From positions 1-64,000 of the forward strand of contig LNFC01000021.1 of NCBI GenBank assembly GCA_001464545.1: a stretch of 64,000 nt of DNA, read 5' to 3'. The notes under the pieces are model-generated. The model saw only the letters and a list, made by a program, of their open reading frames with translations, did not search any database and was not told the DNA's origin. Shown here piece by piece: positions 1 to 64,000 of the stretch (within the stretch, counting starts at the first letter, position 1; each line of letters begins with the position of its first letter). The translations under genes and the position numbers were made by a program. The stretch is from Acidobacteria bacterium Ga0077551 (GTDB lineage: Bacteria > Pseudomonadota > Alphaproteobacteria > Caulobacterales > Hyphomonadaceae).

Positions 1-48
1 GCCGTCGTGCCGCCCGGTCTAGAGCTCGCCCTTAGCCCCGCTACATGA
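1..48 (+). CDS. possible 3' end of an upstream gene (partial)
   Basis: Frame 1 is open from the window edge to a TGA at 46-48 and would encode about 15 residues (ending LALSPAT). It is the longest of the three plus frames before a stop, and a good intrinsic terminator follows 34 nt later, so a plus-strand gene probably ends here. No family can be recognised from so few residues, and the piece could equally be non-coding. Confidence 0.3.
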   Translation, partial: AVVPPGLELALSPAT

Positions 49-81
49 CAGTTAAGTGACAGACAATTGAAGGTTCTGCTG

Positions 82-110
82 CGCCCCCATTTCGGGGCGT
101 TGTTTTTTCG
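82..110 (+). terminator. intrinsic terminator of the upstream transcript
   Basis: A 6-bp GC stem (CGCCCC at 82-87 pairs with GGGGCG at 94-99, 6-nt loop) is followed directly by TTGTTTTTTCG. This is a standard Rho-independent terminator reading rightward. It lies upstream of the true start of the glycosyltransferase gene, so that gene needs its own promoter after 110. Confidence 0.85.
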
Positions 111-221
111 TTGCGATGCAAAAATGACACGCCTGTAAGCCGCCTGCACCGTTTTTGCCTGCAATCTGAGTTGTATTTGTGCGCGCCCTCCCGTCATAAG
201 GGGCCCCTTCAGCCCGAATCG

Positions 222-1784
222 ATGATGTCAGCCGCTTCCCTCTTCCCGAAAAGCCCAGAAGCCCGGCTGACGCTGGGGATTCTTGCCCTGCTGCTGGCCG
301 TGCGGGTGGCGGGTGTGCTTGCCTCGCCGCTTAATCTGTATGCGGATGAAGCGCAGTACTGGCGCTGGTCGCAGGAACTGGCCTGGGGCTATTACTCGAA
401 GCCGCCGATGATCGCCTGGGTCATCTACGTGTCGACCGCAGTGTTCGGGGATATGGAGTGGGCCGTGCGGATCGCTGCGCCGTTCCTGCACACGGCGGCG
501 GCCGGCTTCATCTTCCTGGCCGGGCGCGCGATGTTCTCAGCGAAAACAGGGCTTTATGCGGCGCTCCTCTACGCACTCATGCCGGCGGTGACACTGTCGT
601 CGAGTGTCCTGTCGACGGACGGCGTGCTGATGCCGCTCTGGTGCGCGGGGCTTTATCTCGCCTGGCGGCTGCGCAGCGGCGGCGGGCTGGTGACGGCGGC
701 GGCGCTGGGCGCTGCGCTCGGGCTCGGCATCCTGTCCAAGTATGCCATGCTGTATTTCCTGATTGGTCTGGCGCTGGCGTGCCTTGTGGATGCGCCGATG
801 CGGCGGGCCCTGATCTCGAGAGGCGGCGCGTTGGCCTTGCTGGTGATGGGGCTGCTGGTGGCGCCGCATTTTGCCTGGAATGCCGCCAATGATTTCCAGA
901 CCGTGGGCCACACGGTCGACAATGCCAACCTGGGCGGTGACCTCTTCAACCCTGAAAACGCGGGGACTTTCTTCGCCGACCAGCTGGGCGTGTTCGGCCC
1001 GGTGAGTTTCCTCGCCCTGCTGGCGGGACTGGCCGGCTGGCGCTTCAAGGCCGAAGGAACAGAGGCACCGACCCGCTGGCTGCTGTGTTTCGTCTTGCCT
1101 GTGCTCGTGTTTATCCTCGGCCAGGCCGTACTCAGCCGTGCCCATGCCAACTGGGCCGCAACGGCCTATCCGGGCGCCAGCCTGCTGGTGGCGGGATGGT
1201 TTGCGGGCCGTCGGGCGGTGGTCTGGTCAAGCCTGGCGGTGAACACGCTTATTGCGGCAGTATTCCTGATCGTGCCTCAGCTGACCATGGCGCAGACCCG
1301 CGCGCTGGGCATCGACAATGCCCTGAAGCGCACGCGCGGCTGGGATGTGGCGGCCGAGCAGCTGTTCGCCGAAGCCGAGCGCCTGGGCGCGACGGCGGTG
1401 CTGGTGGATGAGCGGGAGGCCTGGCACGGGCTGGACTTCTATGGCCGGGCGCGAACGGTGCCGCTGATCTCGTGGCGGCGCTATGCGGGGCCAAAGAGTT
1501 TTTCGGAGCGCGAGGCGCTGGAGGGGCCGCTGGCAGAACGGGTGCTGGTCGCCTCGGTGCATGCCGGGATGCGGCCGCGCCTGCGGAGCGATTTTGCCGA
1601 GTTCGAGCCGGCGGGCCAGATCCGCATCGATTTGGGCGTGCGCGGCAATGGCTGCCCGATCACGCGGGTGTTCAAACTGTATGTGGCGAGCGGCTACGCG
1701 CCTGCAGAGCGCACATCGGAATGGGAGGCGAAGCTGGAAGGGCAAAAGGAGTTTGCCGAGCCGCCCTGCCCTGCCAAGGACTGA
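222..1784 (+). CDS. PMT/ArnT-type membrane glycosyltransferase
   Basis: A polytopic membrane protein of 520 residues from the ATG at 222. The N-terminal half carries the PMT_2/GT83-type signature: a first membrane helix, then a periplasmic loop with the acidic DEAQYW motif (D42, E43) and a YSKPPM sequence. In this family that region binds the polyprenyl-phosphate sugar donor. Many hydrophobic helices follow, then a soluble C-terminal domain from about residue 380. Such enzymes transfer a sugar from undecaprenyl- or dolichyl-phosphate to lipid A, protein or another cell-surface acceptor; the acceptor here is unknown. The reading frame extends upstream to 111, but that segment overlaps the tail of the preceding terminator and encodes an unlikely basic leader. 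ATG 222 or 225 is the better start, although no strong ribosome site is seen. The gene converges on msrA. Confidence 0.8.
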   Translation: MMSAASLFPKSPEARLTLGILALLLAVRVAGVLASPLNLYADEAQYWRWSQELAWGYYSKPPMIAWVIYVSTAVFGDMEWAVRIAAPFLHTAAAGFIFLAGRAMFSAKTGLYAALLYALMPAVTLSSSVLSTDGVLMPLWCAGLYLAWRLRSGGGLVTAAALGAALGLGILSKYAMLYFLIGLALACLVDAPMRRALISRGGALALLVMGLLVAPHFAWNAANDFQTVGHTVDNANLGGDLFNPENAGTFFADQLGVFGPVSFLALLAGLAGWRFKAEGTEAPTRWLLCFVLPVLVFILGQAVLSRAHANWAATAYPGASLLVAGWFAGRRAVVWSSLAVNTLIAAVFLIVPQLTMAQTRALGIDNALKRTRGWDVAAEQLFAEAERLGATAVLVDEREAWHGLDFYGRARTVPLISWRRYAGPKSFSEREALEGPLAERVLVASVHAGMRPRLRSDFAEFEPAGQIRIDLGVRGNGCPITRVFKLYVASGYAPAERTSEWEAKLEGQKEFAEPPCPAKD

Positions 1785-1793
1785 GGCGAAGCC

Positions 1794-2435
1794 TCAAGCG
1801 CCTTTTTCGGCTTTGCCCCAGAGCTGCTCGAGGCGCGCGTCCCGGCCGCAGGCCTTACGGTAGTAACCGTATTTGACGGCGCTGCGGATGTAATAGTCCT
1901 GATGGTACTCTTCGGCCGGCCAGAACGTCGCGGCGGGCAGAACCTTGGTTGCAATGGTTTCGCCGAGCACTTCGCCCGCGTCGGTGAGCGCGCCTTCGGC
2001 GGCCGCGCGTTCGCCCTGGCCGGAGACGAAGATGGCCGAGCGGTAGCTGTCGCCCTTGTCGCAGAACTGACCCTTCGCATCCGTCGGATCGATGTGGCGG
2101 ACGAAATAGTCGGCCAGCTCGTCATACGAAACCTTGGCGGGGTCGTAGGTGACCTTCACGGCTTCGTAGTGGCCGGTCTCGCCATAGGTGACCTGTTTGT
2201 AGGTCGGCTTGTCCACCGTGCCGCCCGTATAGCCGGAGATTGTCTCGAGGACGCCGTCCACCTTGTCGAAGTCGGCTTCGACGCACCAGAAGCAGCCCCC
2301 GGCAAATACAGCGGTGGCAACACGCGCTGGCGGATCTTCCAGGCGGCGGTCTTCAGCGCCGGCGCTAGAGAAGAAGGCAAGACCGGTCGACATCAAGCCG
2401 GCGGTCAGGGCAATTACCAGGGCGGGACGCTGCAT
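1794..2435 (-). CDS. msrA: peptide-methionine (S)-S-oxide reductase MsrA, exported
   Basis: Reduces methionine-S-sulfoxide in oxidised proteins. The sequence begins with a hydrophobic signal peptide of about 25 residues, so the enzyme acts in the periplasm, or is a membrane-anchored precursor. The family signature GGCFWC follows, with the catalytic Cys at about residue 48. Further MsrA blocks are visible: SGYTGG, TYGETGHYEAV and HIDPTD. At 213 residues the length is normal. The gene is convergent with the glycosyltransferase, with 9 nt between the two stops. Reading also extends 6 nt further to a GTG at 2441; the ATG at 2435 fits signal-peptide geometry equally well. It is not fused to MsrB, and no msrB is next to it. 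Confidence 0.93.
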   Translation of the reverse strand: MQRPALVIALTAGLMSTGLAFFSSAGAEDRRLEDPPARVATAVFAGGCFWCVEADFDKVDGVLETISGYTGGTVDKPTYKQVTYGETGHYEAVKVTYDPAKVSYDELADYFVRHIDPTDAKGQFCDKGDSYRSAIFVSGQGERAAAEGALTDAGEVLGETIATKVLPAATFWPAEEYHQDYYIRSAVKYGYYRKACGRDARLEQLWGKAEKGA

Positions 2436-2586
2436 GGGCACTCAAAACTCTCACACTCGGAACCGGGCAGGATAACCCTTCCGAGTGGCGAAATAGTTGC
2501 TGAGTCTGTCCGAAAGAAGACAACAGACGCATGCAATCGCTCAATCTCACGCCGTTGTGACCAATTTGCACACCCTGCGGCGGGGC

Positions 2587-4689
2587 CTATGCCGGATTTT
2601 CAGTCAGTACGCGGACTCTGACGCGGGTGGCGCGGCCTTCGGCGTCCACGGCGGTGACCTGGTAGAAGCCGGGCTGGCGGGGCTGCCAGATCGGTGAGCC
2701 CGCATCATCAAGGGCGGTGGGCGTGCCATCGACGAACCAGCTGAGCTCGCCCGTGCCTCGGCCTGCGAGCACGAAGGGGCGGCCCGGCTGGCCGTTGACG
2801 GGCCCTGCCCAGAGCTCTGCGCCTTCCGGCGGGAACAGGATTTCGGGTGGCCGGTTTTCAGACAGGTTGCGCTGGGCGCCGCGTGACTTGCGGCGCGGCT
2901 CTGTCGTCAGCCGGGCGCGGGCTTCGCCGTCATCGCGCAGATGATGGGAGACACGGTCCGCCATCTCGAACAGCACCGGCAGCGCAATGTCGCGGCCGGT
3001 GACGCCGGTGCGGGGGGCGCCGTCGGCGCGGCCGATCCAGACGACGAGAACGTGGTCTCCCGATACCGCCGCCGCCCAGGCATCGCGGAAGCCGTAGGAC
3101 GTGCCGGTCTTGAAGGCGATCTGCGGCGCGTCGCGCGTCAGGCTGCCCGGCATGCGCCCTGCCGGAGCGGGCGATCCTTGCAGGATACGGAGGATTTCGG
3201 CCGCGCTGGCACTGCTCATCAGGCGGCGGCCGGGGTCCTCGTAGCTGAGGCGCTCTTCTTCCGCGCGCCAGACCAGCGGCTTGGCGATGCCGCCATCGCC
3301 GAGCGCAGCATAGAGGATGGCGAGTTCGCGCCCCGTGAGGCCCGCGCCGCCGAGCGCGAGAGCTAGGCCTGCGCCGTGCCCTGCTGCGCCGGTGAAGCGC
3401 GGCCGCGCGCCGGCCATGGCGAGCTGCGCGGAGAAACGTTCTGCTCCTATCCGGTCCAGCATCAACACGGCGGGGATGTTGAGCGAGTGCTGCAGCGCGT
3501 CCGAGATGCGCACATCGCCGCGAAACATCCGGTCGAAGTTTTCGGGACGATAGCCAGCGAACTGGCGCGGCAGGTCTTCGACGCGCGTGTCGGCGGAGGC
3601 AATGCCGTCATCGAAGGCGAGGCCGTAGATGAAGGGCTTGAGCGTTGAGCCGGGTGAGCGGGCGCGGTTGGTGAGGTCGATCCATCCGCCGGCGCGGTCG
3701 CGCGAGGCGGAGCCGACGAGCGCCCGTACCGCGCGGGTGGGCACGTGGACGACGATGGCGGAGACCTGGACATCGACACCTTCGGACTCGGCCCGGGTAA
3801 GCGCGATGCGTTCCAGTTCGGCCTGCAGGGCAGCGTCGAGCGTGGAGCGGACATCCTGGCGCGGGCCATTCGCGAGCGCGGCATCGGCGCCGTGCCAGGC
3901 GCGGTCCGGGAAATCGAGCCGGCGGGGCGGCACGGGCAGCGCGGCGACTTCTGCGGCTTCACCTTCCGGGAAAACGCCGTAGCCGGTGAGCTTGGCGGCG
4001 ACCCAGTCGCGCGCCTTCTTCGCCTGTTCGGGACGCCGGTCGGGGCGGCGCACTTCCGGCGACTGCGGCAGCGCGATCAGCAGCGCGATTTCGTCCGAGG
4101 ACAGACGGTCGGCCTCATGGCCGAAATAGCTCCAGCTGGCGGCTCGCACGCCTTCGAGGTTGCCGCCGTAGGGCGTGAGCGTGAGGTAGAGTTCGAGGAT
4201 CTCTGCCTTGGTGAAGCGGCGCTCCAGCTGGTTGGCACGCCAGATCTCGACCAGCTTGGAGCCGATATTGCGTGGGCGCGGCTCCAGCATGCGGGCGGTC
4301 TGCATCGTGATGGTCGAGCCGCCGGAGACCACGCGGCCCGCTGCGGCGCTGTCCACCGCGGCACGGGCCATGCCGAACCAGTCCGTGCCGTGATGGTTCC
4401 AGAATCGCTTGTCCTCGACGCGCACCAGCGCCTCAATGAATGCGGGGTCGATCTCCTCAAGTGAGACGGCGAACCGCCAGCGGCCATCCGGCGCAGAGAA
4501 AGCGCGCAGCGGCTTTCCGTGCCGGTCGGTGACCAGCACGGAATTGATGTGCGCCCGGGTCAGCGGCGGCGGGAAGGCGAGGTCAAGGACCAGCACCGCC
4601 GCGAGGAAGGCGCCGAGCCCGGCGATGAGCCGTTTTGGCCAGGGCAGGCCCTTCAGCCTGGCCCAGAACGCGGCCCCGCTCACTCGCAT
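2587..4689 (-). CDS. pbpC: penicillin-binding protein 1C (PbpC)
   Basis: A bifunctional class A peptidoglycan synthase of about 700 residues. In order: a short cytoplasmic tail and one membrane helix; a GT51 glycosyltransferase domain (VEDKRFWNHHG, GGSTITMQTARM, and the ELYL segment); a transpeptidase domain with SxxK in SPGSTLKPF, SLN in QHSLNIP and KTGTS; and a C-terminal BiPBP_C domain typical of PBP1C. A longer reading frame begins at 4728 but would overlap the upstream gene by 32 nt. The ribosome-binding sequence AGGGAGG lies just before ATG 4689 and is better spaced for the in-frame GTG at 4683, so the true start is one of these. The upstream stop is at 4697, so the gene is translationally linked to the alpha-2-macroglobulin gene. 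Confidence 0.93.
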   Translation of the reverse strand: MRVSGAAFWARLKGLPWPKRLIAGLGAFLAAVLVLDLAFPPPLTRAHINSVLVTDRHGKPLRAFSAPDGRWRFAVSLEEIDPAFIEALVRVEDKRFWNHHGTDWFGMARAAVDSAAAGRVVSGGSTITMQTARMLEPRPRNIGSKLVEIWRANQLERRFTKAEILELYLTLTPYGGNLEGVRAASWSYFGHEADRLSSDEIALLIALPQSPEVRRPDRRPEQAKKARDWVAAKLTGYGVFPEGEAAEVAALPVPPRRLDFPDRAWHGADAALANGPRQDVRSTLDAALQAELERIALTRAESEGVDVQVSAIVVHVPTRAVRALVGSASRDRAGGWIDLTNRARSPGSTLKPFIYGLAFDDGIASADTRVEDLPRQFAGYRPENFDRMFRGDVRISDALQHSLNIPAVLMLDRIGAERFSAQLAMAGARPRFTGAAGHGAGLALALGGAGLTGRELAILYAALGDGGIAKPLVWRAEEERLSYEDPGRRLMSSASAAEILRILQGSPAPAGRMPGSLTRDAPQIAFKTGTSYGFRDAWAAAVSGDHVLVVWIGRADGAPRTGVTGRDIALPVLFEMADRVSHHLRDDGEARARLTTEPRRKSRGAQRNLSENRPPEILFPPEGAELWAGPVNGQPGRPFVLAGRGTGELSWFVDGTPTALDDAGSPIWQPRQPGFYQVTAVDAEGRATRVRVRVLTENPA

Positions 4690-4696
4690 GCCTCCC

Positions 4697-7600
4697 TTAC
4701 TTGCCGCCGGCAGCGCCCTGCGCGGCAAGGATGGTCACCCGGCCCGGCGCAGAGCGGCCGAAGACTTCCGGCCGGTACATGTCCTCGGCGACGACGCCCG
4801 GCATCGCGAACGATCCCGGCGTCACCGCGCGCACGACATAGGCGAGTGTGACAGGCGTGTCGTAGACGTTGATCGCCGCGACATACCGGTCATCCTGCGC
4901 CTGCGACGACTGGGCCTGCGCGATCTCCCCGAGGAAATCGAACGCCCCTGCCCGCACGCGGTCCTCGCCGGTCGACCAGTCATACTCGACGACGCGGGCA
5001 TCGGCTGGACGCAGGACGGTCTCGATCTCGAATCCGGCGGGCAGAAGATCTGCCACGATCACCGGATTGAGGCGGCGTTCCTCGGTCGAGATCGTCAGGC
5101 CGACAACGAACTTGTCGCCCTGACGCACTTCACCGAGTTTCACCGGGCTGCCGGACAGCGTGTAGAACTGTTTCTGCGCGGTGAGCTTCGAGGAGACGGC
5201 CGGCGGCGGGGCCGAAGGCGCGCCGGTGACCAGCACCGTGCGGAAGATCGGCGCCTTGGCATTCAGCTTGAAACTGACGCCGCTGGTCGCCTGCTCTTCG
5301 GTCAGCATGTACTGGCGCTGGTTGTCATTGCCGTTGCCGAGACCGGTAACGCCGACCTGCAGCGCCGCTTCGCCCTTGGTGAGGGCGTTGACGGCGAGCA
5401 GCATGTAGGACTTCTCCTGCGTCGTCAGATCTGCGGCGTCCGGCACATCCTTGCCGAGGCGCGTGGCAAGACGCTCGACCACGGAGGGCAGTTCCGCTTC
5501 ACCGGCGAGGGCGAGAATGCCGGCCAGGTCGCGTAGCGGCGTCTGGTAATAGTCGCCGCCATTGGTGTAGCCGAGTTTGGACTCCGCCGACTTGAAGGCC
5601 GAGGCGGCGCGCGCCCGGTCGCCGAGATATGCAAGGCCGGCCCCGATATGCGCGCGGGCAAGCGGGCTGGCGATATTCTCCAGCTCGCGGTCATGGAGGT
5701 AGCGCAGGCGGGAGATGTCCGCTTGCCCCGCCTTGGCCAGCACATAGAGCGCGAAGGCCGAGGAGCGGTACATCATCTGCTGCTGGGTGTCGGTCGAATA
5801 CTGGCCTTCGTACACGTCGGTGTCGTAGCCATAGACCCGCCAGGCATCGCCCGTGGCGACACTGCGCAGCGCGCCGTAAGCCCGCGTCAACGCCTCATCC
5901 GGCACCGAATAACCGGCCTGCTTGGCGCGGTAGACGAAGTCGGTCGCATAGGCACCGAGCCAGGGGGTGGCGTAGCCGTCACCCTCGCGCCAGAGGCCGA
6001 AGGCACCATCCGCACCCTGACGGTTGAGGATCGTGTTGACGGCGACCTGCACCTTGTCTCGCGCATTGTCACGCGAGCCCTTGGCGCCCATCGCGACGAG
6101 CTGTTCGGAGTAGAGCAGCGGCAGCGCGCGGCTGGAGATCTGCTCCGTGCAGCCATAGGGGTAGCGGTCGAGCGAGGCGTAGAGGGTCGCCGGATCGACC
6201 GGGATCGGCGAGAAGCCGACCGCGACATCCGCCGAGCCCGGCACATAGCCTTTCAGGAGGTCCCTGGTGACGCTAAAGGAATCGCCCGGCCGCATCAGCT
6301 GCGAGGTCGAGCGCGATTCCGGCAGGTAGGGCGACCGGGTCTGGATCTCGTAGTTGCGGGTGACGGAATATTTCTCCGGACCCGACACTTCGAGACGCAG
6401 CGGCGAGATGCCTTCAGCCTTCGCCGAGACGCGCACCGGCAAGTCCACGCGCTGGCTCTTGCCGAGCGTGCGGGTGAGCGCGGTGGCAGGCACGCTGACC
6501 TGCTGGCCGCCCGAGACTTTCGCGGTGAACTGGCCGGCGGCGAGTTCGACGTTGTCGATGGAGGCGGTGATCACCGCTTCATCACCGGGGGCGAGGAAGC
6601 GCGGCATCACGAGGTCAGATGGCGCGCGGTCACGCACCTTCATTTTCTTTTCGGCGGAGCCGAGACCGGTCTTCGACCAGGCGACCGCCATCAGGCGAAG
6701 TTCGCCGTTGAACTCCGGCAGGGCGAGCGGAACTTTCGCGCGGCCGTTCTTGACTTCAACGAGGCCCGAGAAAATGACGACCGACTTGGTCGGCACGACC
6801 GTCAGCCCTTCCCCGCCGAGCTGGTCACCGCCGACGCGCACTTCGGCCGGCAGGCCCATGTTCGGGTCGAGCAGGCGGCCATAATCATCGTGCAGCTCGA
6901 CGCCGAGCGCCTTGCGGCCGAAATAGTGGGCGACCGGGTCCGGCGACTTGAACTTCGTCAGTTGCAGGATGCCTTCGTCCACGGCGGCCAGGGTCAGGTA
7001 GACCTGCTCCTTCGGTCCGCCTTCGATCTTGACATCCACCGTCTGGTCCGTACGCGGACGGGCGACGTCCGGCGCGTCCAGCGTGACCTTGAAGGTGCGC
7101 GAGGCCATGTCGACCGGCACATGGGCGATGCCGACCGCGCGGCGCGGCTTGGCATTCAGTACCGGATCGCGGCCGGAATAGACCGTGACCATGACATAGG
7201 CGCCCTCGCCCCACTCCGCCGTGACCGGCAGCGTGATCTTGGTGCCCTTGGCGACGACGCCGACGTTCTGGACGCTCAGCACACGGTCGGTGGCCACCAC
7301 AACCTGGGCCTGCCCGTCATAGGGCGGCACGATGGTGAGTTCGGCGCTCTGGCCGGCCTTGGGCGATTTCTCGGAGGCGACGACCTTCACGCGGTCCGGC
7401 GCTTCGGTGCCGTCCTCGCTCGTCCAGCCGCCCCAGCCGACATAGAAGCTGGAACTCGCGCCCGAGGCGGCAAACGCCCCCTGGCCTTCGATCACCAGTT
7501 CATGGCTGCCCCATTCGAGGCCAGGCGCCTTGATCTCGCCGACACCGCCGGCGGGCGTGGTCAGCACGCCTTCATTGACCTTGGTGACCGTGCGCGAGCG

Positions 7601-9688
7601 GCGCCAGGTCCACTGTTCGCCGTCGCGGTACCAGTCATAGTGGTAGTCGATGGCGAGCACTTTCCAGCTGAGACGCTGCGCTACGGCGGCGCCTTCGGCA
7701 TTGACGGCCACGACCTGGAACTTGGCCTCGCCGCCTTCCTCGACACTCGATTCAAAGGAGGGCTTCACGCCGACATACAGGGCCTCGGGCCGGTAGGGCA
7801 CGCGGACGCTTTCGGCGACGGCGCGGCCGCCCGGTTCGAGCACGCTGACCACCGTGTTGAGGCGCAGCGGCAGGCCGGAATTCGACCCCGCCGTGCCGGG
7901 CGAAAGGCGGACGACCGCCTTGCCGGAACCGTCCGTGGTCGCATCATCGAACTCGAGGATCTGTTCCTCGAAGGTCTGGTCGTGGCGGCCATAGGAGAAG
8001 CCTTCGAACGCCTTGAACGGCGACGGGTCGGCTTCGAGCCGGGCTTCGGCTTTCACCGTCAGGCCGGCGCCGGGGGCGCCATAGAGGAAGCGCGAGTCGA
8101 TCTCGACATCCCGCACGCCGCCCGCCTTGAGGGCGGTCTTCTCGTCGGTCTTCACATCAACGGCTATGCGCTGCGGCACGAAATCCTCGACCGCAAACCG
8201 CACTTCACCGGCGGAAGCCGTGAGGCCGTCGATCTCGATGCTGGCACGCCATTCACCGCGCGAGGCGCCGCGCGGCAGCGCGAAGGTCGACAGCACGGCG
8301 CCCGGCTTCGGATCGGTGAAGCGGACTTTCGAGGCGATCAGGCCGTTCGGTCGATAAACAATCAGGTGGCCGTTGCGGCCAGTGACCTGGCGGCCGGCGC
8401 GGTCGCGCAGCATGGCGGTCAACTCGACGCTTTCGCCAGGGCGGTAGATGCCGCGATCGGTATAGACAAAGGCGTCCACCGGGCCGGGCGTTCGGCGGCC
8501 GCCGACTTCCTGTTCGGAAAGGTCCACCGGCGCGCGGGCAAGGTCCAGCGCAGCGAGTTCGCCGTTCGCGGCGGTGGCCAGCACGAGGCGCGGCACCATG
8601 TTGCCCTGGCCGTTCATCAGCGGCGCATCAAACGTGACGCGGCCCTGCTCGTTCGGCTTGGCTTCGGCGAGCACCGCGTTGTTGGCGGCGAGCAGCTGGA
8701 CGGTCGCGTTGCGGACGGTCTTGCCATCCTTCAGCGAGCGCAGTGTGACATCGAGGCCGTTCTCGCCGCGATAGGCGGTGAGCGCGAGATCGGTGAGAAG
8801 AATCCAGCGGCCGGACGAGGCGGCGGGGCCTTCGGCATCGTTCAGTTCGGCGGCGTCCGTGACGCTGACGAAATACGCGCCGGGTTTCATCGGCCCGACC
8901 ACGTCCTGCAGCGGGAAGACGGTGACCACCGGCGCGTTGGCTGCATTTGCGATGTCCATGGTGCCGGTGAAGAGCTCTTCGCCGACATCATCCGGCGAAT
9001 CCGGTCCCCAGAGCCAGGACCACTGGCCCTGTCCGGTCGTTGTGCCGGCATTGATGTTCTTGAAGACGAGCGCGCGGTCATTGATCCGGCTGACAGTGAC
9101 GCGGACCTGGTCGACGTTGACGGTTTCGATCGGCAGGCCGTCGGCATTCTCGCGCGGCAGGATCACGCCGGTGCCTTTGAAGCCCACGAAAGGCGGGCGG
9201 TCGGCAAAGTCGATCGGCACGGTTTCGGCGCGTTTCAGCGTACGGCCATCGGCTGCGGGAAGACCGGCGAGGATCGTGGCGGTGCGGGTGGTGCCGAAGG
9301 TGAGGCCGCCGACGCACAGCTCGCGGCCCTCGACCGTCAACGCGGCCCGGAAGGCCGGGCGGAACTCGACATAGGGAGAATAGTCCGTTTTCGGATCAAG
9401 TGCGGCGGAGAAGACAAGGCAAGCGAGCGGCTGTTCGGTCGAGGTGTCGATGCGGTAGCGGAAATAGGAGAACTCGGTCTCGGCCGCTTCGCGGGCGCGC
9501 TGGCGCGCTTCATCGCGTTTGCGGGCAGCGGCTTCGTCGGCCGGTGAGCGTTCGACCAGCACCTGGGCATCGCTGTCCTCGCCGGGGCTTTGCGCCGTCT
9601 GCGAGCCGCCGCAGGCGGCCAGAAGAAGCATTGCTGCAGAGGCGAGCGCACCTAGGACCGTCCAACGGCCCCGGACCTTGACTGACAT
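4697..9688 (-). CDS. yfhM: bacterial alpha-2-macroglobulin lipoprotein (YfhM/MG2 family)
   Basis: A giant periplasmic protease-trap lipoprotein of 1663 residues. The start at ATG 9688 is supported by GGGAGGAG 8 nt upstream and by the lipoprotein signal peptide that follows directly, with lipobox LLAAC. An open frame to 9985 adds an implausible basic leader. The middle contains MG/A2M domains (for example GIYRPGESVEL), and the thioester motif GCTEQ is intact with the reactive Cys at about residue 1180. This makes it a thioester-competent A2M. In proteobacteria this gene is typically paired with pbpC: the A2M is thought to trap attacking proteases where the envelope is breached while PBP1C repairs the wall. 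The two genes are adjacent here, 7-13 nt apart. Confidence 0.93.
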   Translation of the reverse strand: MSVKVRGRWTVLGALASAAMLLLAACGGSQTAQSPGEDSDAQVLVERSPADEAAARKRDEARQRAREAAETEFSYFRYRIDTSTEQPLACLVFSAALDPKTDYSPYVEFRPAFRAALTVEGRELCVGGLTFGTTRTATILAGLPAADGRTLKRAETVPIDFADRPPFVGFKGTGVILPRENADGLPIETVNVDQVRVTVSRINDRALVFKNINAGTTTGQGQWSWLWGPDSPDDVGEELFTGTMDIANAANAPVVTVFPLQDVVGPMKPGAYFVSVTDAAELNDAEGPAASSGRWILLTDLALTAYRGENGLDVTLRSLKDGKTVRNATVQLLAANNAVLAEAKPNEQGRVTFDAPLMNGQGNMVPRLVLATAANGELAALDLARAPVDLSEQEVGGRRTPGPVDAFVYTDRGIYRPGESVELTAMLRDRAGRQVTGRNGHLIVYRPNGLIASKVRFTDPKPGAVLSTFALPRGASRGEWRASIEIDGLTASAGEVRFAVEDFVPQRIAVDVKTDEKTALKAGGVRDVEIDSRFLYGAPGAGLTVKAEARLEADPSPFKAFEGFSYGRHDQTFEEQILEFDDATTDGSGKAVVRLSPGTAGSNSGLPLRLNTVVSVLEPGGRAVAESVRVPYRPEALYVGVKPSFESSVEEGGEAKFQVVAVNAEGAAVAQRLSWKVLAIDYHYDWYRDGEQWTWRRSRTVTKVNEGVLTTPAGGVGEIKAPGLEWGSHELVIEGQGAFAASGASSSFYVGWGGWTSEDGTEAPDRVKVVASEKSPKAGQSAELTIVPPYDGQAQVVVATDRVLSVQNVGVVAKGTKITLPVTAEWGEGAYVMVTVYSGRDPVLNAKPRRAVGIAHVPVDMASRTFKVTLDAPDVARPRTDQTVDVKIEGGPKEQVYLTLAAVDEGILQLTKFKSPDPVAHYFGRKALGVELHDDYGRLLDPNMGLPAEVRVGGDQLGGEGLTVVPTKSVVIFSGLVEVKNGRAKVPLALPEFNGELRLMAVAWSKTGLGSAEKKMKVRDRAPSDLVMPRFLAPGDEAVITASIDNVELAAGQFTAKVSGGQQVSVPATALTRTLGKSQRVDLPVRVSAKAEGISPLRLEVSGPEKYSVTRNYEIQTRSPYLPESRSTSQLMRPGDSFSVTRDLLKGYVPGSADVAVGFSPIPVDPATLYASLDRYPYGCTEQISSRALPLLYSEQLVAMGAKGSRDNARDKVQVAVNTILNRQGADGAFGLWREGDGYATPWLGAYATDFVYRAKQAGYSVPDEALTRAYGALRSVATGDAWRVYGYDTDVYEGQYSTDTQQQMMYRSSAFALYVLAKAGQADISRLRYLHDRELENIASPLARAHIGAGLAYLGDRARAASAFKSAESKLGYTNGGDYYQTPLRDLAGILALAGEAELPSVVERLATRLGKDVPDAADLTTQEKSYMLLAVNALTKGEAALQVGVTGLGNGNDNQRQYMLTEEQATSGVSFKLNAKAPIFRTVLVTGAPSAPPPAVSSKLTAQKQFYTLSGSPVKLGEVRQGDKFVVGLTISTEERRLNPVIVADLLPAGFEIETVLRPADARVVEYDWSTGEDRVRAGAFDFLGEIAQAQSSQAQDDRYVAAINVYDTPVTLAYVVRAVTPGSFAMPGVVAEDMYRPEVFGRSAPGRVTILAAQGAAGGK

Positions 9689-9776
9689 CGATGAAACTCC
9701 TCCCGAGTATCTGCAGACTCTTACACACGATCCGGGCGGCGCCATAGGGGCGCGAATCTGGCGGAAGCAAGAATAT

Positions 9777-10637
9777 TCAAGAAGTTGCAGCGGTTTCCGC
9801 CGCGAGAATGGCGCGCAGGCCTTCGCGGTAAGTCGGATAGGCAGGCCGCCAGCCGAGCGCGGCTTTGGCGCGGGCGTTCGCGACGCGCTTGCATTCGGCG
9901 TAGAAGCTCGCCGCCATCTCGCTGAGATGTGCGTCCTCGAAGGAGATGTCCGGCGGCGGGGCCATGCCGAGAAGTTCCGCGGCAAAGGCAGTCACGTCCT
10001 GCGGCGGCGCCGAAAGATCGTCGCACAGGTGGAAGACGCCGGATGCATCCGGTCGCTGGACCAGCGCGGCCAGTCCGCTGGCGATGTCATCGACATGCAC
10101 GCGGGAAAAGACCTGACCGGGCTTGATGATGCGCTGAGCGGTGCCGTCGCGCAGCCGGTCGAAGGACGAGCGGCCCGGTCCGTAGATGCCCGGCAGGCGG
10201 ACGAGCCGGGCGCGGCCGTCGCTGGCTGCCTGCCACTGGGTTTCCGCGAGCACCCTGGCGGCCGCGCGCGGAGACGAGGGCGCCACGGGGCTCCACTCGA
10301 ACGCCCAGCCGCCCTGCAGGTCGCCATAGACCCCCGTCGTTGAAAGATATGTTATGGACCGGGCACCGTCGGCCTGGCTTGCCGCCGCCAATGCAGCGGG
10401 GCAGCCTTGCCGGCCGGGCGGCAGGGTGATCAGCCAGTGCGCGCCCGCCGGCACATCGACGGGCCCTTCCCCGGTCCAGACGGCCGCCTCGATGCCGCGC
10501 GCCCTCAGATCCGCCGCCTTAGCCGCCGTCCTGACCGTTCCGGCCACCTGCCAGCCCGCCGGCCGCAGCTGCCCGGAAAGCTGCAGGGCGCTATAGCCAA
10601 GCCCGAAAACAAAAAGCAGAGATTGCGGGGATGTCAT
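9777..10637 (-). CDS. NAD-dependent epimerase/dehydratase-like SDR protein
   Basis: A 286-residue atypical short-chain dehydrogenase resembling the YeeZ group. The N-terminus has a Rossmann beta strand and the dinucleotide-binding GLGYSA loop (residues about 12-17). A YLSTTGVYGD segment near residue 95 provides the Ser/Tyr typical of extended SDRs. LVRLPGIYGPGR follows, and then a C-terminal helix region with GWRPAYPTYREGL. The substrate cannot be told. It lies upstream of the A2M gene on the same strand with a 90-nt gap, and is divergent from the TPR gene at 10701, sharing a 63-nt intergenic region. Confidence 0.75.
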   Translation of the reverse strand: MTSPQSLLFVFGLGYSALQLSGQLRPAGWQVAGTVRTAAKAADLRARGIEAAVWTGEGPVDVPAGAHWLITLPPGRQGCPAALAAASQADGARSITYLSTTGVYGDLQGGWAFEWSPVAPSSPRAAARVLAETQWQAASDGRARLVRLPGIYGPGRSSFDRLRDGTAQRIIKPGQVFSRVHVDDIASGLAALVQRPDASGVFHLCDDLSAPPQDVTAFAAELLGMAPPPDISFEDAHLSEMAASFYAECKRVANARAKAALGWRPAYPTYREGLRAILAAETAATS

Positions 10638-10700
10638 TTGCCAATACCAGAGCGCCGTTGCCTACACGGCGCTGAATAGACGGTTCGGAGCCAACTGCCC

Positions 10701-11366
10701 ATGTCCCTGATCGCCTTCGCCGCTGGAACCGTTCTGATGATGCAGTCGGCGGGGGCAGAGCTTGCCAAGGCCGAAGCGGCCCGGCTCGAGGCCTGTGTCG
10801 CCAAGATCGAGACTGATCCCGAGAACGCCTACGAGGACGGCCTTGCCTGGAGCTATGAAGGCAACCGGCCGGGCGCGCGCCAGTGTACGGCGCTGGCCCT
10901 GATCGCGCTTGGCAATTACGAGACGGGCGCCGAGCGGCTGGAGTCGCTGGCGACCTCCACGGATGGCGGCTCGATGGAGCAACGCGCGATCTACCTGTCG
11001 CAGGCCGGTCAGGCCTGGATCATGGCCGGGGCGCCGGAAGTGGCCGTCGTGTCTTTTTCCGACGCCCTGACAATGGCGCCTGGAACGGTCGATTTGCTGC
11101 TCGACCGGGCCAGCGCCTACATCCTGACCGAGGAATGGGACACGGCGCTGTCGGATCTCGACCTTGCGCTCGCCAATTCGCCCGGCTTTGGCCCGGCGCA
11201 CCAGCTGCGCGCGGAGGTCTATCTCAACAAGAAGAGCTATGACCTGGCGATGCGCGACGTGGAATCCGCCATGGCCGCCGATCCGAAGAACATTGACACG
11301 CTGCTGGTGCGCGGGCGCGTGCGTGAGGCGATCCGGCTCGCCGAGCAGGACGGCATTCCGCAGTAA
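10701..11366 (+). CDS. secreted TPR-repeat protein
   Basis: A 221-residue protein with an N-terminal hydrophobic signal (MSLIAFAAGTVLMMQS, cleavage expected near AGA at residue 19). It then has about three to four TPR-like helical pairs, clearest in residues 95-205 (for example the repeat with ILTEEWDTALSDLDLALANSP). GGAG lies about 10 nt before the ATG. It is presumably periplasmic and mediates protein-protein contacts. I cannot name a specific family or partner. It converges with the leucyl aminopeptidase gene, 9 nt between stops. Confidence 0.7.
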   Translation: MSLIAFAAGTVLMMQSAGAELAKAEAARLEACVAKIETDPENAYEDGLAWSYEGNRPGARQCTALALIALGNYETGAERLESLATSTDGGSMEQRAIYLSQAGQAWIMAGAPEVAVVSFSDALTMAPGTVDLLLDRASAYILTEEWDTALSDLDLALANSPGFGPAHQLRAEVYLNKKSYDLAMRDVESAMAADPKNIDTLLVRGRVREAIRLAEQDGIPQ

Positions 11367-11375
11367 CGCGCCGCC

Positions 11376-12740
11376 TCAGGCGCCGTACCGGGCTTCCAGC
11401 ATCGACCAAACCGCGCGCAGGCTGCACGGCGCGCCGCCGTCCGGCCGGCCGTATTTCGACTTGCGCCAGGCCCAGATGTCGAAGTGCGCCCAGCTCCTGG
11501 CACTGACGAATTGCTTGAGGAACACCGCCGCCGTGATCGAGCCGGCGAAGCTGCCGCCCGAGTTCACGAGATCGGCGACCGGGCTCTTGAGCTCAGCCAG
11601 GTAGGGATCCCAGAGCGGCATACGCCAGACCGGATCGCCGGTACGGGCGGAGGCGGCAAGGATGTCGGCGGCGAGCTGGTCGTCGTCGGTGTAGAGCGGC
11701 GCAAGGTCGGCGCCGAGCGCGACGCGGGCGGCGCCGGTGAGGGTGGCGAAATCGAGCAGCAGGTCGGGGTCGTCTTCACTGGCGCGTGCGAGCGCGTCGC
11801 CCAGGACGAGGCGGCCTTCGGCGTCGGTATTGTCGATCTCGACCGTCAGGCCCTTGCGGCTGGAGAGGATATCGCCTGGCCGGAAGGAATTCCCCGCGAT
11901 CGCGTTCTCTGCGGCAGAGACATAGAGCTTCAAGTGCACCGGCAGCCCTGCGCCCATCACGAGTTCGGCGAGCACGATGGCGTGCGCCGCCCCGCCCATG
12001 TCCTTCTTCATAATGCGCATGCCGTCGCCGCCCTTTATGTTGAGGCCGCCGGAATCGAATGTGATGCCCTTGCCGACGAGCGCGACTTTCGGGTCGCCGG
12101 GTTTGCCCCATTCCAGTTCGAGGAATCGCGGCGCTTCGGTGGCGGCGCGGCCGACGGCGTGGACCATCGGATAGTTCGCGGCGAGCAGCGCGTCGCCAAC
12201 GATGGCGGTGAGCTTGGCGCCGAAGCGCTCCGCCAAGGCGGCGATCTCCGCTTCGAGGCCCGCAGGGGTCATATCGGCGGCCGGCGTGTTGACCAGGTCG
12301 CGCAGGTGGACGGCGGCCTCGGCCTCACGCGACAGGCGCTCGCCGTCCTTGCCGCCGGGAATCTTCAGCCGGGGCGGATTGGTTTTTTCGGACTTGTAGC
12401 GTTCGAAACGGTACGCCCCGTCCGCCCAGGCGGCGGCGATGTGGGCGAAGGGCTGGCCGGCGTCTTCCGCGATCTCGTAGTCGCCTTCCGTCAGCCGGCC
12501 GGACAGGGCCGCGACCGCGAGCGCGTCCTTACCGTTTCCCAGACCAAACAACACGGATTGCACCGCGCCCGTTTCGCCGGGTACCAAAACCGCCTGCCCT
12601 GCCCCGCCCTTGAAGCCCTGCGCCGCCGCAATCGCGCGCGCGCCGGGGAACGGGTCGTCCGTCAGCGCCGTGAAAGTCTGGGCTGTGTAGAGGTAAATGC
12701 GGGCGGCGTGTTTCGGCTTGGCGGTGAAGCTCTTGTGCAT
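11376..12740 (-). CDS. M17 leucyl aminopeptidase family protein
   Basis: A cytosolic two-metal aminopeptidase of 454 residues. The C-terminal catalytic domain has the M17 landmarks: GKGITFDSGGLNIK (metal-binding Asp and active-site Lys), KKDMGGAAHA, and the hallmark NTDAEGRLVL. The N-terminal domain is the shorter, divergent type seen in PepB-like alphaproteobacterial members. The start at ATG 12740 is preceded by AGGAA at 6-nt spacing. The open frame to 12815 adds 25 unlikely residues. The C-terminus reads through ARSWAHFDIWAW, typical of the family end. It releases N-terminal residues from peptides during turnover. Confidence 0.9.
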   Translation of the reverse strand: MHKSFTAKPKHAARIYLYTAQTFTALTDDPFPGARAIAAAQGFKGGAGQAVLVPGETGAVQSVLFGLGNGKDALAVAALSGRLTEGDYEIAEDAGQPFAHIAAAWADGAYRFERYKSEKTNPPRLKIPGGKDGERLSREAEAAVHLRDLVNTPAADMTPAGLEAEIAALAERFGAKLTAIVGDALLAANYPMVHAVGRAATEAPRFLELEWGKPGDPKVALVGKGITFDSGGLNIKGGDGMRIMKKDMGGAAHAIVLAELVMGAGLPVHLKLYVSAAENAIAGNSFRPGDILSSRKGLTVEIDNTDAEGRLVLGDALARASEDDPDLLLDFATLTGAARVALGADLAPLYTDDDQLAADILAASARTGDPVWRMPLWDPYLAELKSPVADLVNSGGSFAGSITAAVFLKQFVSARSWAHFDIWAWRKSKYGRPDGGAPCSLRAVWSMLEARYGA

Positions 12741-12853
12741 GGCGCGTTCCTGAAGGGTTTCAGGGTTAAGGCCGCGCGCGGCGGCGTTAACCGAACTTTG
12801 ACCCCGGCGGTTCAATATCCGGGCTTATGCTGCCGATACATACACGGAGCCCG

Positions 12854-13771
12854 ATGATGTCCAGTGCCAAAACGTCTCTGGCTTTGCTAGCCTTTGCGCT
12901 CGCTGCGTCCACCACCTCGTGCGCGTCTGCGCCGAAAGACGAGGCCGCGCTGGCGATGCAGGCGGCCAATAGGCCGGCGTCCCCCGAGGAGCGCGCGGCG
13001 GCCAACCGCGCCGATCCGCTGACGCGCGCCAACTTCTGGGCCAAGGAAAACCTCAAGGACGGCGAAGACCTGACGGTCAGCTTGGAATTTGCCCGCGCGC
13101 TGCGCGAAATCGGCAGCCATGAACGCGCCCTCGACGTGCTGTCGCGCGCGTTGATCGTGCACCCTGAAAGCGCCGACGCGCTGATGCTGCTCGGCCGGAT
13201 CCAGATGGCGCTTGGCGATGTGCCCACCGCCGGCCGGGTATTCCACCGCGCGACCGAAGTTGCCCCGGAGCGGGCTGAAACCTGGGCCGCGCTCGGCACC
13301 ACATTTGACCGCGAAGGCCAGCACAAGCTGGCGCAGACGGCGTATCAGCGGGCGCTGGAACTCGAGCCTCTCCGGACGACCACGCTGACCAACTACGGCC
13401 TGTCGCTGGTGCTGACCGGTGACCTGCCGGGCGCTGAAGCCAAGCTGCGCCAGGCGGCGGCGAACGCCGATGCCGGCGCCCGCGTCACCGAAAACCTCGC
13501 GCTGGTGCTGGGCCTACAAGGCAAGTTCGAAGACATGAAGTCCGTGAGCGGCGCTGCGGCGCCCGAAGAGGTGGTCGACCAGAACGTCGCCCTGCTCCAG
13601 GGGCTGATCCAGCCCGCACGTAGCTGGGACGCGCTGGCGGAGAAACCCGCACCGGTGCGCGTGGCCGAAGCGGCGACAACGGCTGACGCGCCGATCGCTG
13701 CGCCGGTCACCCGCGTAGAAGACACGGCCGGAACCGAGGCCCCCAAGCGGGTGCTGCGCCCGCGCAACTAG
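12854..13771 (+). CDS. TPR lipoprotein, TadD-like
   Basis: A 305-residue protein from the ATG at 12854, with GGAG 5 nt upstream. It has a lipoprotein signal peptide with Cys in STTSCAS, then at least four TPR units (residues about 70-200), and a low-complexity Pro/Ala tail. The repeats resemble TadD, the TPR lipoprotein of Tad pilus systems that helps the secretin assemble. A tad operon ends only 1.5 kb downstream, separated by the aldehyde dehydrogenase gene, and no other tadD candidate lies inside that operon. TadD function is therefore a reasonable inference, not proven by the sequence. It converges with the next gene, the two stops overlapping by 4 nt. Confidence 0.72.
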   Translation: MMSSAKTSLALLAFALAASTTSCASAPKDEAALAMQAANRPASPEERAAANRADPLTRANFWAKENLKDGEDLTVSLEFARALREIGSHERALDVLSRALIVHPESADALMLLGRIQMALGDVPTAGRVFHRATEVAPERAETWAALGTTFDREGQHKLAQTAYQRALELEPLRTTTLTNYGLSLVLTGDLPGAEAKLRQAAANADAGARVTENLALVLGLQGKFEDMKSVSGAAAPEEVVDQNVALLQGLIQPARSWDALAEKPAPVRVAEAATTADAPIAAPVTRVEDTAGTEAPKRVLRPRN

Positions 13772-15264
13772 GTATCGAAGCGGATACCTTGGGCGAGCGG
13801 TAGCGCGCTTGAATAATTGATCGTGTTCGTGGCCCGGCGCATGTAGCCTTTCCAGGCATCAGAGCCAGACTCGCGCCCGCCGCCGGTCTCCTTCTCGCCG
13901 CCGAATGCCCCGCCGATCTCCGCGCCGGACGTGCCGATGTTGACGTTGGCAATCCCGCAATCCGAGCCTGATGCGGCGAGGAACCGCTCGGCCTCGCGCA
14001 GGTCGGTCGTAAAGATCGATGAGGACAGGCCGGCGGAAACGGCGTTGTTGAAGGCGATCGCCTTGCCGAGGTCCGTGTAGCGCATCACGTAGAGGATCGG
14101 CGCGAAGGTTTCGCGCAGGACCGGGCCGGTCTGCGCCGGCATGACGACGAGCGCGGGGCGCCGATAGGTGCCACCGCCGGTTTCAACGGGCTCGCCGCCG
14201 AAGACGTCTCCGCCGGCCGCTTTTGCTTCGGCGAGTGCAGACGTCATCGCCTCCCCGGCCGCGGCATCGATCAGAGGGCCGACCAGCACGCCCGGCGTCA
14301 TCGGATTGCCGACTTTCGCCGACGCCCAGGCGGCTTTCAGGCGCGGGATCAGCGTATCTGCAATCTGTTCGTGCACGAACAGGCGGCGCATCGTGGTGCA
14401 GCGCTGACCCGCCGTGCCGAGCGCCGAGAAGGCGATGGCACGCACCGCCAGGTCAAGATCCGCAGACGGACAGACGATGGCGGCATTGTTACCGCCGAGT
14501 TCGAGGATCGTCTTGCCGAAGCGCGCCGCAACGACGGGCGCTACCGCGCGGCCCATCCGCGTCGAGCCGGTGGCCGAGACGACGGCGACACGCGGATCGG
14601 CGGCAAGCTTTGCGGCGGTTTCTGGTCCGCCGATCAGGCAGGCTGCAAGGCCGTCCGGCGCGTCGCCGAACTGGCGCAGCGCGCGCGCGAAGACCGCCAT
14701 CACGGCAAGCGCTGTCAGGGGCGTTTTCTCGGACGGTTTCCAGATCACCGGATTGCCGCAGACGAGCGCCAGCGCGGCGTTCCACGCCCAGACCGCGACC
14801 GGGAAATTGAAGGCCGTGATGACGGCGGTGACACCCGCCGGATGCCAGGTTTCCATCATCCGGTGGCCCGGGCGTTCGGAGGCAATCGTCAGCCCGTGCA
14901 GCTGGCGGGAGAGACCGACGGCGAAATCGCAGATGTCGATCATCTCCTGCACTTCGCCCATCGCTTCCGCCGGGATCTTGCCGGCCTCGAGCGTCACGAG
15001 GGTTGCGAGATCATCCTTGGCGCTGCGCAGCTCCTCACCGAGCAGGCGGACGAGTTCGCCGCGTCTCGGCGCCGGCACATCGCGCCATTGGGTGAAGGCC
15101 GTTGCGGCGGCGGCGAGCGCGGCCTCCACAGCCGCGGGCGAGTGGACGGGCAAACGGGTGAGGACATCGCCGGTGAGTGGCGTGCGGCAGACGAGGCCCC
15201 CCTCTGCGCCGGTCTGGAGACCGAAGCGCGCAAGGGTGGCCGTAATAAGGGGCATGAGACTCAT
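13768..15264 (-). CDS. ALDH7-type (antiquitin-like) aldehyde dehydrogenase
   Basis: A NAD-dependent aldehyde dehydrogenase of 498 residues. It shows TAFNFPVAVW and GNPVIWKPSEKTP (cofactor binding), LELGGNNA with the general-base Glu, and the catalytic Cys in GTAGQRCTTMRR. The C-terminal YMRRATNTINYS and LPLAQGI blocks are typical of the ALDH7/alpha-aminoadipic semialdehyde dehydrogenase branch, so a role in lysine catabolism or aldehyde detoxification is likely. The reading frame may start at 15264 or at Met4 (15255). It sits between the TPR lipoprotein gene and tadC without obvious functional linkage. Confidence 0.88.
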   Translation of the reverse strand: MSLMPLITATLARFGLQTGAEGGLVCRTPLTGDVLTRLPVHSPAAVEAALAAAATAFTQWRDVPAPRRGELVRLLGEELRSAKDDLATLVTLEAGKIPAEAMGEVQEMIDICDFAVGLSRQLHGLTIASERPGHRMMETWHPAGVTAVITAFNFPVAVWAWNAALALVCGNPVIWKPSEKTPLTALAVMAVFARALRQFGDAPDGLAACLIGGPETAAKLAADPRVAVVSATGSTRMGRAVAPVVAARFGKTILELGGNNAAIVCPSADLDLAVRAIAFSALGTAGQRCTTMRRLFVHEQIADTLIPRLKAAWASAKVGNPMTPGVLVGPLIDAAAGEAMTSALAEAKAAGGDVFGGEPVETGGGTYRRPALVVMPAQTGPVLRETFAPILYVMRYTDLGKAIAFNNAVSAGLSSSIFTTDLREAERFLAASGSDCGIANVNIGTSGAEIGGAFGGEKETGGGRESGSDAWKGYMRRATNTINYSSALPLAQGIRFDT

Positions 15265-15334
15265 GCGCCGGGTCTAGCGGCAGCAGGCGCGCGGGGAAAG
15301 CCCCGCCTGCCCTCCTGAATTGCGGGCGGCCGTA

Positions 15335-16336
15335 TCAGGTCGGCGAGGCGACCTGCGGCGCAACGTCGTTGTCGCCCTGCATCTTTTCGTACTTGATATA
15401 GGCCGGGCCGAGCACGACCAGGAAGAGCACCGGCAGGAAGAACAGGATCATCGGAACCGTCAGCTGGGCCGGCAGAGCCGCCGCCTTCTTCTCGGCATCC
15501 GACATCCGCATCTCGCGGTTTTCCCGCGCCATCAGACGCAGCGCGTCGCCGAGCGGCGTGCCGTAACGCTCGGCCTGGCCCAGCGCCATACAGACGGCTT
15601 TGACGCCTTCGTGGCCGGTGCGGATCGCGAGGTTTTCGTAGGCCTGCCGGCGGTCAGGCAGATAGGAGAGTTCCGCCACCGTGATGCCGAACTCTTCGGC
15701 GAGTTCCGGCGAGGCGGTGCCGATTTCCTGACTGACCTTGTTGAAGCCCATCTCGATCGACATGCCGGCCTCGACGCAGATCAGCAGCATGTCGAGCGAG
15801 TCCGGGAAGGCCCGCATCAGGGACTTCTGGCGTTTCTGGGCGATGTTGGAGATGTAGATGTTGGGCGCATAGAAACCGGCGGCGGCGCCAAAGGCCAGCG
15901 AGCCGTACTTCATGACCGTGTTGAGGCCGTGGTCATTGACGTAGAAAATGTAGACGAACGCGCCGATCGCGCCGATAAACGGCAATGCCATCCGCGCAAA
16001 GTAGAAGGCCGAGATCGGCCCGGGGCCGCGCATGCCCGCCTGGTTCATCAGCTTGACGACGTTCGGATCTTCCAGCGCCTTGGCGAGATTCAGCTTCGAC
16101 GAAATATTGCCGACGACGGAATCATCCTTGCGGCGCAGGCCCTTCTTCTCGAGCGCCGCGCGGCTCTGCTTGCGCAGGCGTTCGCGCTGGCTGGCGACGG
16201 CCTTCAGGCGCGTCTCGAGCTTGTTGCCCTGCAGGTAGGGCAAGAGGATGGTCATCAGTGTTCCGAACACCGCGGCCGCGACGAGGTAGGCCGCCAGCGT
16301 TTCGGGTCTGGAGAAAGACAGAATGAACTCATACAT
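15335..16336 (-). CDS. tadC: Tad pilus inner-membrane platform protein TadC
   Basis: A GspF/T2SF-domain platform protein of 333 residues. It has an N-terminal membrane helix, a basic charged cytoplasmic segment (residues about 38-75), two central helices, a T2SF domain with DSLDMLLICVEAGMS and ERYGTPLGDALR, and two C-terminal helices. It partners with TadB and the CpaF ATPase to extrude or retract Flp pilin. It is the last gene of the pilA-cpa-tad operon, 12 nt after tadB. Confidence 0.93.
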   Translation of the reverse strand: MYEFILSFSRPETLAAYLVAAAVFGTLMTILLPYLQGNKLETRLKAVASQRERLRKQSRAALEKKGLRRKDDSVVGNISSKLNLAKALEDPNVVKLMNQAGMRGPGPISAFYFARMALPFIGAIGAFVYIFYVNDHGLNTVMKYGSLAFGAAAGFYAPNIYISNIAQKRQKSLMRAFPDSLDMLLICVEAGMSIEMGFNKVSQEIGTASPELAEEFGITVAELSYLPDRRQAYENLAIRTGHEGVKAVCMALGQAERYGTPLGDALRLMARENREMRMSDAEKKAAALPAQLTVPMILFFLPVLFLVVLGPAYIKYEKMQGDNDVAPQVASPT

Positions 16337-16348
16337 TGCTGCCTGCCC

Positions 16349-17380
16349 CTACATGTCGAAGTTGATCATGTTGCGCATCACGGTGATGCCGAGACCCATC
16401 ATCGCCGCCGCAATGACAAGAATCACGTGTCCGGTTTCGGTCAGGAAGAGTTCCATGATGTAGTCGGGCGTTGTCATGAACACCATCGTCCCCACGGCAA
16501 ACGGCAGGGAGCCGATGATCATCCCGGACGCCTTGGCCTCCGAAGACAGGGCGCTGACCTTTTCCCGCATCATCTTGCGTGAGCGGATGACCGTGGAGAG
16601 GTTCCCGAGGGCTTCAGAGAGGTTACCGCCTGCTTTCGACTGGATCATCAGCACGATCGCGAAGAAGTTCACTTCCTGCAGCGGCATGCGTTTGTAGAGC
16701 TGGGCGAGGGCACGGTCGAGACCGGAGCCCATCGAGAGGTTGTCCGCGAAAGTGAGGAATTCCTTGCGCAGCGGCTCCGGGCTTTCCTTGGCGATGATCC
16801 GGATACATTCGTTCAGCGGCAGGCCGGTTTTCACGCCGCGCACGATGACATCCAGCGCGTCGGCGAACTGGTTGATCATCTTCTTGTGGCGGCCCTTGAT
16901 CATCGTGTTCAAAACGAAGTTCGGCAGGCCGAGCGTACCCGCGAAGAAGGCCGCCCCGCAGAGGATCGGCCGGCTCTTGAAGCTGATTCCGCTGATGACG
17001 AGACCGTCCGCGCCGGACATCCAGACGGCGCCGGCGCAGACGACGCCGGTGATCAGCGAGATGATCCAGAAAGCCGGCACCGGTATTTCGAGACCCGCCT
17101 GGGTAAGCTTTGAACCAATATCCTGGGAAGCCGATTTCTTACGCGCCTTGTCCTGCTTGCGCAGGTTGTCGAGCATCTCCTGGGTCTTGGCACGGCGCTT
17201 GGCCGTGTCGTCGGTGGCCTTGCTGGCGGCTTTGGAAATTTGCGGCGCACGCCCTGCCCCGATCTCGCGCGCCCGTTTCTTGGCGGCGTCGTCCTGACCG
17301 GACGTGAACGTGAAGCCAATACCGACGATCGCCGTGAAGGCGAGAACGGCCACGAGCGCGATGATCAGTGTGCTGCTCAT
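16349..17380 (-). CDS. tadB: Tad pilus inner-membrane platform protein TadB
   Basis: A 343-residue membrane protein with one N-terminal helix, a Lys/Arg-rich segment (residues about 30-85), two central helices, a T2SF domain (DALDVIVRGVKTGLPLNECI, and QSKAGGNLSEALGNL) and C-terminal helices. It is the paralogue of TadC and forms the platform with it. Its ATG overlaps the stop of the ATPase gene by 1 nt, which points to translational coupling. Confidence 0.93.
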   Translation of the reverse strand: MSSTLIIALVAVLAFTAIVGIGFTFTSGQDDAAKKRAREIGAGRAPQISKAASKATDDTAKRRAKTQEMLDNLRKQDKARKKSASQDIGSKLTQAGLEIPVPAFWIISLITGVVCAGAVWMSGADGLVISGISFKSRPILCGAAFFAGTLGLPNFVLNTMIKGRHKKMINQFADALDVIVRGVKTGLPLNECIRIIAKESPEPLRKEFLTFADNLSMGSGLDRALAQLYKRMPLQEVNFFAIVLMIQSKAGGNLSEALGNLSTVIRSRKMMREKVSALSSEAKASGMIIGSLPFAVGTMVFMTTPDYIMELFLTETGHVILVIAAAMMGLGITVMRNMINFDM

Positions 17381-18882
17381 CAGGCGTTGTTCAGCGAGTC
17401 GAGTGCTGCAGCCAATTCCCGCTCCATGTTGTAGTAGGCGGCGCGCTCCCAGAAGCGCGGACGGCCGATCCCCATGCCGCGGTGGCGGCCGATGATCTTG
17501 CCATCATCGTCCTCGCCTTCGATCTCGTACTTGAGAATATCCTGCAACACGATGGTATCGCCTTCGAGACCGAGCACTTCCGTGATGCCCATGATGCGGC
17601 GAGAGCCATCTCGCAGACGCGAAGCCTGCACGACCACGTCGATCGAGCCGACGATCATTTCACGGATGGTTTTCGCCGGCAGCGCAAACCCTCCCATCGT
17701 GATCATGGATTCAACGCGGCTGAGCGCTTCGCGGGCCGAGTTGGCGTGCAGTGTGCCCATCGAGCCATCGTGGCCGGTGTTCATGGCCTGCAGAAGGTCA
17801 AACGCTTCCGGTCCGCGCACCTCGCCCACGATGATACGTTCCGGACGCATACGCAGACAGTTCTTGACGAGGTCGCGCATCGTGATCTCGCCGGAACCTT
17901 CGATGTTCGGCGGGCGCGTTTCAAGACGCACGACGTGCGGTTGCTGCAGCTGAAGTTCGGCGGAGTCTTCGCAGGTGATGACGCGCTCGCCGGGCTCGAT
18001 GAAACCGGTGAGACAGTTGAGAAGGGTCGTTTTACCCGAACCGGTACCGCCGGAGATAAGGACGTTGCAGCGGCTGTGGCCGATGATGCGCAGGACTTCG
18101 GCGCCGGCTTCGCTGATAGAGCCGAATCGCACAAGATCGTTCAGCTTCAGCTTGTCCTTCTTGAACTTACGAATGGTGAGCGTCGGTCCGTCGATCGCAA
18201 GCGGCGGGGCGATGACGTTGACGCGCGAGCCGTCCAAGAGACGGGCGTCACAGATCGGAGAGCTTTCATCGACACGGCGGCCCACCTGGGACACGATGCG
18301 CTGACAGATGTTCATCAGCTGCGCGTTGTCGCGGAAGCGGATATTGGTCCGCTCGATCTTGCCATTGACCTCGATATAGGTCGTGTCCGCGCCGTTGACC
18401 ATGATATCGGCAATGTCGTCGCGGGCCAGCAGCGGCTCGAGCGGGCCGTAGCCGAGCACGTCGTTACAGATGTCGTCGAGCAGGTATTCCTGCTCGGAGA
18501 TCGACATCACGACGTTCTTGATACTGATGATCTCGACAACGATGTCGCGAATTTCCTCGCGCGCGCTTTCCGTGTCCAGCTGGGCCAGCTGGGACAGGTC
18601 GATCGTGTCGATCAGCGCGTTGAAGATCGTGGTCTTGGTCGAATAGTATTGTTCGGAGTGCTGGCTGACCTTGCGGATCGGCTCCGGCTTGATTTCGGGT
18701 GTCTTCAGCTTGACGGCCGGTGCAGGCGCCGCGCCGGGGATTGAAGTTGCCTGTTTGGGCTGCGCCGATGCAGCAGGGGACGGCGCGGGTTTCGGCGCCG
18801 CAGGCTTGGGCGCCGACGCGGCCGCAGGCGCCGCGCCGGGAAGCGTGGGAGCTGTTGCGCCAGAGCGTTTTCCGAAGGCCAT
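17380..18882 (-). CDS. cpaF: Tad pilus ATPase CpaF/TadA
   Basis: A hexameric secretion ATPase of the T2SE/VirB11 superfamily, 500 residues. A Pro/Ala-rich, low-complexity N-terminus (residues 1-70) precedes an N-terminal domain. The core has the Walker A motif [12 protein letters not shown] at about residue 280, an Asp box with CEDSAELQL, the Walker B region [16 protein letters not shown], and the His box [14 protein letters not shown]. All catalytic elements are intact. It powers Flp pilus assembly at the inner membrane together with TadB/TadC. The gene follows cpaE after 27 nt. Confidence 0.96.
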
Positions 18883-18909
18883 ATTCCTACCTGTCCCGTC
18901 GAACCCGGC

Positions 18910-20310
18910 TTACTTGCCCAGAAGTTTCTTGATGAAAGATTTTTCTTCGACCTGGATCGCCCGGCCCGTAAGCAGGCAGGCAAGCTGGTCGATCGCGATC
19001 GAGGATTTTGCGGCCGGCGAGGTTTCGGAAATCATCTGGCCATTGTTGGCAGCCATGCCGAAAACTTCCGGCTCGAACGGTACGATGATGTCCGGATCAA
19101 CACCGATCGCTGCCGCAAAATCCTTCATCGGGATCTCCGGGCGTTTCGGCACGCCGCACATGTTCAGGACAAGGCGCGGCGCGTGGTCGTTGACGCGGTG
19201 ACCCTTGAGCTGGTCGATCATGTTCTTGCCGTTCCGCAGCGAGGCAAGATCCGGCTGGCACACGATGATCACCTCGTCCGAAGCGATCAGCGTGTTGCGG
19301 ACCCAGTGACTCCAGGTATGCGGCAGGTCGAGCACCATGTACGGCACATTGCGGCGCACACTCTCGATGACCATCGCATAGGACTCGTCCGGGATGTCGA
19401 TGATCTGGTTGATATTGGCCGGCGCCGTGAACAGCGAAAGACGCTCGGTGGCCCGCGTCAGCAGGCGCTCGATGACGGCATTGTCAGCGCGCTCCGGCGC
19501 CAGCAGCGCGTCCGCGATAGTCTGCGGCGTGTCCTGGTTGAAGTCGAGGGCGGTGGTACCGAACGACAGGTCGAGATCGACGAGCGTCGTGTTGACGTGG
19601 GTGTTCTCCGCGAGTGCCCAGGCGAGGTTGTGGGCGATGGTCGAGGCGCCTACCCCGCCCTTGGCACCAACCACGGAAATCTGCTTGCCCAGGAAAGGCG
19701 CATCCGGGTCTGCAAACAGGGCCGAGATCGAGCGAATGATGCTCAGGGGCTGGAACGGCGGAACAAGGTATTCGGAAACGCCGCGCGCCACCAGTTGACG
19801 GTAAAGCGTGATGTCGTTGACAGCGCCGATGACCAGCACCTTGACGTGGTCGTCACAATGCTCAGCCAACGTATCGATCTCGTGCAGAACCTGGCTGGCC
19901 TGGGCCGAGGACTCGACCATTAGCAGGTTGGGCGTCGGATTGGCCCGCAGGTCCGCCACCGCGGCCGGGATGCCGCCGGGAATGCACTGCACGGTCGCGC
20001 GCCCCATGCGCCGGTCGGCGGCGCAGAGCTGCATCAGGGCGCGGGTTTCCTCGCGCTCATAGAAGAGTTTGATCGAGATGGCAGGCAGCATTGCATCGCC
20101 GCCCGACTGGTCCATCGGCACGAATGAGAACTGCGCAGGCGCAACAGGCTTCGAGGCGAAATCCGTGACCGGTTGAACGGGTTGCGCCTGCGTTTCCGCA
20201 AACGGATCTTGCTCATCCAGATCGTTCGCGCCAGTCAGCGCGTCTTCATTGAACACGTCTTCGAACTCGGTGCCGAAGTCGTCTTCAAAAAGTGCAGTTT
20301 CCTTACCCAT
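18910..20310 (-). CDS. cpaE: pilus assembly/localisation protein CpaE (TadZ-like)
   Basis: A ParA/MinD-like ATPase-fold protein of 466 residues. An acidic N-terminal segment precedes a receiver-like pseudo-domain (residues about 80-195) and then the P-loop region GAKGGVGASTIAHNLAW. This is the deviant Walker A with Lys at the second Gly-Lys position. In Caulobacter CpaE places the pilus machinery at a cell pole. An upstream ATG at 20319 lies only 1 nt after AAAGGAG; the ATG at 20310 is better spaced (10 nt) and is preferred. It lies between cpaD and cpaF. Confidence 0.93.
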   Translation of the reverse strand: MGKETALFEDDFGTEFEDVFNEDALTGANDLDEQDPFAETQAQPVQPVTDFASKPVAPAQFSFVPMDQSGGDAMLPAISIKLFYEREETRALMQLCAADRRMGRATVQCIPGGIPAAVADLRANPTPNLLMVESSAQASQVLHEIDTLAEHCDDHVKVLVIGAVNDITLYRQLVARGVSEYLVPPFQPLSIIRSISALFADPDAPFLGKQISVVGAKGGVGASTIAHNLAWALAENTHVNTTLVDLDLSFGTTALDFNQDTPQTIADALLAPERADNAVIERLLTRATERLSLFTAPANINQIIDIPDESYAMVIESVRRNVPYMVLDLPHTWSHWVRNTLIASDEVIIVCQPDLASLRNGKNMIDQLKGHRVNDHAPRLVLNMCGVPKRPEIPMKDFAAAIGVDPDIIVPFEPEVFGMAANNGQMISETSPAAKSSIAIDQLACLLTGRAIQVEEKSFIKKLLGK

Positions 20311-20344
20311 GGTACGCATACTCCTTTTGCCGGGCGAGCCGGCC

Positions 20345-21055
20345 TTAGTTCACAGCGTCTGAGACAGCGCCCGATTCCTGGTTCGAACGCTCCGCGGCGG
20401 TGGATAAGCCGAGGCGGAACTTCTCGAGAATGACCTCGCGCCGCGCCATGTCGCCCGGGTCCAGCGGACGGTTGGCAAGCAAGTCCGCCGGATCGGCGAT
20501 CATCGCCGCGAGATTGGTGCGGACCGAACAGCCGAGAGTCGGCAGGTTGTTGTTGGAGGACACATCGGCGAAATCGAAGGCCGCCTTTGACTGGCATTCA
20601 GGTGCAACCGCATCAAAGGCCTGGAAGGCCAGAATCATGGGTTGGGCATAGGCCGCACCGGCACCGTGCGATGTCCCGGCAATCTCGTCATACTGGATCC
20701 CCTTTTCCCAGGCGATCGAACGCGCTTCGGCAATCGCCGTCACAGCAAGCTGCGGATTTGCGCTCGCTTCAGGCAGCGACAGGACGAGGGGTCCGTGGCC
20801 CTTTTGCGCATAGGCGCCGACGAAATTGCGGATACGGGTGCGGTCGATCTCGGACAATTCACCCGCTTCCGGATGAAGGGCAACTTCGAGAAACTCGGTG
20901 CGCTTAGTGACGCCCACTTCGTTGCGGCTCAGCGCAGTACCACCGAGATACTCGGCCGGAACGGCGGTGGGCGCGTGACTGGCGCAGGCACCGAGTGTCA
21001 TCAGGCCAGCGCCGAACGCCAGCAGTGTGCGGTGTGATTTCGAGACGATGGTCAT
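20345..21055 (-). CDS. cpaD: Tad pilus lipoprotein CpaD
   Basis: A 236-residue outer-membrane-associated lipoprotein with a signal peptide and lipobox LGACAS (Cys at about 24). The C-terminal half has the CpaD-family features NNNLPTLGCSVRTNLAAM and PADLLANRPLDPGD, which read as conserved Asn/Pro blocks. CpaD is needed for CpaC secretin stability or localisation in Caulobacter. It sits directly after the secretin gene with a 10-nt gap, the usual order. Confidence 0.92.
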   Translation of the reverse strand: MTIVSKSHRTLLAFGAGLMTLGACASHAPTAVPAEYLGGTALSRNEVGVTKRTEFLEVALHPEAGELSEIDRTRIRNFVGAYAQKGHGPLVLSLPEASANPQLAVTAIAEARSIAWEKGIQYDEIAGTSHGAGAAYAQPMILAFQAFDAVAPECQSKAAFDFADVSSNNNLPTLGCSVRTNLAAMIADPADLLANRPLDPGDMARREVILEKFRLGLSTAAERSNQESGAVSDAVN

Positions 21056-21065
21056 GTTCTGTCCC

Positions 21066-22568
21066 CTACTCTTCCATGAAGCCCACAGGGGCCTTGTAGT
21101 CTTCTGCTTTGACCGGCGCGCCGTCGCGGCCGTAGGTTTCGTTCAGCTTGCCGAAGAAGATCGTCTTGGTGTCCGATGCGCTGGAGAACCCATCGGCCGG
21201 CGTGACAAGCTCGGACTTCGCGGCGGGGTTGACCAGGTATGGCGTCACGATCACGACCAGTTCGCTCTCTTCCGAAATGAAGTCACGCGACTGGAACAGC
21301 GCGCCGAGAACGGGAAGTTTCTTCAGGCCTGGAACCTGGTCGAGGTTCTGACGATCCTTCACCGTGATCAGGCCTGCCATCATCATGGATCCGCCAGACG
21401 GCAGCTCGATGGTCGATTCGGCGCGGCGTACGGTAAGGCCCGGCAGTGTGACGCCTTCGACCAGAAAGGTGTTTCCGTCCCCGTCGATGCGGGTCTGTTG
21501 CTCGCCCTGGAAGGCACCCTGCGATGTCAGTTCCGAAACTTCGGTCGATACCTTGAGCGAGATGCGGCCCTCTGACAGAACGACCGGCGTGAAGCCAAGA
21601 CCGACACCGTAAGGCTTGAACTCGACCGTGATACGGCCCTGGTTGTCCTGGCCGACCGGAACCGGAAATTCGCCGCCCGCCAGAAACTTCGCGCTCTCGC
21701 CGGAGACAGCGACGAGGTTCGGTTCGGCCAGCGTCTTGACGACGCCGATCCGCTCGAGCGCGTTGATCGTGCCGCCGACGCGCGACTGGAACTGTGTGCC
21801 GTTATAGTTGGTATAGCGGAAGTCGGTCGTCAGACCCCCGATCGACCGTCCCTGAAGCGGAAAAGCAAGGCCGCCCGCGAAAGACGCTGCGGTTGAGAAG
21901 GATGGGCTGATGACCGAGGACTCGAAATTGCCAAGCGTCGGCAGGCCGGAAAGGTTGATGCCGAGCTGCTTGATGACGTTGCGCTGCATCTCCACGATGC
22001 GCACTTCGAGAAGCACCTGGTCCGGCGCAAGCACGTTCAGCATGTTGACGATCTGCGGGGCGCTGTCGCCGCTCGGGAAATAGGCCGCCACGAGCTGGCG
22101 CACATGATCCGATTGGGACAGGTCGTCCACCGATCCGGTCATCACGATACTGCCATTCATGCTCTCGAGCTTGACGCGGGCATCGGGCACATGCCGCACA
22201 ATGGTCTCTTCCAGCGCCGCCATATCGGTTTCGACATGCAGGGAAAGGTCAAGCAATGTGCGGCCTGCGCGATCAAAGATCAGAGCGCTGGTCTGGCCAT
22301 AGGCGACACCGCGAAAAATGATACGCTGCGAGGTTTGAACGACCGCATCGGCAATTTCGGGGTTAGCGATCACCACATCGGCGGCAGGTGCTTCAAGCTC
22401 GATGATCACGGACTTGTTGACGCCAACCGTGATGCTGCGCGACGTCGCGCTGTCGCCGGCAGACGTTATGACAGTGCCCATGCCCGTCGGGCCCGACTGG
22501 GCCGGTACCGGCATGGCCGGGCCGAAGACCAGCACTGCAGAGACTGCAAAAATCTTCAGGATACGCAT
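21066..22568 (-). CDS. cpaC: Tad pilus outer-membrane secretin CpaC/RcpA
   Basis: A secretin of 500 residues. It has a signal peptide (first 24 residues), an N-terminal pilus N-domain with KSVIIELEAPAADVVIANPEIADAV-like text starting near residue 50, a BON-like module, and then the secretin domain (EVRIVEMQRNVIKQLGIN, LPGLTVRRAESTIELPSG, and VTPYLVNP near the end). It forms the outer-membrane channel for the Flp pilus. GGGAGG lies 9 nt before the ATG, and the cpaB stop lies 2 nt upstream of the ATG. A second, isolated copy of the N-domain is encoded divergently at 24695. Confidence 0.95.
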   Translation of the reverse strand: MRILKIFAVSAVLVFGPAMPVPAQSGPTGMGTVITSAGDSATSRSITVGVNKSVIIELEAPAADVVIANPEIADAVVQTSQRIIFRGVAYGQTSALIFDRAGRTLLDLSLHVETDMAALEETIVRHVPDARVKLESMNGSIVMTGSVDDLSQSDHVRQLVAAYFPSGDSAPQIVNMLNVLAPDQVLLEVRIVEMQRNVIKQLGINLSGLPTLGNFESSVISPSFSTAASFAGGLAFPLQGRSIGGLTTDFRYTNYNGTQFQSRVGGTINALERIGVVKTLAEPNLVAVSGESAKFLAGGEFPVPVGQDNQGRITVEFKPYGVGLGFTPVVLSEGRISLKVSTEVSELTSQGAFQGEQQTRIDGDGNTFLVEGVTLPGLTVRRAESTIELPSGGSMMMAGLITVKDRQNLDQVPGLKKLPVLGALFQSRDFISEESELVVIVTPYLVNPAAKSELVTPADGFSSASDTKTIFFGKLNETYGRDGAPVKAEDYKAPVGFMEE

Positions 22569-22570
22569 AC

Positions 22571-23419
22571 TCAGTTGCCTCCCACGCCGGCAGGTGAAGG
22601 CTGGCCGTTCCGTATGATCGTGATGCCAGATCCGGCCGCCCCATCATCGCCTTCTAAAAGTTCGATGCGGGGGCTGCGGTCCGTGCCGCTGGCCATCTGG
22701 TCAAGCGGGCGCAGCGACAGGGACACTTCCCCACGGCGCATCGACATGGCGAGAAGTTCAGCTTCCTGGGGTGAAACTTCCAGCGTGGCAGTGCTGCCGA
22801 GGCGGGCCGTTTCCCCTTCTGCGTTGGTCGCGAAGTTCTGGTCGATTGCCAGCACACGGACGTTCTTCACGATCGTGGTGGCAATCGTGCGCTCGGGGAT
22901 GGCGCGCGCATCGTCGGCGGCCTGGTCATAAGTCAGGATGAGGTCGACGCGGTCATTGGGCAGGATGAAGCCACCGGATGCCGATTCGGCTGAAATCTCG
23001 ACCGACACGGCCCGCATTTCGGGATCCATCATCGAGGCAAGCAGTCCCTGGTCCCCCTTGATGACCACTTTTTGTGGCAGGAGGGGCTCGCCCTTGTAGA
23101 GGGCTGCCTTAACAACGGCGCCGGTCAGCGTCTCGATCGAGGCCGGGACCGTGGTTTGGACGTAGTAGCCTTCGACGAGGTTGGCTTTTGGCCAGGGCGC
23201 CCATTGTAGGTCTTCCGCCTTGATCGTCTCGCCGATGGCGAAGTCGCGAAGGACGGTCAGCACCTCGACCTCGGAGACTTCACGCTCCTCGATCCGGAGC
23301 TTTTCCTGCAAAACGGTCTCAGTCACGACTTGCGGCTTGCTCAGCTGCAGAACCAGGAAGGCGGCGCCTCCTGCGGCGGCCAGCGCCAGAAGAAGGATGA
23401 TGATGCGCATCGGCGACAT
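22571..23419 (-). CDS. cpaB: Flp pilus assembly protein CpaB/RcpC
   Basis: A 282-residue periplasmic protein with an N-terminal anchor (MRIIILLLALAAAGGAAF). It has an SAF/RcpC domain with FAIGETIKAEDLQW, and later SGGFILPNDRVDLILTYD and EAELLAMSMRRGEVSLSLR, all typical of CpaB. It is thought to bridge the inner-membrane platform and the secretin. AGAGGAG lies 9 nt upstream of ATG 23419. A 98-nt gap separates it from cpaA; this gap has no clear terminator and may hold a secondary promoter. Confidence 0.92.
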   Translation of the reverse strand: MSPMRIIILLLALAAAGGAAFLVLQLSKPQVVTETVLQEKLRIEEREVSEVEVLTVLRDFAIGETIKAEDLQWAPWPKANLVEGYYVQTTVPASIETLTGAVVKAALYKGEPLLPQKVVIKGDQGLLASMMDPEMRAVSVEISAESASGGFILPNDRVDLILTYDQAADDARAIPERTIATTIVKNVRVLAIDQNFATNAEGETARLGSTATLEVSPQEAELLAMSMRRGEVSLSLRPLDQMASGTDRSPRIELLEGDDGAAGSGITIIRNGQPSPAGVGGN

Positions 23420-23517
23420 AAGGCGCCACTCCTCTTACTCTAGGTCTTCGGGCCACCGCAGGACGCGGCAAGCCTTCTCAATCAAGACGAAATTCGCACG
23501 CTGCGCCTAAAGGAGTG

Positions 23518-24033
23518 TTAACCGGCAAAGCCAATGGATTCATAAAAGAGGGCGAGCAGCGGAGAGGCTGATCCAGCGATGATCGCCCCGCCGGCAATCG
23601 CCACGCCATAGGGTACGCCGGCCTTCGGCTCGAAGGGGGCGCGCATGAAGCCCGGAACCGCGGCAGCCGGGAAGCTCCGCTTACCAATCAAAAGAAACAG
23701 TGCGCAGGCGCCGCCCACGATGGCCATCCAGTAGACAAACGGAAAGGCAGCCGCCGGACCCATCCAGAGAACGACGGCGGGAATCATCTTGGCGTCCCCT
23801 CCCCCGAAAATGCGGAAGGCAAACAGGCCGACGGCAATGACGAAGGCCAGCCCGCCAGCCAGCAGATGACCGCCAAGTATCTCAAGCGGAATGCCCGACA
23901 CGAGCGCCGCCGGGACAAAAAGGCCTGCAATCGTGAGGTTCAGCCAATTCGGAATCGTCAGACGATTGACGTCATGCAGGGCAGCAAAAACGCACAGGGC
24001 CAGGAAAAGGCCCGAGAGGAATATGAGAATCAT
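23518..24033 (-). CDS. cpaA: prepilin peptidase CpaA/TadV
   Basis: An A24-family membrane aspartyl peptidase of 171 residues that cleaves the Flp prepilin leader. The first helix is followed by DVNRLTIPNWLN, which has the first catalytic Asp; the second active-site Asp lies in the FGGGDAKM motif. The start at ATG 24033 is supported by GGAG at 8-nt spacing. The open frame reaches 24126, but the additional 31 residues are Arg-rich and lie over the stem-loop that follows pilA. It is the second gene of the operon. Confidence 0.93.
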   Translation of the reverse strand: MILIFLSGLFLALCVFAALHDVNRLTIPNWLNLTIAGLFVPAALVSGIPLEILGGHLLAGGLAFVIAVGLFAFRIFGGGDAKMIPAVVLWMGPAAAFPFVYWMAIVGGACALFLLIGKRSFPAAAVPGFMRAPFEPKAGVPYGVAIAGGAIIAGSASPLLALFYESIGFAG

Positions 24034-24127
24034 GGCGGCAACTCCGGTTCGGCAAGCCCCGGCAAGCTGCCTCAAAAGCCTGAACAAAGCTTTTCGCCAT
24101 CCGCGATGGTCCGGGTCCGGAATCAAA

Positions 24128-24155
24128 GGAGCCGCCGGGCATGCCCGGCGGCTCC
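24128..24155 (-). terminator. strong stem-loop between pilA and cpaA
   Basis: A perfect 28-nt inverted repeat (14 nt per arm, starting GGAGCCGCC) lies 27 nt after the pilA stop. On the minus strand it is followed by CTTTGATTCC, a weak U-tract. It looks like a leaky terminator or 3'-end stabiliser that would let pilin mRNA accumulate far above the assembly genes. Confidence 0.7.
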
Positions 24156-24182
24156 ATAGTCATTTAGACCAATCGGGGGCGA

Positions 24183-24344
24183 TTAGGCGCCTTCGATTGC
24201 GTCCGCAACTTCGTTGAAGGCTGCGCCAGACTGCTCACCGAGAGCGGTCACGCCGCCGATGATGGCGACAGCGATCAGAGCGGCGATGAGGCCGTACTCG
24301 ATAGCGGTTGCGCCCGACTCGTCTTTAAGAAAACGTGCAAACAT
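24183..24344 (-). CDS. pilA: Flp/Fap-family major pilin PilA
   Basis: A 53-residue type IVb pilin. A short basic leader (MFARFLKDESG) is followed by ATAIEYGLIAALIAVAIIGG. This is the Flp signature: prepilin peptidase cleaves after the Gly, and Glu at +5 followed by Tyr is characteristic. A short hydrophilic tail ends in DAIEGA. GGGAG lies 6 nt before the ATG. It is the first gene of the Cpa/Tad operon. The size and motif match Caulobacter PilA. Confidence 0.95.
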   Translation of the reverse strand: MFARFLKDESGATAIEYGLIAALIAVAIIGGVTALGEQSGAAFNEVADAIEGA

Positions 24345-24694
24345 TGGAAACTCCCATCATTCGTTTTTGACATGTCCCGGCTTGAACTTTTCTTCCCGGA
24401 ACAAAAACAGGTTTACACGTGCAGAGTTCAGATCTGATTGAAGAAATCAGAAAAGTCGTGAAGCTGTGTCAGGCTTTCATTTACCGCGCCTGTAGCATCC
24501 ATGAAGACGTTGACTGGACGGCATGCGCGTCCCCGCCCCTGCCTATATATAAGAGAGAGCATGGCACCGCGGTGCACAGGCTGCCGGGCCGGGATTTGCC
24601 GTCTATATGCGATGTGCTTACGGAAAGTTCCGGTTAGGATTCAGTAAACTATAATCTGGAATATTCTGGTGACCCTGTATGCTGGAGTGTCCGT
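24345..24694. promoter_or_regulatory. divergent promoter region pilA / pilus N-domain gene
   Basis: 350 nt without a gene. It is more AT-rich than its surroundings. It contains a stem CTGATT-GAAG-AATCAG near 24435-24452, a TATATATAAG stretch near 24544, and a good plus-strand -10 (TATAAT at 24650-24655) with a GATTC methylation site at 24638-24642 just upstream. I could not find a convincing TTAA-N7-TTAA CtrA box here. The pilA promoter on the minus strand is not obvious by eye. Confidence 0.55.
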
Positions 24695-25141
24695 ATGATG
24701 ACGATCTGCCTGAAAGCTGCCGCGTTCGGCGCCGTCGCCCTCGCTCTCGCGTCGACGGCTTCGGCCGACCAACTGTTCGTAGAAGCCAGCAAGACGGTCC
24801 CGCTGCCGATCAATGGCGCCGCCTCCAGTATCATCATCGGCAACAAGAACATCGCGGATGTCGCGGTTCACAATGAAAACTTGCTGTTTGTGACCGGCAA
24901 GAGCTACGGAACGACGAACCTGCTGGTTTTCGACAAGGCCGGCCGCGAGATCTACAGCTCGGATGTCCTGGTCACCACCAATTCCGCCTCGCTGGTCACG
25001 ATCAACCGGGCCGGCCAGTCCTACACCTACAACTGCTCACCCAATTGCAAGGCGGTGCTCAGCATCGGTGACCAGTCGGATCATTTCGCCACCCTGATCG
25101 ACCAGCAGCTCCAGTCCCAGGCCCTGACCGAAGGCGAATAG
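24695..25141 (+). CDS. isolated pilus/secretin N-terminal domain protein
   Basis: A 148-residue exported protein. A signal peptide (cleavage near TASA, residue 24) is followed by one T2SS/T3SS pilus N-domain: the pattern KTVPLPINGAASSIIIGN, then IADVAVHNENLLFVTGKSYG and TNLLVFDKAG, the same fold that opens the CpaC secretin. No secretin channel domain follows. Two cysteines (in YNCSPNCKAV) could form a disulfide. Caulobacter-type tad loci often carry such a stand-alone CpaC-N protein. It may assist or cap the secretin ring; this role is inferred. It opens the plus-strand arm of the pilus locus. Confidence 0.82.
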   Translation: MMTICLKAAAFGAVALALASTASADQLFVEASKTVPLPINGAASSIIIGNKNIADVAVHNENLLFVTGKSYGTTNLLVFDKAGREIYSSDVLVTTNSASLVTINRAGQSYTYNCSPNCKAVLSIGDQSDHFATLIDQQLQSQALTEGE

Positions 25142-25256
25142 GACAGCGGTTAACGCTGCCATATCCAGGCCGGTAAAATTTGAGCATACGCCGAAACCAT
25201 CTGCAAACCGGCGTGTGATAAGTCGGTTGTCTGTGACTCAACAGGGGATCGGAAAG

Positions 25257-25817
25257 ATGTCCGGCGCTTACGAATTCAGCCTCGCGGCACGCCTCAGGTC
25301 GCGCTGGCAGCGCTACGCTGAAGACCGGCGCGGCGCCGCGGCGGTCGAATTTGCGATGATCGCCGCCCCCTTCTTCTTTCTCATCTTCGGACTTCTTGAA
25401 GTGTGTCTGATCTTCATCATGACCACCATCATGGAGAATGCGGTCTCCGAGGCCGCGCGCCCCCTTCGCACCGGCGAGGCCCAGGGCGCCGGAATGACAG
25501 AAATCCAGTTTCGCCAGGCGATCTGCGCCGAGTTCTTCGAAATCATTGATTGCGACGCACGCCTTTCGATCGACGTCCGCACGGTCGCCGACTTCGCATC
25601 GACGCCGACCGGCTCTGCCCTGGACGCAGACGGCAACCTCGAGAATGACGACTTCATGTTCGAGCCCGGCGGCCCCAACGACATCGTGGCCGTGCGCGTT
25701 TTCTACGAATGGGATCTGATCACGCCGATATTGTCGAAGCCGCTCGCCAACATGGCAGGCAACAAGCATCTGCTTCAAACCAGCGCCGTATTCCGCAACG
25801 AACCGTTCGGGAGCTGA
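25257..25817 (+). CDS. TadE-like pseudopilin
   Basis: A 186-residue protein whose N-terminus has RRGAAAVEFAMIAAPFFFLI, the TadE-like pattern: a Gly-Ala cleavage region, Glu at +5 and a long hydrophobic helix. A periplasmic C-terminal domain contains two Cys (CAEFFEIIDC). TadE/F minor pilins are processed by the prepilin peptidase and are required for Flp pilus formation. GGAAAG precedes the ATG at 25257. The frame extends to 25215, but the additional 14 residues are not pilin-like. The next gene starts 4 nt after the stop. Confidence 0.88.
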   Translation: MSGAYEFSLAARLRSRWQRYAEDRRGAAAVEFAMIAAPFFFLIFGLLEVCLIFIMTTIMENAVSEAARPLRTGEAQGAGMTEIQFRQAICAEFFEIIDCDARLSIDVRTVADFASTPTGSALDADGNLENDDFMFEPGGPNDIVAVRVFYEWDLITPILSKPLANMAGNKHLLQTSAVFRNEPFGS

Positions 25818-25821
25818 TATC

Positions 25822-26430
25822 ATGACCCTTCGATCCGCTCTCTCACTGCTCACCCGGCGCACCCGCTGGCGCGGCATCCAGGGCATCTGGTACAACGAGA
25901 AAGGCATCTCGGCTGTCGAGTTTGCGCTGATCGCACCGCTCATGGTGCTGATCTATTTCGGCTGTATCGAGCTCAGCCTGCTGATGCGCGTTGACCGGCG
26001 GGTGACCACGACGGCTTCGAGCCTCGGAGACCTGACGGCGCGCCTAGTGACGGTCAGTGACGCCGACATGCAGGAACTGTTCAATGCCGCCTCGGTCACG
26101 ATGCAGCCCTATCCTGCCGAAAACGCCCTGATGCGGATCACGTCCGTGGTCGACAATGGCGACGGCCAGACCCGCGTCGACTGGTCGGATGGCCACAATG
26201 TCCTTCCGTATACCGAAGGTGCCCTGATCACGGTTCCCGCGGGTCTCGTGCCCACCCCGGGTTCGGTCATCGTTGCGGAGGTCGAGTTCGAATACGAAAG
26301 CACGTTGGGCGTGGTTCTGGACGCCTCACAGACCTTGAAGGACGTGTTCTACCTGCGTCCTCGCCGCGTCACGATGATTGCCCGTTCGACAGACGCTGAT
26401 CCGGCAACCGGCTTCGGCCCCGCGAGCTAG
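25822..26430 (+). CDS. TadE/TadF-like pseudopilin
   Basis: A 202-residue protein with EKGISAVEFALIAPLMVLIY at residues about 26-46, again the TadE-like prepilin signature with Glu at +5. A mainly beta C-terminal domain follows. It is cotranscribed with the preceding TadE-like gene (4-nt gap), giving a pair of minor pilins as in most tad loci. Its stop overlaps the stop of the convergent MFS gene by 4 nt. Confidence 0.87.
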   Translation: MTLRSALSLLTRRTRWRGIQGIWYNEKGISAVEFALIAPLMVLIYFGCIELSLLMRVDRRVTTTASSLGDLTARLVTVSDADMQELFNAASVTMQPYPAENALMRITSVVDNGDGQTRVDWSDGHNVLPYTEGALITVPAGLVPTPGSVIVAEVEFEYESTLGVVLDASQTLKDVFYLRPRRVTMIARSTDADPATGFGPAS

Positions 26431-27920
26431 GCTGCTGAAGATTCAACGGCAGCTGGCTCATTCTTGACCGTCAGCAGTACCGCCAGGCCGACGAAAAACA
26501 GCACCGCGATGGCCGACATGCCGATCCGCTGATCACCTGACATGCGGGTGAAATACTCGATCATCATGGGACCAAGCCAAACCGTTACCGTCCCTGCAAT
26601 GGCGAAGAGACCGAAGAACTCCCCGCGCATGTTTGGCGGCGCAACATGTATCAGCATCGAGCGGCTTGAAGAGATGTTTGCGGTAGCAAAAACGGCAATC
26701 AACGCCCCTTGCGCCAGATAGATAAGATCCGACGACCCCGAAAAGAATGGCCAATCGTTCAGTTTGACGTTTGGCAACAATCCGAAGAACGCAGATTCGC
26801 GCGTGATCGACAGTCCGAGAAACAAAATCAGCACAATTGCGGCGAGTTCAACAATCAATGCGTTCTTTGGCCCAAGGCGTTGATCTAGCCACCCGCCGAA
26901 AACGCCGCCGATCACGGCCCAGGCTGACGCCCAAATCGCATAGATTGTCAGCTCGATCAGTCCCCACCCGAGGAACAAGCTGACATAAACGGCCCCCATC
27001 GTCAGCAGCGCAAACATGCCGTCGGCATAGATTGTTCGAGCTATCAGAAACTTGAACGCTTCCCGATGGTGCGCCGCGCGCTTGATGGTTCGCAGCACAC
27101 CCTTCGCGCCTTCTGTAATCGCGGTCACCGGCGAGGTGCCCTTAATCCCCGTGTCGCGCGAATGCAGAAAGAAGTACCACATCGACAGGATCATCCAGAC
27201 CGCACAGATCGGTCCGGCGATTCGGAACTGTTCATACTTGGTGGTATCGATTCCGAAGAAGGGTTCTTTGGCAGGCCAACCGATCGCATCCGGCAGGGCG
27301 AAGAAGAACACGATGCCGATGAACATGATAGTCGCCGCCGCGTTCCCGAGTGCGAGTCCCAATCCGGATACCGCCGGCAAGGCTGATGGCGCCGCCGCAT
27401 CGGGGAGCATCGAATTGTGGGCCACCTCGCTGTAGCTGTAACAGACATACGCAGTGATCAGCAGCGCCATGATAGCGCCCGTCGACAAGCCTTCAGGACC
27501 AGGGATTGCCCACCAGAGTGACATGCTCACCAAAGTGATCAACGACAAGCAGAAGAGCAGCAGTGGCTTGCGGCGCAGCCCCCGGTCAAAGGCAGCGCCC
27601 AGAAACGGCGCGGTCAAAGCAGCAATGTAACCAGCCGTCTTGGAAAGGTTGGCGACCATCGCCTGCCCTTCTGCGCCTGCGGCCCGTTGGGCCTCCTCGG
27701 GGCTTAGACCTTCCAGCTTCCCGCTTGCAAGAATATCGGCGCCGACAATGTCGCGCGCAAAATAGGGGGCAAAGACATAGATGACGATCAGAATGTAATA
27801 GGGATTCCGGGCAGCCTCGAACCAGGCCCAGGCGAAGCCTGTCTTCCCCAGTGCGCCGCCCTCACCCGGCGCTACACCCCGCGCCGAACCTTCAGACGCG
27901 CCGAGCACCGCATTCGCCAT
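26427..27920 (-). CDS. MFS transporter, UMF1/Atg22-like
   Basis: A 497-residue, 12-helix transporter of the UMF1 (vacuole effluxer Atg22-like) type: AWFEAARNPYYILIVIYVF at the N-terminus, SYSEVAHNSMLPD in helix 4, and a long cytoplasmic loop near residue 270. Substrate unknown. The base composition looks somewhat less GC-rich than the flanking genes. It lies 130 nt downstream of murC on the same strand, at the place where murB, ddl and ftsQ would normally be found in alphaproteobacteria. It may therefore mark a rearrangement point. Confidence 0.8.
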   Translation of the reverse strand: MANAVLGASEGSARGVAPGEGGALGKTGFAWAWFEAARNPYYILIVIYVFAPYFARDIVGADILASGKLEGLSPEEAQRAAGAEGQAMVANLSKTAGYIAALTAPFLGAAFDRGLRRKPLLLFCLSLITLVSMSLWWAIPGPEGLSTGAIMALLITAYVCYSYSEVAHNSMLPDAAAPSALPAVSGLGLALGNAAATIMFIGIVFFFALPDAIGWPAKEPFFGIDTTKYEQFRIAGPICAVWMILSMWYFFLHSRDTGIKGTSPVTAITEGAKGVLRTIKRAAHHREAFKFLIARTIYADGMFALLTMGAVYVSLFLGWGLIELTIYAIWASAWAVIGGVFGGWLDQRLGPKNALIVELAAIVLILFLGLSITRESAFFGLLPNVKLNDWPFFSGSSDLIYLAQGALIAVFATANISSSRSMLIHVAPPNMRGEFFGLFAIAGTVTVWLGPMMIEYFTRMSGDQRIGMSAIAVLFFVGLAVLLTVKNEPAAVESSAA

Positions 27921-28050
27921 TCGAAATCCTCCCGGCGCAAGTACCTGCGCTCATCGGGGCAAGAGTATCCGTTCGCAGGGAAAGGGGAAGCGCATTTGCT
28001 CATGACCGCGCGTCAGCCCCGGACCGCCGCCGCCCTTGCCTGAAGGGCCG

Positions 28051-29469
28051 CTACAGCTTGCCCGCCAGTTCGCCCGCATACTTCGTGATGTCGCCTGCCC
28101 CGAGGCACACGACCATCGCGCCCGGGCCAGCGAGCGGACGCACAGCATCCGCAAGACCGGCCAGGCCGGACAGGGCCGTTGCGCTCTTGTGCCCGTGGCG
28201 GCGGATCGAATTGACCAGCGCCTCACTGGTGATGCCCGGCATCGGCGTCTCGCCTGCTTCATAGACCGGCGCCACCAGCACATGATCGGCTGCGTCGAAA
28301 CAGGTCGAGAACTCCTCGAACAGGTCGTTAAGCCGTGAGTACCGGTGCGGCTGGCACACAGCGATCAGCGTGCCGTTGCCCTGCATCGCGCGGCCCGCCT
28401 TGAGCACGGCGGCGATCTCGACCGGGTGGTGGCCGTAATCGTCGATGATCTTCACCGGGGGCTGGCCCGCGACCGGGACCCAGTCGCCGACCGGCGTGAA
28501 GCGCCGCTTCACGCCCCCGAACTTCGCCAGCGCGCTGCGCATCTGCACGTCCGTAGCGCCAAGTTCCAGCGCTACGGCGATGGCCGCGAGTGAGTTCTGC
28601 ACATTGTGCTCGCCCGCCATCGGCAATGAGAAATCCTTGATCAGGCGCACCTCGGCGCCGGGTGCGCGCCGGATCTCGACATCGAAATGCGCGCCACTCA
28701 GGTCGGTGCGCATGTTGATGGCCCGCACATCGGCCTGCAGGTTGAACCCGTACGTGATGCGGCGCCGGTCGGTGACGCGCGCCGCGAGTGCCTGCACCTC
28801 CGGATGGTCCGTACACAGAACGGCGAATCCGTAGAAAGGCAGGTTTTCGACAAAGGTGTCGAAGGCTTCGCGCAGCCGGCCCATGGTGCCGTAATGATCC
28901 ATGTGCTCGGGGTCGATATTGGTGACGATGGCGCAGGTCGGATGCAGCTTGGCAAAGGTGCCGTCGCTTTCGTCACTCTCGACGACCATCCAATCGCTCT
29001 CGCCCGCCTTGTAGTTCGAGCCGTAGGCATGGATGATCCCGCCATTGATCACGGTCGGGTCAATCCCCGCCCCGTCCAGCAGGCAGGCGACCAGCGAGGT
29101 CGTCGTCGTCTTGCCATGCGTGCCAGCGATGCAGACAGTGTATTTCAGGCGCGTGATCTCGGCCAGCATGTTGGCGCGCCGCACGACGGGAATACCCGCG
29201 GCGCGGGCAGCGCGCACTTCGGGATTGTCGCGCTTGATCGCCGACGAGATGATCACGGTCCCAGCGCCCGCCACGTTCTCCGGCTGGTGGCCGATGAACA
29301 CCTTCACGCCGCGTGCGCGCAGGCGTTCGACATTGGCACTGTCGGCGACATCCGAGCCCTGCACCTGGTAGCCCATCGTCAGCATGACATCCGCAATGCC
29401 GGACATGCCGATGCCACCGATGCCGACAATATGCGCGGGGCCTACGGAGAACGGTGTGGGAGACGTCAT
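28051..29469 (-). CDS. murC: UDP-N-acetylmuramate--L-alanine ligase
   Basis: Adds L-Ala to UDP-MurNAc, the first amino acid step of the stem peptide, in the cytosol. 472 residues. The N-terminal Rossmann domain has HIVGIGGIGMSGIA, the ATP loop is GTHGKTTTTSL, and later blocks include NIDPEHMDHY and DDYGHHPVE. It is the last gene of the dcw operon in this window. A 17-nt gap separates it from the small membrane-protein gene. Confidence 0.97.
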   Translation of the reverse strand: MTSPTPFSVGPAHIVGIGGIGMSGIADVMLTMGYQVQGSDVADSANVERLRARGVKVFIGHQPENVAGAGTVIISSAIKRDNPEVRAARAAGIPVVRRANMLAEITRLKYTVCIAGTHGKTTTTSLVACLLDGAGIDPTVINGGIIHAYGSNYKAGESDWMVVESDESDGTFAKLHPTCAIVTNIDPEHMDHYGTMGRLREAFDTFVENLPFYGFAVLCTDHPEVQALAARVTDRRRITYGFNLQADVRAINMRTDLSGAHFDVEIRRAPGAEVRLIKDFSLPMAGEHNVQNSLAAIAVALELGATDVQMRSALAKFGGVKRRFTPVGDWVPVAGQPPVKIIDDYGHHPVEIAAVLKAGRAMQGNGTLIAVCQPHRYSRLNDLFEEFSTCFDAADHVLVAPVYEAGETPMPGITSEALVNSIRRHGHKSATALSGLAGLADAVRPLAGPGAMVVCLGAGDITKYAGELAGKL

Positions 29470-29486
29470 GGAGGGGATCGAAGCTC

Positions 29487-29861
29487 CTAGATGGACCGGC
29501 GCGACAATGACAGGAGCAATCCCGCAATCGACACAACCAGCATGGCCGCTAGCAACAGCGTCAACGGGCCGCCACCCAGCATTGCGCCGCTGTATGGACT
29601 TTCTGTTCCGGTGTTCAAGGCTTCGGTGTGCGCAAAGAACGACATCCAGAACACGCCGACTGCGACGCCCCAGGCGGCAGAAAGCAGGCGCGAGGAGCCT
29701 TGGCTAAGTGTCCGGACGGCGCCCCAGCTCAGCACCCCTGCTACAATGAAGCCGACAGTCCAGAATGGCCAAGGCTGCCCGGACGCCATGAACACGGCAA
29801 ACTCGCAGACGACGAGGACTGCGGCAAAGGCAAGCGCCAGGAAGGCCGAGTTGCGGGTCAT
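29487..29861 (-). CDS. small membrane protein inside the dcw operon
   Basis: A 124-residue protein with four predicted membrane helices and short loops (for example [17 protein letters not shown]). Its ATG overlaps the murG stop by 4 nt (ATGA), so it is translated from the cell-wall operon. I do not recognise a family. Other alphaproteobacteria also carry uncharacterised small genes around murG/murC. Its location suggests, but does not show, an envelope-related role. Confidence 0.7.
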
Positions 29862-30958
29862 AGCTCGGCGATCCGCTCGGCCATGTCAGCGAGATCCCTG
29901 GCCGCGTCCGGCTTGGCCGCAGACTTCGCGGCAGCCGCCCGGGCTTTGAGGTCGACCGGATCAGACAGCCGCGCGGCGATCAGCGCGCCGAGCAGTTTCG
30001 GATTGACGTTGGCTTCCAGCAGCATGTCCGCCGCGCCGACATCCGTCAGCGCTTCGGCATTCGCGGCCTGGTGATCGTCCATCGCGATCGCCAGCGGGAT
30101 CAGGATCGATGGCCGGCCGACTGCCGCCAGCTCGCTGACGGTCCCGGCCCCGGAGCGCGCGATCACGAGGTGCGCCTCGGCCAGCCGGTCCGGCATGTTG
30201 GAGAAGAATGGCGCCAGCTCACACTCGATCTTGGCCACGCGGTAGAGGGAGCGGACGCTTTCGACCTGCTCTTCCCTCACCTGCTGCACCACCTTGATCC
30301 GCGCCATCAGGGGCGGGGGCAGCTGCTGCGCAATCGCCAAGGGCACCAGCTCGCCGATGATGCGCGAGCCCTGGCTGCCGCCGGTGATGAAAATGTTGAG
30401 TTCGCCGTCCATCGGCGGGAAGGGCCGGGCAGCGGCCGCAAGAATTGGCGCGCGCACAGGATTGCCGACCGCGAGATGCGCGCAGCCGGGCGGCAGGAAA
30501 TCCAGCCGCGAGAAGCCGCTGGCCACCAGCTTGGCATGCCGTGCAAACTGCCGGTTCACCCGGCCGAGGACCGCATTCTGTTCATGGATGATGATCGGCA
30601 CGCCCTGCCGCCGGGCCGCGGCGAGGGCCGGGAAGGCCGGATAGCCGCCGAACCCGGCGACCAGGGCCGGGCGGTGCTGCTTCAGGAGGCGCGAGGCTTT
30701 GGCGATCCCGGCATTGATCTTCAGCGCCGCGCCCGGAACCGTCCAGGGCTTGCGGAAGTTCGGGGAGGCGGCCTCGATTTCTTCCTTCCAGTCGGCAGGG
30801 AAGTCGGTTGCATAGCGCAGCCCGCGCGAATCCGAGATCAGCGCCGTCTGCCAGCCGCGCGCGCGCAGCTCGTCGGCAAAGGCCCGCGCGGGGAACATGT
30901 GGCCACCCGTCCCGCCTGCAGCGATGACGACCAGCTTCTCTCGGGGGGATTTAGCCAT
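29858..30958 (-). CDS. murG: UDP-GlcNAc:lipid I GlcNAc transferase
   Basis: A GT28 enzyme that makes lipid II from lipid I at the inner face of the membrane. 366 residues from ATG 30958. The signature [12 protein letters not shown] is at residues about 13-24, and the C-terminal UDP-GlcNAc site has TGGSQGSR and [15 protein letters not shown]. The longer open frame to 31006 lies inside ftsW. With the chosen start the overlap with ftsW is only 8 nt, and AGGAG lies 11 nt upstream. Confidence 0.96.
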
Positions 30959-32105
30959 ACGGCCCGTGGCTCCTCGTGCCTTCTCCGCGCACGAGAGCAA
31001 GCGCAAGGCCGAGCGTCAATCCCATGCCGACCATCGCGCTGCCCCCATACGAGATGAAAGGCAGCGTCAGGCCGGTCGGCGGGACGACCGCGAGGTTGAC
31101 GCCGATGTTGATCGCCGCCTGGATGGCGAACAGTGCAAACAGGCCCGCAGCGGCCGTCCGCGCAAAGCCGTCTTCGATACGCGCCGCCGCCCGGAAGCCC
31201 CGGATCGCGATCAGCCCGTAGATGGCCATCACGGCCACAATCGCCACCAGGCCGAATTCCTCGGCGATCACCGCGAAGATGAAATCGGTGTGCGCTTCGG
31301 GGATCTGCGTCTTCACCAGCCCCTCGCCCGGTCCGGTCCCGAACAGGCCGCCCCGGCTGATCGCGGCGCCGGCCATGTCGATCTGGAACGTGTCGGCATT
31401 GCTGGACGGGTTGAAGATCATGTCCACTCGCCGCTTCACGTTCGGCAGCACGTTGTAGAGGAGCACCGCGAGCGCCGCGCCGCCCGCCGCAAATCCTATG
31501 ATCCAGCGCTTGGGCAGGCCGCTGACAAAAAACGTCACGAGGAACGCTGCCGAAATCAGCGCGGCGCCGCCGACATCCGGCTGCAGCAGGAACAGGCCGA
31601 GGGTGACGGCAAAGAAGACGAAGGAGACGATCGCCCAGGGCACATCCGGATAGCGCTCGCGCTGTGACAGCAGCCAGGCGCACAGCACGATCAGACCCGG
31701 CTTGACCTGTTCGCTCGGCTGGACCGAGAACGCGCTGAACCGGAACCAGCTCTGCGCGCCGTTCACTTCATGGCCGACGCCGAGGATGGCCGCCATCAGC
31801 AGCAGTGCCCCGGCAAAGATCAGCACGCCGAACCGGCGGGCCCATTTGCGCTCCAGCACGCTGACCGCCAGCATCAGGCCGATGCCGATGCAGGCATGCA
31901 CCGCCTGCCGGTAGAGATAGTGATAGGGATCTTCGTAGCCGATCTTCGCCGCCGCGGTCGGGCCCACGGCCAGCGACATCAGCAGGCCGATGCCGGCGAG
32001 CAGCAGGATCCCGGCGACCAGTCCCCAATCCAGCGTCCGGCGCCACTCGGTGAACCAGGAGCTGTCCGACCGGGGCAGCAGCGGTGCAGCGGCGGTATGG
32101 GTCAC
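30951..32105 (-). CDS. ftsW: lipid II polymerase / division SEDS protein FtsW
   Basis: A SEDS-family polytopic membrane glycosyltransferase of the divisome, 384 residues with about ten helices. The conserved segments [21 protein letters not shown] and [13 protein letters not shown] are visible in the expected order. It works with FtsI, encoded in the same operon. Its start overlaps the murD stop by 4 nt. Confidence 0.96.
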
Positions 32106-33517
32106 GCAGACTCCTTAAGCGGTGCGGACATCATGGCCTTCACGAGGCTGCGGAAGACATCCCCGCGATGCTCATAGTCCTTGAACTGATCAAAGCTGGC
32201 ACACGCAGGTGAAAGAAGAACTACCGGGGACGTATCGCCCGCCGCCTTGGCATCGCGGAACGCCTGGTCGACGGCGCGGTCGAGCGTGCCGCAGGCCTGC
32301 ACGGGCACCTTGCCCTGCAGGGTGGCGGTGAAGGCTTCCTCGGCCTGTCCGAACAGGTAGGCCTTCGAGACATGCGAAAACAGCGGCGCCAGCGGCATGA
32401 TGCCCTCGGCTTTCGCCACCCCGCCGGCGATCCAGTAGATGTTCTTGAACGCGCGCAGCGCCTGTTCGGCGGCCTGCGCATTGGTGGCCTTGGAATCATT
32501 GACGAACCGCACGCCGTCGATGGCGCCGATATTCTCCATGCGGTGCGCGAGGCCCGGGAACGACTTGAGCCCTGCCATGATGGTTGCCGGGTCGAGCCCC
32601 AGCGCGCGGCAGGTCGCATAGGCCGCCGCCGCGTTCTGGAAATTGTGACGACCCTGCAGCGCCGGGCAGTCTTCCAGCTTGCCGATGAATTCGGCCTTGC
32701 CGTTCAGGTTGTCATACAGCCGGCCTTCGACCGCGCTGACGCCCTTGCCCAGCGTATAGGTCGAGGAAATCTGCGTGACGCGCTGCGGGCCGCTGGCCGA
32801 CAGGCCGATGGCCATCGACTGGGTATAGATGTCGTCGAAACCGATCACCGCGAGATCCTGCGGCGTCTGGTTCTGGAAGATGCGCATCTTCGCGGCTTGG
32901 TAGCCATCCATGCCGCCATGCCGGTCGAGATGGTCCGGCGACAGGTTCAGCATCACCGCGACATTGCAGTGCAGGCTCTTCACCAGGTCGAGCTGGTAGG
33001 AGGACAGTTCCAGCACATAGATTGCGTTGGAATGCAGCGCGGCGAGGTCGAGCACGCCGGTGCCGATATTGCCGCCGACGCGCACATCGCGTCCGGCTTC
33101 CTTGAGGATGTGGCCGATCAGCGTGGTGGTGGTCGACTTGCCGTTGGTGCCCGTGATGCCGACGACTTTCGGACGGCCGCGCTCCGGCAGCGCCTGGACG
33201 GCGCGGGCAAACAATTCCATGTCGCCGATCACCGGCACGCCGGTCATCTCCGCCATGCGCACGAGGCGGTGCGGCTGCGGGAACTTGTAAGGAATGCCCG
33301 GCGAAAGGACGAGCGCGGCAAACGTCTGCCAGTCGCGCTTGTTGATGTCCGAGAGGGCGATGCCCGCCGCTTCGGCCTTGGCGCGGGTCTCCTCGTTATC
33401 GTCCCACGCATGGACGCGCGCGCCGCCGGCCTTCAGGGCCAGCGCTGCGCTGAGACCTGTGCGGCCCAGGCCGTACACAGCAACGTCTCGTCCAGCGTAT
33501 TCGGTAATCCGGATCAT
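32102..33517 (-). CDS. murD: UDP-MurNAc-L-Ala--D-Glu ligase
   Basis: Adds D-Glu in peptidoglycan precursor synthesis. 471 residues. The N-terminus reads YGLGRTGLSAALALKAGGA, the ATP-binding loop GITGTNGKSTTTTLIGHIL, and later LNLSPDHLDRHG and NDSKATNAQAAEQALR. All three Mur-ligase domains are present. The start lies 10 nt after the mraY stop, one of the few non-overlapping junctions in the operon. Confidence 0.97.
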   Translation of the reverse strand: MIRITEYAGRDVAVYGLGRTGLSAALALKAGGARVHAWDDNEETRAKAEAAGIALSDINKRDWQTFAALVLSPGIPYKFPQPHRLVRMAEMTGVPVIGDMELFARAVQALPERGRPKVVGITGTNGKSTTTTLIGHILKEAGRDVRVGGNIGTGVLDLAALHSNAIYVLELSSYQLDLVKSLHCNVAVMLNLSPDHLDRHGGMDGYQAAKMRIFQNQTPQDLAVIGFDDIYTQSMAIGLSASGPQRVTQISSTYTLGKGVSAVEGRLYDNLNGKAEFIGKLEDCPALQGRHNFQNAAAAYATCRALGLDPATIMAGLKSFPGLAHRMENIGAIDGVRFVNDSKATNAQAAEQALRAFKNIYWIAGGVAKAEGIMPLAPLFSHVSKAYLFGQAEEAFTATLQGKVPVQACGTLDRAVDQAFRDAKAAGDTSPVVLLSPACASFDQFKDYEHRGDVFRSLVKAMMSAPLKESA

Positions 33518-33527
33518 CGCGCGCGCT

Positions 33528-34721
33528 TCACCTCAGCTTCAGGGTGGCGAGGCCCGCGAGGGCGAAGAGGACGGATAGAATCCAGAACCGGACGACGACA
33601 CGCGTCTCCGGCCAGTTCTTCTTCTGGAAGTGATGGTGCAGCGGCGCCATCAGGAAGATGCGCTTGCCCTCCCCGGTCAGGCGCTTGGTGATCTTGAACC
33701 AGCCGATCTGGGTCAGCACCGACACCGCCTCGATCACGAACAGGCCGCCGATCACCACCAGCGCGAACTCGTGCTTGGTCGCAACCGCGACCACACCGAG
33801 CATGCCGCCGAGACCGAGCGAGCCGGTGTCGCCCATGAAGACCTTGGCGGGGTAGGCGTTGTACCAGAGGAAGCCCATGCCGGCGCCGATCATCGCGCCG
33901 AGCACGACCGCGAGTTCGCCGGCGCCCGGCGCAAACTGGATGCCGAGATATTGCGCGAACACGAAGTTGCCGGTGAGATAGGCGATCATCGCATAGGCGG
34001 CGGCCGCAAAGGTCATCGGCACGATCGCAAGGCCGTCGAGCCCGTCCGTGAAGTTCACGGCATTGGCTGCGCCGACGATCACGATCATGCCAAACAGGAT
34101 GAAGAAGCCTCCGAGCGGGAGGAAGTAGTTGTTGACGAAGGGCACCGCGACACCGCCGGAGAAATCCGGGTCGGCCGGTTCGACCGAGGTCTGCGGCGCC
34201 AGCGTCGCGATCCATTCGGCGAGCGGGTTGAGCGGGCCCCATTGGGCATGGCCCGCCGGCGTGTGCGCACCGTGCAGTCCCATGATGATGGCGCAGGCGA
34301 GGGCGGCAATGCCGAACCCGGCGATCAGGCGCGCACCGGCAGAGACCCCGTCCGTCGATTGCTTGGTGACCTTGGCATAGTCATCCATGAAACCGAGAAA
34401 GGCATACGAGAAGGTGACGAACAGCGTGACCCAGACATACGGGTTCTGCAGGTTGCCCCACAGCGCGACACCGACGATCAGGCCGAGCCAGATCAGCAGG
34501 CCGCCCATCGTCGGCGTGCCCTTCTTCGACATCTGAGCTTCCAGCGACAGGTCGCGGATTGGCTGACCCTTGCCCTGGCGCGCGCGCAGCGTGTTGATCA
34601 TCCAGTCGCCGAGCAGCACGGTGATCAGGAACGCCGTCACCACCGCCGCACCGGTGCGGAAGGTAATGTAGTTCAACAGATTGAAAGCACCGCTTGGCGC
34701 GGCGAGCCATTCATACAGCAT
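33528..34721 (-). CDS. mraY: phospho-MurNAc-pentapeptide translocase
   Basis: Forms lipid I from UDP-MurNAc-pentapeptide and undecaprenyl phosphate. 397 residues and about ten helices. Conserved family blocks are [18 protein letters not shown] (Mg-binding Asp pair), [25 protein letters not shown] and MAPLHHHF. It is somewhat longer than the usual 360 residues because of a periplasmic insert near residues 165-200. The start at ATG 34721 overlaps the murF TGA by 1 nt. Confidence 0.97.
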
Positions 34722-36157
34722 CAGCTTTTCCCCGCGGGCCTTTCTGGCCCGCCATCCATCTTGCCCAACACGGCCTGAGCGCTCCATTGGCGCAAGCGGT
34801 CCGCTAACCGTCCCATCCCGGAGGCATTCGACCCTTTGATCAAGAGCAGATCGCCATCCTTCAGCGCTTTATGCAGCTGATTCCACAAGTCATCCGCTGA
34901 CGGAGCAGACACCTGGGGCAGGCCCGGCGGAAGCGCCTCGGCGAGACGCTGCATTTCAGGACCAGCGAGGAAAATTCCCTCGACACCCGCCTCGACGACC
35001 GGGCCGGCGAGGGCGACGTGTTCCTCGATCGAGGTCGAGCCGATTTCGCGCATGTCGCCGAGCGCGGCGAGACGGCGTCCGCCGGTGCGCTGCGCCAGGG
35101 ATTGCAGCGCCGCGCGCATGCTGGCGGGGTTGGCGTTGTAGGCGTCGTCGATCAGCGTGAACGATCCACCCCCCGGCAGAGCGAGCGTCTCCGCCGTGCC
35201 GCGGCCCGGAGGCGGAGCGTAACCCGACAGCGCCTCGGCGCACTCGGCGACCGAGCGTCCGGTCTGGCTGGCTGCGAGCAGGGCGGTGGCAACGTTCAGC
35301 GCCCAGTGCTCGCCCACTGCATTGATCGACACCGTCGCGCTGCGCCCGACCACGTCCACGGTGATCCGGCTGGTCAGGCCATCGGTCTCGTAAGCCGTGA
35401 TGCGGGCCGTGGCATCCGCCGAACGACCGAAGGTCTCGACATTCCCGGTCGGGCAAAATTCGCGCGCGCGCGCCGCAAGGTAATCAAGGAAGGCGTCTTC
35501 CGCCGGCAGGATGATCGTGCCGCCCGCTTCAAGTCCGGCGAAGATGTCCGACTTTTCGCGTGCGATGGCTTCGATCGAGCCGAGGCCTTCAAGGTGTGCT
35601 GCCGCAATGCAGGTGATGATCCCGATCTGCGGGCGCACCATCTGGCTGCGCGGGGTAATCTCGCCCGGCGTGTTCATGCCGATCTCGAACACCGCGCGCT
35701 GCGTCTCTTCCGGCATCCGCGCCAGCGTCAGCGGCACGCCCCAGTGATTGTTGAAGCTCTTGGCATTCGAATGCGCGGGGCCGAACGCGCCATAGATGCG
35801 CGCCAGCATTTCCTTGACCGAGGTCTTGCCGGCCGAACCCGTCACCGCGGTGCGGATCGCGCCGCAGCGGATGCGCGCGGCAATGCCCATCGCCGTCAGC
35901 GCGTCCAGCACGTCATCGACCTGCACGGCGGGGCCGCCGCTCACCGGCTTCGAGACCAAAGCGCCCGCCGCGCCGGCCTTGAACGCCGCCTCGACGAAGT
36001 CATGCCCGTCGCGCTGATCCGTCAGCGCCACGAAAAGATCGCCCGGCTGCAGCGAGCGCGTGTCGATCGACACACCGCCGGTCACCGTGAACGGCGCGGT
36101 TGCGTTGCCGCCGGTGGCGAGTTCGATATCTTCGGAGGTCCAGAGCGGCACACTCAT
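34721..36157 (-). CDS. murF: UDP-MurNAc-tripeptide--D-Ala-D-Ala ligase
   Basis: Adds D-Ala-D-Ala to the stem peptide. 478 residues. It shows the N-terminal [16 protein letters not shown] block, ATP loop [33 protein letters not shown] and [11 protein letters not shown]. The ATG overlaps the murE stop by 4 nt. The GSAGKT loop differs from the commoner GSNGKT by one residue but keeps the P-loop Lys-Thr. Confidence 0.96.
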
Positions 36158-37590
36158 GCGCGCGCCCCCGTCAGCGCGGCCTGCGCTTCATCCTGGTCCG
36201 AGAACGGCAGCACGGTCTTGCCGACAATCTGCCCGGTCTCGTGGCCCTTGCCTGCGATCACCAGCGTGTCGCCTTTCCTGAGGTCGCCGATTACCGTGCG
36301 GATCGCCTCGCCCCGGTCTCCGATCTCGCGCGCGCCCTTGGCGCCGGCGAGCACGGCGGCCCGGATGGTCGCAGGATCCTCCGAACGCGGATTATCGTCG
36401 GTGACGATCACATCGTCGGCCTGACGGCTGGCAATCTCGCCCATCAGCGGACGCTTCTTGGCGTCCCGGTCGCCGCCGCAGCCGAAGATCACCTTCAGGC
36501 GGCCGGCTGTATGCGGACGCACCGCGCGCAGGAGAACATCGAGCCCGTCCGGCGTGTGCGCATAGTCAACGAACACAGCAGCGCCCGTCTCGGTCTTGCC
36601 GACAAATTCGAGCCGGCCCTTGACCGGCTTGAGGTTGGCGAGGCCGTCGGCCACCGCCGGAAACTCCATGCCAAGCGACAGGCAGATCGCGGCCGCGGCG
36701 AGGGCGTTGAGCGCCTGGAACTCGCCGATCAGCGGCAGCTCGACCGGCTTCTGCTCTACATCGCGCCAGTAGAGGAACAGCGACTGGCCCGCCTGCTTCG
36801 GCATCAGCTCGTCGATCCAGAGATCTTCGCCGCGCCAGCCGAACGAGACGACCTGCAGGCCGGCGCCATTGGCCGCCGCTTCGAAATCGTCCCGCTGCGG
36901 ACTATCGGCATTGACGATCGCCGGAATGCCCTTCGGCGCCAGCGACGCGAACAGGCGCAGCTTCGACTTGAGGTATTCCTCCATCGAGCCGTGATAATCG
37001 AGATGGTCCTGCGTGAAGTTCAGGAAGCCGACGGCCGAGAGATCGACGCCATCGAGCCGGTGCTGCTCGAGGCCGTGGCTGGAAGCCTCCATCGCGCAAT
37101 GCGTCACACCCTGCCCGGCCAGCGCCGACAGGGTCTCGTGGATCGTCACAGGATCCGGCGTCGTATGGCCGACATCGATCTTGCCGCTCGGGCCAATCGC
37201 GCCGAGCGTCCCCATCGAGGCCGCCTTCAGGCCCGCCCGGCTCCAGATCTGGCGCGCGAAATCGACGGTGGAGGATTTGCCGTTGGTGCCGGTCACGGCC
37301 ACCACGAACTCAGGCTGCGCAGCATGGAAGCGTTTCGCCGCCAGGGCCAGCGCGCGGCGCGGCTCGTCGGCGACAACATGCGGGAGACCACCTGCGTCGG
37401 CGCTGCCGTCGGAGAGGATCGCCGCAGCGCCCTTCTGGATCGCCATCGCCGCAAACTGGCTGCCATCCTGCACGCTGCCCTTCAGGGCGGCGAACAGGAA
37501 ACCGGGCTCGACCTTGCGGCTGTCGGCCGTCATTCCGAGGATCTCGGTCTCGCCGTTCTCGGCGAGCGGGAAGAGGTCCTTCAATTTCAC
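36154..37590 (-). CDS. murE: UDP-MurNAc-L-Ala-D-Glu--diaminopimelate ligase
   Basis: Adds meso-DAP as third residue. 478 residues. ATP loop GTNGKSSTVDF, carbamylated-Lys region THCAMEASSHGLEQHRLDG, and the DAP-specific motif DNPRSEDP that separates DAP- from Lys-adding enzymes. This indicates a Gram-negative DAP-type wall. It overlaps ftsI by 4 nt. Confidence 0.97.
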   Translation of the reverse strand: MKLKDLFPLAENGETEILGMTADSRKVEPGFLFAALKGSVQDGSQFAAMAIQKGAAAILSDGSADAGGLPHVVADEPRRALALAAKRFHAAQPEFVVAVTGTNGKSSTVDFARQIWSRAGLKAASMGTLGAIGPSGKIDVGHTTPDPVTIHETLSALAGQGVTHCAMEASSHGLEQHRLDGVDLSAVGFLNFTQDHLDYHGSMEEYLKSKLRLFASLAPKGIPAIVNADSPQRDDFEAAANGAGLQVVSFGWRGEDLWIDELMPKQAGQSLFLYWRDVEQKPVELPLIGEFQALNALAAAAICLSLGMEFPAVADGLANLKPVKGRLEFVGKTETGAAVFVDYAHTPDGLDVLLRAVRPHTAGRLKVIFGCGGDRDAKKRPLMGEIASRQADDVIVTDDNPRSEDPATIRAAVLAGAKGAREIGDRGEAIRTVIGDLRKGDTLVIAGKGHETGQIVGKTVLPFSDQDEAQAALTGARA

Positions 37591-39221
37591 AAGGCACTCC
37601 TTTCTGGGGTCCGCTGCGTGAAGCCTGGCCGGGCGGGGCGGACATCCTCGAAGCGCGGGGTGACCCCCAGAAGCGGCGCCACGCGTTCGATGATCCGGCC
37701 CGCCACGGGGGCCGCACTTGCAGACGCCGTTGCACCTCGGCCAGCCTTGGCCTTCGGATTATCCAGCGTCACGATCAGGGCATATTGCGGGCCGTCTTCG
37801 GGAAAAACGGCTGCGAAGCTCGAGATATTTGCGTTCTTGTCGTAACCGCCGGCAATCGGCTTCTCGCCGGTGCCGGTCTTGCCCGCGACCCGGTAGCCCG
37901 CGACTTCCGCGCTGGCGCCCGATCCACGGATCACCGACTCGCGCATCATGCGCGTCACGATCTCGGCGGTGATCGCCGACATCAGCCGCACCGGCTCGAC
38001 CTTGCGCTGCGGGTCATAGACGATGGTCGGCGCCACCATCTCGCCGCCATTCCCCAGCGCCGAGAAGGCCGTCAGGAATGCCAGCGGCGAGACGGAAATC
38101 CCGTGCCCGTAGGAGATCGTGGCTGCGGTAACTTCATCCAGCTGCGCAGGCACCAGCGGCGCCTCACTGCCCGGCAGCTCGATCGCTGCGCGCTGCATCA
38201 GGCCGGCCTCCTTGAGGAAGGCGCCTTGCCGGCGCACACCCAGTTCCCGCGCCACATGCACAGTGCCGATATTGGAGCTCTCGACGATGATCTCGGTCAG
38301 GTTGGCAGACGCCGCGAACTTGTGCGTGTCCTTCACCTCGAACCGGCCGACCAGAACCGGCGCGCTGATATCGAACTGGTCATTCGGACGCACCGCGCCC
38401 GCCTCCAGCGCCGCGGCCAGCGTCAGCGGCTTGAACACCGAGCCGAGCTCGTAGACCGCGCCGATGGCGCGGTTGAGGCGCGAGGGGTCTGCCGCCGGAA
38501 TCTCCGCGGCACGGTTGGGATCGAACGCCGGCCAGCTGGCCATCGCCAGCACTTCGCCGGTGCGCGTCTCCGTCAGGATGGCCGCCGCGCCTTCCATGTC
38601 AAAGTCCGCTGCCGCCGCCGCCAGCTCGCGCTCAAGCGCCGTCTGCGCCTCGATGTCGAGCGTCAGGCGCACCGGCGCCTTGCCGGCCACGAGCACCTCG
38701 TCGAACGTGCGCTCGATACCGGCAATCCCCTTGCCGTCCACATTGACCTGCCCGAGTACATGACCCGCAAGTTCGCCGAGCGGATAGGCGCGCCGCGTTT
38801 CGGTCCGGAAGCCGAGGCCTTCGAGGCGCAGGTCCATCACCGCTTCGCGCTGGCGCGGCGTCAGCCCGCGCTTGACCCAGACGAATTGTTTTGACGTGTC
38901 CGAAAGCCGTTCCTTGAGATTGCTGCTCGCCAGTTCGGGAAACATCTTCACGAGACCGGCATGTACTTCGTTCGGATCCCAGATCAGGCTCGGATTGACC
39001 CAGAGCGACGAGGTCTCGACCGAGGTGGCGAGCAACTCGCCGTTGCGGTCCAGGATCTCGGCGCGCAGCACTTTCGGCGCCGCCTGGGTTGTCACGATCC
39101 TGGCGCCCTCATCCGGCCCGCCGGACAGCGCCAGGTATCCGCTCCGCCCGGCCATGACGACGAACAATCCGCAGAGCACGAGCCCTGCGAGCCGCGCCCG
39201 GTCGCGCGAAGCCTCGCTCAT
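37587..39221 (-). CDS. ftsI: division transpeptidase FtsI (PBP3)
   Basis: A class B penicillin-binding protein of 544 residues. One N-terminal membrane helix, a PBP dimerisation domain (TRRAYPLGELAGHVLG), then the transpeptidase domain with the active-site Ser in GSVFKPLTL, SSN in VESSNIGT, and KTGTGEKP. It cross-links septal peptidoglycan with FtsW. Overlaps both neighbours by 4 nt. Its Ala-rich insert before the C-terminus is unremarkable. Confidence 0.96.
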   Translation of the reverse strand: MSEASRDRARLAGLVLCGLFVVMAGRSGYLALSGGPDEGARIVTTQAAPKVLRAEILDRNGELLATSVETSSLWVNPSLIWDPNEVHAGLVKMFPELASSNLKERLSDTSKQFVWVKRGLTPRQREAVMDLRLEGLGFRTETRRAYPLGELAGHVLGQVNVDGKGIAGIERTFDEVLVAGKAPVRLTLDIEAQTALERELAAAAADFDMEGAAAILTETRTGEVLAMASWPAFDPNRAAEIPAADPSRLNRAIGAVYELGSVFKPLTLAAALEAGAVRPNDQFDISAPVLVGRFEVKDTHKFAASANLTEIIVESSNIGTVHVARELGVRRQGAFLKEAGLMQRAAIELPGSEAPLVPAQLDEVTAATISYGHGISVSPLAFLTAFSALGNGGEMVAPTIVYDPQRKVEPVRLMSAITAEIVTRMMRESVIRGSGASAEVAGYRVAGKTGTGEKPIAGGYDKNANISSFAAVFPEDGPQYALIVTLDNPKAKAGRGATASASAAPVAGRIIERVAPLLGVTPRFEDVRPARPGFTQRTPERSAL

Positions 39222-39577
39222 GGCGCGGCCTCCGCCGCCCCGGGCGCCGCCTCTTCCGCCTGCGGATCAACCGCCGGGGCAAGGCCGTCCGTGGGCGGGC
39301 CGACGACATCGTCGAGATCATCCTCGTACGCCATCTGGTCAGCCTTCGGCGGGGCCATGCCCAGCTCCTTGCGGGCGTATTCCTCGATCCAGTCGCGCCG
39401 GCTCATGTGCGCCAGCTCGGTTTCGAGCAACGCCTTTTCCTTTTGCGCCTGTTCGATCTGCGCCTCCACCGCCATCAGTTCGGCGGCGGTATCGCGCGCG
39501 CCATACTTGGCCCGGTAGAGGCTGAAAACGAGAAGGGCGGCGACAAGCAGCCCGAAGAAAAATGCACGCCGGCTCAT
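39218..39577 (-). CDS. ftsL: cell division protein FtsL
   Basis: A small bitopic division protein of 119 residues. A basic N-terminus (MSRRAFF) and one membrane helix precede a periplasmic coiled coil (residues about 32-65: [20 protein letters not shown]), then an acidic Pro/Ala-rich tail. FtsL scaffolds FtsB/FtsQ and activates FtsWI. Identification rests on topology and position between rsmH and ftsI, since FtsL sequences are poorly conserved. Confidence 0.85.
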
Positions 39578-40605
39578 GGGGAGGCCTCCAGCTCAGTAAT
39601 CGGCGGCAGGTCCATTCCATCATCCGCCGGACTGGCAAAGGCGGCGGCCTCGGTCCGCACCGCCGCCCGCAGTCGTGCAGACCGTGCCCGTGGATTGGTT
39701 TCCACTTCCTTTTCAGAAGGTTGCAGCGCCTTGTTTGTAATCTGCTCGAAGCTCGGCGGGCGCGGCTTGGCGAGCAGGGGCACATGCCGCGATCCGGCCG
39801 GAACCCCGCCCGTCCGCTCGCGCAGCCATTGCTTGACCAGCCGGTCCTCCAGCGAGTGGAAGGTGACGACCACCAGCCGCCCGCCCGGCTTCAGAACCTC
39901 TTCGGCGGCGCGCAGGCCGCGCGCCAGCTCGCCCAGCTCGTCGTTGACGTACATCCGGATCGCCTGGAAAGTATGGGTCGCCGGATGGGTCCTCGCGCCG
40001 CGCCGCCCACCCACGGCCACTTCCACCAGCGCCGCCAGATCCGCTGTCGTTTCAAAGGGTTGGGAGCCCCGCCGCTCGGCAATCGACCGGGCAATCCGGC
40101 GCGCATTGCGCTCTTCGCCCAGCCGGAAGATGATGTTGGCGAGGTCGCGCTCGGCCATCTTGTTGACGACATCCGCCGCCGAAGGGCCCGCCGCGCCCAT
40201 CCGCATGTCCAGCGGGCCGTCCTTCATGAAGGAAAAGCCGCGCTCCGCCTCGTCGATCTGGAAGCTGGAGACGCCGATATCCAGCACCACGCCGTCGACC
40301 TTCGGATGCCCGGCCTGCGCCAGCAGCGTATCCATGTCCCCGAACCGTCCAAGCAGAGGCACCAGCCGCGGAAATTCCGCCGCCAATGCCTCTGCCCGCA
40401 CGATCGCATCGAGATCACGGTCGATACCGATCACGGAACAGTTTGCGGCCTTGAGGATGGCGCGCGTGTAGCCGCCGCCGCCGAATGTGCCGTCCGCGAT
40501 CACGTCGCCGTCCGCCGGCGCCAGCGTCTGCAGCACCTCGGCCAGCATGACGGGCAGGTGGCCGGGCGCAGCCGGCGATCGGGTTCCGGTGCGGGCCACC
40601 ATCAT
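39574..40605 (-). CDS. rsmH: 16S rRNA m4C1402 methyltransferase RsmH (MraW)
   Basis: Methylates N4 of C1402 in 16S rRNA. 343 residues. Shows [13 protein letters not shown], the SAM motif [26 protein letters not shown], and [11 protein letters not shown] near the end. The double ATG at 40605/40602 overlaps the mraZ TGA, with GGAGAGG a few nt upstream. Second gene of the dcw operon as usual. Confidence 0.96.
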
Positions 40606-41096
40606 CCGGCCTCTCCGCGCGACGACGCCGCGCGCCGGCGGCGCACTTCGCGGTAGGCTTCATGGAACGCGTCCAGGGTAGCCGGTTGCTGGGCAATGCC
40701 GTTCTGTTTGGCGCGATGCGCCTCGAAACGGGCAGGGTCCCAGATCTTGAAGCTCTCGATCGCGCCGGTGAACCGGATGCGCCCGGAGATGCCGGCCGCT
40801 TCGCAGAACTCGTCCGGCAGCTTGATGCGCCCGGTCTCATCGATCTTGAGGTCGGCCGATCCCGCAATCACCGACGTCACGAAGGCTTCGCGGACCGGCG
40901 ATTGCAGCGGCAACTCCGCCAGCGTCTCGGCATACAGTTCCATCAACGCTTCGCCGCCGCCTTCCAGAGCCCCGGATCCATCCGGCGCTATCCAGATGAA
41001 AACACGGGAGTTTCCACCCAGCGCGGCGCGATAGGGTGCCGGGATCGAAACCCGCCCTTTTGCGTCAATAGCGCCCTCATAGGTGGAATAAAACAC
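40602..41096 (-). CDS. mraZ: transcriptional regulator / division-cluster protein MraZ
   Basis: An AbrB/SpoVT-like DNA-binding protein that controls the dcw operon in bacteria where it has been studied. 164 residues if translation begins at GTG 41096. This matches the usual MraZ N-terminus: [18 protein letters not shown] starts directly after it. AGGA lies 7 nt upstream. An open frame to ATG 41165 adds 23 residues not seen in the family, and its start would lie inside the TGGGC repeat array. The second half repeats the domain ([17 protein letters not shown]). It is the first gene of the operon. Confidence 0.94.
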
Positions 41097-41164
41097 CCGC
41101 CCGTCCTGTTCTGGATTTGCCTCAACCCCGCCATGGGTAAACCATGTCTTAACGTGGACTACCA

Positions 41165-41189
41165 TGGGCAGGTATGGGCCTCAATGGGC
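41165..41189 (+). promoter_or_regulatory. three TGGGC direct repeats: putative MraZ operator
   Basis: TGGGC occurs at 41165, 41175 and 41185, exactly one helical turn apart, 70-90 nt upstream of the mraZ start. In E. coli MraZ binds TGGGN repeats with 5-nt spacers before its own gene; spacing and position match. Here the TGGGC strand is the one opposite to mraZ coding (GCCCA on the coding strand). A further TGGGT lies at 41134-41138, 1 nt out of phase. Confidence 0.65.
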
Positions 41190-41620
41190 GCCCGGGCCGA
41201 ATCGGGATTTCCACACAAGTCCAATAAGGGAACAAATCACGCTCATTGACGCAACCCGGTGAATACGGCGCATGGGATCGTGTGGGAGGCGAGAAATTTC
41301 CTGCACGTTTCCCGGGTCTTGGGCTCGTGTGTTGCGATGGCGCATCGGTCACCCCGGAAGCGTTGCATCTACCGGAACGGGCACAGAACCTAACCAGACT
41401 GCAATGTCGCCTGCTCAATTTCCGGGACCTGCCGGACGCGCTCACCCACCCTCCGGGAACGGATCGTCCGTGACCGGAAATCGCGCCGCATATGGGTTCC
41501 AGGGAATAACCATCCGGCCCCCGAACATATGCGCATTCGAAAGGGGGGAGGATCGAAGCGGCTCCAGAGCCGGATGGCATCTTGTTAGGGCAAAATACCG
41601 CCGGCCGACTGATATGGAAA
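41190..41620. other. intergenic region between dcw operon and oxyR
   Basis: About 430 nt with no credible gene. The small open frames in it lack ribosome sites and do not look like protein. It must contain the dcw promoter (a GANTC site, read GATTC on the minus strand, lies near 41208) and the oxyR upstream region. I could not assign -35/-10 boxes with confidence. Confidence 0.5.
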
Positions 41621-41657
41621 ATTGATTGTTCCTCAATTTGGTATAGATATAGACTAT
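41621..41657 (+). promoter_or_regulatory. OxyR-type tetramer site overlapping the oxyR start codon
   Basis: The sequence fits ATAG-N7-CTAT-N7-ATAG-N7-CTAT at 13 of 16 positions: ATTG 41621, CTCA 41632, ATAG 41643, CTAT 41654. The right half is perfect, and its last CTAT shares AT with the oxyR ATG at 41656. This predicts negative autoregulation. Confidence 0.7.
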
Positions 41658-42573
41658 GATTCTCCCGACACTCCGCCAGCTCCAGTTCCTCGTTGCCCTG
41701 GGCGAAACCGGCTCGTTTTCCCGCGCCGCCGAAGCCTGCCATGTCACCCAGCCCACCCTCTCGGCCGGCATCAAAGAGCTCGAGGACCTGTTCGGCGTCT
41801 CGCTCGCCGAGCGCGAGTCGCGCGGCGCCACCCTCACCCATGCCGGCGAAATCGCAGCGGCCCGCGCCTCGGCTCTGCTCGCCGATGCCCACGCCCTCGT
41901 CCAGGCCGTCACCACCGCCGGCGAAATCTTTTCCGGCCCGTTCAACCTCGGCGCCATTCCGACGATCGCGCCCTTCGTCCTGCCCCAGACCGTCAGCCTG
42001 CTGACCAAAAAATACCCGGACCTGAAGCTCTATCTCAACGAGGACCGCACCAGCCGCCTGATCGACCAGCTCAAGGCCCGTACCCTCGACGCCGCCTTCA
42101 TCGCCCTTCCCTATGATGCCCCCGGCATCGAGACGATGACGCTGTTCGATGACGAGTTCCTGCTCGCCGCGCCCGCCGGTCATCCCCTCGCCCGCAAGAA
42201 CGGTCTGTCTCCGGAGGACCTGAAGGATACCGATCTACTCCTCCTAGAAGACGGCCATTGCCTGCGCGAACACGCGCTGTCAGTCTGCCGCCTGAAAGCC
42301 GGGGCGGGGCGCGAGCAGGTCGCCGCCACCTCTCTCGGCACACTCGTCAACATGGTTGCCGGCGGCCTCGGCGTCTCGCTGATCCCGCGCCTCGCGGCCG
42401 ATAACGGCCTCGCCCTCGGCCCCGACGTGGCCGTGCGCGCCTTCGTCACGCCGATCATCGGCCGCCAGATCGGCATCGCCTGGAAAGCCGGCAGCCCCCG
42501 CGCGGCCGAAGCCCGCCAGCTCGGCGAACTGGTGCGCGAACACCTCAAGCCCCGCGCCACACACCACGCCTGA
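41656..42573 (+). CDS. oxyR: hydrogen-peroxide sensing LysR regulator OxyR
   Basis: A 305-residue LysR-type activator of peroxide defence genes. The N-terminal winged helix (RQLQFLVALGETGSFSRAA, then CHVTQPTLSAGIKELE) is followed by the regulatory domain. The redox motif GHCLREHALSVC keeps both cysteines at the 8-residue spacing of E. coli OxyR Cys199/Cys208, which separates OxyR from other LysR proteins. The N-terminus aligns with known OxyR starts, so ATG 41656 is used, though no ribosome site is visible because the OxyR-type box fills that space. No katG or ahpC is adjacent. Confidence 0.93.
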   Translation: MILPTLRQLQFLVALGETGSFSRAAEACHVTQPTLSAGIKELEDLFGVSLAERESRGATLTHAGEIAAARASALLADAHALVQAVTTAGEIFSGPFNLGAIPTIAPFVLPQTVSLLTKKYPDLKLYLNEDRTSRLIDQLKARTLDAAFIALPYDAPGIETMTLFDDEFLLAAPAGHPLARKNGLSPEDLKDTDLLLLEDGHCLREHALSVCRLKAGAGREQVAATSLGTLVNMVAGGLGVSLIPRLAADNGLALGPDVAVRAFVTPIIGRQIGIAWKAGSPRAAEARQLGELVREHLKPRATHHA

Positions 42574-42691
42574 CGTCTGCGCGCGTCCCGGCAGCCACAC
42601 CCGGGATTTATCTCCGCCGGGGGCTTCCGGCGCCGCTCGGCTCCGGCATAAGAGCAGGAAGACGGGGAACGCTTCGAAGGCAGGATCACAG

Positions 42692-43882
42692 ATGAAGCTC
42701 AGCGCCTCCTGGCGAGCGACCCTGGCGGCCAGCTGCGTGCACCTGGTGATGGGCGCAAACCTTCCCTACCTGCCGGTCTGGATGGAAAAGGTCGCCGGCA
42801 TGTCCGGCGCCGAGATCGCGGGCGCTGCCACCATCGCCATGATCATCCGCATCGTCGCCGGACCGCTCACTGCCGGCATCGCGCAGGACCGCGGCCTGCG
42901 CGCCACCCTCGCCGTCGCCATGGCGGTCAGCTTCGCCGGCTACGCGCTGCTCTTCCCGGCCTCGCCCCGCGCCGCCGATTTCCTGCTCTGCATCCTCATC
43001 TACAGCGCCCTCAACGTCGCCGGTCCCCTGTTCGAGGCGATCCTCGTCTACGGCACGCGCGGCGGCAGCCCGGATTACGGGCAGGGCCGCGCCCTCGTCT
43101 CACTCGCCTTCGTGATCGCCAATCTTGCGGGCGGCGCCATTCTCGGCGCCTTCGGTCCGGACTGGATCCTCCTCTATCTCGTGATCACCGCCGCGATGGC
43201 CACCATCGCCCCGCTCTTCACCCAGCAGGGCGCGCGCCAGGCGATCCCGAAACGCACGATCGCCTCCACATTCCGCGAAGGCTTCGCGCTGTTCCGCATC
43301 GAAGGCGTCTTCATCTTCATCCTCGCTGCCGCCCTCATCCAGGCAACGCACGGCGCCTACTACGCCTTCGCCTCGAACATCTGGATCGCGCAGGGCATCG
43401 GCGGCGGCCACATCGGCGCCCTCTGGGCCACCGGCGTCGGCGCCGAAATCCTGCTGTTGCTGTTCTCCGCCCGCCTGCTCGGCGGCCTGACACCCCAAAC
43501 CCTGCTCTGGATCGGCGGCATCGGATCGCTGCTGCGCTGGACGATGGCGGGCTTCGTACTCCCCGTCGAAGCGGTCTACGCCCAGCAGCTGCTGCACGCG
43601 TTGACCTTCGCGGTCACCCATATCGCGACCATGCGCTTCCTGCAGGCCGCGCTCCCGGACGACAAGCTGCCGATGTCCTACGCCGTCAACGGCGCGCTGG
43701 TTTTCGGCCCGATCATGGCAGTCACCAGCATCGTCGCCGGCTTCGCCTATGACGCCTTCGCCCCCGGCGGCATCGAAGCCCAGTCCCGCCTCTACTGGAT
43801 CATGCTGCCGGTCGCCGTGGCAGGCCTCGTGCTGACGCACATGGCCAAACCGCTGCCCGCCCACGCTGCCGCGCGCGCCTGA
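42692..43882 (+). CDS. MFS transporter, HcaT-like (MFS_1_like)
   Basis: A 396-residue, 12-helix transporter. The N-terminus GANLPYLPVWMEKVAGMS and the TIAMIIRIVAGPLTAGIAQD loop match the HcaT/3-phenylpropionate-type MFS group. The substrate cannot be inferred, because members annotated this way are diverse and no aromatic degradation gene is nearby. AGGA lies 7 nt before the ATG. It follows oxyR after 118 nt in the same direction and could be cotranscribed. Confidence 0.8.
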   Translation: MKLSASWRATLAASCVHLVMGANLPYLPVWMEKVAGMSGAEIAGAATIAMIIRIVAGPLTAGIAQDRGLRATLAVAMAVSFAGYALLFPASPRAADFLLCILIYSALNVAGPLFEAILVYGTRGGSPDYGQGRALVSLAFVIANLAGGAILGAFGPDWILLYLVITAAMATIAPLFTQQGARQAIPKRTIASTFREGFALFRIEGVFIFILAAALIQATHGAYYAFASNIWIAQGIGGGHIGALWATGVGAEILLLLFSARLLGGLTPQTLLWIGGIGSLLRWTMAGFVLPVEAVYAQQLLHALTFAVTHIATMRFLQAALPDDKLPMSYAVNGALVFGPIMAVTSIVAGFAYDAFAPGGIEAQSRLYWIMLPVAVAGLVLTHMAKPLPAHAAARA

Positions 43883-43933
43883 CACAAAGGGCCATGCCGG
43901 CCCCCCCCCCGCCCGCCTTGACACCTAATGTAT

Positions 43934-43945
43934 ATAACATGTTAT
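43934..43945. promoter_or_regulatory. perfect palindrome, likely MarR operator
   Basis: ATAACATGTTAT is a perfect 12-bp palindrome; two more base pairs are possible at its outer edge after one mismatch. It lies 30 nt upstream of the MarR-GNAT start at 43975 in an AT-rich patch, the typical place and form of an autoregulatory MarR site. Confidence 0.6.
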
Positions 43946-43974
43946 GTATCATGCCGTCGAAGCAGGTGGATAGC

Positions 43975-44964
43975 ATGGCGCGCGATGTTCTGGCGGAGAT
44001 GGGCTATCTCGCCCTTGGCAGCCGGCTGAAACGCCTGGCCGAGCGCATGCAGGCGGACGCCACACGGGCGTTTGCCGATCGCGGCATCCCGGTCCAGGCG
44101 ACGCATTTCCCACTGCTCGCCGCGCTCGCGACCTATGGGCCGATGACCGTCTCGGAGGCGGTCGAAGCCGTCGGCATCAGCCAACCCGCTGTCACCCGCA
44201 TCCACAACAGCCTGCAGGCCCTCGGCCTCACCCGCGCCGTCCCTGTCAAGGGCGACAACCGCCAGAAACAGATCCGCCTGACCGCGAAAGGCGAAGCGCT
44301 GATTGACGACATGAAGCACGGCATGTGGCCCCACGTCCGCCGCGCCGCGCAGGCGCTCTGCGATGGTCCGGATACGGACATCCTGTCTCAGATCACGCGC
44401 CTGGAAGACGGCCTGCAGGCCCGCCCGCTGCACCTGCGCATCCAGGACGGTATGGCCGCCGCCAGCGGCCTGCCGCCGCTCCGCCTGGTGGAATATGACG
44501 AGCGCCTCGCGCCGGAGTTTGACGCGATCACCCGCGAATGGGTGGAAGACATGTTCACGCTGGAAGCCAACGACCTCAAGATCATCGAGAACCCGAAAGC
44601 GATGATCCTCGACCGGGGCGGCGAGATCCTGTTTGTCGAAGCTGGCCACCTCGGCATCGTCGGCACCTGCGCGCTGATGCCGGTCGATGGCGCCAGCTTC
44701 GAGCTGACCAAGATGGGTGTGCGTGCCACCGCCCGGGGCCTTAAGGCGGGCGAATTCCTTCTTCACCGCGTGCTCGAGCGCGCTCGCCAGATGCCAATCG
44801 GCGAACTCTTCCTGCTGACCAACACGAAGTGCGCCGCCGCCGTGCACCTCTACGAGAAGGCCGGCTTTGTCCACGATGCCGCGATCATGGAACGCTACGG
44901 CAAGCGCTACGCCCGCTGCAACGTCGCCATGTCCTACGACCTCGGCAAACCGCCCAGGCTCTAG
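43975..44964 (+). CDS. MarR-type regulator fused to GNAT acetyltransferase
   Basis: A 329-residue two-domain protein. The N-terminal half (about 1-145) is a MarR winged helix (TVSEAVEAVGISQPAVTRIHNSL, followed by GDNRQKQIRLTAKG). The C-terminal half (about 165-325) is a GNAT domain with ATARGLKAGEFLLHRVLERA, the acetyl-CoA pyrophosphate loop region, and LTNTKCAAAVHLYEKAGF. Such fusions are known in alphaproteobacteria, but their substrates are mostly unknown. AGGTGG lies 5 nt before ATG 43975. Open reading continues upstream to 43894 across the palindrome and is unlikely to be translated. The stop overlaps the convergent regulator gene by 4 nt. Confidence 0.85.
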   Translation: MARDVLAEMGYLALGSRLKRLAERMQADATRAFADRGIPVQATHFPLLAALATYGPMTVSEAVEAVGISQPAVTRIHNSLQALGLTRAVPVKGDNRQKQIRLTAKGEALIDDMKHGMWPHVRRAAQALCDGPDTDILSQITRLEDGLQARPLHLRIQDGMAAASGLPPLRLVEYDERLAPEFDAITREWVEDMFTLEANDLKIIENPKAMILDRGGEILFVEAGHLGIVGTCALMPVDGASFELTKMGVRATARGLKAGEFLLHRVLERARQMPIGELFLLTNTKCAAAVHLYEKAGFVHDAAIMERYGKRYARCNVAMSYDLGKPPRL

Positions 44965-46427
44965 CCCGCTTCGCGTTCGCCGCGCACGTCGAGATCGTAC
45001 TCGCGGACCTTGCGGTACAGCGTCGAGCGGCCGATGCCGAGACGGCGCGAGACTTCGCTCATGTGGCCGTCATAGAATTCGATCGCATACTGAAGAAGGT
45101 CGCGTTCGATATCCTGCAGGCTGCGCAACTCACCATCCTTGTCCTTGATCGCCACAGGGCCGGACGTATCCACCGGCCCGAGATCATTCGCGGCCACCGG
45201 CAGTGCGCTGCGCACGTCCGGCACCGAAGGCAGGCTCGCCGCGTCCGGCATCTGGCCGGAAATCTGCGGGAAATCCTGCGGGCGCAGCAGGTCGCCGTCG
45301 CACAACACGACCGCGCGGAACACCGCATTCTCGAGCTGGCGCACGTTGCCCGGCCATTCATAGGCATGCAGCATCTTCATCGTGTCCGGCGCGGCGCCGG
45401 CGACTTTCGCGCCCTCGCTCGCGTTGAAGCGGGCGATGAAATGTTCGACCAGCGCCGGAATGTCCTCGCGGCGCTCCTTCAGCGACGGCATGTCGAGCGG
45501 GAATACGTTGAGTCGGTAGAACAGGTCCTCGCGGAACGTGCCGGCCTTCACCTGGCCGGCGAGATCGCGGTTGGTGGCCGAGATGATCCGCACATTGACC
45601 TTGGTGGGACGGCGCGAGCCGACGGCGTCGACCTCGCCTTCCTGCAGGACACGGAGCAGTTTCACCTGAGCGTCGAGCGGCAGCTCACCCACTTCATCAA
45701 GGAACAGCGTGCCGCCATCTGCCTCGACAAACTTGCCGAGCGATTTCGTCACGGCGCCCGTGAAGGCGCCCTTCTCGTGGCCGAACAGAATCGATTCCAC
45801 CAGGTTTTCCGGGATCGCGCCGCAGTTCACCGTCACGAACGGCTTGCCCGCGCGGGTCGAGGCGCCCTGGATGCAGCGCGCCATCACTTCTTTACCGACG
45901 CCGCTCTCCCCGAGGATCAGCACCGGAATGTCCGACGTCGCCGCCCGCTCCGCCATGCGCAGCACGCCGCGCATCGAGGGGGCCGAGGCGATCATGTCGT
46001 CGAATTTCATGCCGCCTTCGGCCTTGCGCGACAGGCGTTTCACTTCGCCGGTCAGGCTCTGCATCTTCAGGGCGTTCCGGATACTGACGACCACGCGTTC
46101 AGGATTTGCCGGCTTGACGATAAAGTCCACCGCCCCGCGCCGCATCGATTGCACGATCGTGTCTATCCCGCTCGTCGCGGTCAGCATGATCACCGGCAGG
46201 TCGGCCCGGCGCTCGGCCAGCTTGTCCAGCGTCTCCATGCCAGAAAGCCCGGGCATCGTCAGGTCCAGCAGCACCACGTCAATCGCCTCGCGCGTGTCGC
46301 AGGACATCGCGATCCCGGTCTCGCCGTCCGGCGCGGTGCGGCAGGCAAAGCCTGCCTTCTCCACGGCGGCCTGCAGCAGGCGGCGCTGGGTCGGATCATC
46401 GTCGATCACGAGGATTGTCTTGGCCAT
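44961..46427 (-). CDS. sigma-54-dependent response regulator, TacA-like
   Basis: An NtrC-family activator of 488 residues. Receiver domain (residues 1-120) with ILVIDDD and the phosphoacceptor Asp in VVLLDLTMPG; AAA+ domain with Walker A GESGVGKEVMAR, the sigma-54 contact loop GAFTGA, and DEVGELPLDAQ; C-terminal Fis-type helix-turn-helix (SEVSRRLGIGRSTLYRKV). The layout matches Caulobacter TacA, which links CtrA and the ShkA/ShpA phosphorelay to stalk genes. A TTAA array of CtrA type lies upstream, which supports this, but orthology is an inference. A GTG at 46436 is an alternative start; GAAGG is correctly spaced for ATG 46427. Confidence 0.88.
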   Translation of the reverse strand: MAKTILVIDDDPTQRRLLQAAVEKAGFACRTAPDGETGIAMSCDTREAIDVVLLDLTMPGLSGMETLDKLAERRADLPVIMLTATSGIDTIVQSMRRGAVDFIVKPANPERVVVSIRNALKMQSLTGEVKRLSRKAEGGMKFDDMIASAPSMRGVLRMAERAATSDIPVLILGESGVGKEVMARCIQGASTRAGKPFVTVNCGAIPENLVESILFGHEKGAFTGAVTKSLGKFVEADGGTLFLDEVGELPLDAQVKLLRVLQEGEVDAVGSRRPTKVNVRIISATNRDLAGQVKAGTFREDLFYRLNVFPLDMPSLKERREDIPALVEHFIARFNASEGAKVAGAAPDTMKMLHAYEWPGNVRQLENAVFRAVVLCDGDLLRPQDFPQISGQMPDAASLPSVPDVRSALPVAANDLGPVDTSGPVAIKDKDGELRSLQDIERDLLQYAIEFYDGHMSEVSRRLGIGRSTLYRKVREYDLDVRGEREAG

Positions 46428-46612
46428 GGTACTCACCCTTCACGTATTATCCGTGGACGGACGCCGAACGCGCGCCGTGCCACATCGTTACGGCCCGTTC
46501 TGACACAGAGGGATGGAGTTACGGTTTGCGCGAACCTTGAAATTTCATCGAATTTCCCGCGCCGCCTGCAGTGGCTGCAACAGGCCCACGAAGACCTTCA
46601 GCTAACCAATGG
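46428..46612. promoter_or_regulatory. intergenic region upstream of the TacA-like gene
   Basis: No gene in this stretch. Two inverted repeats stand out: GGTT-TGCGCG-AACC at 46523-46536 and GAAATT-TCATCG-AATTTC at 46539-46556, lying side by side. They could be operators for either divergent gene; no matching regulator can be named. Confidence 0.4.
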
Positions 46613-46641
46613 TTAAACTTTAAGGTCCATTTAAGGGTTAA
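46613..46641. promoter_or_regulatory. four-fold TTAA array, putative CtrA sites
   Basis: TTAA occurs at 46613, 46620, 46631 and 46638, giving TTAA-N3-TTAA-N7-TTAA-N3-TTAAC. The central pair matches the CtrA consensus TTAA-N7-TTAA. TAACC-AAT-GGTTA directly to its left adds another dyad. It lies between the TacA-like gene and the ECF sigma factor gene. Confidence 0.6.
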
Positions 46642-46660
46642 CTCCAGATGGACCCCCGAA

Positions 46661-47251
46661 ATGGCCGACGCCGCGCGCCGCCCGCTCCTTCCCCCGCCGG
46701 GCCTTGCCCCGGAAACCGCCATCAAGCGTCTTGCCGCCGCGCAGACACGGGCCCGGGACGGCCTGTTTGCCACCCTCGCCGAAGAGTGCATGCCGGCCCT
46801 GCGCACCTATGCCCGCAGCCTCACGGGGGACGCAAACCTTGCCGACGACTGCGTGCAGGATGCCTTCGTGCGGGCGCTGGATGCCTTTGCGAGCTACGAT
46901 TCCTCCCGCCCGTTCCGGCCGTGGATCTTCCGTATCCTGCGCAATGAGTGGCTGCAGCGACTGCGCCGCGACCGCCGCCTGACCGACCTGACGGACGACG
47001 CGATCAGCGACCTGCTGGTCGACACCCGCACCCCGGAGGACGCCGCCGAGGCCGCCAGCCTCCTCGCCCACATCGCCCGCCTGCCGCCCGACATGGCCGA
47101 TGCCATCGGCCTCGTTCTCGGCCAGGGCTTCTCCTATGACGAAGCTGCCGCCCTCTGCGCTTGCGCCCCTGGCACCATGAAAAGCCGCGTCAACCGCGCC
47201 CGCGCGATCCTGATGGAACAACTGGAAGAAGACGGCCCGAAAGCCGCGTAG
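46661..47251 (+). CDS. ECF-type RNA polymerase sigma factor
   Basis: A 196-residue sigma-70 family protein with only regions 2 and 4. Region 2: [19 protein letters not shown], and [20 protein letters not shown]. Region 4: [24 protein letters not shown] followed by [17 protein letters not shown]. No anti-sigma factor gene is adjacent, and no receiver domain is fused, so it is not PhyR. Open reading goes back to 46571 across the AT-rich TTAA array, but that segment is plainly promoter-like. ATG 46661 is preferred although no clear ribosome site precedes it. The general-stress sigma EcfG is possible but unsupported, since nepR/phyR are absent. Confidence 0.85.
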
Positions 47252-47290
47252 GGCGGGATTTAACCGGTCGCTCCAAAGCCCCCCGCTTCC

Positions 47291-47305
47291 GAACAAAACA
47301 AGAAT
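47291..47305 (+). promoter_or_regulatory. LexA-like box before uvrB
   Basis: GAAC-N7-GAAT, one mismatch from the alphaproteobacterial SOS box GAAC-N7-GAAC (GTTC-N7-GTTC), 42 nt before the uvrB start. It fits SOS control of uvrB. Confidence 0.45.
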
Positions 47306-47346
47306 ACTCTGGACACCGCCCCCCGCGCCGCCCATATCCTTGGCCT

Positions 47347-49530
<2,184 letters not shown>

Positions 49531-49533
49531 AGA

Positions 49534-49567
49534 AAGCGCAGTTGCTTTGAGCAACCAGTAAGCGCTT
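49534..49567 (+). other. nested stem-loop after uvrB
   Basis: GTTGCT-TTG-AGCAAC (49541-49555) is enclosed by AAGCGC (49534-49539) and GCGCTT (49562-49567). There is no clear U-tract, so it may be a 3'-end stabiliser or weak terminator. Confidence 0.45.
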
Positions 49568-49666
49568 CGCACTCGATATCGGCATTTTCTTGACGGGCCG
49601 CGTCCGCCTCACCCCTCTTTAACCCCTCCCTGCTATCCCTAGCGCCGAAGCGAGGAGAGCCCCCAG

Positions 49667-49969
49667 ATGTGGATTCACCGCAAGGAACACTTCCGCAATG
49701 CGAGTGACCGGCCGGAGCGCTCGAAGGTCGCCGCGACGGTCTACTTCCGCCCCGACACCGCCGAGCCCCCGCCGCCCCAGGGCTGGGACGAGCGCTGCCC
49801 CCAGTGCAGCGCCCCGATCCGCGTCTCGAGGCCCAGGCACGGCGGCACCGCCGTCTCGGAAGTCCTCCCCTCCGGCGCCCTCATCCCCCACCCCTGCTTC
49901 GACCGCCTGCGCGGGAAGCGGTCGAGTGAAGAGACGATGGATTTGTTTGGCGACTGGGCGGCAAGATAG
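49667..49969 (+). CDS. small CxxC-containing hypothetical protein
   Basis: A 100-residue protein that I do not recognise. It has one CPQC pair (residues about 44-47) and a third Cys near residue 77, so a partial zinc-ribbon or redox site is conceivable. Codon use has the strong GC third-position bias of real genes here, and GGAGAG lies about 7 nt before the ATG. The N-terminus (MWIHRKEHF) is charged, with no signal peptide or membrane helix. It is followed by a 130-nt gap and then the large RNA candidate. Confidence 0.55.
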   Translation: MWIHRKEHFRNASDRPERSKVAATVYFRPDTAEPPPPQGWDERCPQCSAPIRVSRPRHGGTAVSEVLPSGALIPHPCFDRLRGKRSSEETMDLFGDWAAR

Positions 49970-50104
49970 TCCGCCTACAGATTATTCTCGCCACGCGCCT
50001 GCCGGCGCGCGGCCTTGATCGGGAAATCGCAGTGCGATTTCTGATCCTCGCAAGTGCACCAATTCCACAACTGTCTTAAAACTGTGAAATTTATCGCGCG
50101 AAAC

Positions 50105-50740
50105 GCGAATCACCCTCTCGACTCACACCAGATTTGGTGAGATCGTTACGTCAAGCCAACGAAATCCCGGCGGGAGACAACCCGCAAAGTGGAGCGAAGG
50201 CGAGCCCATCGCCCCCATGAAGAGGGCCGGGCCAGGAGCAGAGCCGGGAGACCGGGCGCGCGAAAGGCCAGGCAGGATGCACGGGATAAAAACAGGCGAT
50301 GGCCCATGGCAGCGGGAGCTAGACCCGCGAGATGGGAGCCGTACGCCGTAACCGGGGCGCAAACCCGAACTACGGTGGCCAAGAGCCCGAAAGCTCCATC
50401 AGGGAGTACGAAGAAGGACTGTGCCCGCAAGGGCGCGGAACGGACGAGTGTGACCAACGGTGAAGCGCCAGAGATGGACGGGAGGAGCGGCCAAAGTCCT
50501 TGAAACTGCAAGCGGCCCCCCGGCTGCGCGCGAGACAAGGCACCGCAAAAGGAGCGTGCGCCTGCCAGGGCGAACGTTTAGATGCGGAAGGGTGATGGAA
50601 GGGCCGCGAAAGTGGGCCGGAAAAAAACCCGGTGTCTCCGAAGAGCGTCTCCGAGTGCTAGCACTAGTAATCGGTAGCCCGATTCGAAACACCATGGAAG
50701 GCGCGGCGCCCCTCAAAAGGCACCGCGCCTTTCTTCGTTG
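50105..50740 (+). ncRNA. large structured RNA candidate, unassigned
   Basis: About 0.63 kb with no credible protein on either strand but dense local pairing, GA-rich loops and a terminal intrinsic terminator. Hairpins seen: CACCA/TGGTG at 50126-50139; GCGGG/CCCGC at 50170-50185; GGCGA/TCGCC at 50199-50213; a composite arm CCCAT 50303-50307 with ATGGG 50332-50336 enclosing a second GCGGG/CCCGC hairpin (50312-50328); CCGTA/TACGG (50346-50375) enclosing CGGG/CCCG; GAGC/GCTC at 50383-50396; a 6-bp stem with a GCAA tetraloop at 50421-50436; and ATCGG/CCGAT at 50670-50683. I found none of the signatures of RNase P, tmRNA, SRP RNA or group II domain V. The 5' end is a guess. A known family that I fail to recall is possible. 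Confidence 0.55.
50698..50737 (+). terminator. intrinsic terminator of the large RNA
   Basis: A 9-bp outer stem (50698-50706 with 50723-50731, arms AAGGCGCGG and CCGCGCCTT) and an inner GCC/GGC pair (50708-50710 with 50719-50721), followed by TCTTCGTTG. It reads in the plus direction and gives the structured region its own 3' end. Confidence 0.8.
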
Positions 50741-50848
50741 TGGAAAAGAATTCGCAGAGCGAATTTCCGAACTCGCGAGGACAAGCGATTGAACTGCAAT
50801 CGCCCGAGAGAGGCCGCGGGCCGGGAGGCGCGTGGCGCCAAAGAAACA

Positions 50849-50871
50849 CCCCCGGCGCGGAACGCCGGGGG
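50849..50871 (-). terminator. terminator after the EF-hand gene
   Basis: A 9-bp stem CCCCCGGCG/CGCCGGGGG with a 5-nt loop. On the minus strand it is followed by TGTTTCTTTGG. It lies 28 nt after the EF-hand stop. Confidence 0.75.
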
Positions 50872-50898
50872 CTTCGGTCAGGATGGGTCTTCAGGGCG

Positions 50899-51189
50899 TC
50901 AGTAGCTCGCCTTGTCGCCGTCCTTCTTCTTGTCGGCCTTGGCCGCCTTGGCGGCCTTCCAGGCGTCGTGTTCGGCGGCGCTGATGTCGCCGCTCCCGTC
51001 GGTGTCATACTTCGCGAACTTCTCGGCCGTCATTTCCGGCTTGGTGGCCTGGATTTCGGCCAGCGTGACGCCGCCGCTGGAATCAGCGTCGAGATCCGCG
51101 AACGTCTTCTTGGCGCCGTGATGGTCGGCCAGCGCCGCCGGGGCGGCGAAGGCGGCAGCGAGAGCTGCGATGGCAATAAGTCTCTTCAT
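50899..51189 (-). CDS. secreted EF-hand calcium-binding protein
   Basis: A 96-residue periplasmic protein. The signal peptide (MKRLIAIAALAAAFAAPAALA) is followed by two EF-hand loops, DLDADSSGGVTLAE and KYDTDGSGDISAAE, both with the acidic residues at loop positions 1, 3, 5 and 12. A Lys-rich tail follows (KAAKADKKKDGDK). GGAGGAG lies 7 nt before the ATG at 51189; reading back to 51252 is not needed. It presumably binds calcium in the envelope; the physiological role is not known for this kind of small CREC-like protein. Confidence 0.88.
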   Translation of the reverse strand: MKRLIAIAALAAAFAAPAALADHHGAKKTFADLDADSSGGVTLAEIQATKPEMTAEKFAKYDTDGSGDISAAEHDAWKAAKAAKADKKKDGDKASY

Positions 51190-51334
51190 GGAAATACTCC
51201 TCCGTTTTGTTGAACCGGCCAGCCGCTTATCAGCGTGTGCCGGATCTTTCACTTAGGAAGCAGGCGCCGGTTTGCTTCCAACATGACGAAGTTTTTATGC
51301 GGGCGGGCATGGCGGGGTCCCGCGCAACAAAAAA

Positions 51335-51358
51335 CCGTCCACACGCTTGTGTGGACGG
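51335..51358 (-). terminator. bidirectional-looking terminator after the Cys-rich lipoprotein
   Basis: A perfect 10-bp stem CCGTCCACAC/GTGTGGACGG with a 4-nt loop. The minus strand continues TTTTTTG, a proper U-tract, 30 nt after the lipoprotein stop. Confidence 0.85.
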
Positions 51359-51387
51359 TTTCTGGACTGCCTTGAGGCAGGGAAGGC

Positions 51388-51993
51388 TTACGGCGAAACG
51401 GGGGCCGGGGTCACTTCAGCCTCAGGGGCCGTGACCGGGGCATAGGTTTCAGCCTCGCCGGCGTCGACCACTGCGTCTTCCGGCTGGGGCACCGAGCTCG
51501 CCGTACCGCAGCAGCGCACCTGCATCTCGAGGACGCGGTCGTTGAAGCGGCATTGCTGGTCGTTGATCTCACGCAGGATCGACGGGCCGCCGGCGCGGTA
51601 GGTGTAGCGCGTCTGGTTGCAGCTGGTCAGCGTGTAGCCTTCGCGGCAGGAGCCGGTGCTGGACTTCTGGACCGTGGTGGTCTCGCAGACCATCGTGTCT
51701 GCCAGGGCCTCTTCGGCTTTCGCCATCGCGGCGGCGGCATCGGCCTTGGCGGAGTCGGCGGTGGCCTGGGCGTTGGCCGTCAGCTTCAGGGCGTCGGCCA
51801 GACGCATGTCGGTGGAGGCGAGCGCGGTGGACGTGCCATCGATCTCGACCTTCAGGCGGCAGACATTCTCGTCGGCCTTTTTCGGATTGGCGCAATACTC
51901 CGCAACGGTCATGTCGTTCGGAATGTTCATGCACGCGGAAACACTCAACGCGGCAAGCAACAGCCCGCCAGAAAGGATCTTCTTGAAGTTCAT
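51388..51993 (-). CDS. Cys-rich coiled-coil lipoprotein, unknown
   Basis: A 201-residue protein. Lipoprotein signal peptide with lipobox VSACMN (Cys 21). Residues about 50-95 form an Ala-rich heptad segment reminiscent of Lpp-type coiled coils (STALASTDMRLADALKL, and AAAAMAKAEEALA). A central part carries several Cys (MVCETTTV, GSCREG, TSCNQT, QQCRFN, RCCGTA), enough for two or three disulfides. The Pro/Ala/Val tail is low complexity. I do not recognise the family. The gene stands alone with its own terminator. A trimeric or dimeric outer-membrane structural lipoprotein is conceivable. Confidence 0.65.
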   Translation of the reverse strand: MNFKKILSGGLLLAALSVSACMNIPNDMTVAEYCANPKKADENVCRLKVEIDGTSTALASTDMRLADALKLTANAQATADSAKADAAAAMAKAEEALADTMVCETTTVQKSSTGSCREGYTLTSCNQTRYTYRAGGPSILREINDQQCRFNDRVLEMQVRCCGTASSVPQPEDAVVDAGEAETYAPVTAPEAEVTPAPVSP

Positions 51994-52108
51994 GTGGGGT
52001 TCTCCATCACCGTGTCCGGGGGTGTATTCACCCTCCGCCCCAGCCGGATGACGCCGAAATGTGGCGAAAAATGAGCAGGTCGCCCGGTAGGGGAGATTCT
52101 TCCCGGCC

Positions 52109-52939
52109 TCAGGCCTTCAGCTTGTAGCCGTTCCGGAACATCGCCCAGACGCCAACCGTCGAGCCGAGGGCGAGCAATCCTGTATAGATTACACCGATTT
52201 GCAGCGATCCGTTGGCGACGCCGATATGGCCGTAACGGTAGCCGTCGATCATGTAGAAAATCGGATTGAAATGGGCGATCGATTCAAACGGCTCGACCAT
52301 CACCTTCACGTCGTAGAACGTGCCGGAGAGGAAGGTCAGCGGCACGATGACGAAGTTGGTGACCGCCGCGAGGTGGTCGAACTTGTCGGCCCAGATGCCG
52401 CCGGCGATGCCGAGGGCGCCGAGGATGATGGCGCTGCTGAGAGAGAACCAGAGGATCGGCCAGACGTGCCGGATCGGCAGGTTCGCGAGGCCTGACAGAT
52501 GGATGACGAGGCCGCAGACCAGCGCGATCAGCAGCGCGCGCGTGACGGCGCCGCCGAGGAAGGCGATGGTCAGCTCGAGCGGCGACAGCGGCGGCATCAG
52601 GAAGTCGACATGGGTGGCGTTGAACTTCGCCTGCACGAGGCTGGAGCTGGTATTGGCGAAGGCGTTCTGGAGGATTGCCATCATGATCAGGCCGGGCGCC
52701 AGGAAGTCGTTGTAGCGCAGGGCCTCGAAATCCCCCGTCAGCTGCCCCCGGTCCCCGAAGGCGAGCTTGAACACCGTCATGAACAGCAGCGTCGTGACCA
52801 CCGGCGCAAACACCGTCTGCATCCATACCTTGAGGAACCGGCCAACCTCCCGTTGATAGAGCGTCCAGAGACCGAGGCCGTTGAACGCGCCGTACTGGCG
52901 CAGGGTGCGGGATTGATCGGCAGCGGGAATCGTATCCAT
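52109..52939 (-). CDS. ABC-2 type transporter permease (YadH-like)
   Basis: A 276-residue permease with six helices. YQREVGRFLKVWMQTVFAPV opens the ABC2_membrane domain; the family segment LTFLSGTFYDVKVMVEPFESI and FNPIFYMIDGYRYG lies near the end. It would form an exporter with an ABC ATPase, but no ATPase gene is adjacent on either side, which is unusual because these are normally paired. It is divergent from gcrA. Confidence 0.85.
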   Translation of the reverse strand: MDTIPAADQSRTLRQYGAFNGLGLWTLYQREVGRFLKVWMQTVFAPVVTTLLFMTVFKLAFGDRGQLTGDFEALRYNDFLAPGLIMMAILQNAFANTSSSLVQAKFNATHVDFLMPPLSPLELTIAFLGGAVTRALLIALVCGLVIHLSGLANLPIRHVWPILWFSLSSAIILGALGIAGGIWADKFDHLAAVTNFVIVPLTFLSGTFYDVKVMVEPFESIAHFNPIFYMIDGYRYGHIGVANGSLQIGVIYTGLLALGSTVGVWAMFRNGYKLKA

Positions 52940-53169
52940 GGCTACTGCACATAAGCGATGCAGCCTGCACTTGCGAGGGGCATCGCGGGGTCAATACGGC
53001 TCCACAAGATATAGAACCCTGTGGAAAGCGGGGCCTGCATGTTGTGTTTCATTACGCCTCTGATACGACATCTAGGTGTCAGAACAGTTGGCGCGTACAG
53101 CCACAACAACATATAGGGGTAAGCGCACCCAGCGACGGGACGCGCCCTGAGATGCGGGAGACTTCCAAC
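52940..53169. promoter_or_regulatory. divergent promoter region ABC permease / gcrA
   Basis: 230 nt. An imperfect palindrome GACATCTAGGTGTC lies at 53067-53080. A possible plus-strand promoter follows, with TTGGCG near 53088 and CATATA 16 nt further. I saw no GANTC site or CtrA box in this stretch. Confidence 0.45.
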
Positions 53170-53706
53170 ATGTCGTGGAACGACGAGCGGGTGAACACCC
53201 TCAAGAAACTCTGGGCCGAGGGCCATTCGGCCTCCCAGATCGCCAAGCAGCTGGGCGGGGTCACCCGCAATGCGGTGATCGGCAAGGTCCACCGCCTCGG
53301 CCTGTCCGGCCGCGCCACCCCGTCCCGCCCCGTCAAGCGCCCGCCGCGCCTGGCCCGGCCGAAGCCCCGTTTCCTGGCGGATGGCACGATCGCCGCTGTC
53401 GCTGCCGCGCCGGCCGCCCCCGCGCCGAGCCTGCCGGTGCCCGCCCTCGCCATCGAGCGCGTCTCGGCGATCAAGCCCCTGCCCCCGCTGCTGGTGGACG
53501 GCACGCCGGCGACGATCCTCACGCTGCGCGACACGATGTGCAAATGGCCGATCGGCGACCCGGCCGACCCGAAATTCGCCTTCTGCGGCCGCAAGTCCGA
53601 CTGCGGCCCCTATTGCGCCGAACACGCCCAGGTCGCCTTCCAGCCGGCCCGCAAGCGCGAAGCCCGCAAATCCGAATACGACTACGTCCGGCGGATTGCC
53701 GGCTAA
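53170..53706 (+). CDS. gcrA: cell-cycle regulator GcrA
   Basis: A 178-residue GcrA-family protein. The N-terminal domain MSWNDERVNTLKKLWAEGHS, then SASQIAKQLGGVTRNAVIGK, is the DNA-binding helix-turn-helix module that reads GANTC methylation by CcrM. A Pro/Ala-rich linker (about 60-105) and a C-terminal sigma-70-contact domain with MCKWPIGDP and FCGRKSDCGPYC follow. The start at ATG 53170 matches the family, and GGGAG lies 8 nt upstream. GcrA is found in alphaproteobacteria and is a strong taxonomic marker here. Confidence 0.97.
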   Translation: MSWNDERVNTLKKLWAEGHSASQIAKQLGGVTRNAVIGKVHRLGLSGRATPSRPVKRPPRLARPKPRFLADGTIAAVAAAPAAPAPSLPVPALAIERVSAIKPLPPLLVDGTPATILTLRDTMCKWPIGDPADPKFAFCGRKSDCGPYCAEHAQVAFQPARKREARKSEYDYVRRIAG

Positions 53707-53735
53707 CGCCGCGCTGACATCGCAGGACGCAGGAG

Positions 53736-53764
53736 CCCCCGGCAGCAATGCGCCGGGGGTTTTT
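53736..53764 (+). terminator. gcrA intrinsic terminator
   Basis: CCCCCGGC (53736-53743) pairs with GCCGGGGG (53752-53759), followed by TTTTT. A clear terminator 30 nt after the gcrA stop. Confidence 0.9.
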
Positions 53765-54077
53765 CGTGGCGCCCGCGGCCGGCTACGCAACAGGGGTTTC
53801 GCCCTTTGATAGTAAATTTTGGCGAGGGCCTGCCAGATCACCCCGTCCAGAAACCGTCCACGGGGACGTGTGGAAGTTCATCCGTCGCGGGATCAGCCGA
53901 AATGTGTAATTAGTCACTCACTTATCGGTGAGGGATCCAGCCTTGAAGGGATTGGGCGAGCCGCATCATCTGGTCCCGGTTCTCTGCAGAACCGCTTGCC
54001 GCGTCCCAGGCGGGATAGTGGTAGAGAGGCCGAAATCCGGCGAGCGCGGGCGCCGGTGTTTCGGGATGGCGGCGGCG
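53765..54077. other. convergent intergenic region with hairpins
   Basis: 313 nt between the gcrA terminator and the stop of the phosphotransferase. No credible protein. Hairpins: CTCAC/GTGAG near 53916-53931, and a perfect GGTTCT-CTGC-AGAACC near 53978-53993. It could be a small RNA or simply 3' flanks. Confidence 0.4.
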
Positions 54078-54998
54078 TCAGGTTACCAGCGCGCTGGCTT
54101 CGCGGATGACGGACAGGGCGGTGGCGCGCATGTGGGCTTCGCGGGCGGGCTCGAGACCCCAGGCGCCCATCGAGTGCTGGCCCGCAGCGGCGACATATAT
54201 CTGCCAGAGGGCGAGGCGGCGGGGCGCGATGGGGCGCAGGCGATCATACGCGCGCAGAAAGCACTCCGCGCCTTCGCGGCCGGCGACATATCTCAACTCC
54301 AGCGCCGTGCAGGCCACGTCCGACAAGGGGTCGCCGAGGGCGGAATCTTCCCAGTCGAGGATTCCGGTAATCTGCTCGTCCTGCCAAAGAATGTTGCCCG
54401 GCCAGAAATCACCATGCAGCAGTGTGGCCGGACCATCGCTGCGCGCGGCGGCCATGCCGGCGAGGCGCGCGCGCAGGGCGCCGAATTCTGCGTCCTGGGG
54501 CAGGAAGCCAAAAAGCTCCGGGAGCGGATCATCGCGCGCGGGCAGCGCCGGCAGGCCTGCGACCGGCGCAGCGTGAACGCGGGCCAGCGCTTCGGCCATC
54601 CGGACAATCCGGGGATCGTCCGGGTTCGTTGGGGCAACGGTTTCGCCGCCGATATGTTCGAGCAGGAGATAGGGATGCGGCAGATGCAGGCGGCTTTCGT
54701 CCAGCGCCAGGGCGCGCGGGGCGCAGAGGTCGAGACCGGCCGCCGCGCGCAGGATATCGAACTCGAGCGCGGCGGGGTGGCCATTGTGATGATCGCCATG
54801 GATCCGCAGGACGACGCTTTCGGTCGCGCGGGCGGCGGTCTCGATGTCCAGCCGGTAGACATCCGCCGACACGCCGCCGGACAGCCGCTGCGCCCTCAGG
54901 AGGCGGGCACCCGGCAGGTGCGCGGCGAGCACGCTGTCCAGCGCGCCCTCAGGCAGGGACGTCTGAACCCGGCCGGTCTTCAGCGGATTGGTCGACAC
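54078..54998 (-). CDS. APH-family phosphotransferase
   Basis: A 306-residue kinase-fold protein of the aminoglycoside phosphotransferase/fructosamine-kinase superfamily. The N-lobe has SGGVSADVYRLD (nucleotide loop) and VVLRIHGD. The catalytic loop is LLHGDFWPGNILW (Brenner HxDxxxxN), and the metal-binding motif is ILDWEDSALGDPLSD. The catalytic residues are intact. The substrate is unknown; resistance is only one of many roles for this fold, and nothing nearby suggests antibiotics. Confidence 0.82.
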   Translation of the reverse strand: MSTNPLKTGRVQTSLPEGALDSVLAAHLPGARLLRAQRLSGGVSADVYRLDIETAARATESVVLRIHGDHHNGHPAALEFDILRAAAGLDLCAPRALALDESRLHLPHPYLLLEHIGGETVAPTNPDDPRIVRMAEALARVHAAPVAGLPALPARDDPLPELFGFLPQDAEFGALRARLAGMAAARSDGPATLLHGDFWPGNILWQDEQITGILDWEDSALGDPLSDVACTALELRYVAGREGAECFLRAYDRLRPIAPRRLALWQIYVAAAGQHSMGAWGLEPAREAHMRATALSVIREASALVT

Positions 54999-55099
54999 AG
55001 CCCCTCAACTCCGTCCCGGTTGCACGGTGATGCCCATAGCGAGGAACTGCCGCGTTCGCCAGACCAGGGCGGTCTCCGGAATGATGCGGACGGGACGGG

Positions 55100-56092
55100 C
55101 TATTCTGCGGAGATGCCGCTTCGCGGGGCGGAGGAGGTTTGCTTGGGGGTGAAGGTGTCGCGGCGCCATTTGCGGAAGCGGTGAGCCGTGTGGCTGAAAT
55201 ATCCGCCGCCGAAGACGTAGGCGGCGACTGAATCGTTGCCATAGGTCTCGGCGAGGCGCCGGGCGTGCGAGGGATCGCGCACCGCCACGGAGGCGGGGTC
55301 GAGATGCGGGTCGCGCCGGAACACCGCGGTGGTCGAGTCCAGCGTGCCGCCGGCGGCCGGCACCATCTGGTGGCGGCGAAGCGCGGCGCCGAGCGTCTCC
55401 GGCGTGAAGCCGTAGATGTGGGCGAAGTGGAACCGCTCGAAGCTGGGCTTGGAATTGGCGCGCATGTCGGGCACCGAGATGTAGAGCGAGCCCTCGGGCT
55501 TCAGCCAGGCCACCATGGCGCCGAGCGCGGCCATCGGATCGCGCAGGTGTTCGACGACCTGCTGACAGGTGACCACGTCAAAGCTGCCCAGCGGAAGGTC
55601 GGCCTGCTGCCAGGGCGCGTTGATAACATCTATTCCGTACTCGGAGCGGGCGAACTTCGCGTAGGTCTCACCCGGCTCGATGCCGACGACCTCGCAGCCC
55701 TTTTCGCGGGCAACTTTCAGGAACTCCCCGGTGCCGCATCCAAGGTCGAGCACCCGGGCGCCCGGTTTCAGGACACCGGCCAGGCGCGCGGCCCGGCTGC
55801 GGGCCTCGCGGTTCGAGCGCACGATGTGGAATTTCGGTGGCCGGTCTCCGGCCAGCTGGTAGTCGAGGCGATAATCGTTGCGGTAGTAAAGTTCGAGCTC
55901 TGCGTCGGTCGGCATCGGGTCCGTCCGCATCAGCCCGCAGTCCGTGCAGGCAACAGTTACAAGCTTTTTCCAGCGCCGGTCGGTCGCACAGATCAGCGTC
56001 TTCGAATCACTGCCGCAAAGGTTGCAGGCAATCGCCTCGCCTGAATAGGGATAGGCCGTGAACGGGACGTTGTTCCTGAGGAAGCTGTTCAT
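55100..56092 (-). CDS. SAM-dependent methyltransferase with zinc-ribbon N-terminus
   Basis: A 330-residue protein. Residues about 18-50 form a four-Cys zinc ribbon (ACNLCGS, then VACTDCGL), then a class I methyltransferase domain with VLDLGCGTGEFLKVA, VVGIEPGE and FDVVTCQQVVEHL. This architecture is common in sugar or polysaccharide-associated methyltransferases. The start at ATG 56092 avoids 15 upstream residues of poor quality. No polysaccharide genes are directly beside it. Confidence 0.8.
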   Translation of the reverse strand: MNSFLRNNVPFTAYPYSGEAIACNLCGSDSKTLICATDRRWKKLVTVACTDCGLMRTDPMPTDAELELYYRNDYRLDYQLAGDRPPKFHIVRSNREARSRAARLAGVLKPGARVLDLGCGTGEFLKVAREKGCEVVGIEPGETYAKFARSEYGIDVINAPWQQADLPLGSFDVVTCQQVVEHLRDPMAALGAMVAWLKPEGSLYISVPDMRANSKPSFERFHFAHIYGFTPETLGAALRRHQMVPAAGGTLDSTTAVFRRDPHLDPASVAVRDPSHARRLAETYGNDSVAAYVFGGGYFSHTAHRFRKWRRDTFTPKQTSSAPRSGISAE

Positions 56093-56174
56093 GCGAGGTC
56101 TTTCGGCCGGGGCTTCAAGGCAAGTGGCGGAAAGCACTGGTTAAATGCGCAAGCTTGCGGCAACCTGTCATGCC

Positions 56175-56858
56175 ATGAGCCGTATCCTGCTGATCGAAGA
56201 CCACCCCTCGCTTGGCGGGACGATTGCCGAATATCTCCGGCGGGCGGGCCATGCCGTGGACCTTGCGACGACCCTTGCGAGCGCGCGGTCGTTACTGGCG
56301 GATGTCGGGTTCGACCTCGTGCTGCTGGATCTCGGCCTGCCGGACGGCGACGGGCTGGATTTCCTGCGCCAGCGCCCGTCCCCTGCCCCCGTGCTGGTGC
56401 TGACCGCGCGCGGGGCGCTGAATGACCGGATCGAAGGGCTGGACCGAGGCGCGGAGGATTATCTCGTCAAGCCGTTTGCCCTTGAGGAACTGGCCGCGCG
56501 GTGCCGCACGATCCTTCGGCGGGCGGCGCGCCTGCAGAGGGCCCAGGTCCAGCTGGGGCGGCTGAGCTTTGATGCGGCGACCGAAGCGCTGGAAGCGGGC
56601 AATGCGAGGTTCGACCTTGCCCGGCGCGAACGCCAGTTGCTGACGGCGCTGATGCTGCGGCCCGGCAAGGTCTGCACCCGTCAGTATCTCGAAACGCAGC
56701 TCTACGACCAGTCCGAACCGGTCGGACCGAATGCACTGGAGACGGCCATGTCCCGTCTGCGCGCGCAGCTGGACCGGCATGATTGCGGCGTCGAAGTGCG
56801 CACCATCCGGGGCGTCGGATACCTGCTGGAAGCGAGCCGGGATGCCTCCACGAACTGA
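56175..56858 (+). CDS. OmpR-family response regulator
   Basis: A 227-residue two-component regulator. Receiver domain with LLIEDHP, the phosphoacceptor Asp in DLVLLDLGLPDGDG, and KPFALEEL with the conserved Lys. The C-terminal winged helix (residues about 130-222) ends in VEVRTIRGVGYLLE. The start at ATG 56175 fits the receiver; the frame runs back to 56145. The stop overlaps the downstream kinase start by 17 nt, so the two are a cognate pair. Confidence 0.92.
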   Translation: MSRILLIEDHPSLGGTIAEYLRRAGHAVDLATTLASARSLLADVGFDLVLLDLGLPDGDGLDFLRQRPSPAPVLVLTARGALNDRIEGLDRGAEDYLVKPFALEELAARCRTILRRAARLQRAQVQLGRLSFDAATEALEAGNARFDLARRERQLLTALMLRPGKVCTRQYLETQLYDQSEPVGPNALETAMSRLRAQLDRHDCGVEVRTIRGVGYLLEASRDASTN

Positions 56859-58191
56859 ATGGTCTCTCGCCAACCGGCTGCGGCGGCGGGCGCTTCTGGC
56901 GACGTCCGTGATCACCGTGCTGCTGAGCGGCGTCATGGCGATCCATTATGGCAGCGACATGCCGGAGCTGCGCCACCGCAGCCTGCACGTCCTGGCAGAA
57001 CGCTTTGCAACGGACGCGGCCGAAGCGGCCCGGCGCGGCGACTGGGACCTGATAAATGAGCGGCACCGGATCTTCAGCCGCCATCCCGAAAACTACTATT
57101 GGGCGGTGACCGATGCCGGGGGGCATATCATCGCGGCGTCACCAAAACGCCCGTCCGGCAAGGAAATCGGGATTGCCGCTGATCCGTTCCCGGACGTCTG
57201 GACAAGCTCAACGGAGAATGGCGGATGGATCGGCGGGCGGGCCATCGAAGGCGGCGGACCGGGCGCATTCATCGTGATCGAGATCTACAAGGACACAGCC
57301 GGCCTGCTGCCCCTGCTGATCGCCGAAGAGATCTTCGTACACATCATTCTGCCGGTTTTGCCGTTCACGCTGGTGTTGCTGCTCGGCCTGGATGCCACAC
57401 TGCGCCAGACGATCACGCCGATGCGCAGGCTGTCTGATGCGAGCGCAGCGATCCGGCCCGGACGGAAGTTCGAGCCGATCGACATGGCCGATGTACCCAT
57501 TGAGGTCAGCGGAATAGCGGGAAAGCTGAACGAGTCGCTGACGTCCCTGAACGCAGCGCTGGACCGCGAGCGCTTGTTCATTGCGGAAGCGGCCCATTCA
57601 CTGCGCACCCCCATTGCGGCAATGAAGGCGCGTTTGGAGCTGGACGGCGAAAAGACACAAGTGTCGCAGTTGAAGACTGACCTTGAAGGTCTTGTCCGGC
57701 TGACAAACCGGCTCCTGGCTTCGGCCGACGTCGCGCGTTTTTCCGTAAACGGAGCATCCCTGGTCGATCTCGGCGAACTTGCCCGCGGTGTTGTGATCCA
57801 GCTCACCCCCGTTGCGCTGGCGGCATCAGTGGACCTTGGACTCGAGAGCGGAAGCGAGCCTGTGACGGTGACCGGAGACCCGGATGCGATCGGTCAGGCC
57901 CTAGTGTGCCTCGTCGAGAATGCCGTCCAGTTCACACCGGCCGGCAAGCAGGTCTCCGTCAGGGTCTCTGCAGATCCGCCGGCATTGACGGTCGAGGATT
58001 CCGGCGCTGGCTTTGCTGCGGCCGGCGACACGCTGCAGCGCAGCGCGGCTGGGGGCGGCGGCGTGCATGCGGGGCTCGGGTTGCGCATCGCGCAGCAAGT
58101 TGCAACGGCCCACGGAGGCGAACTGGAAATCGTGGCAGCGCCGGGCGGCGGCGCGTCGGTCAGCATCCGCTTTGCTGCGGCGGCGCGCTGA
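56842..58191 (+). CDS. sensor histidine kinase, QseC/TctE-like
   Basis: A 449-residue membrane kinase. Two membrane helices (residues about 20-38 and 165-190) flank a periplasmic sensor domain. Then a HAMP-like segment, the H box AEAAHSLRTPIAAM, the N box LVENAVQF, DSGAGF and a GLGL G2 box. Cognate to the overlapping OmpR-type regulator. The signal is unknown. It converges with the PhoR-like kinase, 13 nt apart. Confidence 0.9.
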   Translation: MPPRTEWSLANRLRRRALLATSVITVLLSGVMAIHYGSDMPELRHRSLHVLAERFATDAAEAARRGDWDLINERHRIFSRHPENYYWAVTDAGGHIIAASPKRPSGKEIGIAADPFPDVWTSSTENGGWIGGRAIEGGGPGAFIVIEIYKDTAGLLPLLIAEEIFVHIILPVLPFTLVLLLGLDATLRQTITPMRRLSDASAAIRPGRKFEPIDMADVPIEVSGIAGKLNESLTSLNAALDRERLFIAEAAHSLRTPIAAMKARLELDGEKTQVSQLKTDLEGLVRLTNRLLASADVARFSVNGASLVDLGELARGVVIQLTPVALAASVDLGLESGSEPVTVTGDPDAIGQALVCLVENAVQFTPAGKQVSVRVSADPPALTVEDSGAGFAAAGDTLQRSAAGGGGVHAGLGLRIAQQVATAHGGELEIVAAPGGGASVSIRFAAAAR

Positions 58192-58204
58192 GGCGGCCGC
58201 CAGA

Positions 58205-59581
58205 TCAGGCGTCGCGGCCTGTCGGCATCCAGACGCCGAAGGCGGTGCCTTGGCCCATCAGGGTTTCGACGGCGAGGCCGCCGCGGTGGTGGGCCATGAT
58301 GTGCTTGACGATGGCGAGGCCGAGGCCGGTGCCGGTGATCTTGCCGCCGCGGGACTGGTCGGCGCGGTAGAAGCGTTCGCCGAGACGCGGCAGGTGTTCG
58401 CGCTCGATGCCGGGGCCCTGGTCTTCGACGCGCAGCCAGACGGCGGCTTCCGGCGCGCTGGTGCGGGCGAGCGCCTGCAGCAGGGTCATCCGTCCACTGA
58501 GGGTCCATTGCTGCGACGCGGTGATGCGCGCCTCGGCGAGCGAGGGCGCCGTGCCGAAGCTGAGCGTGACCGTGCTGCCCGCGTTCGAATACTTGACGGC
58601 GTTGGAGACAAGGTTCTCGACCACCTGGACCAGTTCGTCGCGGTGGGCTGTCATTTCCGGCATTTCGGTGGGGGCCGCGTTGATGGTGAGCGTGACCCCC
58701 TTCCCAGCCGCGATCGGCTCCAGAGCCGCGAGCGAGGCTGAGACGATCTCGGCGAGGTTCTCCCGTCCGCGCGGCAGGACGTGTTCGGACGATTCAATCC
58801 GCGACAGGGAGAGGAGATCGGCGATCAGGCGGCTCATCCGGTCGGACTCGCCGGCCATGATGTCGAGGAAACGGGGCCAGGCGGCGGTGTCGTCCTTCGC
58901 CGGGCCGCGCATGGTCTCGATGAAACCGGAGATTGCGGTCAGCGGGGTGCGCAGCTCGTGGCTGGCATTGGCGAGGAAGTCCGCCCGGGCGCGGGCGGCG
59001 CGCTTCACGGGGGTGAGATCCTCCATCAGCACCAAGACGTTCTTGCCGGCAGGAATGCGGCTGACATGGGCGCGCCAGGTCTCGTCCGGGCCGGTTTCAA
59101 GCTCGGCGGAGATGGGGGCGGCGTTCGTGCGCTCCAGTGCCTGGTCGATGGCGGCGAGCAGGACGGGGGAGCGGATCACCGCGCTGGCGCGGGCAAAGGG
59201 AAGGTTAGCGAGCTGGAACAGATCATCGGCGGCGCGGTTGAAGGCCATGATCTTCTGGCCCGGCCCGATCTCGAGCGCCGGCAGCGGCAGGGCGGCGAAC
59301 AGGCCGGGGCCGGGCTCGGCAGGCTCGGGCGCGGGCTTGTCGGCCCAGGTATCGGCGACGCCCTGCGGCACCCGGGCTGCAGAGCCGACGAAATAGGCGA
59401 GCGCAACGGAGGCGATGACGCCAAGGGCGCTGAGCGCCTCGATCAGGCCGAGGGCGCCGGTGAGGGCGAGCAGAAACAGGACGAGGGCCGTGGTGCCGAG
59501 CAGCACGGTGAAGTCGCGCGTCCGCCGCGTCATCGACCGCCGGCCTGCATCCTCGCTCAACGTTTCACCTGCAGGATCCAT
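58205..59581 (-). CDS. PhoR-like sensor histidine kinase
   Basis: About 458 residues. Two N-terminal membrane helices, a PAS-like domain (FAALPLPALEIGPGQKIMAFN), H box FLANASHELRTPLTAISGF, N box NLVSNAVKYS, G boxes VEDQGPGI and GTGLGLAIVKHI. The layout matches PhoR of alphaproteobacteria, but no phoB, phoU or pst genes follow, so phosphate sensing is only probable. The start is uncertain: Met codons at 59581 and 59533 are both possible, and the frame is open to 59734. Confidence 0.78.
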   Translation of the reverse strand: MDPAGETLSEDAGRRSMTRRTRDFTVLLGTTALVLFLLALTGALGLIEALSALGVIASVALAYFVGSAARVPQGVADTWADKPAPEPAEPGPGLFAALPLPALEIGPGQKIMAFNRAADDLFQLANLPFARASAVIRSPVLLAAIDQALERTNAAPISAELETGPDETWRAHVSRIPAGKNVLVLMEDLTPVKRAARARADFLANASHELRTPLTAISGFIETMRGPAKDDTAAWPRFLDIMAGESDRMSRLIADLLSLSRIESSEHVLPRGRENLAEIVSASLAALEPIAAGKGVTLTINAAPTEMPEMTAHRDELVQVVENLVSNAVKYSNAGSTVTLSFGTAPSLAEARITASQQWTLSGRMTLLQALARTSAPEAAVWLRVEDQGPGIEREHLPRLGERFYRADQSRGGKITGTGLGLAIVKHIMAHHRGGLAVETLMGQGTAFGVWMPTGRDA

Positions 59582-59694
59582 CCTCTGGCGGGGCGTGCGG
59601 CAGAGGCCCCGTTCTGGCGCTAACGCGCGCTCCGGCATCTGCCAAGCCCCGGCGTCCGTAACAGACGCAGTAAGGGCGGAACTTGAATATAACA

Positions 59695-59717
59695 AATTAT
59701 TGAATTTCGATAATTTC
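59695..59717. promoter_or_regulatory. inverted repeat upstream of the RND operon
   Basis: AAATTAT (59695-59701) and ATAATTT (59711-59717) form a perfect 7-bp dyad with a 9-bp spacer in an AT-rich island 66 nt before the efflux operon. It looks like a repressor operator. No TetR-family gene lies in the window next to it. Confidence 0.55.
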
Positions 59718-59782
59718 ATATTGACGCTCGGCAAGTGCGGGCGTATCGGATCGCAATCCTCAGACGGGTCTGACTTCAGCGC

Positions 59783-61231
59783 ATGAAAAAATCACTTCTC
59801 CTGCTTGGTTCTGCGATGTTGTCGGCCTGCGCCGTCATACCGGACGCTTCCGAGCGCTATATCGACGAGCGCAATGCGCTGTTCGAGACGGTGCCCGATG
59901 CGCCGTCCGAATGGGCTGCGCGCGGCGTGGCCGGGACGGCGCCGACGGGGGACTGGCTGAGCCAGTTCAATGATCCGGTAATGACGCAGCTGGTGGGCGA
60001 GGCGCTGGCCCGCAACCCGACGCTGGAATCGCGGGCGGCGCTGACGCGGGCGACCGAAGCCCTTTCGCGCGCGGCGCGCGGTCAGCGGCTGCCGAGCCTG
60101 TCGGCGTCAGCCTCGGCGGGCGGAACCTCGACCGGCGCAGATGTGGCCGGGACAAATGAGCGGTTCAACGATCCGCTGTACGGCTTCGGCATCGATGCGA
60201 GCTGGGAAGCGGATCTCTGGGGCCGGGTGTCGAACTCGGTGGCGCAGGCGGATACGGACTATGCCGCGAGCGCGGCGGACCTCGCTGCCACAGAGCTTTC
60301 GATCGCGGCGCAGACGGCGTTCGGATGGATCGCGCTGAACGAGGCGCTCGCGCAGGAACGGATCGCCATTCTATCCTTCGAGGCGCGCGACCGCGTGCTG
60401 ACGATCACCGACCGTCGCGTGCGGTCCGGCGTGTCGGACCCGCTGGAGCTGCGCACGGCGCGCTCCTCGCTGGCCAGCGCCGAAGCGACGATTGCGGCGC
60501 GGCGTCAGGCGTCGACCGAAGCGGCGCGGCGGCTGGAAGTGCTGCTGGGACGCTATCCCGGCGCCGAGATTACCGCGACCGCGACGATCCCCGAGCTTGA
60601 GGAAATGGCTACCGAGGGCAACCCGGCGCTTCTGCTGTCACGCCGGCCGGACATTGCGGCGCTGGAAGCCCGCGTCGTGGCGGCCGGCCTGCGCGCCGAG
60701 GAAGCGCGTCTCGCGATGTTGCCGTCGCTGCGGCTGACGGGGTCGGCCTCGACCAATTCCTCCGAGTTTGAAGAAGCCATCGATCCGCAGCTGATTGCGG
60801 CGCGGCTGGTGGCCGGGCTGGTGCAGCCGCTGTTTACCGGCGGGCGCCTCAAGGCGCAGCAGGAAGCGGCCATCGCGCAGGCGCAGTCCTCGGTGGCGAA
60901 CTATGTCGGCGGCGTGCTGACGGCCTGGCGCGAAGTGGAAGACGCGCTGACGGCCGATGTGCTGCTCGCGCGGCAGGAGACGGCGCAGACGACGGCGTTC
61001 GAAGAGGCGCGCTATGCCGAAGAACTGGCCGAGCGCCAGTATATCAGCGGCACGATCACCATCTTCAACCTGATCGACGCCCAGACGCGCCGGCTGACCG
61101 CTGAAAGCCAGCTGGTCTCTGCGCGGGCGAGCCGTGCTATAAACCGGGTTTCGTACCACCTCGCGCTCGGAGGCGGTGTGCCCACCGCGGCCGCCCTACC
61201 CGCCCCCTCAGAAGTCCAGACCCCGCAGTAA
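59783..61231 (+). CDS. RND efflux outer-membrane lipoprotein (NodT/OprM type)
   Basis: A 482-residue outer-membrane factor. Lipoprotein signal with lipobox LSACAV (Cys 15), and two OEP repeats. Family text includes DWLSQFNDPVMTQLVGEAL at the start of the first repeat, ASWEADLWGRVSNSV, RVRSGVSDPLEL, LLSRRPDIAALEARV (the classical NodT block) and LVAGLVQPLFTGGRL. It forms the trimeric exit duct for the RND pump encoded downstream. The next gene starts 20 nt later. Confidence 0.92.
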   Translation: MKKSLLLLGSAMLSACAVIPDASERYIDERNALFETVPDAPSEWAARGVAGTAPTGDWLSQFNDPVMTQLVGEALARNPTLESRAALTRATEALSRAARGQRLPSLSASASAGGTSTGADVAGTNERFNDPLYGFGIDASWEADLWGRVSNSVAQADTDYAASAADLAATELSIAAQTAFGWIALNEALAQERIAILSFEARDRVLTITDRRVRSGVSDPLELRTARSSLASAEATIAARRQASTEAARRLEVLLGRYPGAEITATATIPELEEMATEGNPALLLSRRPDIAALEARVVAAGLRAEEARLAMLPSLRLTGSASTNSSEFEEAIDPQLIAARLVAGLVQPLFTGGRLKAQQEAAIAQAQSSVANYVGGVLTAWREVEDALTADVLLARQETAQTTAFEEARYAEELAERQYISGTITIFNLIDAQTRRLTAESQLVSARASRAINRVSYHLALGGGVPTAAALPAPSEVQTPQ

Positions 61232-61251
61232 GCGGCAGGAGCCATATCCCC

Positions 61252-62474
61252 ATGGGACGCCTAATTGCCATCATCGCCCCCATCGTCATCATCCTCGTCC
61301 TGGGGATCGGCGGGTGCCCCGCGCCGGCCTCAACGTGTTTGCCGAGCCGGTGCAGGAAGTCGCGCTGACGCTGACCGTCGAGGCACAGGGCGAAGTGCGC
61401 CCTAAGACCGAGATCATCGTCGCGCCGCAGACCTCCGGCCGGATCGCCTATGTTTCGCCGGACTTCATCGATGGCGGCTTCATCCGCCGCGGCCAGGTGC
61501 TCGTGCGCGTCGATGCGCAGGATTATGAGCTCGGCGTGGTGCGTGGGCGCTCGCTGGTCGCTTCGGCCGAGCAGCGCCTCGCCCGCGAGGTGGCCGAGTC
61601 CGAACTGGCGCTGCAGGACCTTGAGGACCTCGGCATGACGGACGCCTCGCCGCTCGCCCGGCGCGAGCCGCAGCTGGCCGAGGCGCAAGCTTCGCTGGAC
61701 GCGGCCAAGTCGCAGCTGAAGGACGCCGAACTCGCGCTCGCCCGCACGGCCGTGATCGCGCCGTTCGATGGCCGCGTGCGCGAGCGCAGCGTGGATATCG
61801 GCCAGGTGGTGGCGCCCGGCCAGTCACTGGGTCGCATTTTCGGCAATGATGCAGTGGAAGTCTCGCTGCCGCTGAAGGATGCCGAACTCGGCCGCCTCGG
61901 CTTGCCGATCGCCTTCGAGGACAGCGAAAAAACACCGGGTCCGGAAGTGATTTTCACCGGAAACGTCGGCGGCGAACCGCGGACCTGGCGCGGCAAGATC
62001 GTGCGCACCGGCGCGGCCGTCAACTCGCAGACGCGCCAGATCAACGTCATCGCCGAACTGAAGGACCCGTTCGGCAAGGGCGCGGACAATGGCGCACCGA
62101 TGGCGCCCGGATTGTTCGTGAGCGCACAAATCCAAGGCCGCAGCCTTGACCGCGTATTGATTGCGCCGCGCTCCGCGCTGCGCGGCAATGACCAGCTTTA
62201 CATCGGCGATCCGCAGACCGGAAAACTGTCGATCCGCACGGTGGATATCGAACATTCGGACCGTGACGGCGCTTATTTCCACGAAGGCGCCGAGGCGGGC
62301 GAACTGGCCATCACCAGCCCGATCCAGGCACCTTTTGACGGCATGAGCCTGACGGTGATGCAACGGATGGAAGACGGCACGGTGAAGGTTCACAATCCGC
62401 CCAAGCCGGCAGCTGATGCTGAAAAGGTCGCCAAAGCCGAGACCGCTAACGGCGCTGAAGGAGCTGCCCAATGA
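61252..62474 (+). pseudogene. RND periplasmic adaptor (MFP) gene with apparent frameshift
   Basis: ATG 61252 has CAGGAG about 10 nt upstream and encodes a typical anchor (MGRLIAIIAPIVIILVLGIGG), but this frame stops at TGA 61366-61368. The rest of a normal adaptor is in another frame from about 61320 to 62474: LTLTVEAQGEVRP, the lipoyl half-motifs VAPQTSGRIAYVSPDF and AVIAPFDGRVRERSVDIGQVV, then beta-barrel and membrane-proximal domains to residue 430. A single missing base (or 3n+1 deletion) near the GGCGGGTG at about 61308-61315 would restore one frame. The stop overlaps the pump ATG by 4 nt. It could be a real pseudogene, a base-calling slip or programmed recoding. Without it the efflux operon would lack an adaptor. 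Confidence 0.8.
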
Positions 62475-64000
62475 AAGGGATCGTCGCCTGGTTTGCGCGT
62501 AACTCGGTTGCCGCAAACCTCCTGATGTTCATTTTCTTTGCCGGCGGCGTGTTCGGCTACTCGTCGATGGAACGGGAGATGTTCCCGGTCGTGAAGGTGT
62601 CCGGCGCGTCGGTGTCGGTGGCTTGGACCGGCGCAAGCCCGCGCGACATCGAAGACCAGATCGTGACCCGGATCGAGGAAGCGGTGGCCGACATCAACGG
62701 CCTCGACCGCGTCACCTCCGTTTCGAGCGAAGGTTTCGGCGTGGTTAACATTCGCGGCCGCGACGATATCGACATGGACACCTTCCTCGACGAGGTGAAG
62801 CTGCGCGTCGACCAGATCAACAACCTGCCGCAGGCGGCGTTCGAGCCGCAAGTCGAGCGCTGGGAGCAGCGCAACTGGTTCATGGGTCTGGCAGTGCACG
62901 GCGACCTCGATGCGCGCACCCTCCGCAAGATCGGTGACAAGGTCCGTGACGAGATTGCGGCCCAGCCCGGCGGCGAGCTCGCGGTGCTGCAAGGCACGCT
63001 GAGCGAACAGGTCAGCATCGAAGTGTCCGAGGAAGCGCTGCGCCGCTTCGGCCTAAGCCTCTCCGACGTGGCGAATGCCGTGCGGCAGACCTCGCTGAAC
63101 TCTTCCGGCGGCCGGATTGAATCGCCCGTCGGCGACGTGCAGCTGACGGCGCGCAACCTCGCCGACACGGCCGAGCAGTTCGGCGAAATCATCATCCGCC
63201 AGTCGAGCGGAGAAGGCACCGTCCGCGTCGCGGATGTGGCCACCGTGGTCGACGGCTTTGTCAGCGAGAAGCTGCAGGCGAGCTTCAACGGGCGCGCGAC
63301 GACGTTCGTGATGATCCCTGAACCCGACAACATGGATATCACGCGGTATGCCGAGGGCTTCCGCAACTATATCGAACGCGCCAACGACCCGGCCAACGGC
63401 ATCCTGCCGGAAGGCGTGAAGATCGACGTCCTGTGGGACGATTCCAAGACCTTCCAGGACCGGATGGACCTGATCAGCACGTCGGCGCTCTCCGGCGCCA
63501 TCCTGGTGATGATCGTCCTGCTGCTGTTCCTTCGCCCGGTCGTCGCTGTGTGGGTCACTGTAGGCATCTTCACGGCTTTCGCCGGGAGCATCATGTTCTT
63601 CCCGACGATGGGTGTGTCCTGGAACATCCTGTCGACCTTTGCCGTGCTGCTGGTGATCGGCGTGATCGTGGACGACGCGATTGTCGTCGGCGAGAACATC
63701 CACAAGGAAGTCGAAAGCGGCCGGCGCGACGGCATTGATGCCGCCGTCATCGGCACACAGCTGGTGATGAAGCCGATCATCTTCGGCGTTCTGACCACCA
63801 TCATCGCCTTCCTGCCCTGGGCCTTCGTGACCGGGCCGACGCGTGTGTTCACGCAGCAGATCACCTTCGTGGTGGTCATCTCGCTGACTATCTCGATCCT
63901 GGAATGCCTGCTGATCCTTCCTGCCCACCTTGCGCACATGAAGAAGCAGAAGTTCGAAGGCCCGACCGGCGAACTGATGAAGTTCCAGCGCCGGATCGCC
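62471..64000 (+). CDS. RND efflux pump inner-membrane subunit (partial, cut by window end)
   Basis: 510 residues are visible and open to the window edge; the full protein should be about 1,030. N-terminal helix (WFARNSVAANLLMFIFF), porter domains with AWTGASPRDIEDQIVTRIE, then helices 2-6. The proton-relay Asp pair is in GVIVDDAIVVGENI at about residues 400-412. The HAE-type divergent group with a short first helix fits. Coupled to the adaptor by ATGA. The substrate is unknown. Confidence 0.93.
   Translation, partial: MKGIVAWFARNSVAANLLMFIFFAGGVFGYSSMEREMFPVVKVSGASVSVAWTGASPRDIEDQIVTRIEEAVADINGLDRVTSVSSEGFGVVNIRGRDDIDMDTFLDEVKLRVDQINNLPQAAFEPQVERWEQRNWFMGLAVHGDLDARTLRKIGDKVRDEIAAQPGGELAVLQGTLSEQVSIEVSEEALRRFGLSLSDVANAVRQTSLNSSGGRIESPVGDVQLTARNLADTAEQFGEIIIRQSSGEGTVRVADVATVVDGFVSEKLQASFNGRATTFVMIPEPDNMDITRYAEGFRNYIERANDPANGILPEGVKIDVLWDDSKTFQDRMDLISTSALSGAILVMIVLLLFLRPVVAVWVTVGIFTAFAGSIMFFPTMGVSWNILSTFAVLLVIGVIVDDAIVVGENIHKEVESGRRDGIDAAVIGTQLVMKPIIFGVLTTIIAFLPWAFVTGPTRVFTQQITFVVVISLTISILECLLILPAHLAHMKKQKFEGPTGELMKFQRRIA

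Follow-up and report, generated by a model that had tools for sequence, protein, structure and literature searches.

A new family of large structured RNAs in Hyphomonadaceae with a promoter predicted to respond to GcrA and CcrM

Introduction

To our knowledge, few bacterial RNAs are both longer than 300 nt and endowed with a complex, conserved fold. The best-known of those of unknown function, OLE, GOLLD and ROOL, were described from Bacillota and phages. The locus considered here raises the question of whether an alphaproteobacterial chromosome encodes a further RNA of this kind. A preliminary description of the window (the whole stretch of DNA that was analysed, 64,000 nt) proposed that positions 50105-50740 hold a structured RNA; the stretch, its hairpins and its terminator are present as described there. 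If the reading developed below is true, a large structured RNA is tied to the epigenetic cell-cycle clock. The RNA is chromosomal and belongs to an alphaproteobacterial family, its promoter predicts when it is made, and its presence in cultured Hyphomonas species makes deletion, RNA-seq and structure work feasible.

The locus

The neighbours of the stretch are uvrB (47161-49530, Pfam UvrB), a 100-aa ORF without a Pfam match, and an EF-hand gene on the minus strand (50899-51252). The gcrA gene (53044-53706; Pfam GcrA, 166.5 bits) is located 2.3 kb downstream of the RNA. The source genome (3.08 Mb in 25 contigs) carries a single copy of the RNA gene, whose parts are listed in Table 1.

Table 1. 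Features of the RNA gene and its promoter in the window.
Feature	Positions	Strand	Basis or remark
Promoter	50062-50146		comparison of upstream regions
Inverted element ATTCCACA-N13-TGTGAAAT	50062..50090	.	CACA/TGTG pair
GANTC site GAATC in promoter	50107..50111	.	promoter reading
-35 element CTCGACTC with GACTC 50120-50124	50117..50124	+	43 upstream regions compared
-10 element GATCGT	50141..50146	+	position and spacing across 43 upstream regions, by eye
RNA gene	50152..50738	+	about 587 nt; both ends inferred from promoter and terminator positions
Hairpin 1, GCGGG-AGACAA-CCCGC	50170..50185	+	helix 4 of A3: 3/6 pairs with both-side changes
Conserved core domain (models R1, R2)	50203..50381	+	145.6 bits with R2
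Closing helix 50206-50213/50295-50302 and branched arm inside	50206..50302	+	covariation
Hairpin A, GCGGG-AGCUAGA-CCCGC, self-complementary loop	50312..50328	+	stem pairs covary
Hairpin ending core	50345..50376	+	helix 10 of A5: 6/6 pairs with both-side changes
Variable middle region	50382..50554	+	poorly alignable across genus
3' domain with GAGUGCUAGCAC and GAUUCGA	50555..50693	+	conserved in Hyphomonas
Intrinsic terminator	50695..50738	+	stem 50695-50734

Two short palindromes of the AATCGC/GCGATT type (50023-50041 and 50749-50767), each followed by CCTCGC or GCGAGGA, flank the RNA gene and are the sole two matches to this pattern in the 64 kb. They possibly belong to an intergenic repeat family, and a stretch similar to them is also found upstream of the RNA in locus L007. 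In addition, the interval from the RNA gene to the EF-hand gene contains a site resembling an intrinsic terminator, with an 11-pair stem (50848-50872), on the minus strand, which is also that of the EF-hand gene.

Distribution of the RNA

BLASTN detected a match in 37 of 42 Hyphomonas genomes, one of which (G062) contributes only a contig-end fragment of the 3' domain and has no match with the covariance model R2. With this model, derived from 43 members, the RNA was detected in 56 of 105 Hyphomonadaceae genomes, the positives being distributed over four of ten genera (g1, g14, g19 and g20). The other 49 family genomes gave no R2 match, and when 26 of them, complete genomes included, were searched again with laxer filters, only hits at chance level were returned (E 0.37 and 0.52). 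Because these 49 genomes are without a match, the RNA is either dispensable or diverged beyond reach.

Among 398 genomes of the order, 53 have an R2 match, 52 of them within the family; the sole match outside it is restricted to 33 positions (E 0.0096) and was taken as chance. Draws of 385 class and 398 phylum genomes, which include a few family members, yielded matches in Hyphomonas only, apart from two weak ones in the class set (E 0.009 and 0.07) that were likewise attributed to chance, as were R1 matches in two genomes of family f4 (E 0.07 and 0.08). A pattern search of a genome collection returned 23 loci, 14 of which carry the RNA and nine of which were taken as chance. As far as searched, the RNA thus appears to be restricted to one family and patchy within it. 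This agrees with the earlier proposal of an RNA specific to an alphaproteobacterial group, homologues being found across Hyphomonadaceae and nothing convincing outside.

Weak second matches within the family (E 0.2-10) were set aside. The same applies to a second weak R2 match (G315:C3:185245-185435; 27 bits, E 0.0024) in G315, a genome with a strong copy, which is either a chance match or a diverged paralogue.

A conserved fold

For 50105-50745, the predicted folding energy of the plus strand is -271.5 kcal/mol (z -3.15), a value equalled by none of 20 shuffles, while the minus strand has a z of -1.58, with one of 20 shuffles as good. The fold was then assessed by comparison of homologues. 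For the core, alignment A5 comprises 43 of the 53 non-duplicate homologous loci, close relatives being omitted, and A6 comprises 56. In A5, whose 43 members represent four genera, 92.8% of cells are paired and 35 of 47 pairs have changes on both sides. Covariation in this model-fitted alignment amounts to 0.457, as compared with at most 0.097 for slid pairings, and it is present in all 11 core helices except one. The tip of the hairpin that ends the core hardly varies, three of the four pairs of helix 11 being invariant.

Covariation was also evaluated against a tree-preserving null, in which inferred substitutions were replayed along the tree at random columns by means of our own script, in the manner of R-scape. 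Because A5 and A6 are model-fitted alignments, the test was repeated on an alignment built from sequence only. In this two-set test, 16 of the 47 core pairs are significant, and 13 of 47 in the sequence-only alignment, with 0 or 1 among the slid controls, which places the covariation, a check suggested in the preliminary description, above phylogenetic expectation. In a stricter all-pairs test, only four of the 47 structure pairs stand out in A5, together with one pair outside the structure, and four of 47 in the sequence-only alignment, with none outside. Taken together, the comparisons establish the homology of these loci and a conserved fold of the predicted RNA.

Beyond the core, the 5' and 3' domains were aligned within Hyphomonas using MAFFT. 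Changes on both sides affect 22 of 65 pairs in the 5' domain (A3; covariation 0.249, at most 0.055 for slid pairings) and 18 of 49 in the 3' domain (A1; 0.270, at most 0.099), the structures having been derived from the same alignments on which the pairs were counted, and the count for A3 including a doubtful helix in the promoter (50119-50125/50138-50145). Against the tree-preserving null, six of 65 pairs are significant in A3 and two of 49 in A1. The GCAA-loop hairpin mentioned in the preliminary description (at about 50424-50435) belongs to the middle region, which is variable. No 3' domain can be recognised in genus g20, and the RNA of this genus would have a length of only 307-336 nt. Where the 3' domain is most conserved, it contains a GANTC site (GATTC, 50681-50685) that is invariant in 25 of 25 A1 sequences; this site reflects either a constraint on the RNA or a methylation site.

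Extent of the transcript and its neighbours

The 5' end of the transcript probably lies near 50152, because a common layout of -35 element, spacer and -10 element can be read across 43 upstream regions. The earlier 5' limit of 50105 was about 45 nt too early, positions 50105-50150 being read as promoter, and the richness of this promoter in GANTC had been overlooked. As these positions are read as promoter, the first helix (50119-50125/50138-50145) is probably promoter DNA and not RNA.

At the other end, the terminator stem has 15 pairs, 13 of which are standard pairs in the window, and 10 of which have changes on both sides among 25 homologues. The stem of the strong plus-strand terminator that had been described is therefore real and kept in homologues, but its U tract is poor in the window (TTTCTTCGTT). 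By script, 39 of 43 members were found to have a terminator at the corresponding position, L073 being scored on a stem that is short and partial. Among the four members in which the script found none, L084 ends at a contig end and L070 shows a terminator by eye. The predicted lengths in those 39 members range from 307 to 598 nt, so that the family spans about 310-600 nt, perhaps with longer forms in some.

The neighbours of the RNA gene depend on the genus. Both g20 loci share with the window an upstream uvrB gene (UvrB in L077 was read by eye), and g19 shares with it a downstream ABC-2 permease gene and gcrA (the permease in L086 by eye). Since these neighbours are common to the window, g20 (uvrB) and g19 (permease and gcrA), the uvrB/gcrA neighbourhood looks like the ancestral place of the gene. 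In g14, the neighbours differ and, as judged by eye, include hisI-like, HTH and dcd-like genes. In L010, a single-contig Hyphomonas genome, the RNA directly precedes rnpB (RNase P RNA at L010:782-1157, minus strand). The notion of a stand-alone unit has thus held, given the own promoter, the terminator in 39 of 43 members and the differing neighbours between genera. As promoter and terminator are kept while the gene neighbours change, the RNA would most likely act in trans.

This change of place between genera is also what the RNA of a mobile element or phage might show. Such an origin is hardly credible, considering that BLASTN searches of phage and plasmid collections gave no match, that viral contigs contained no match to a single exact pattern for the Hyphomonas-type 3' motif, that the source genome has a single copy, and that the uvrB or gcrA neighbourhood is shared in three genera.

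It is similarly most improbable that the locus encodes a small protein, or that it is part of a neighbouring gene as its leader or 3' UTR. The preliminary description had found no protein with a ribosome site on either strand. In favour of such a reading, ORFs of 104 aa (plus) and 130 aa (minus) do exist, and 21 of the 103 gap runs of the 3' domain have a length divisible by three. Relative to the window sequence, however, the length of gap runs is not a multiple of three for 121 of 122 runs in the 5' domain (A3) and for 82 of the 103 runs in A1, the alignment of the 3' domain. Moreover, in the 15 members examined, the longest ORFs occur on differing strands and at differing positions. Because the gaps break any frame, the alignments demonstrate that no reading frame is conserved in the predicted RNA family. 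The own promoter and terminator and the differing neighbours speak against a leader or 3' UTR.

Comparison with known RNA families

The Rfam check named in the preliminary description gave no match at gathering score anywhere in the 64 kb window and none on the RNA in 20 homologous loci (21 loci in all), although the same 20-locus scan did detect neighbouring genes for RNase P (307 bits) and for tRNAs. RF00010 (RNase P RNA) does not match the RNA, next to which L010 has a separate rnpB, and neither does RF01849 (tmRNA), the actual tmRNA of the source genome being encoded at G000:C19 (245 bits). The models of OLE, GOLLD and ROOL were presumably all among the 4227 Rfam models scanned; none reached its gathering score on the RNA in the 21 loci. 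Seven sub-threshold matches, all far below gathering scores, were taken as chance. The highest-scoring, to the CC1840 sRNA (RF01521), has 21.8 bits for a threshold of 50 and is confined to the terminator region.

Size and complexity would be compatible with divergence from one of the known large RNAs (RNase P, tmRNA, OLE, GOLLD, ROOL, group I or group II intron). This explanation is nevertheless very unlikely in view of the failure to obtain a gathering-score match in any of the 21 loci and of the existence of RNase P (L010) and tmRNA (source genome) as separate genes. No account of the RNA was found among the open-licence PMC papers listed. It represents a new family, while large structured non-coding RNAs as a kind have precedents.

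Resemblances to the known RNAs are of a general nature. OLE of Bacillota, according to the portion of its literature considered, is also about 600 nt long and ornate, with an unknown biochemical function; the RNA described here differs by the lack of an Rfam match, by its phylum and by its GANTC promoter. GOLLD and ROOL are similarly large and ornate. In the excerpts considered, their genes are assigned to phages or prophages and in many cases lie close to tRNA islands, whereas the 64 kb window has no tRNA, and the RNA matches neither in Rfam.

A GANTC-rich promoter

Bacteria related to the present host time genes to the cell cycle through CcrM methylation sites. The 43 upstream regions have a common layout, with a -35 element (C/A)TCGACTC, a spacer of about 16-18 and then CATNCT, CATCAT or GATCGT. 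In members other than the window, the -10 element takes forms such as CATACT, CATTCT and CATCAT; it is weak in Hyphomonas. All members but L077 (42 of 43) have GACTC at the position of the -35 element. The layout is that of a predicted sigma70-type promoter with a CcrM site (GANTC) in its -35 element.

The 43 promoters contain 97 GANTC sites in 3,440 bases (28.2/kb), about 18-fold over the upstream flanks (74 in 46,237 bases, 1.6/kb), the downstream flanks having 50 in 36,556 (1.4/kb). When only 21 mutually dissimilar 80-base promoter zones are considered, 49 sites remain in 1,680 bases, or about 2.3 per zone, as compared with about 0.12 predicted from flank density. GANTC is rare in the window at large, with 98 sites (1.5/kb) as against the 3.2 predicted by composition.

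The source genome also encodes a RAMA-domain protein (66.8 bits); of 14 control genomes, only Caulobacter has a match. As the RAMA domain presumably marks CcrM, we take this protein to be CcrM-like, and the host would thus possess both GcrA and a CcrM-like protein.

Passages of the literature on GcrA indicate that CcrM methylation at GANTC enhances its binding (PMC3667746), that its footprint on ctrAP1 covers -35 to -10 (PMC3667746), and that GANTC changes crippled four of the five promoters named in a figure legend (PMC3667746). GcrA-dependent activation has been tied, in the part of the source considered, to an extended motif, YGAKTCG (PMC7987155, citing Haakonsen 2015). Its reverse complement, CGAMTCR, fits 29 of the 43 promoters, including CGACTCA at the -35 element of the window, and does not fit the other 14.

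Alternatively, GACTC might simply be the housekeeping -35 element of this lineage, with GAC overlapping the TTGAC consensus, and the RNA would then be constitutive. The 14 of 43 promoters that fail the extended GcrA motif are in keeping with this possibility. It is nonetheless unlikely, firstly because of the additional GANTC sites beside GACTC in the dissimilar promoter zones, and secondly because GACTC is absent upstream of tmRNA, rnpB (L010) and seven tRNAs, regions whose start sites are not mapped and which hold other GANTC sites: one GATTC before tmRNA, GAATC inside a neighbouring tRNA in two of the seven tRNA regions, and one site before rnpB that is part of the 3' domain of the RNA itself.

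Further upstream, an inverted CACA/TGTG pair is found in 34 of 43 members and is absent from 46,237 bases of upstream flank; with its AT flanks, the inverted element has no second occurrence in the 64 kb window. Its sequence in several members of other genera is TATCCACAG...CTGTGGA. The DnaA box is TTATCCACA. The element in those members resembles two head-to-head DnaA boxes, and that DnaA binds there is a guess.

Possible mode of action

We consider it probable that the locus encodes a new Hyphomonadaceae family of large structured non-coding RNA, with its own promoter carrying GANTC in the -35 element and its own terminator, which is timed by GcrA and CcrM and acts in trans. GcrA bound at methylated GANTC would turn the gene on, perhaps assisted by DnaA at the upstream inverted boxes. 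As the timing by GcrA/CcrM is deduced from the promoter, expression would be confined to part of the cell cycle. The trans action of the RNA would then depend on its folded core, by itself or in partnership with a protein, and not on a short antisense seed. Both the timing and the activity are predictions from sequence comparison.

Control of non-coding RNAs by GcrA and CcrM has precedents at the level of prediction, since Caulobacter ncRNAs such as R0116 are listed, in the portion of the source considered, as having promoters with CcrM sites and GcrA peaks (PMC5988900). These RNAs were compared by sequence with ours only through Rfam's Caulobacter families. Another non-coding RNA of a relative that is tied to cell-cycle regulators is CcnA of Caulobacter crescentus. 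The passages considered describe it as an RNA of 182 nt with CtrA boxes, located at the replication origin (PMC8959179), whereas the RNA described here has 310-600 nt and GANTC sites.

The main functional rival to action through the core is that the RNA base-pairs with mRNAs in the manner of CcnA, its fold merely presenting a seed. CcnA acts on the 5' UTRs of gcrA and ctrA according to the same passages (PMC8959179), gcrA lies 2.3 kb downstream of the RNA, and hairpins with conserved loops exist. Set against this are the covariation across all 11 core helices but one, which exceeds the needs of a seed, and the smaller size and CtrA boxes of CcnA. Here, full CtrA boxes occur in only one of 43 promoters and half sites in two. 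Base-pairing is therefore unlikely, albeit an explanation to be taken seriously.

Action through the folded core might involve self-assembly. Of the 56 members, 47 have the central palindrome CUAG in the loop of hairpin A, four (two pairs of relatives) have UCGA and two have CCGG; the remaining three (L028, L075 and L080) lack one, L080 having UCGA outside the loop. In the 3' hairpin, CUAG is switched to CAUG in five members (L007, L025, L026, L027 and L029). These same five rule out an intramolecular kissing interaction between hairpin A and the 3' hairpin, since a CUAG loop and a CAUG loop, of which each of them has one, are unable to pair with one another. By a rough estimate, the palindromic outcome of three of the six independent departures is not beyond chance. 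That the RNA, switched on once per cell cycle through GcrA/CcrM-linked DNA methylation, assembles into dimers or larger oligomers via symmetric kissing loops is consequently a speculative and rather doubtful proposal. Symmetric kissing loops and palindrome switching have been reported for OLE and GOLLD, in the part of the source considered (PMC12286853), and the self-complementary loop of hairpin A offers a possible parallel, at the level of the loop sequence.
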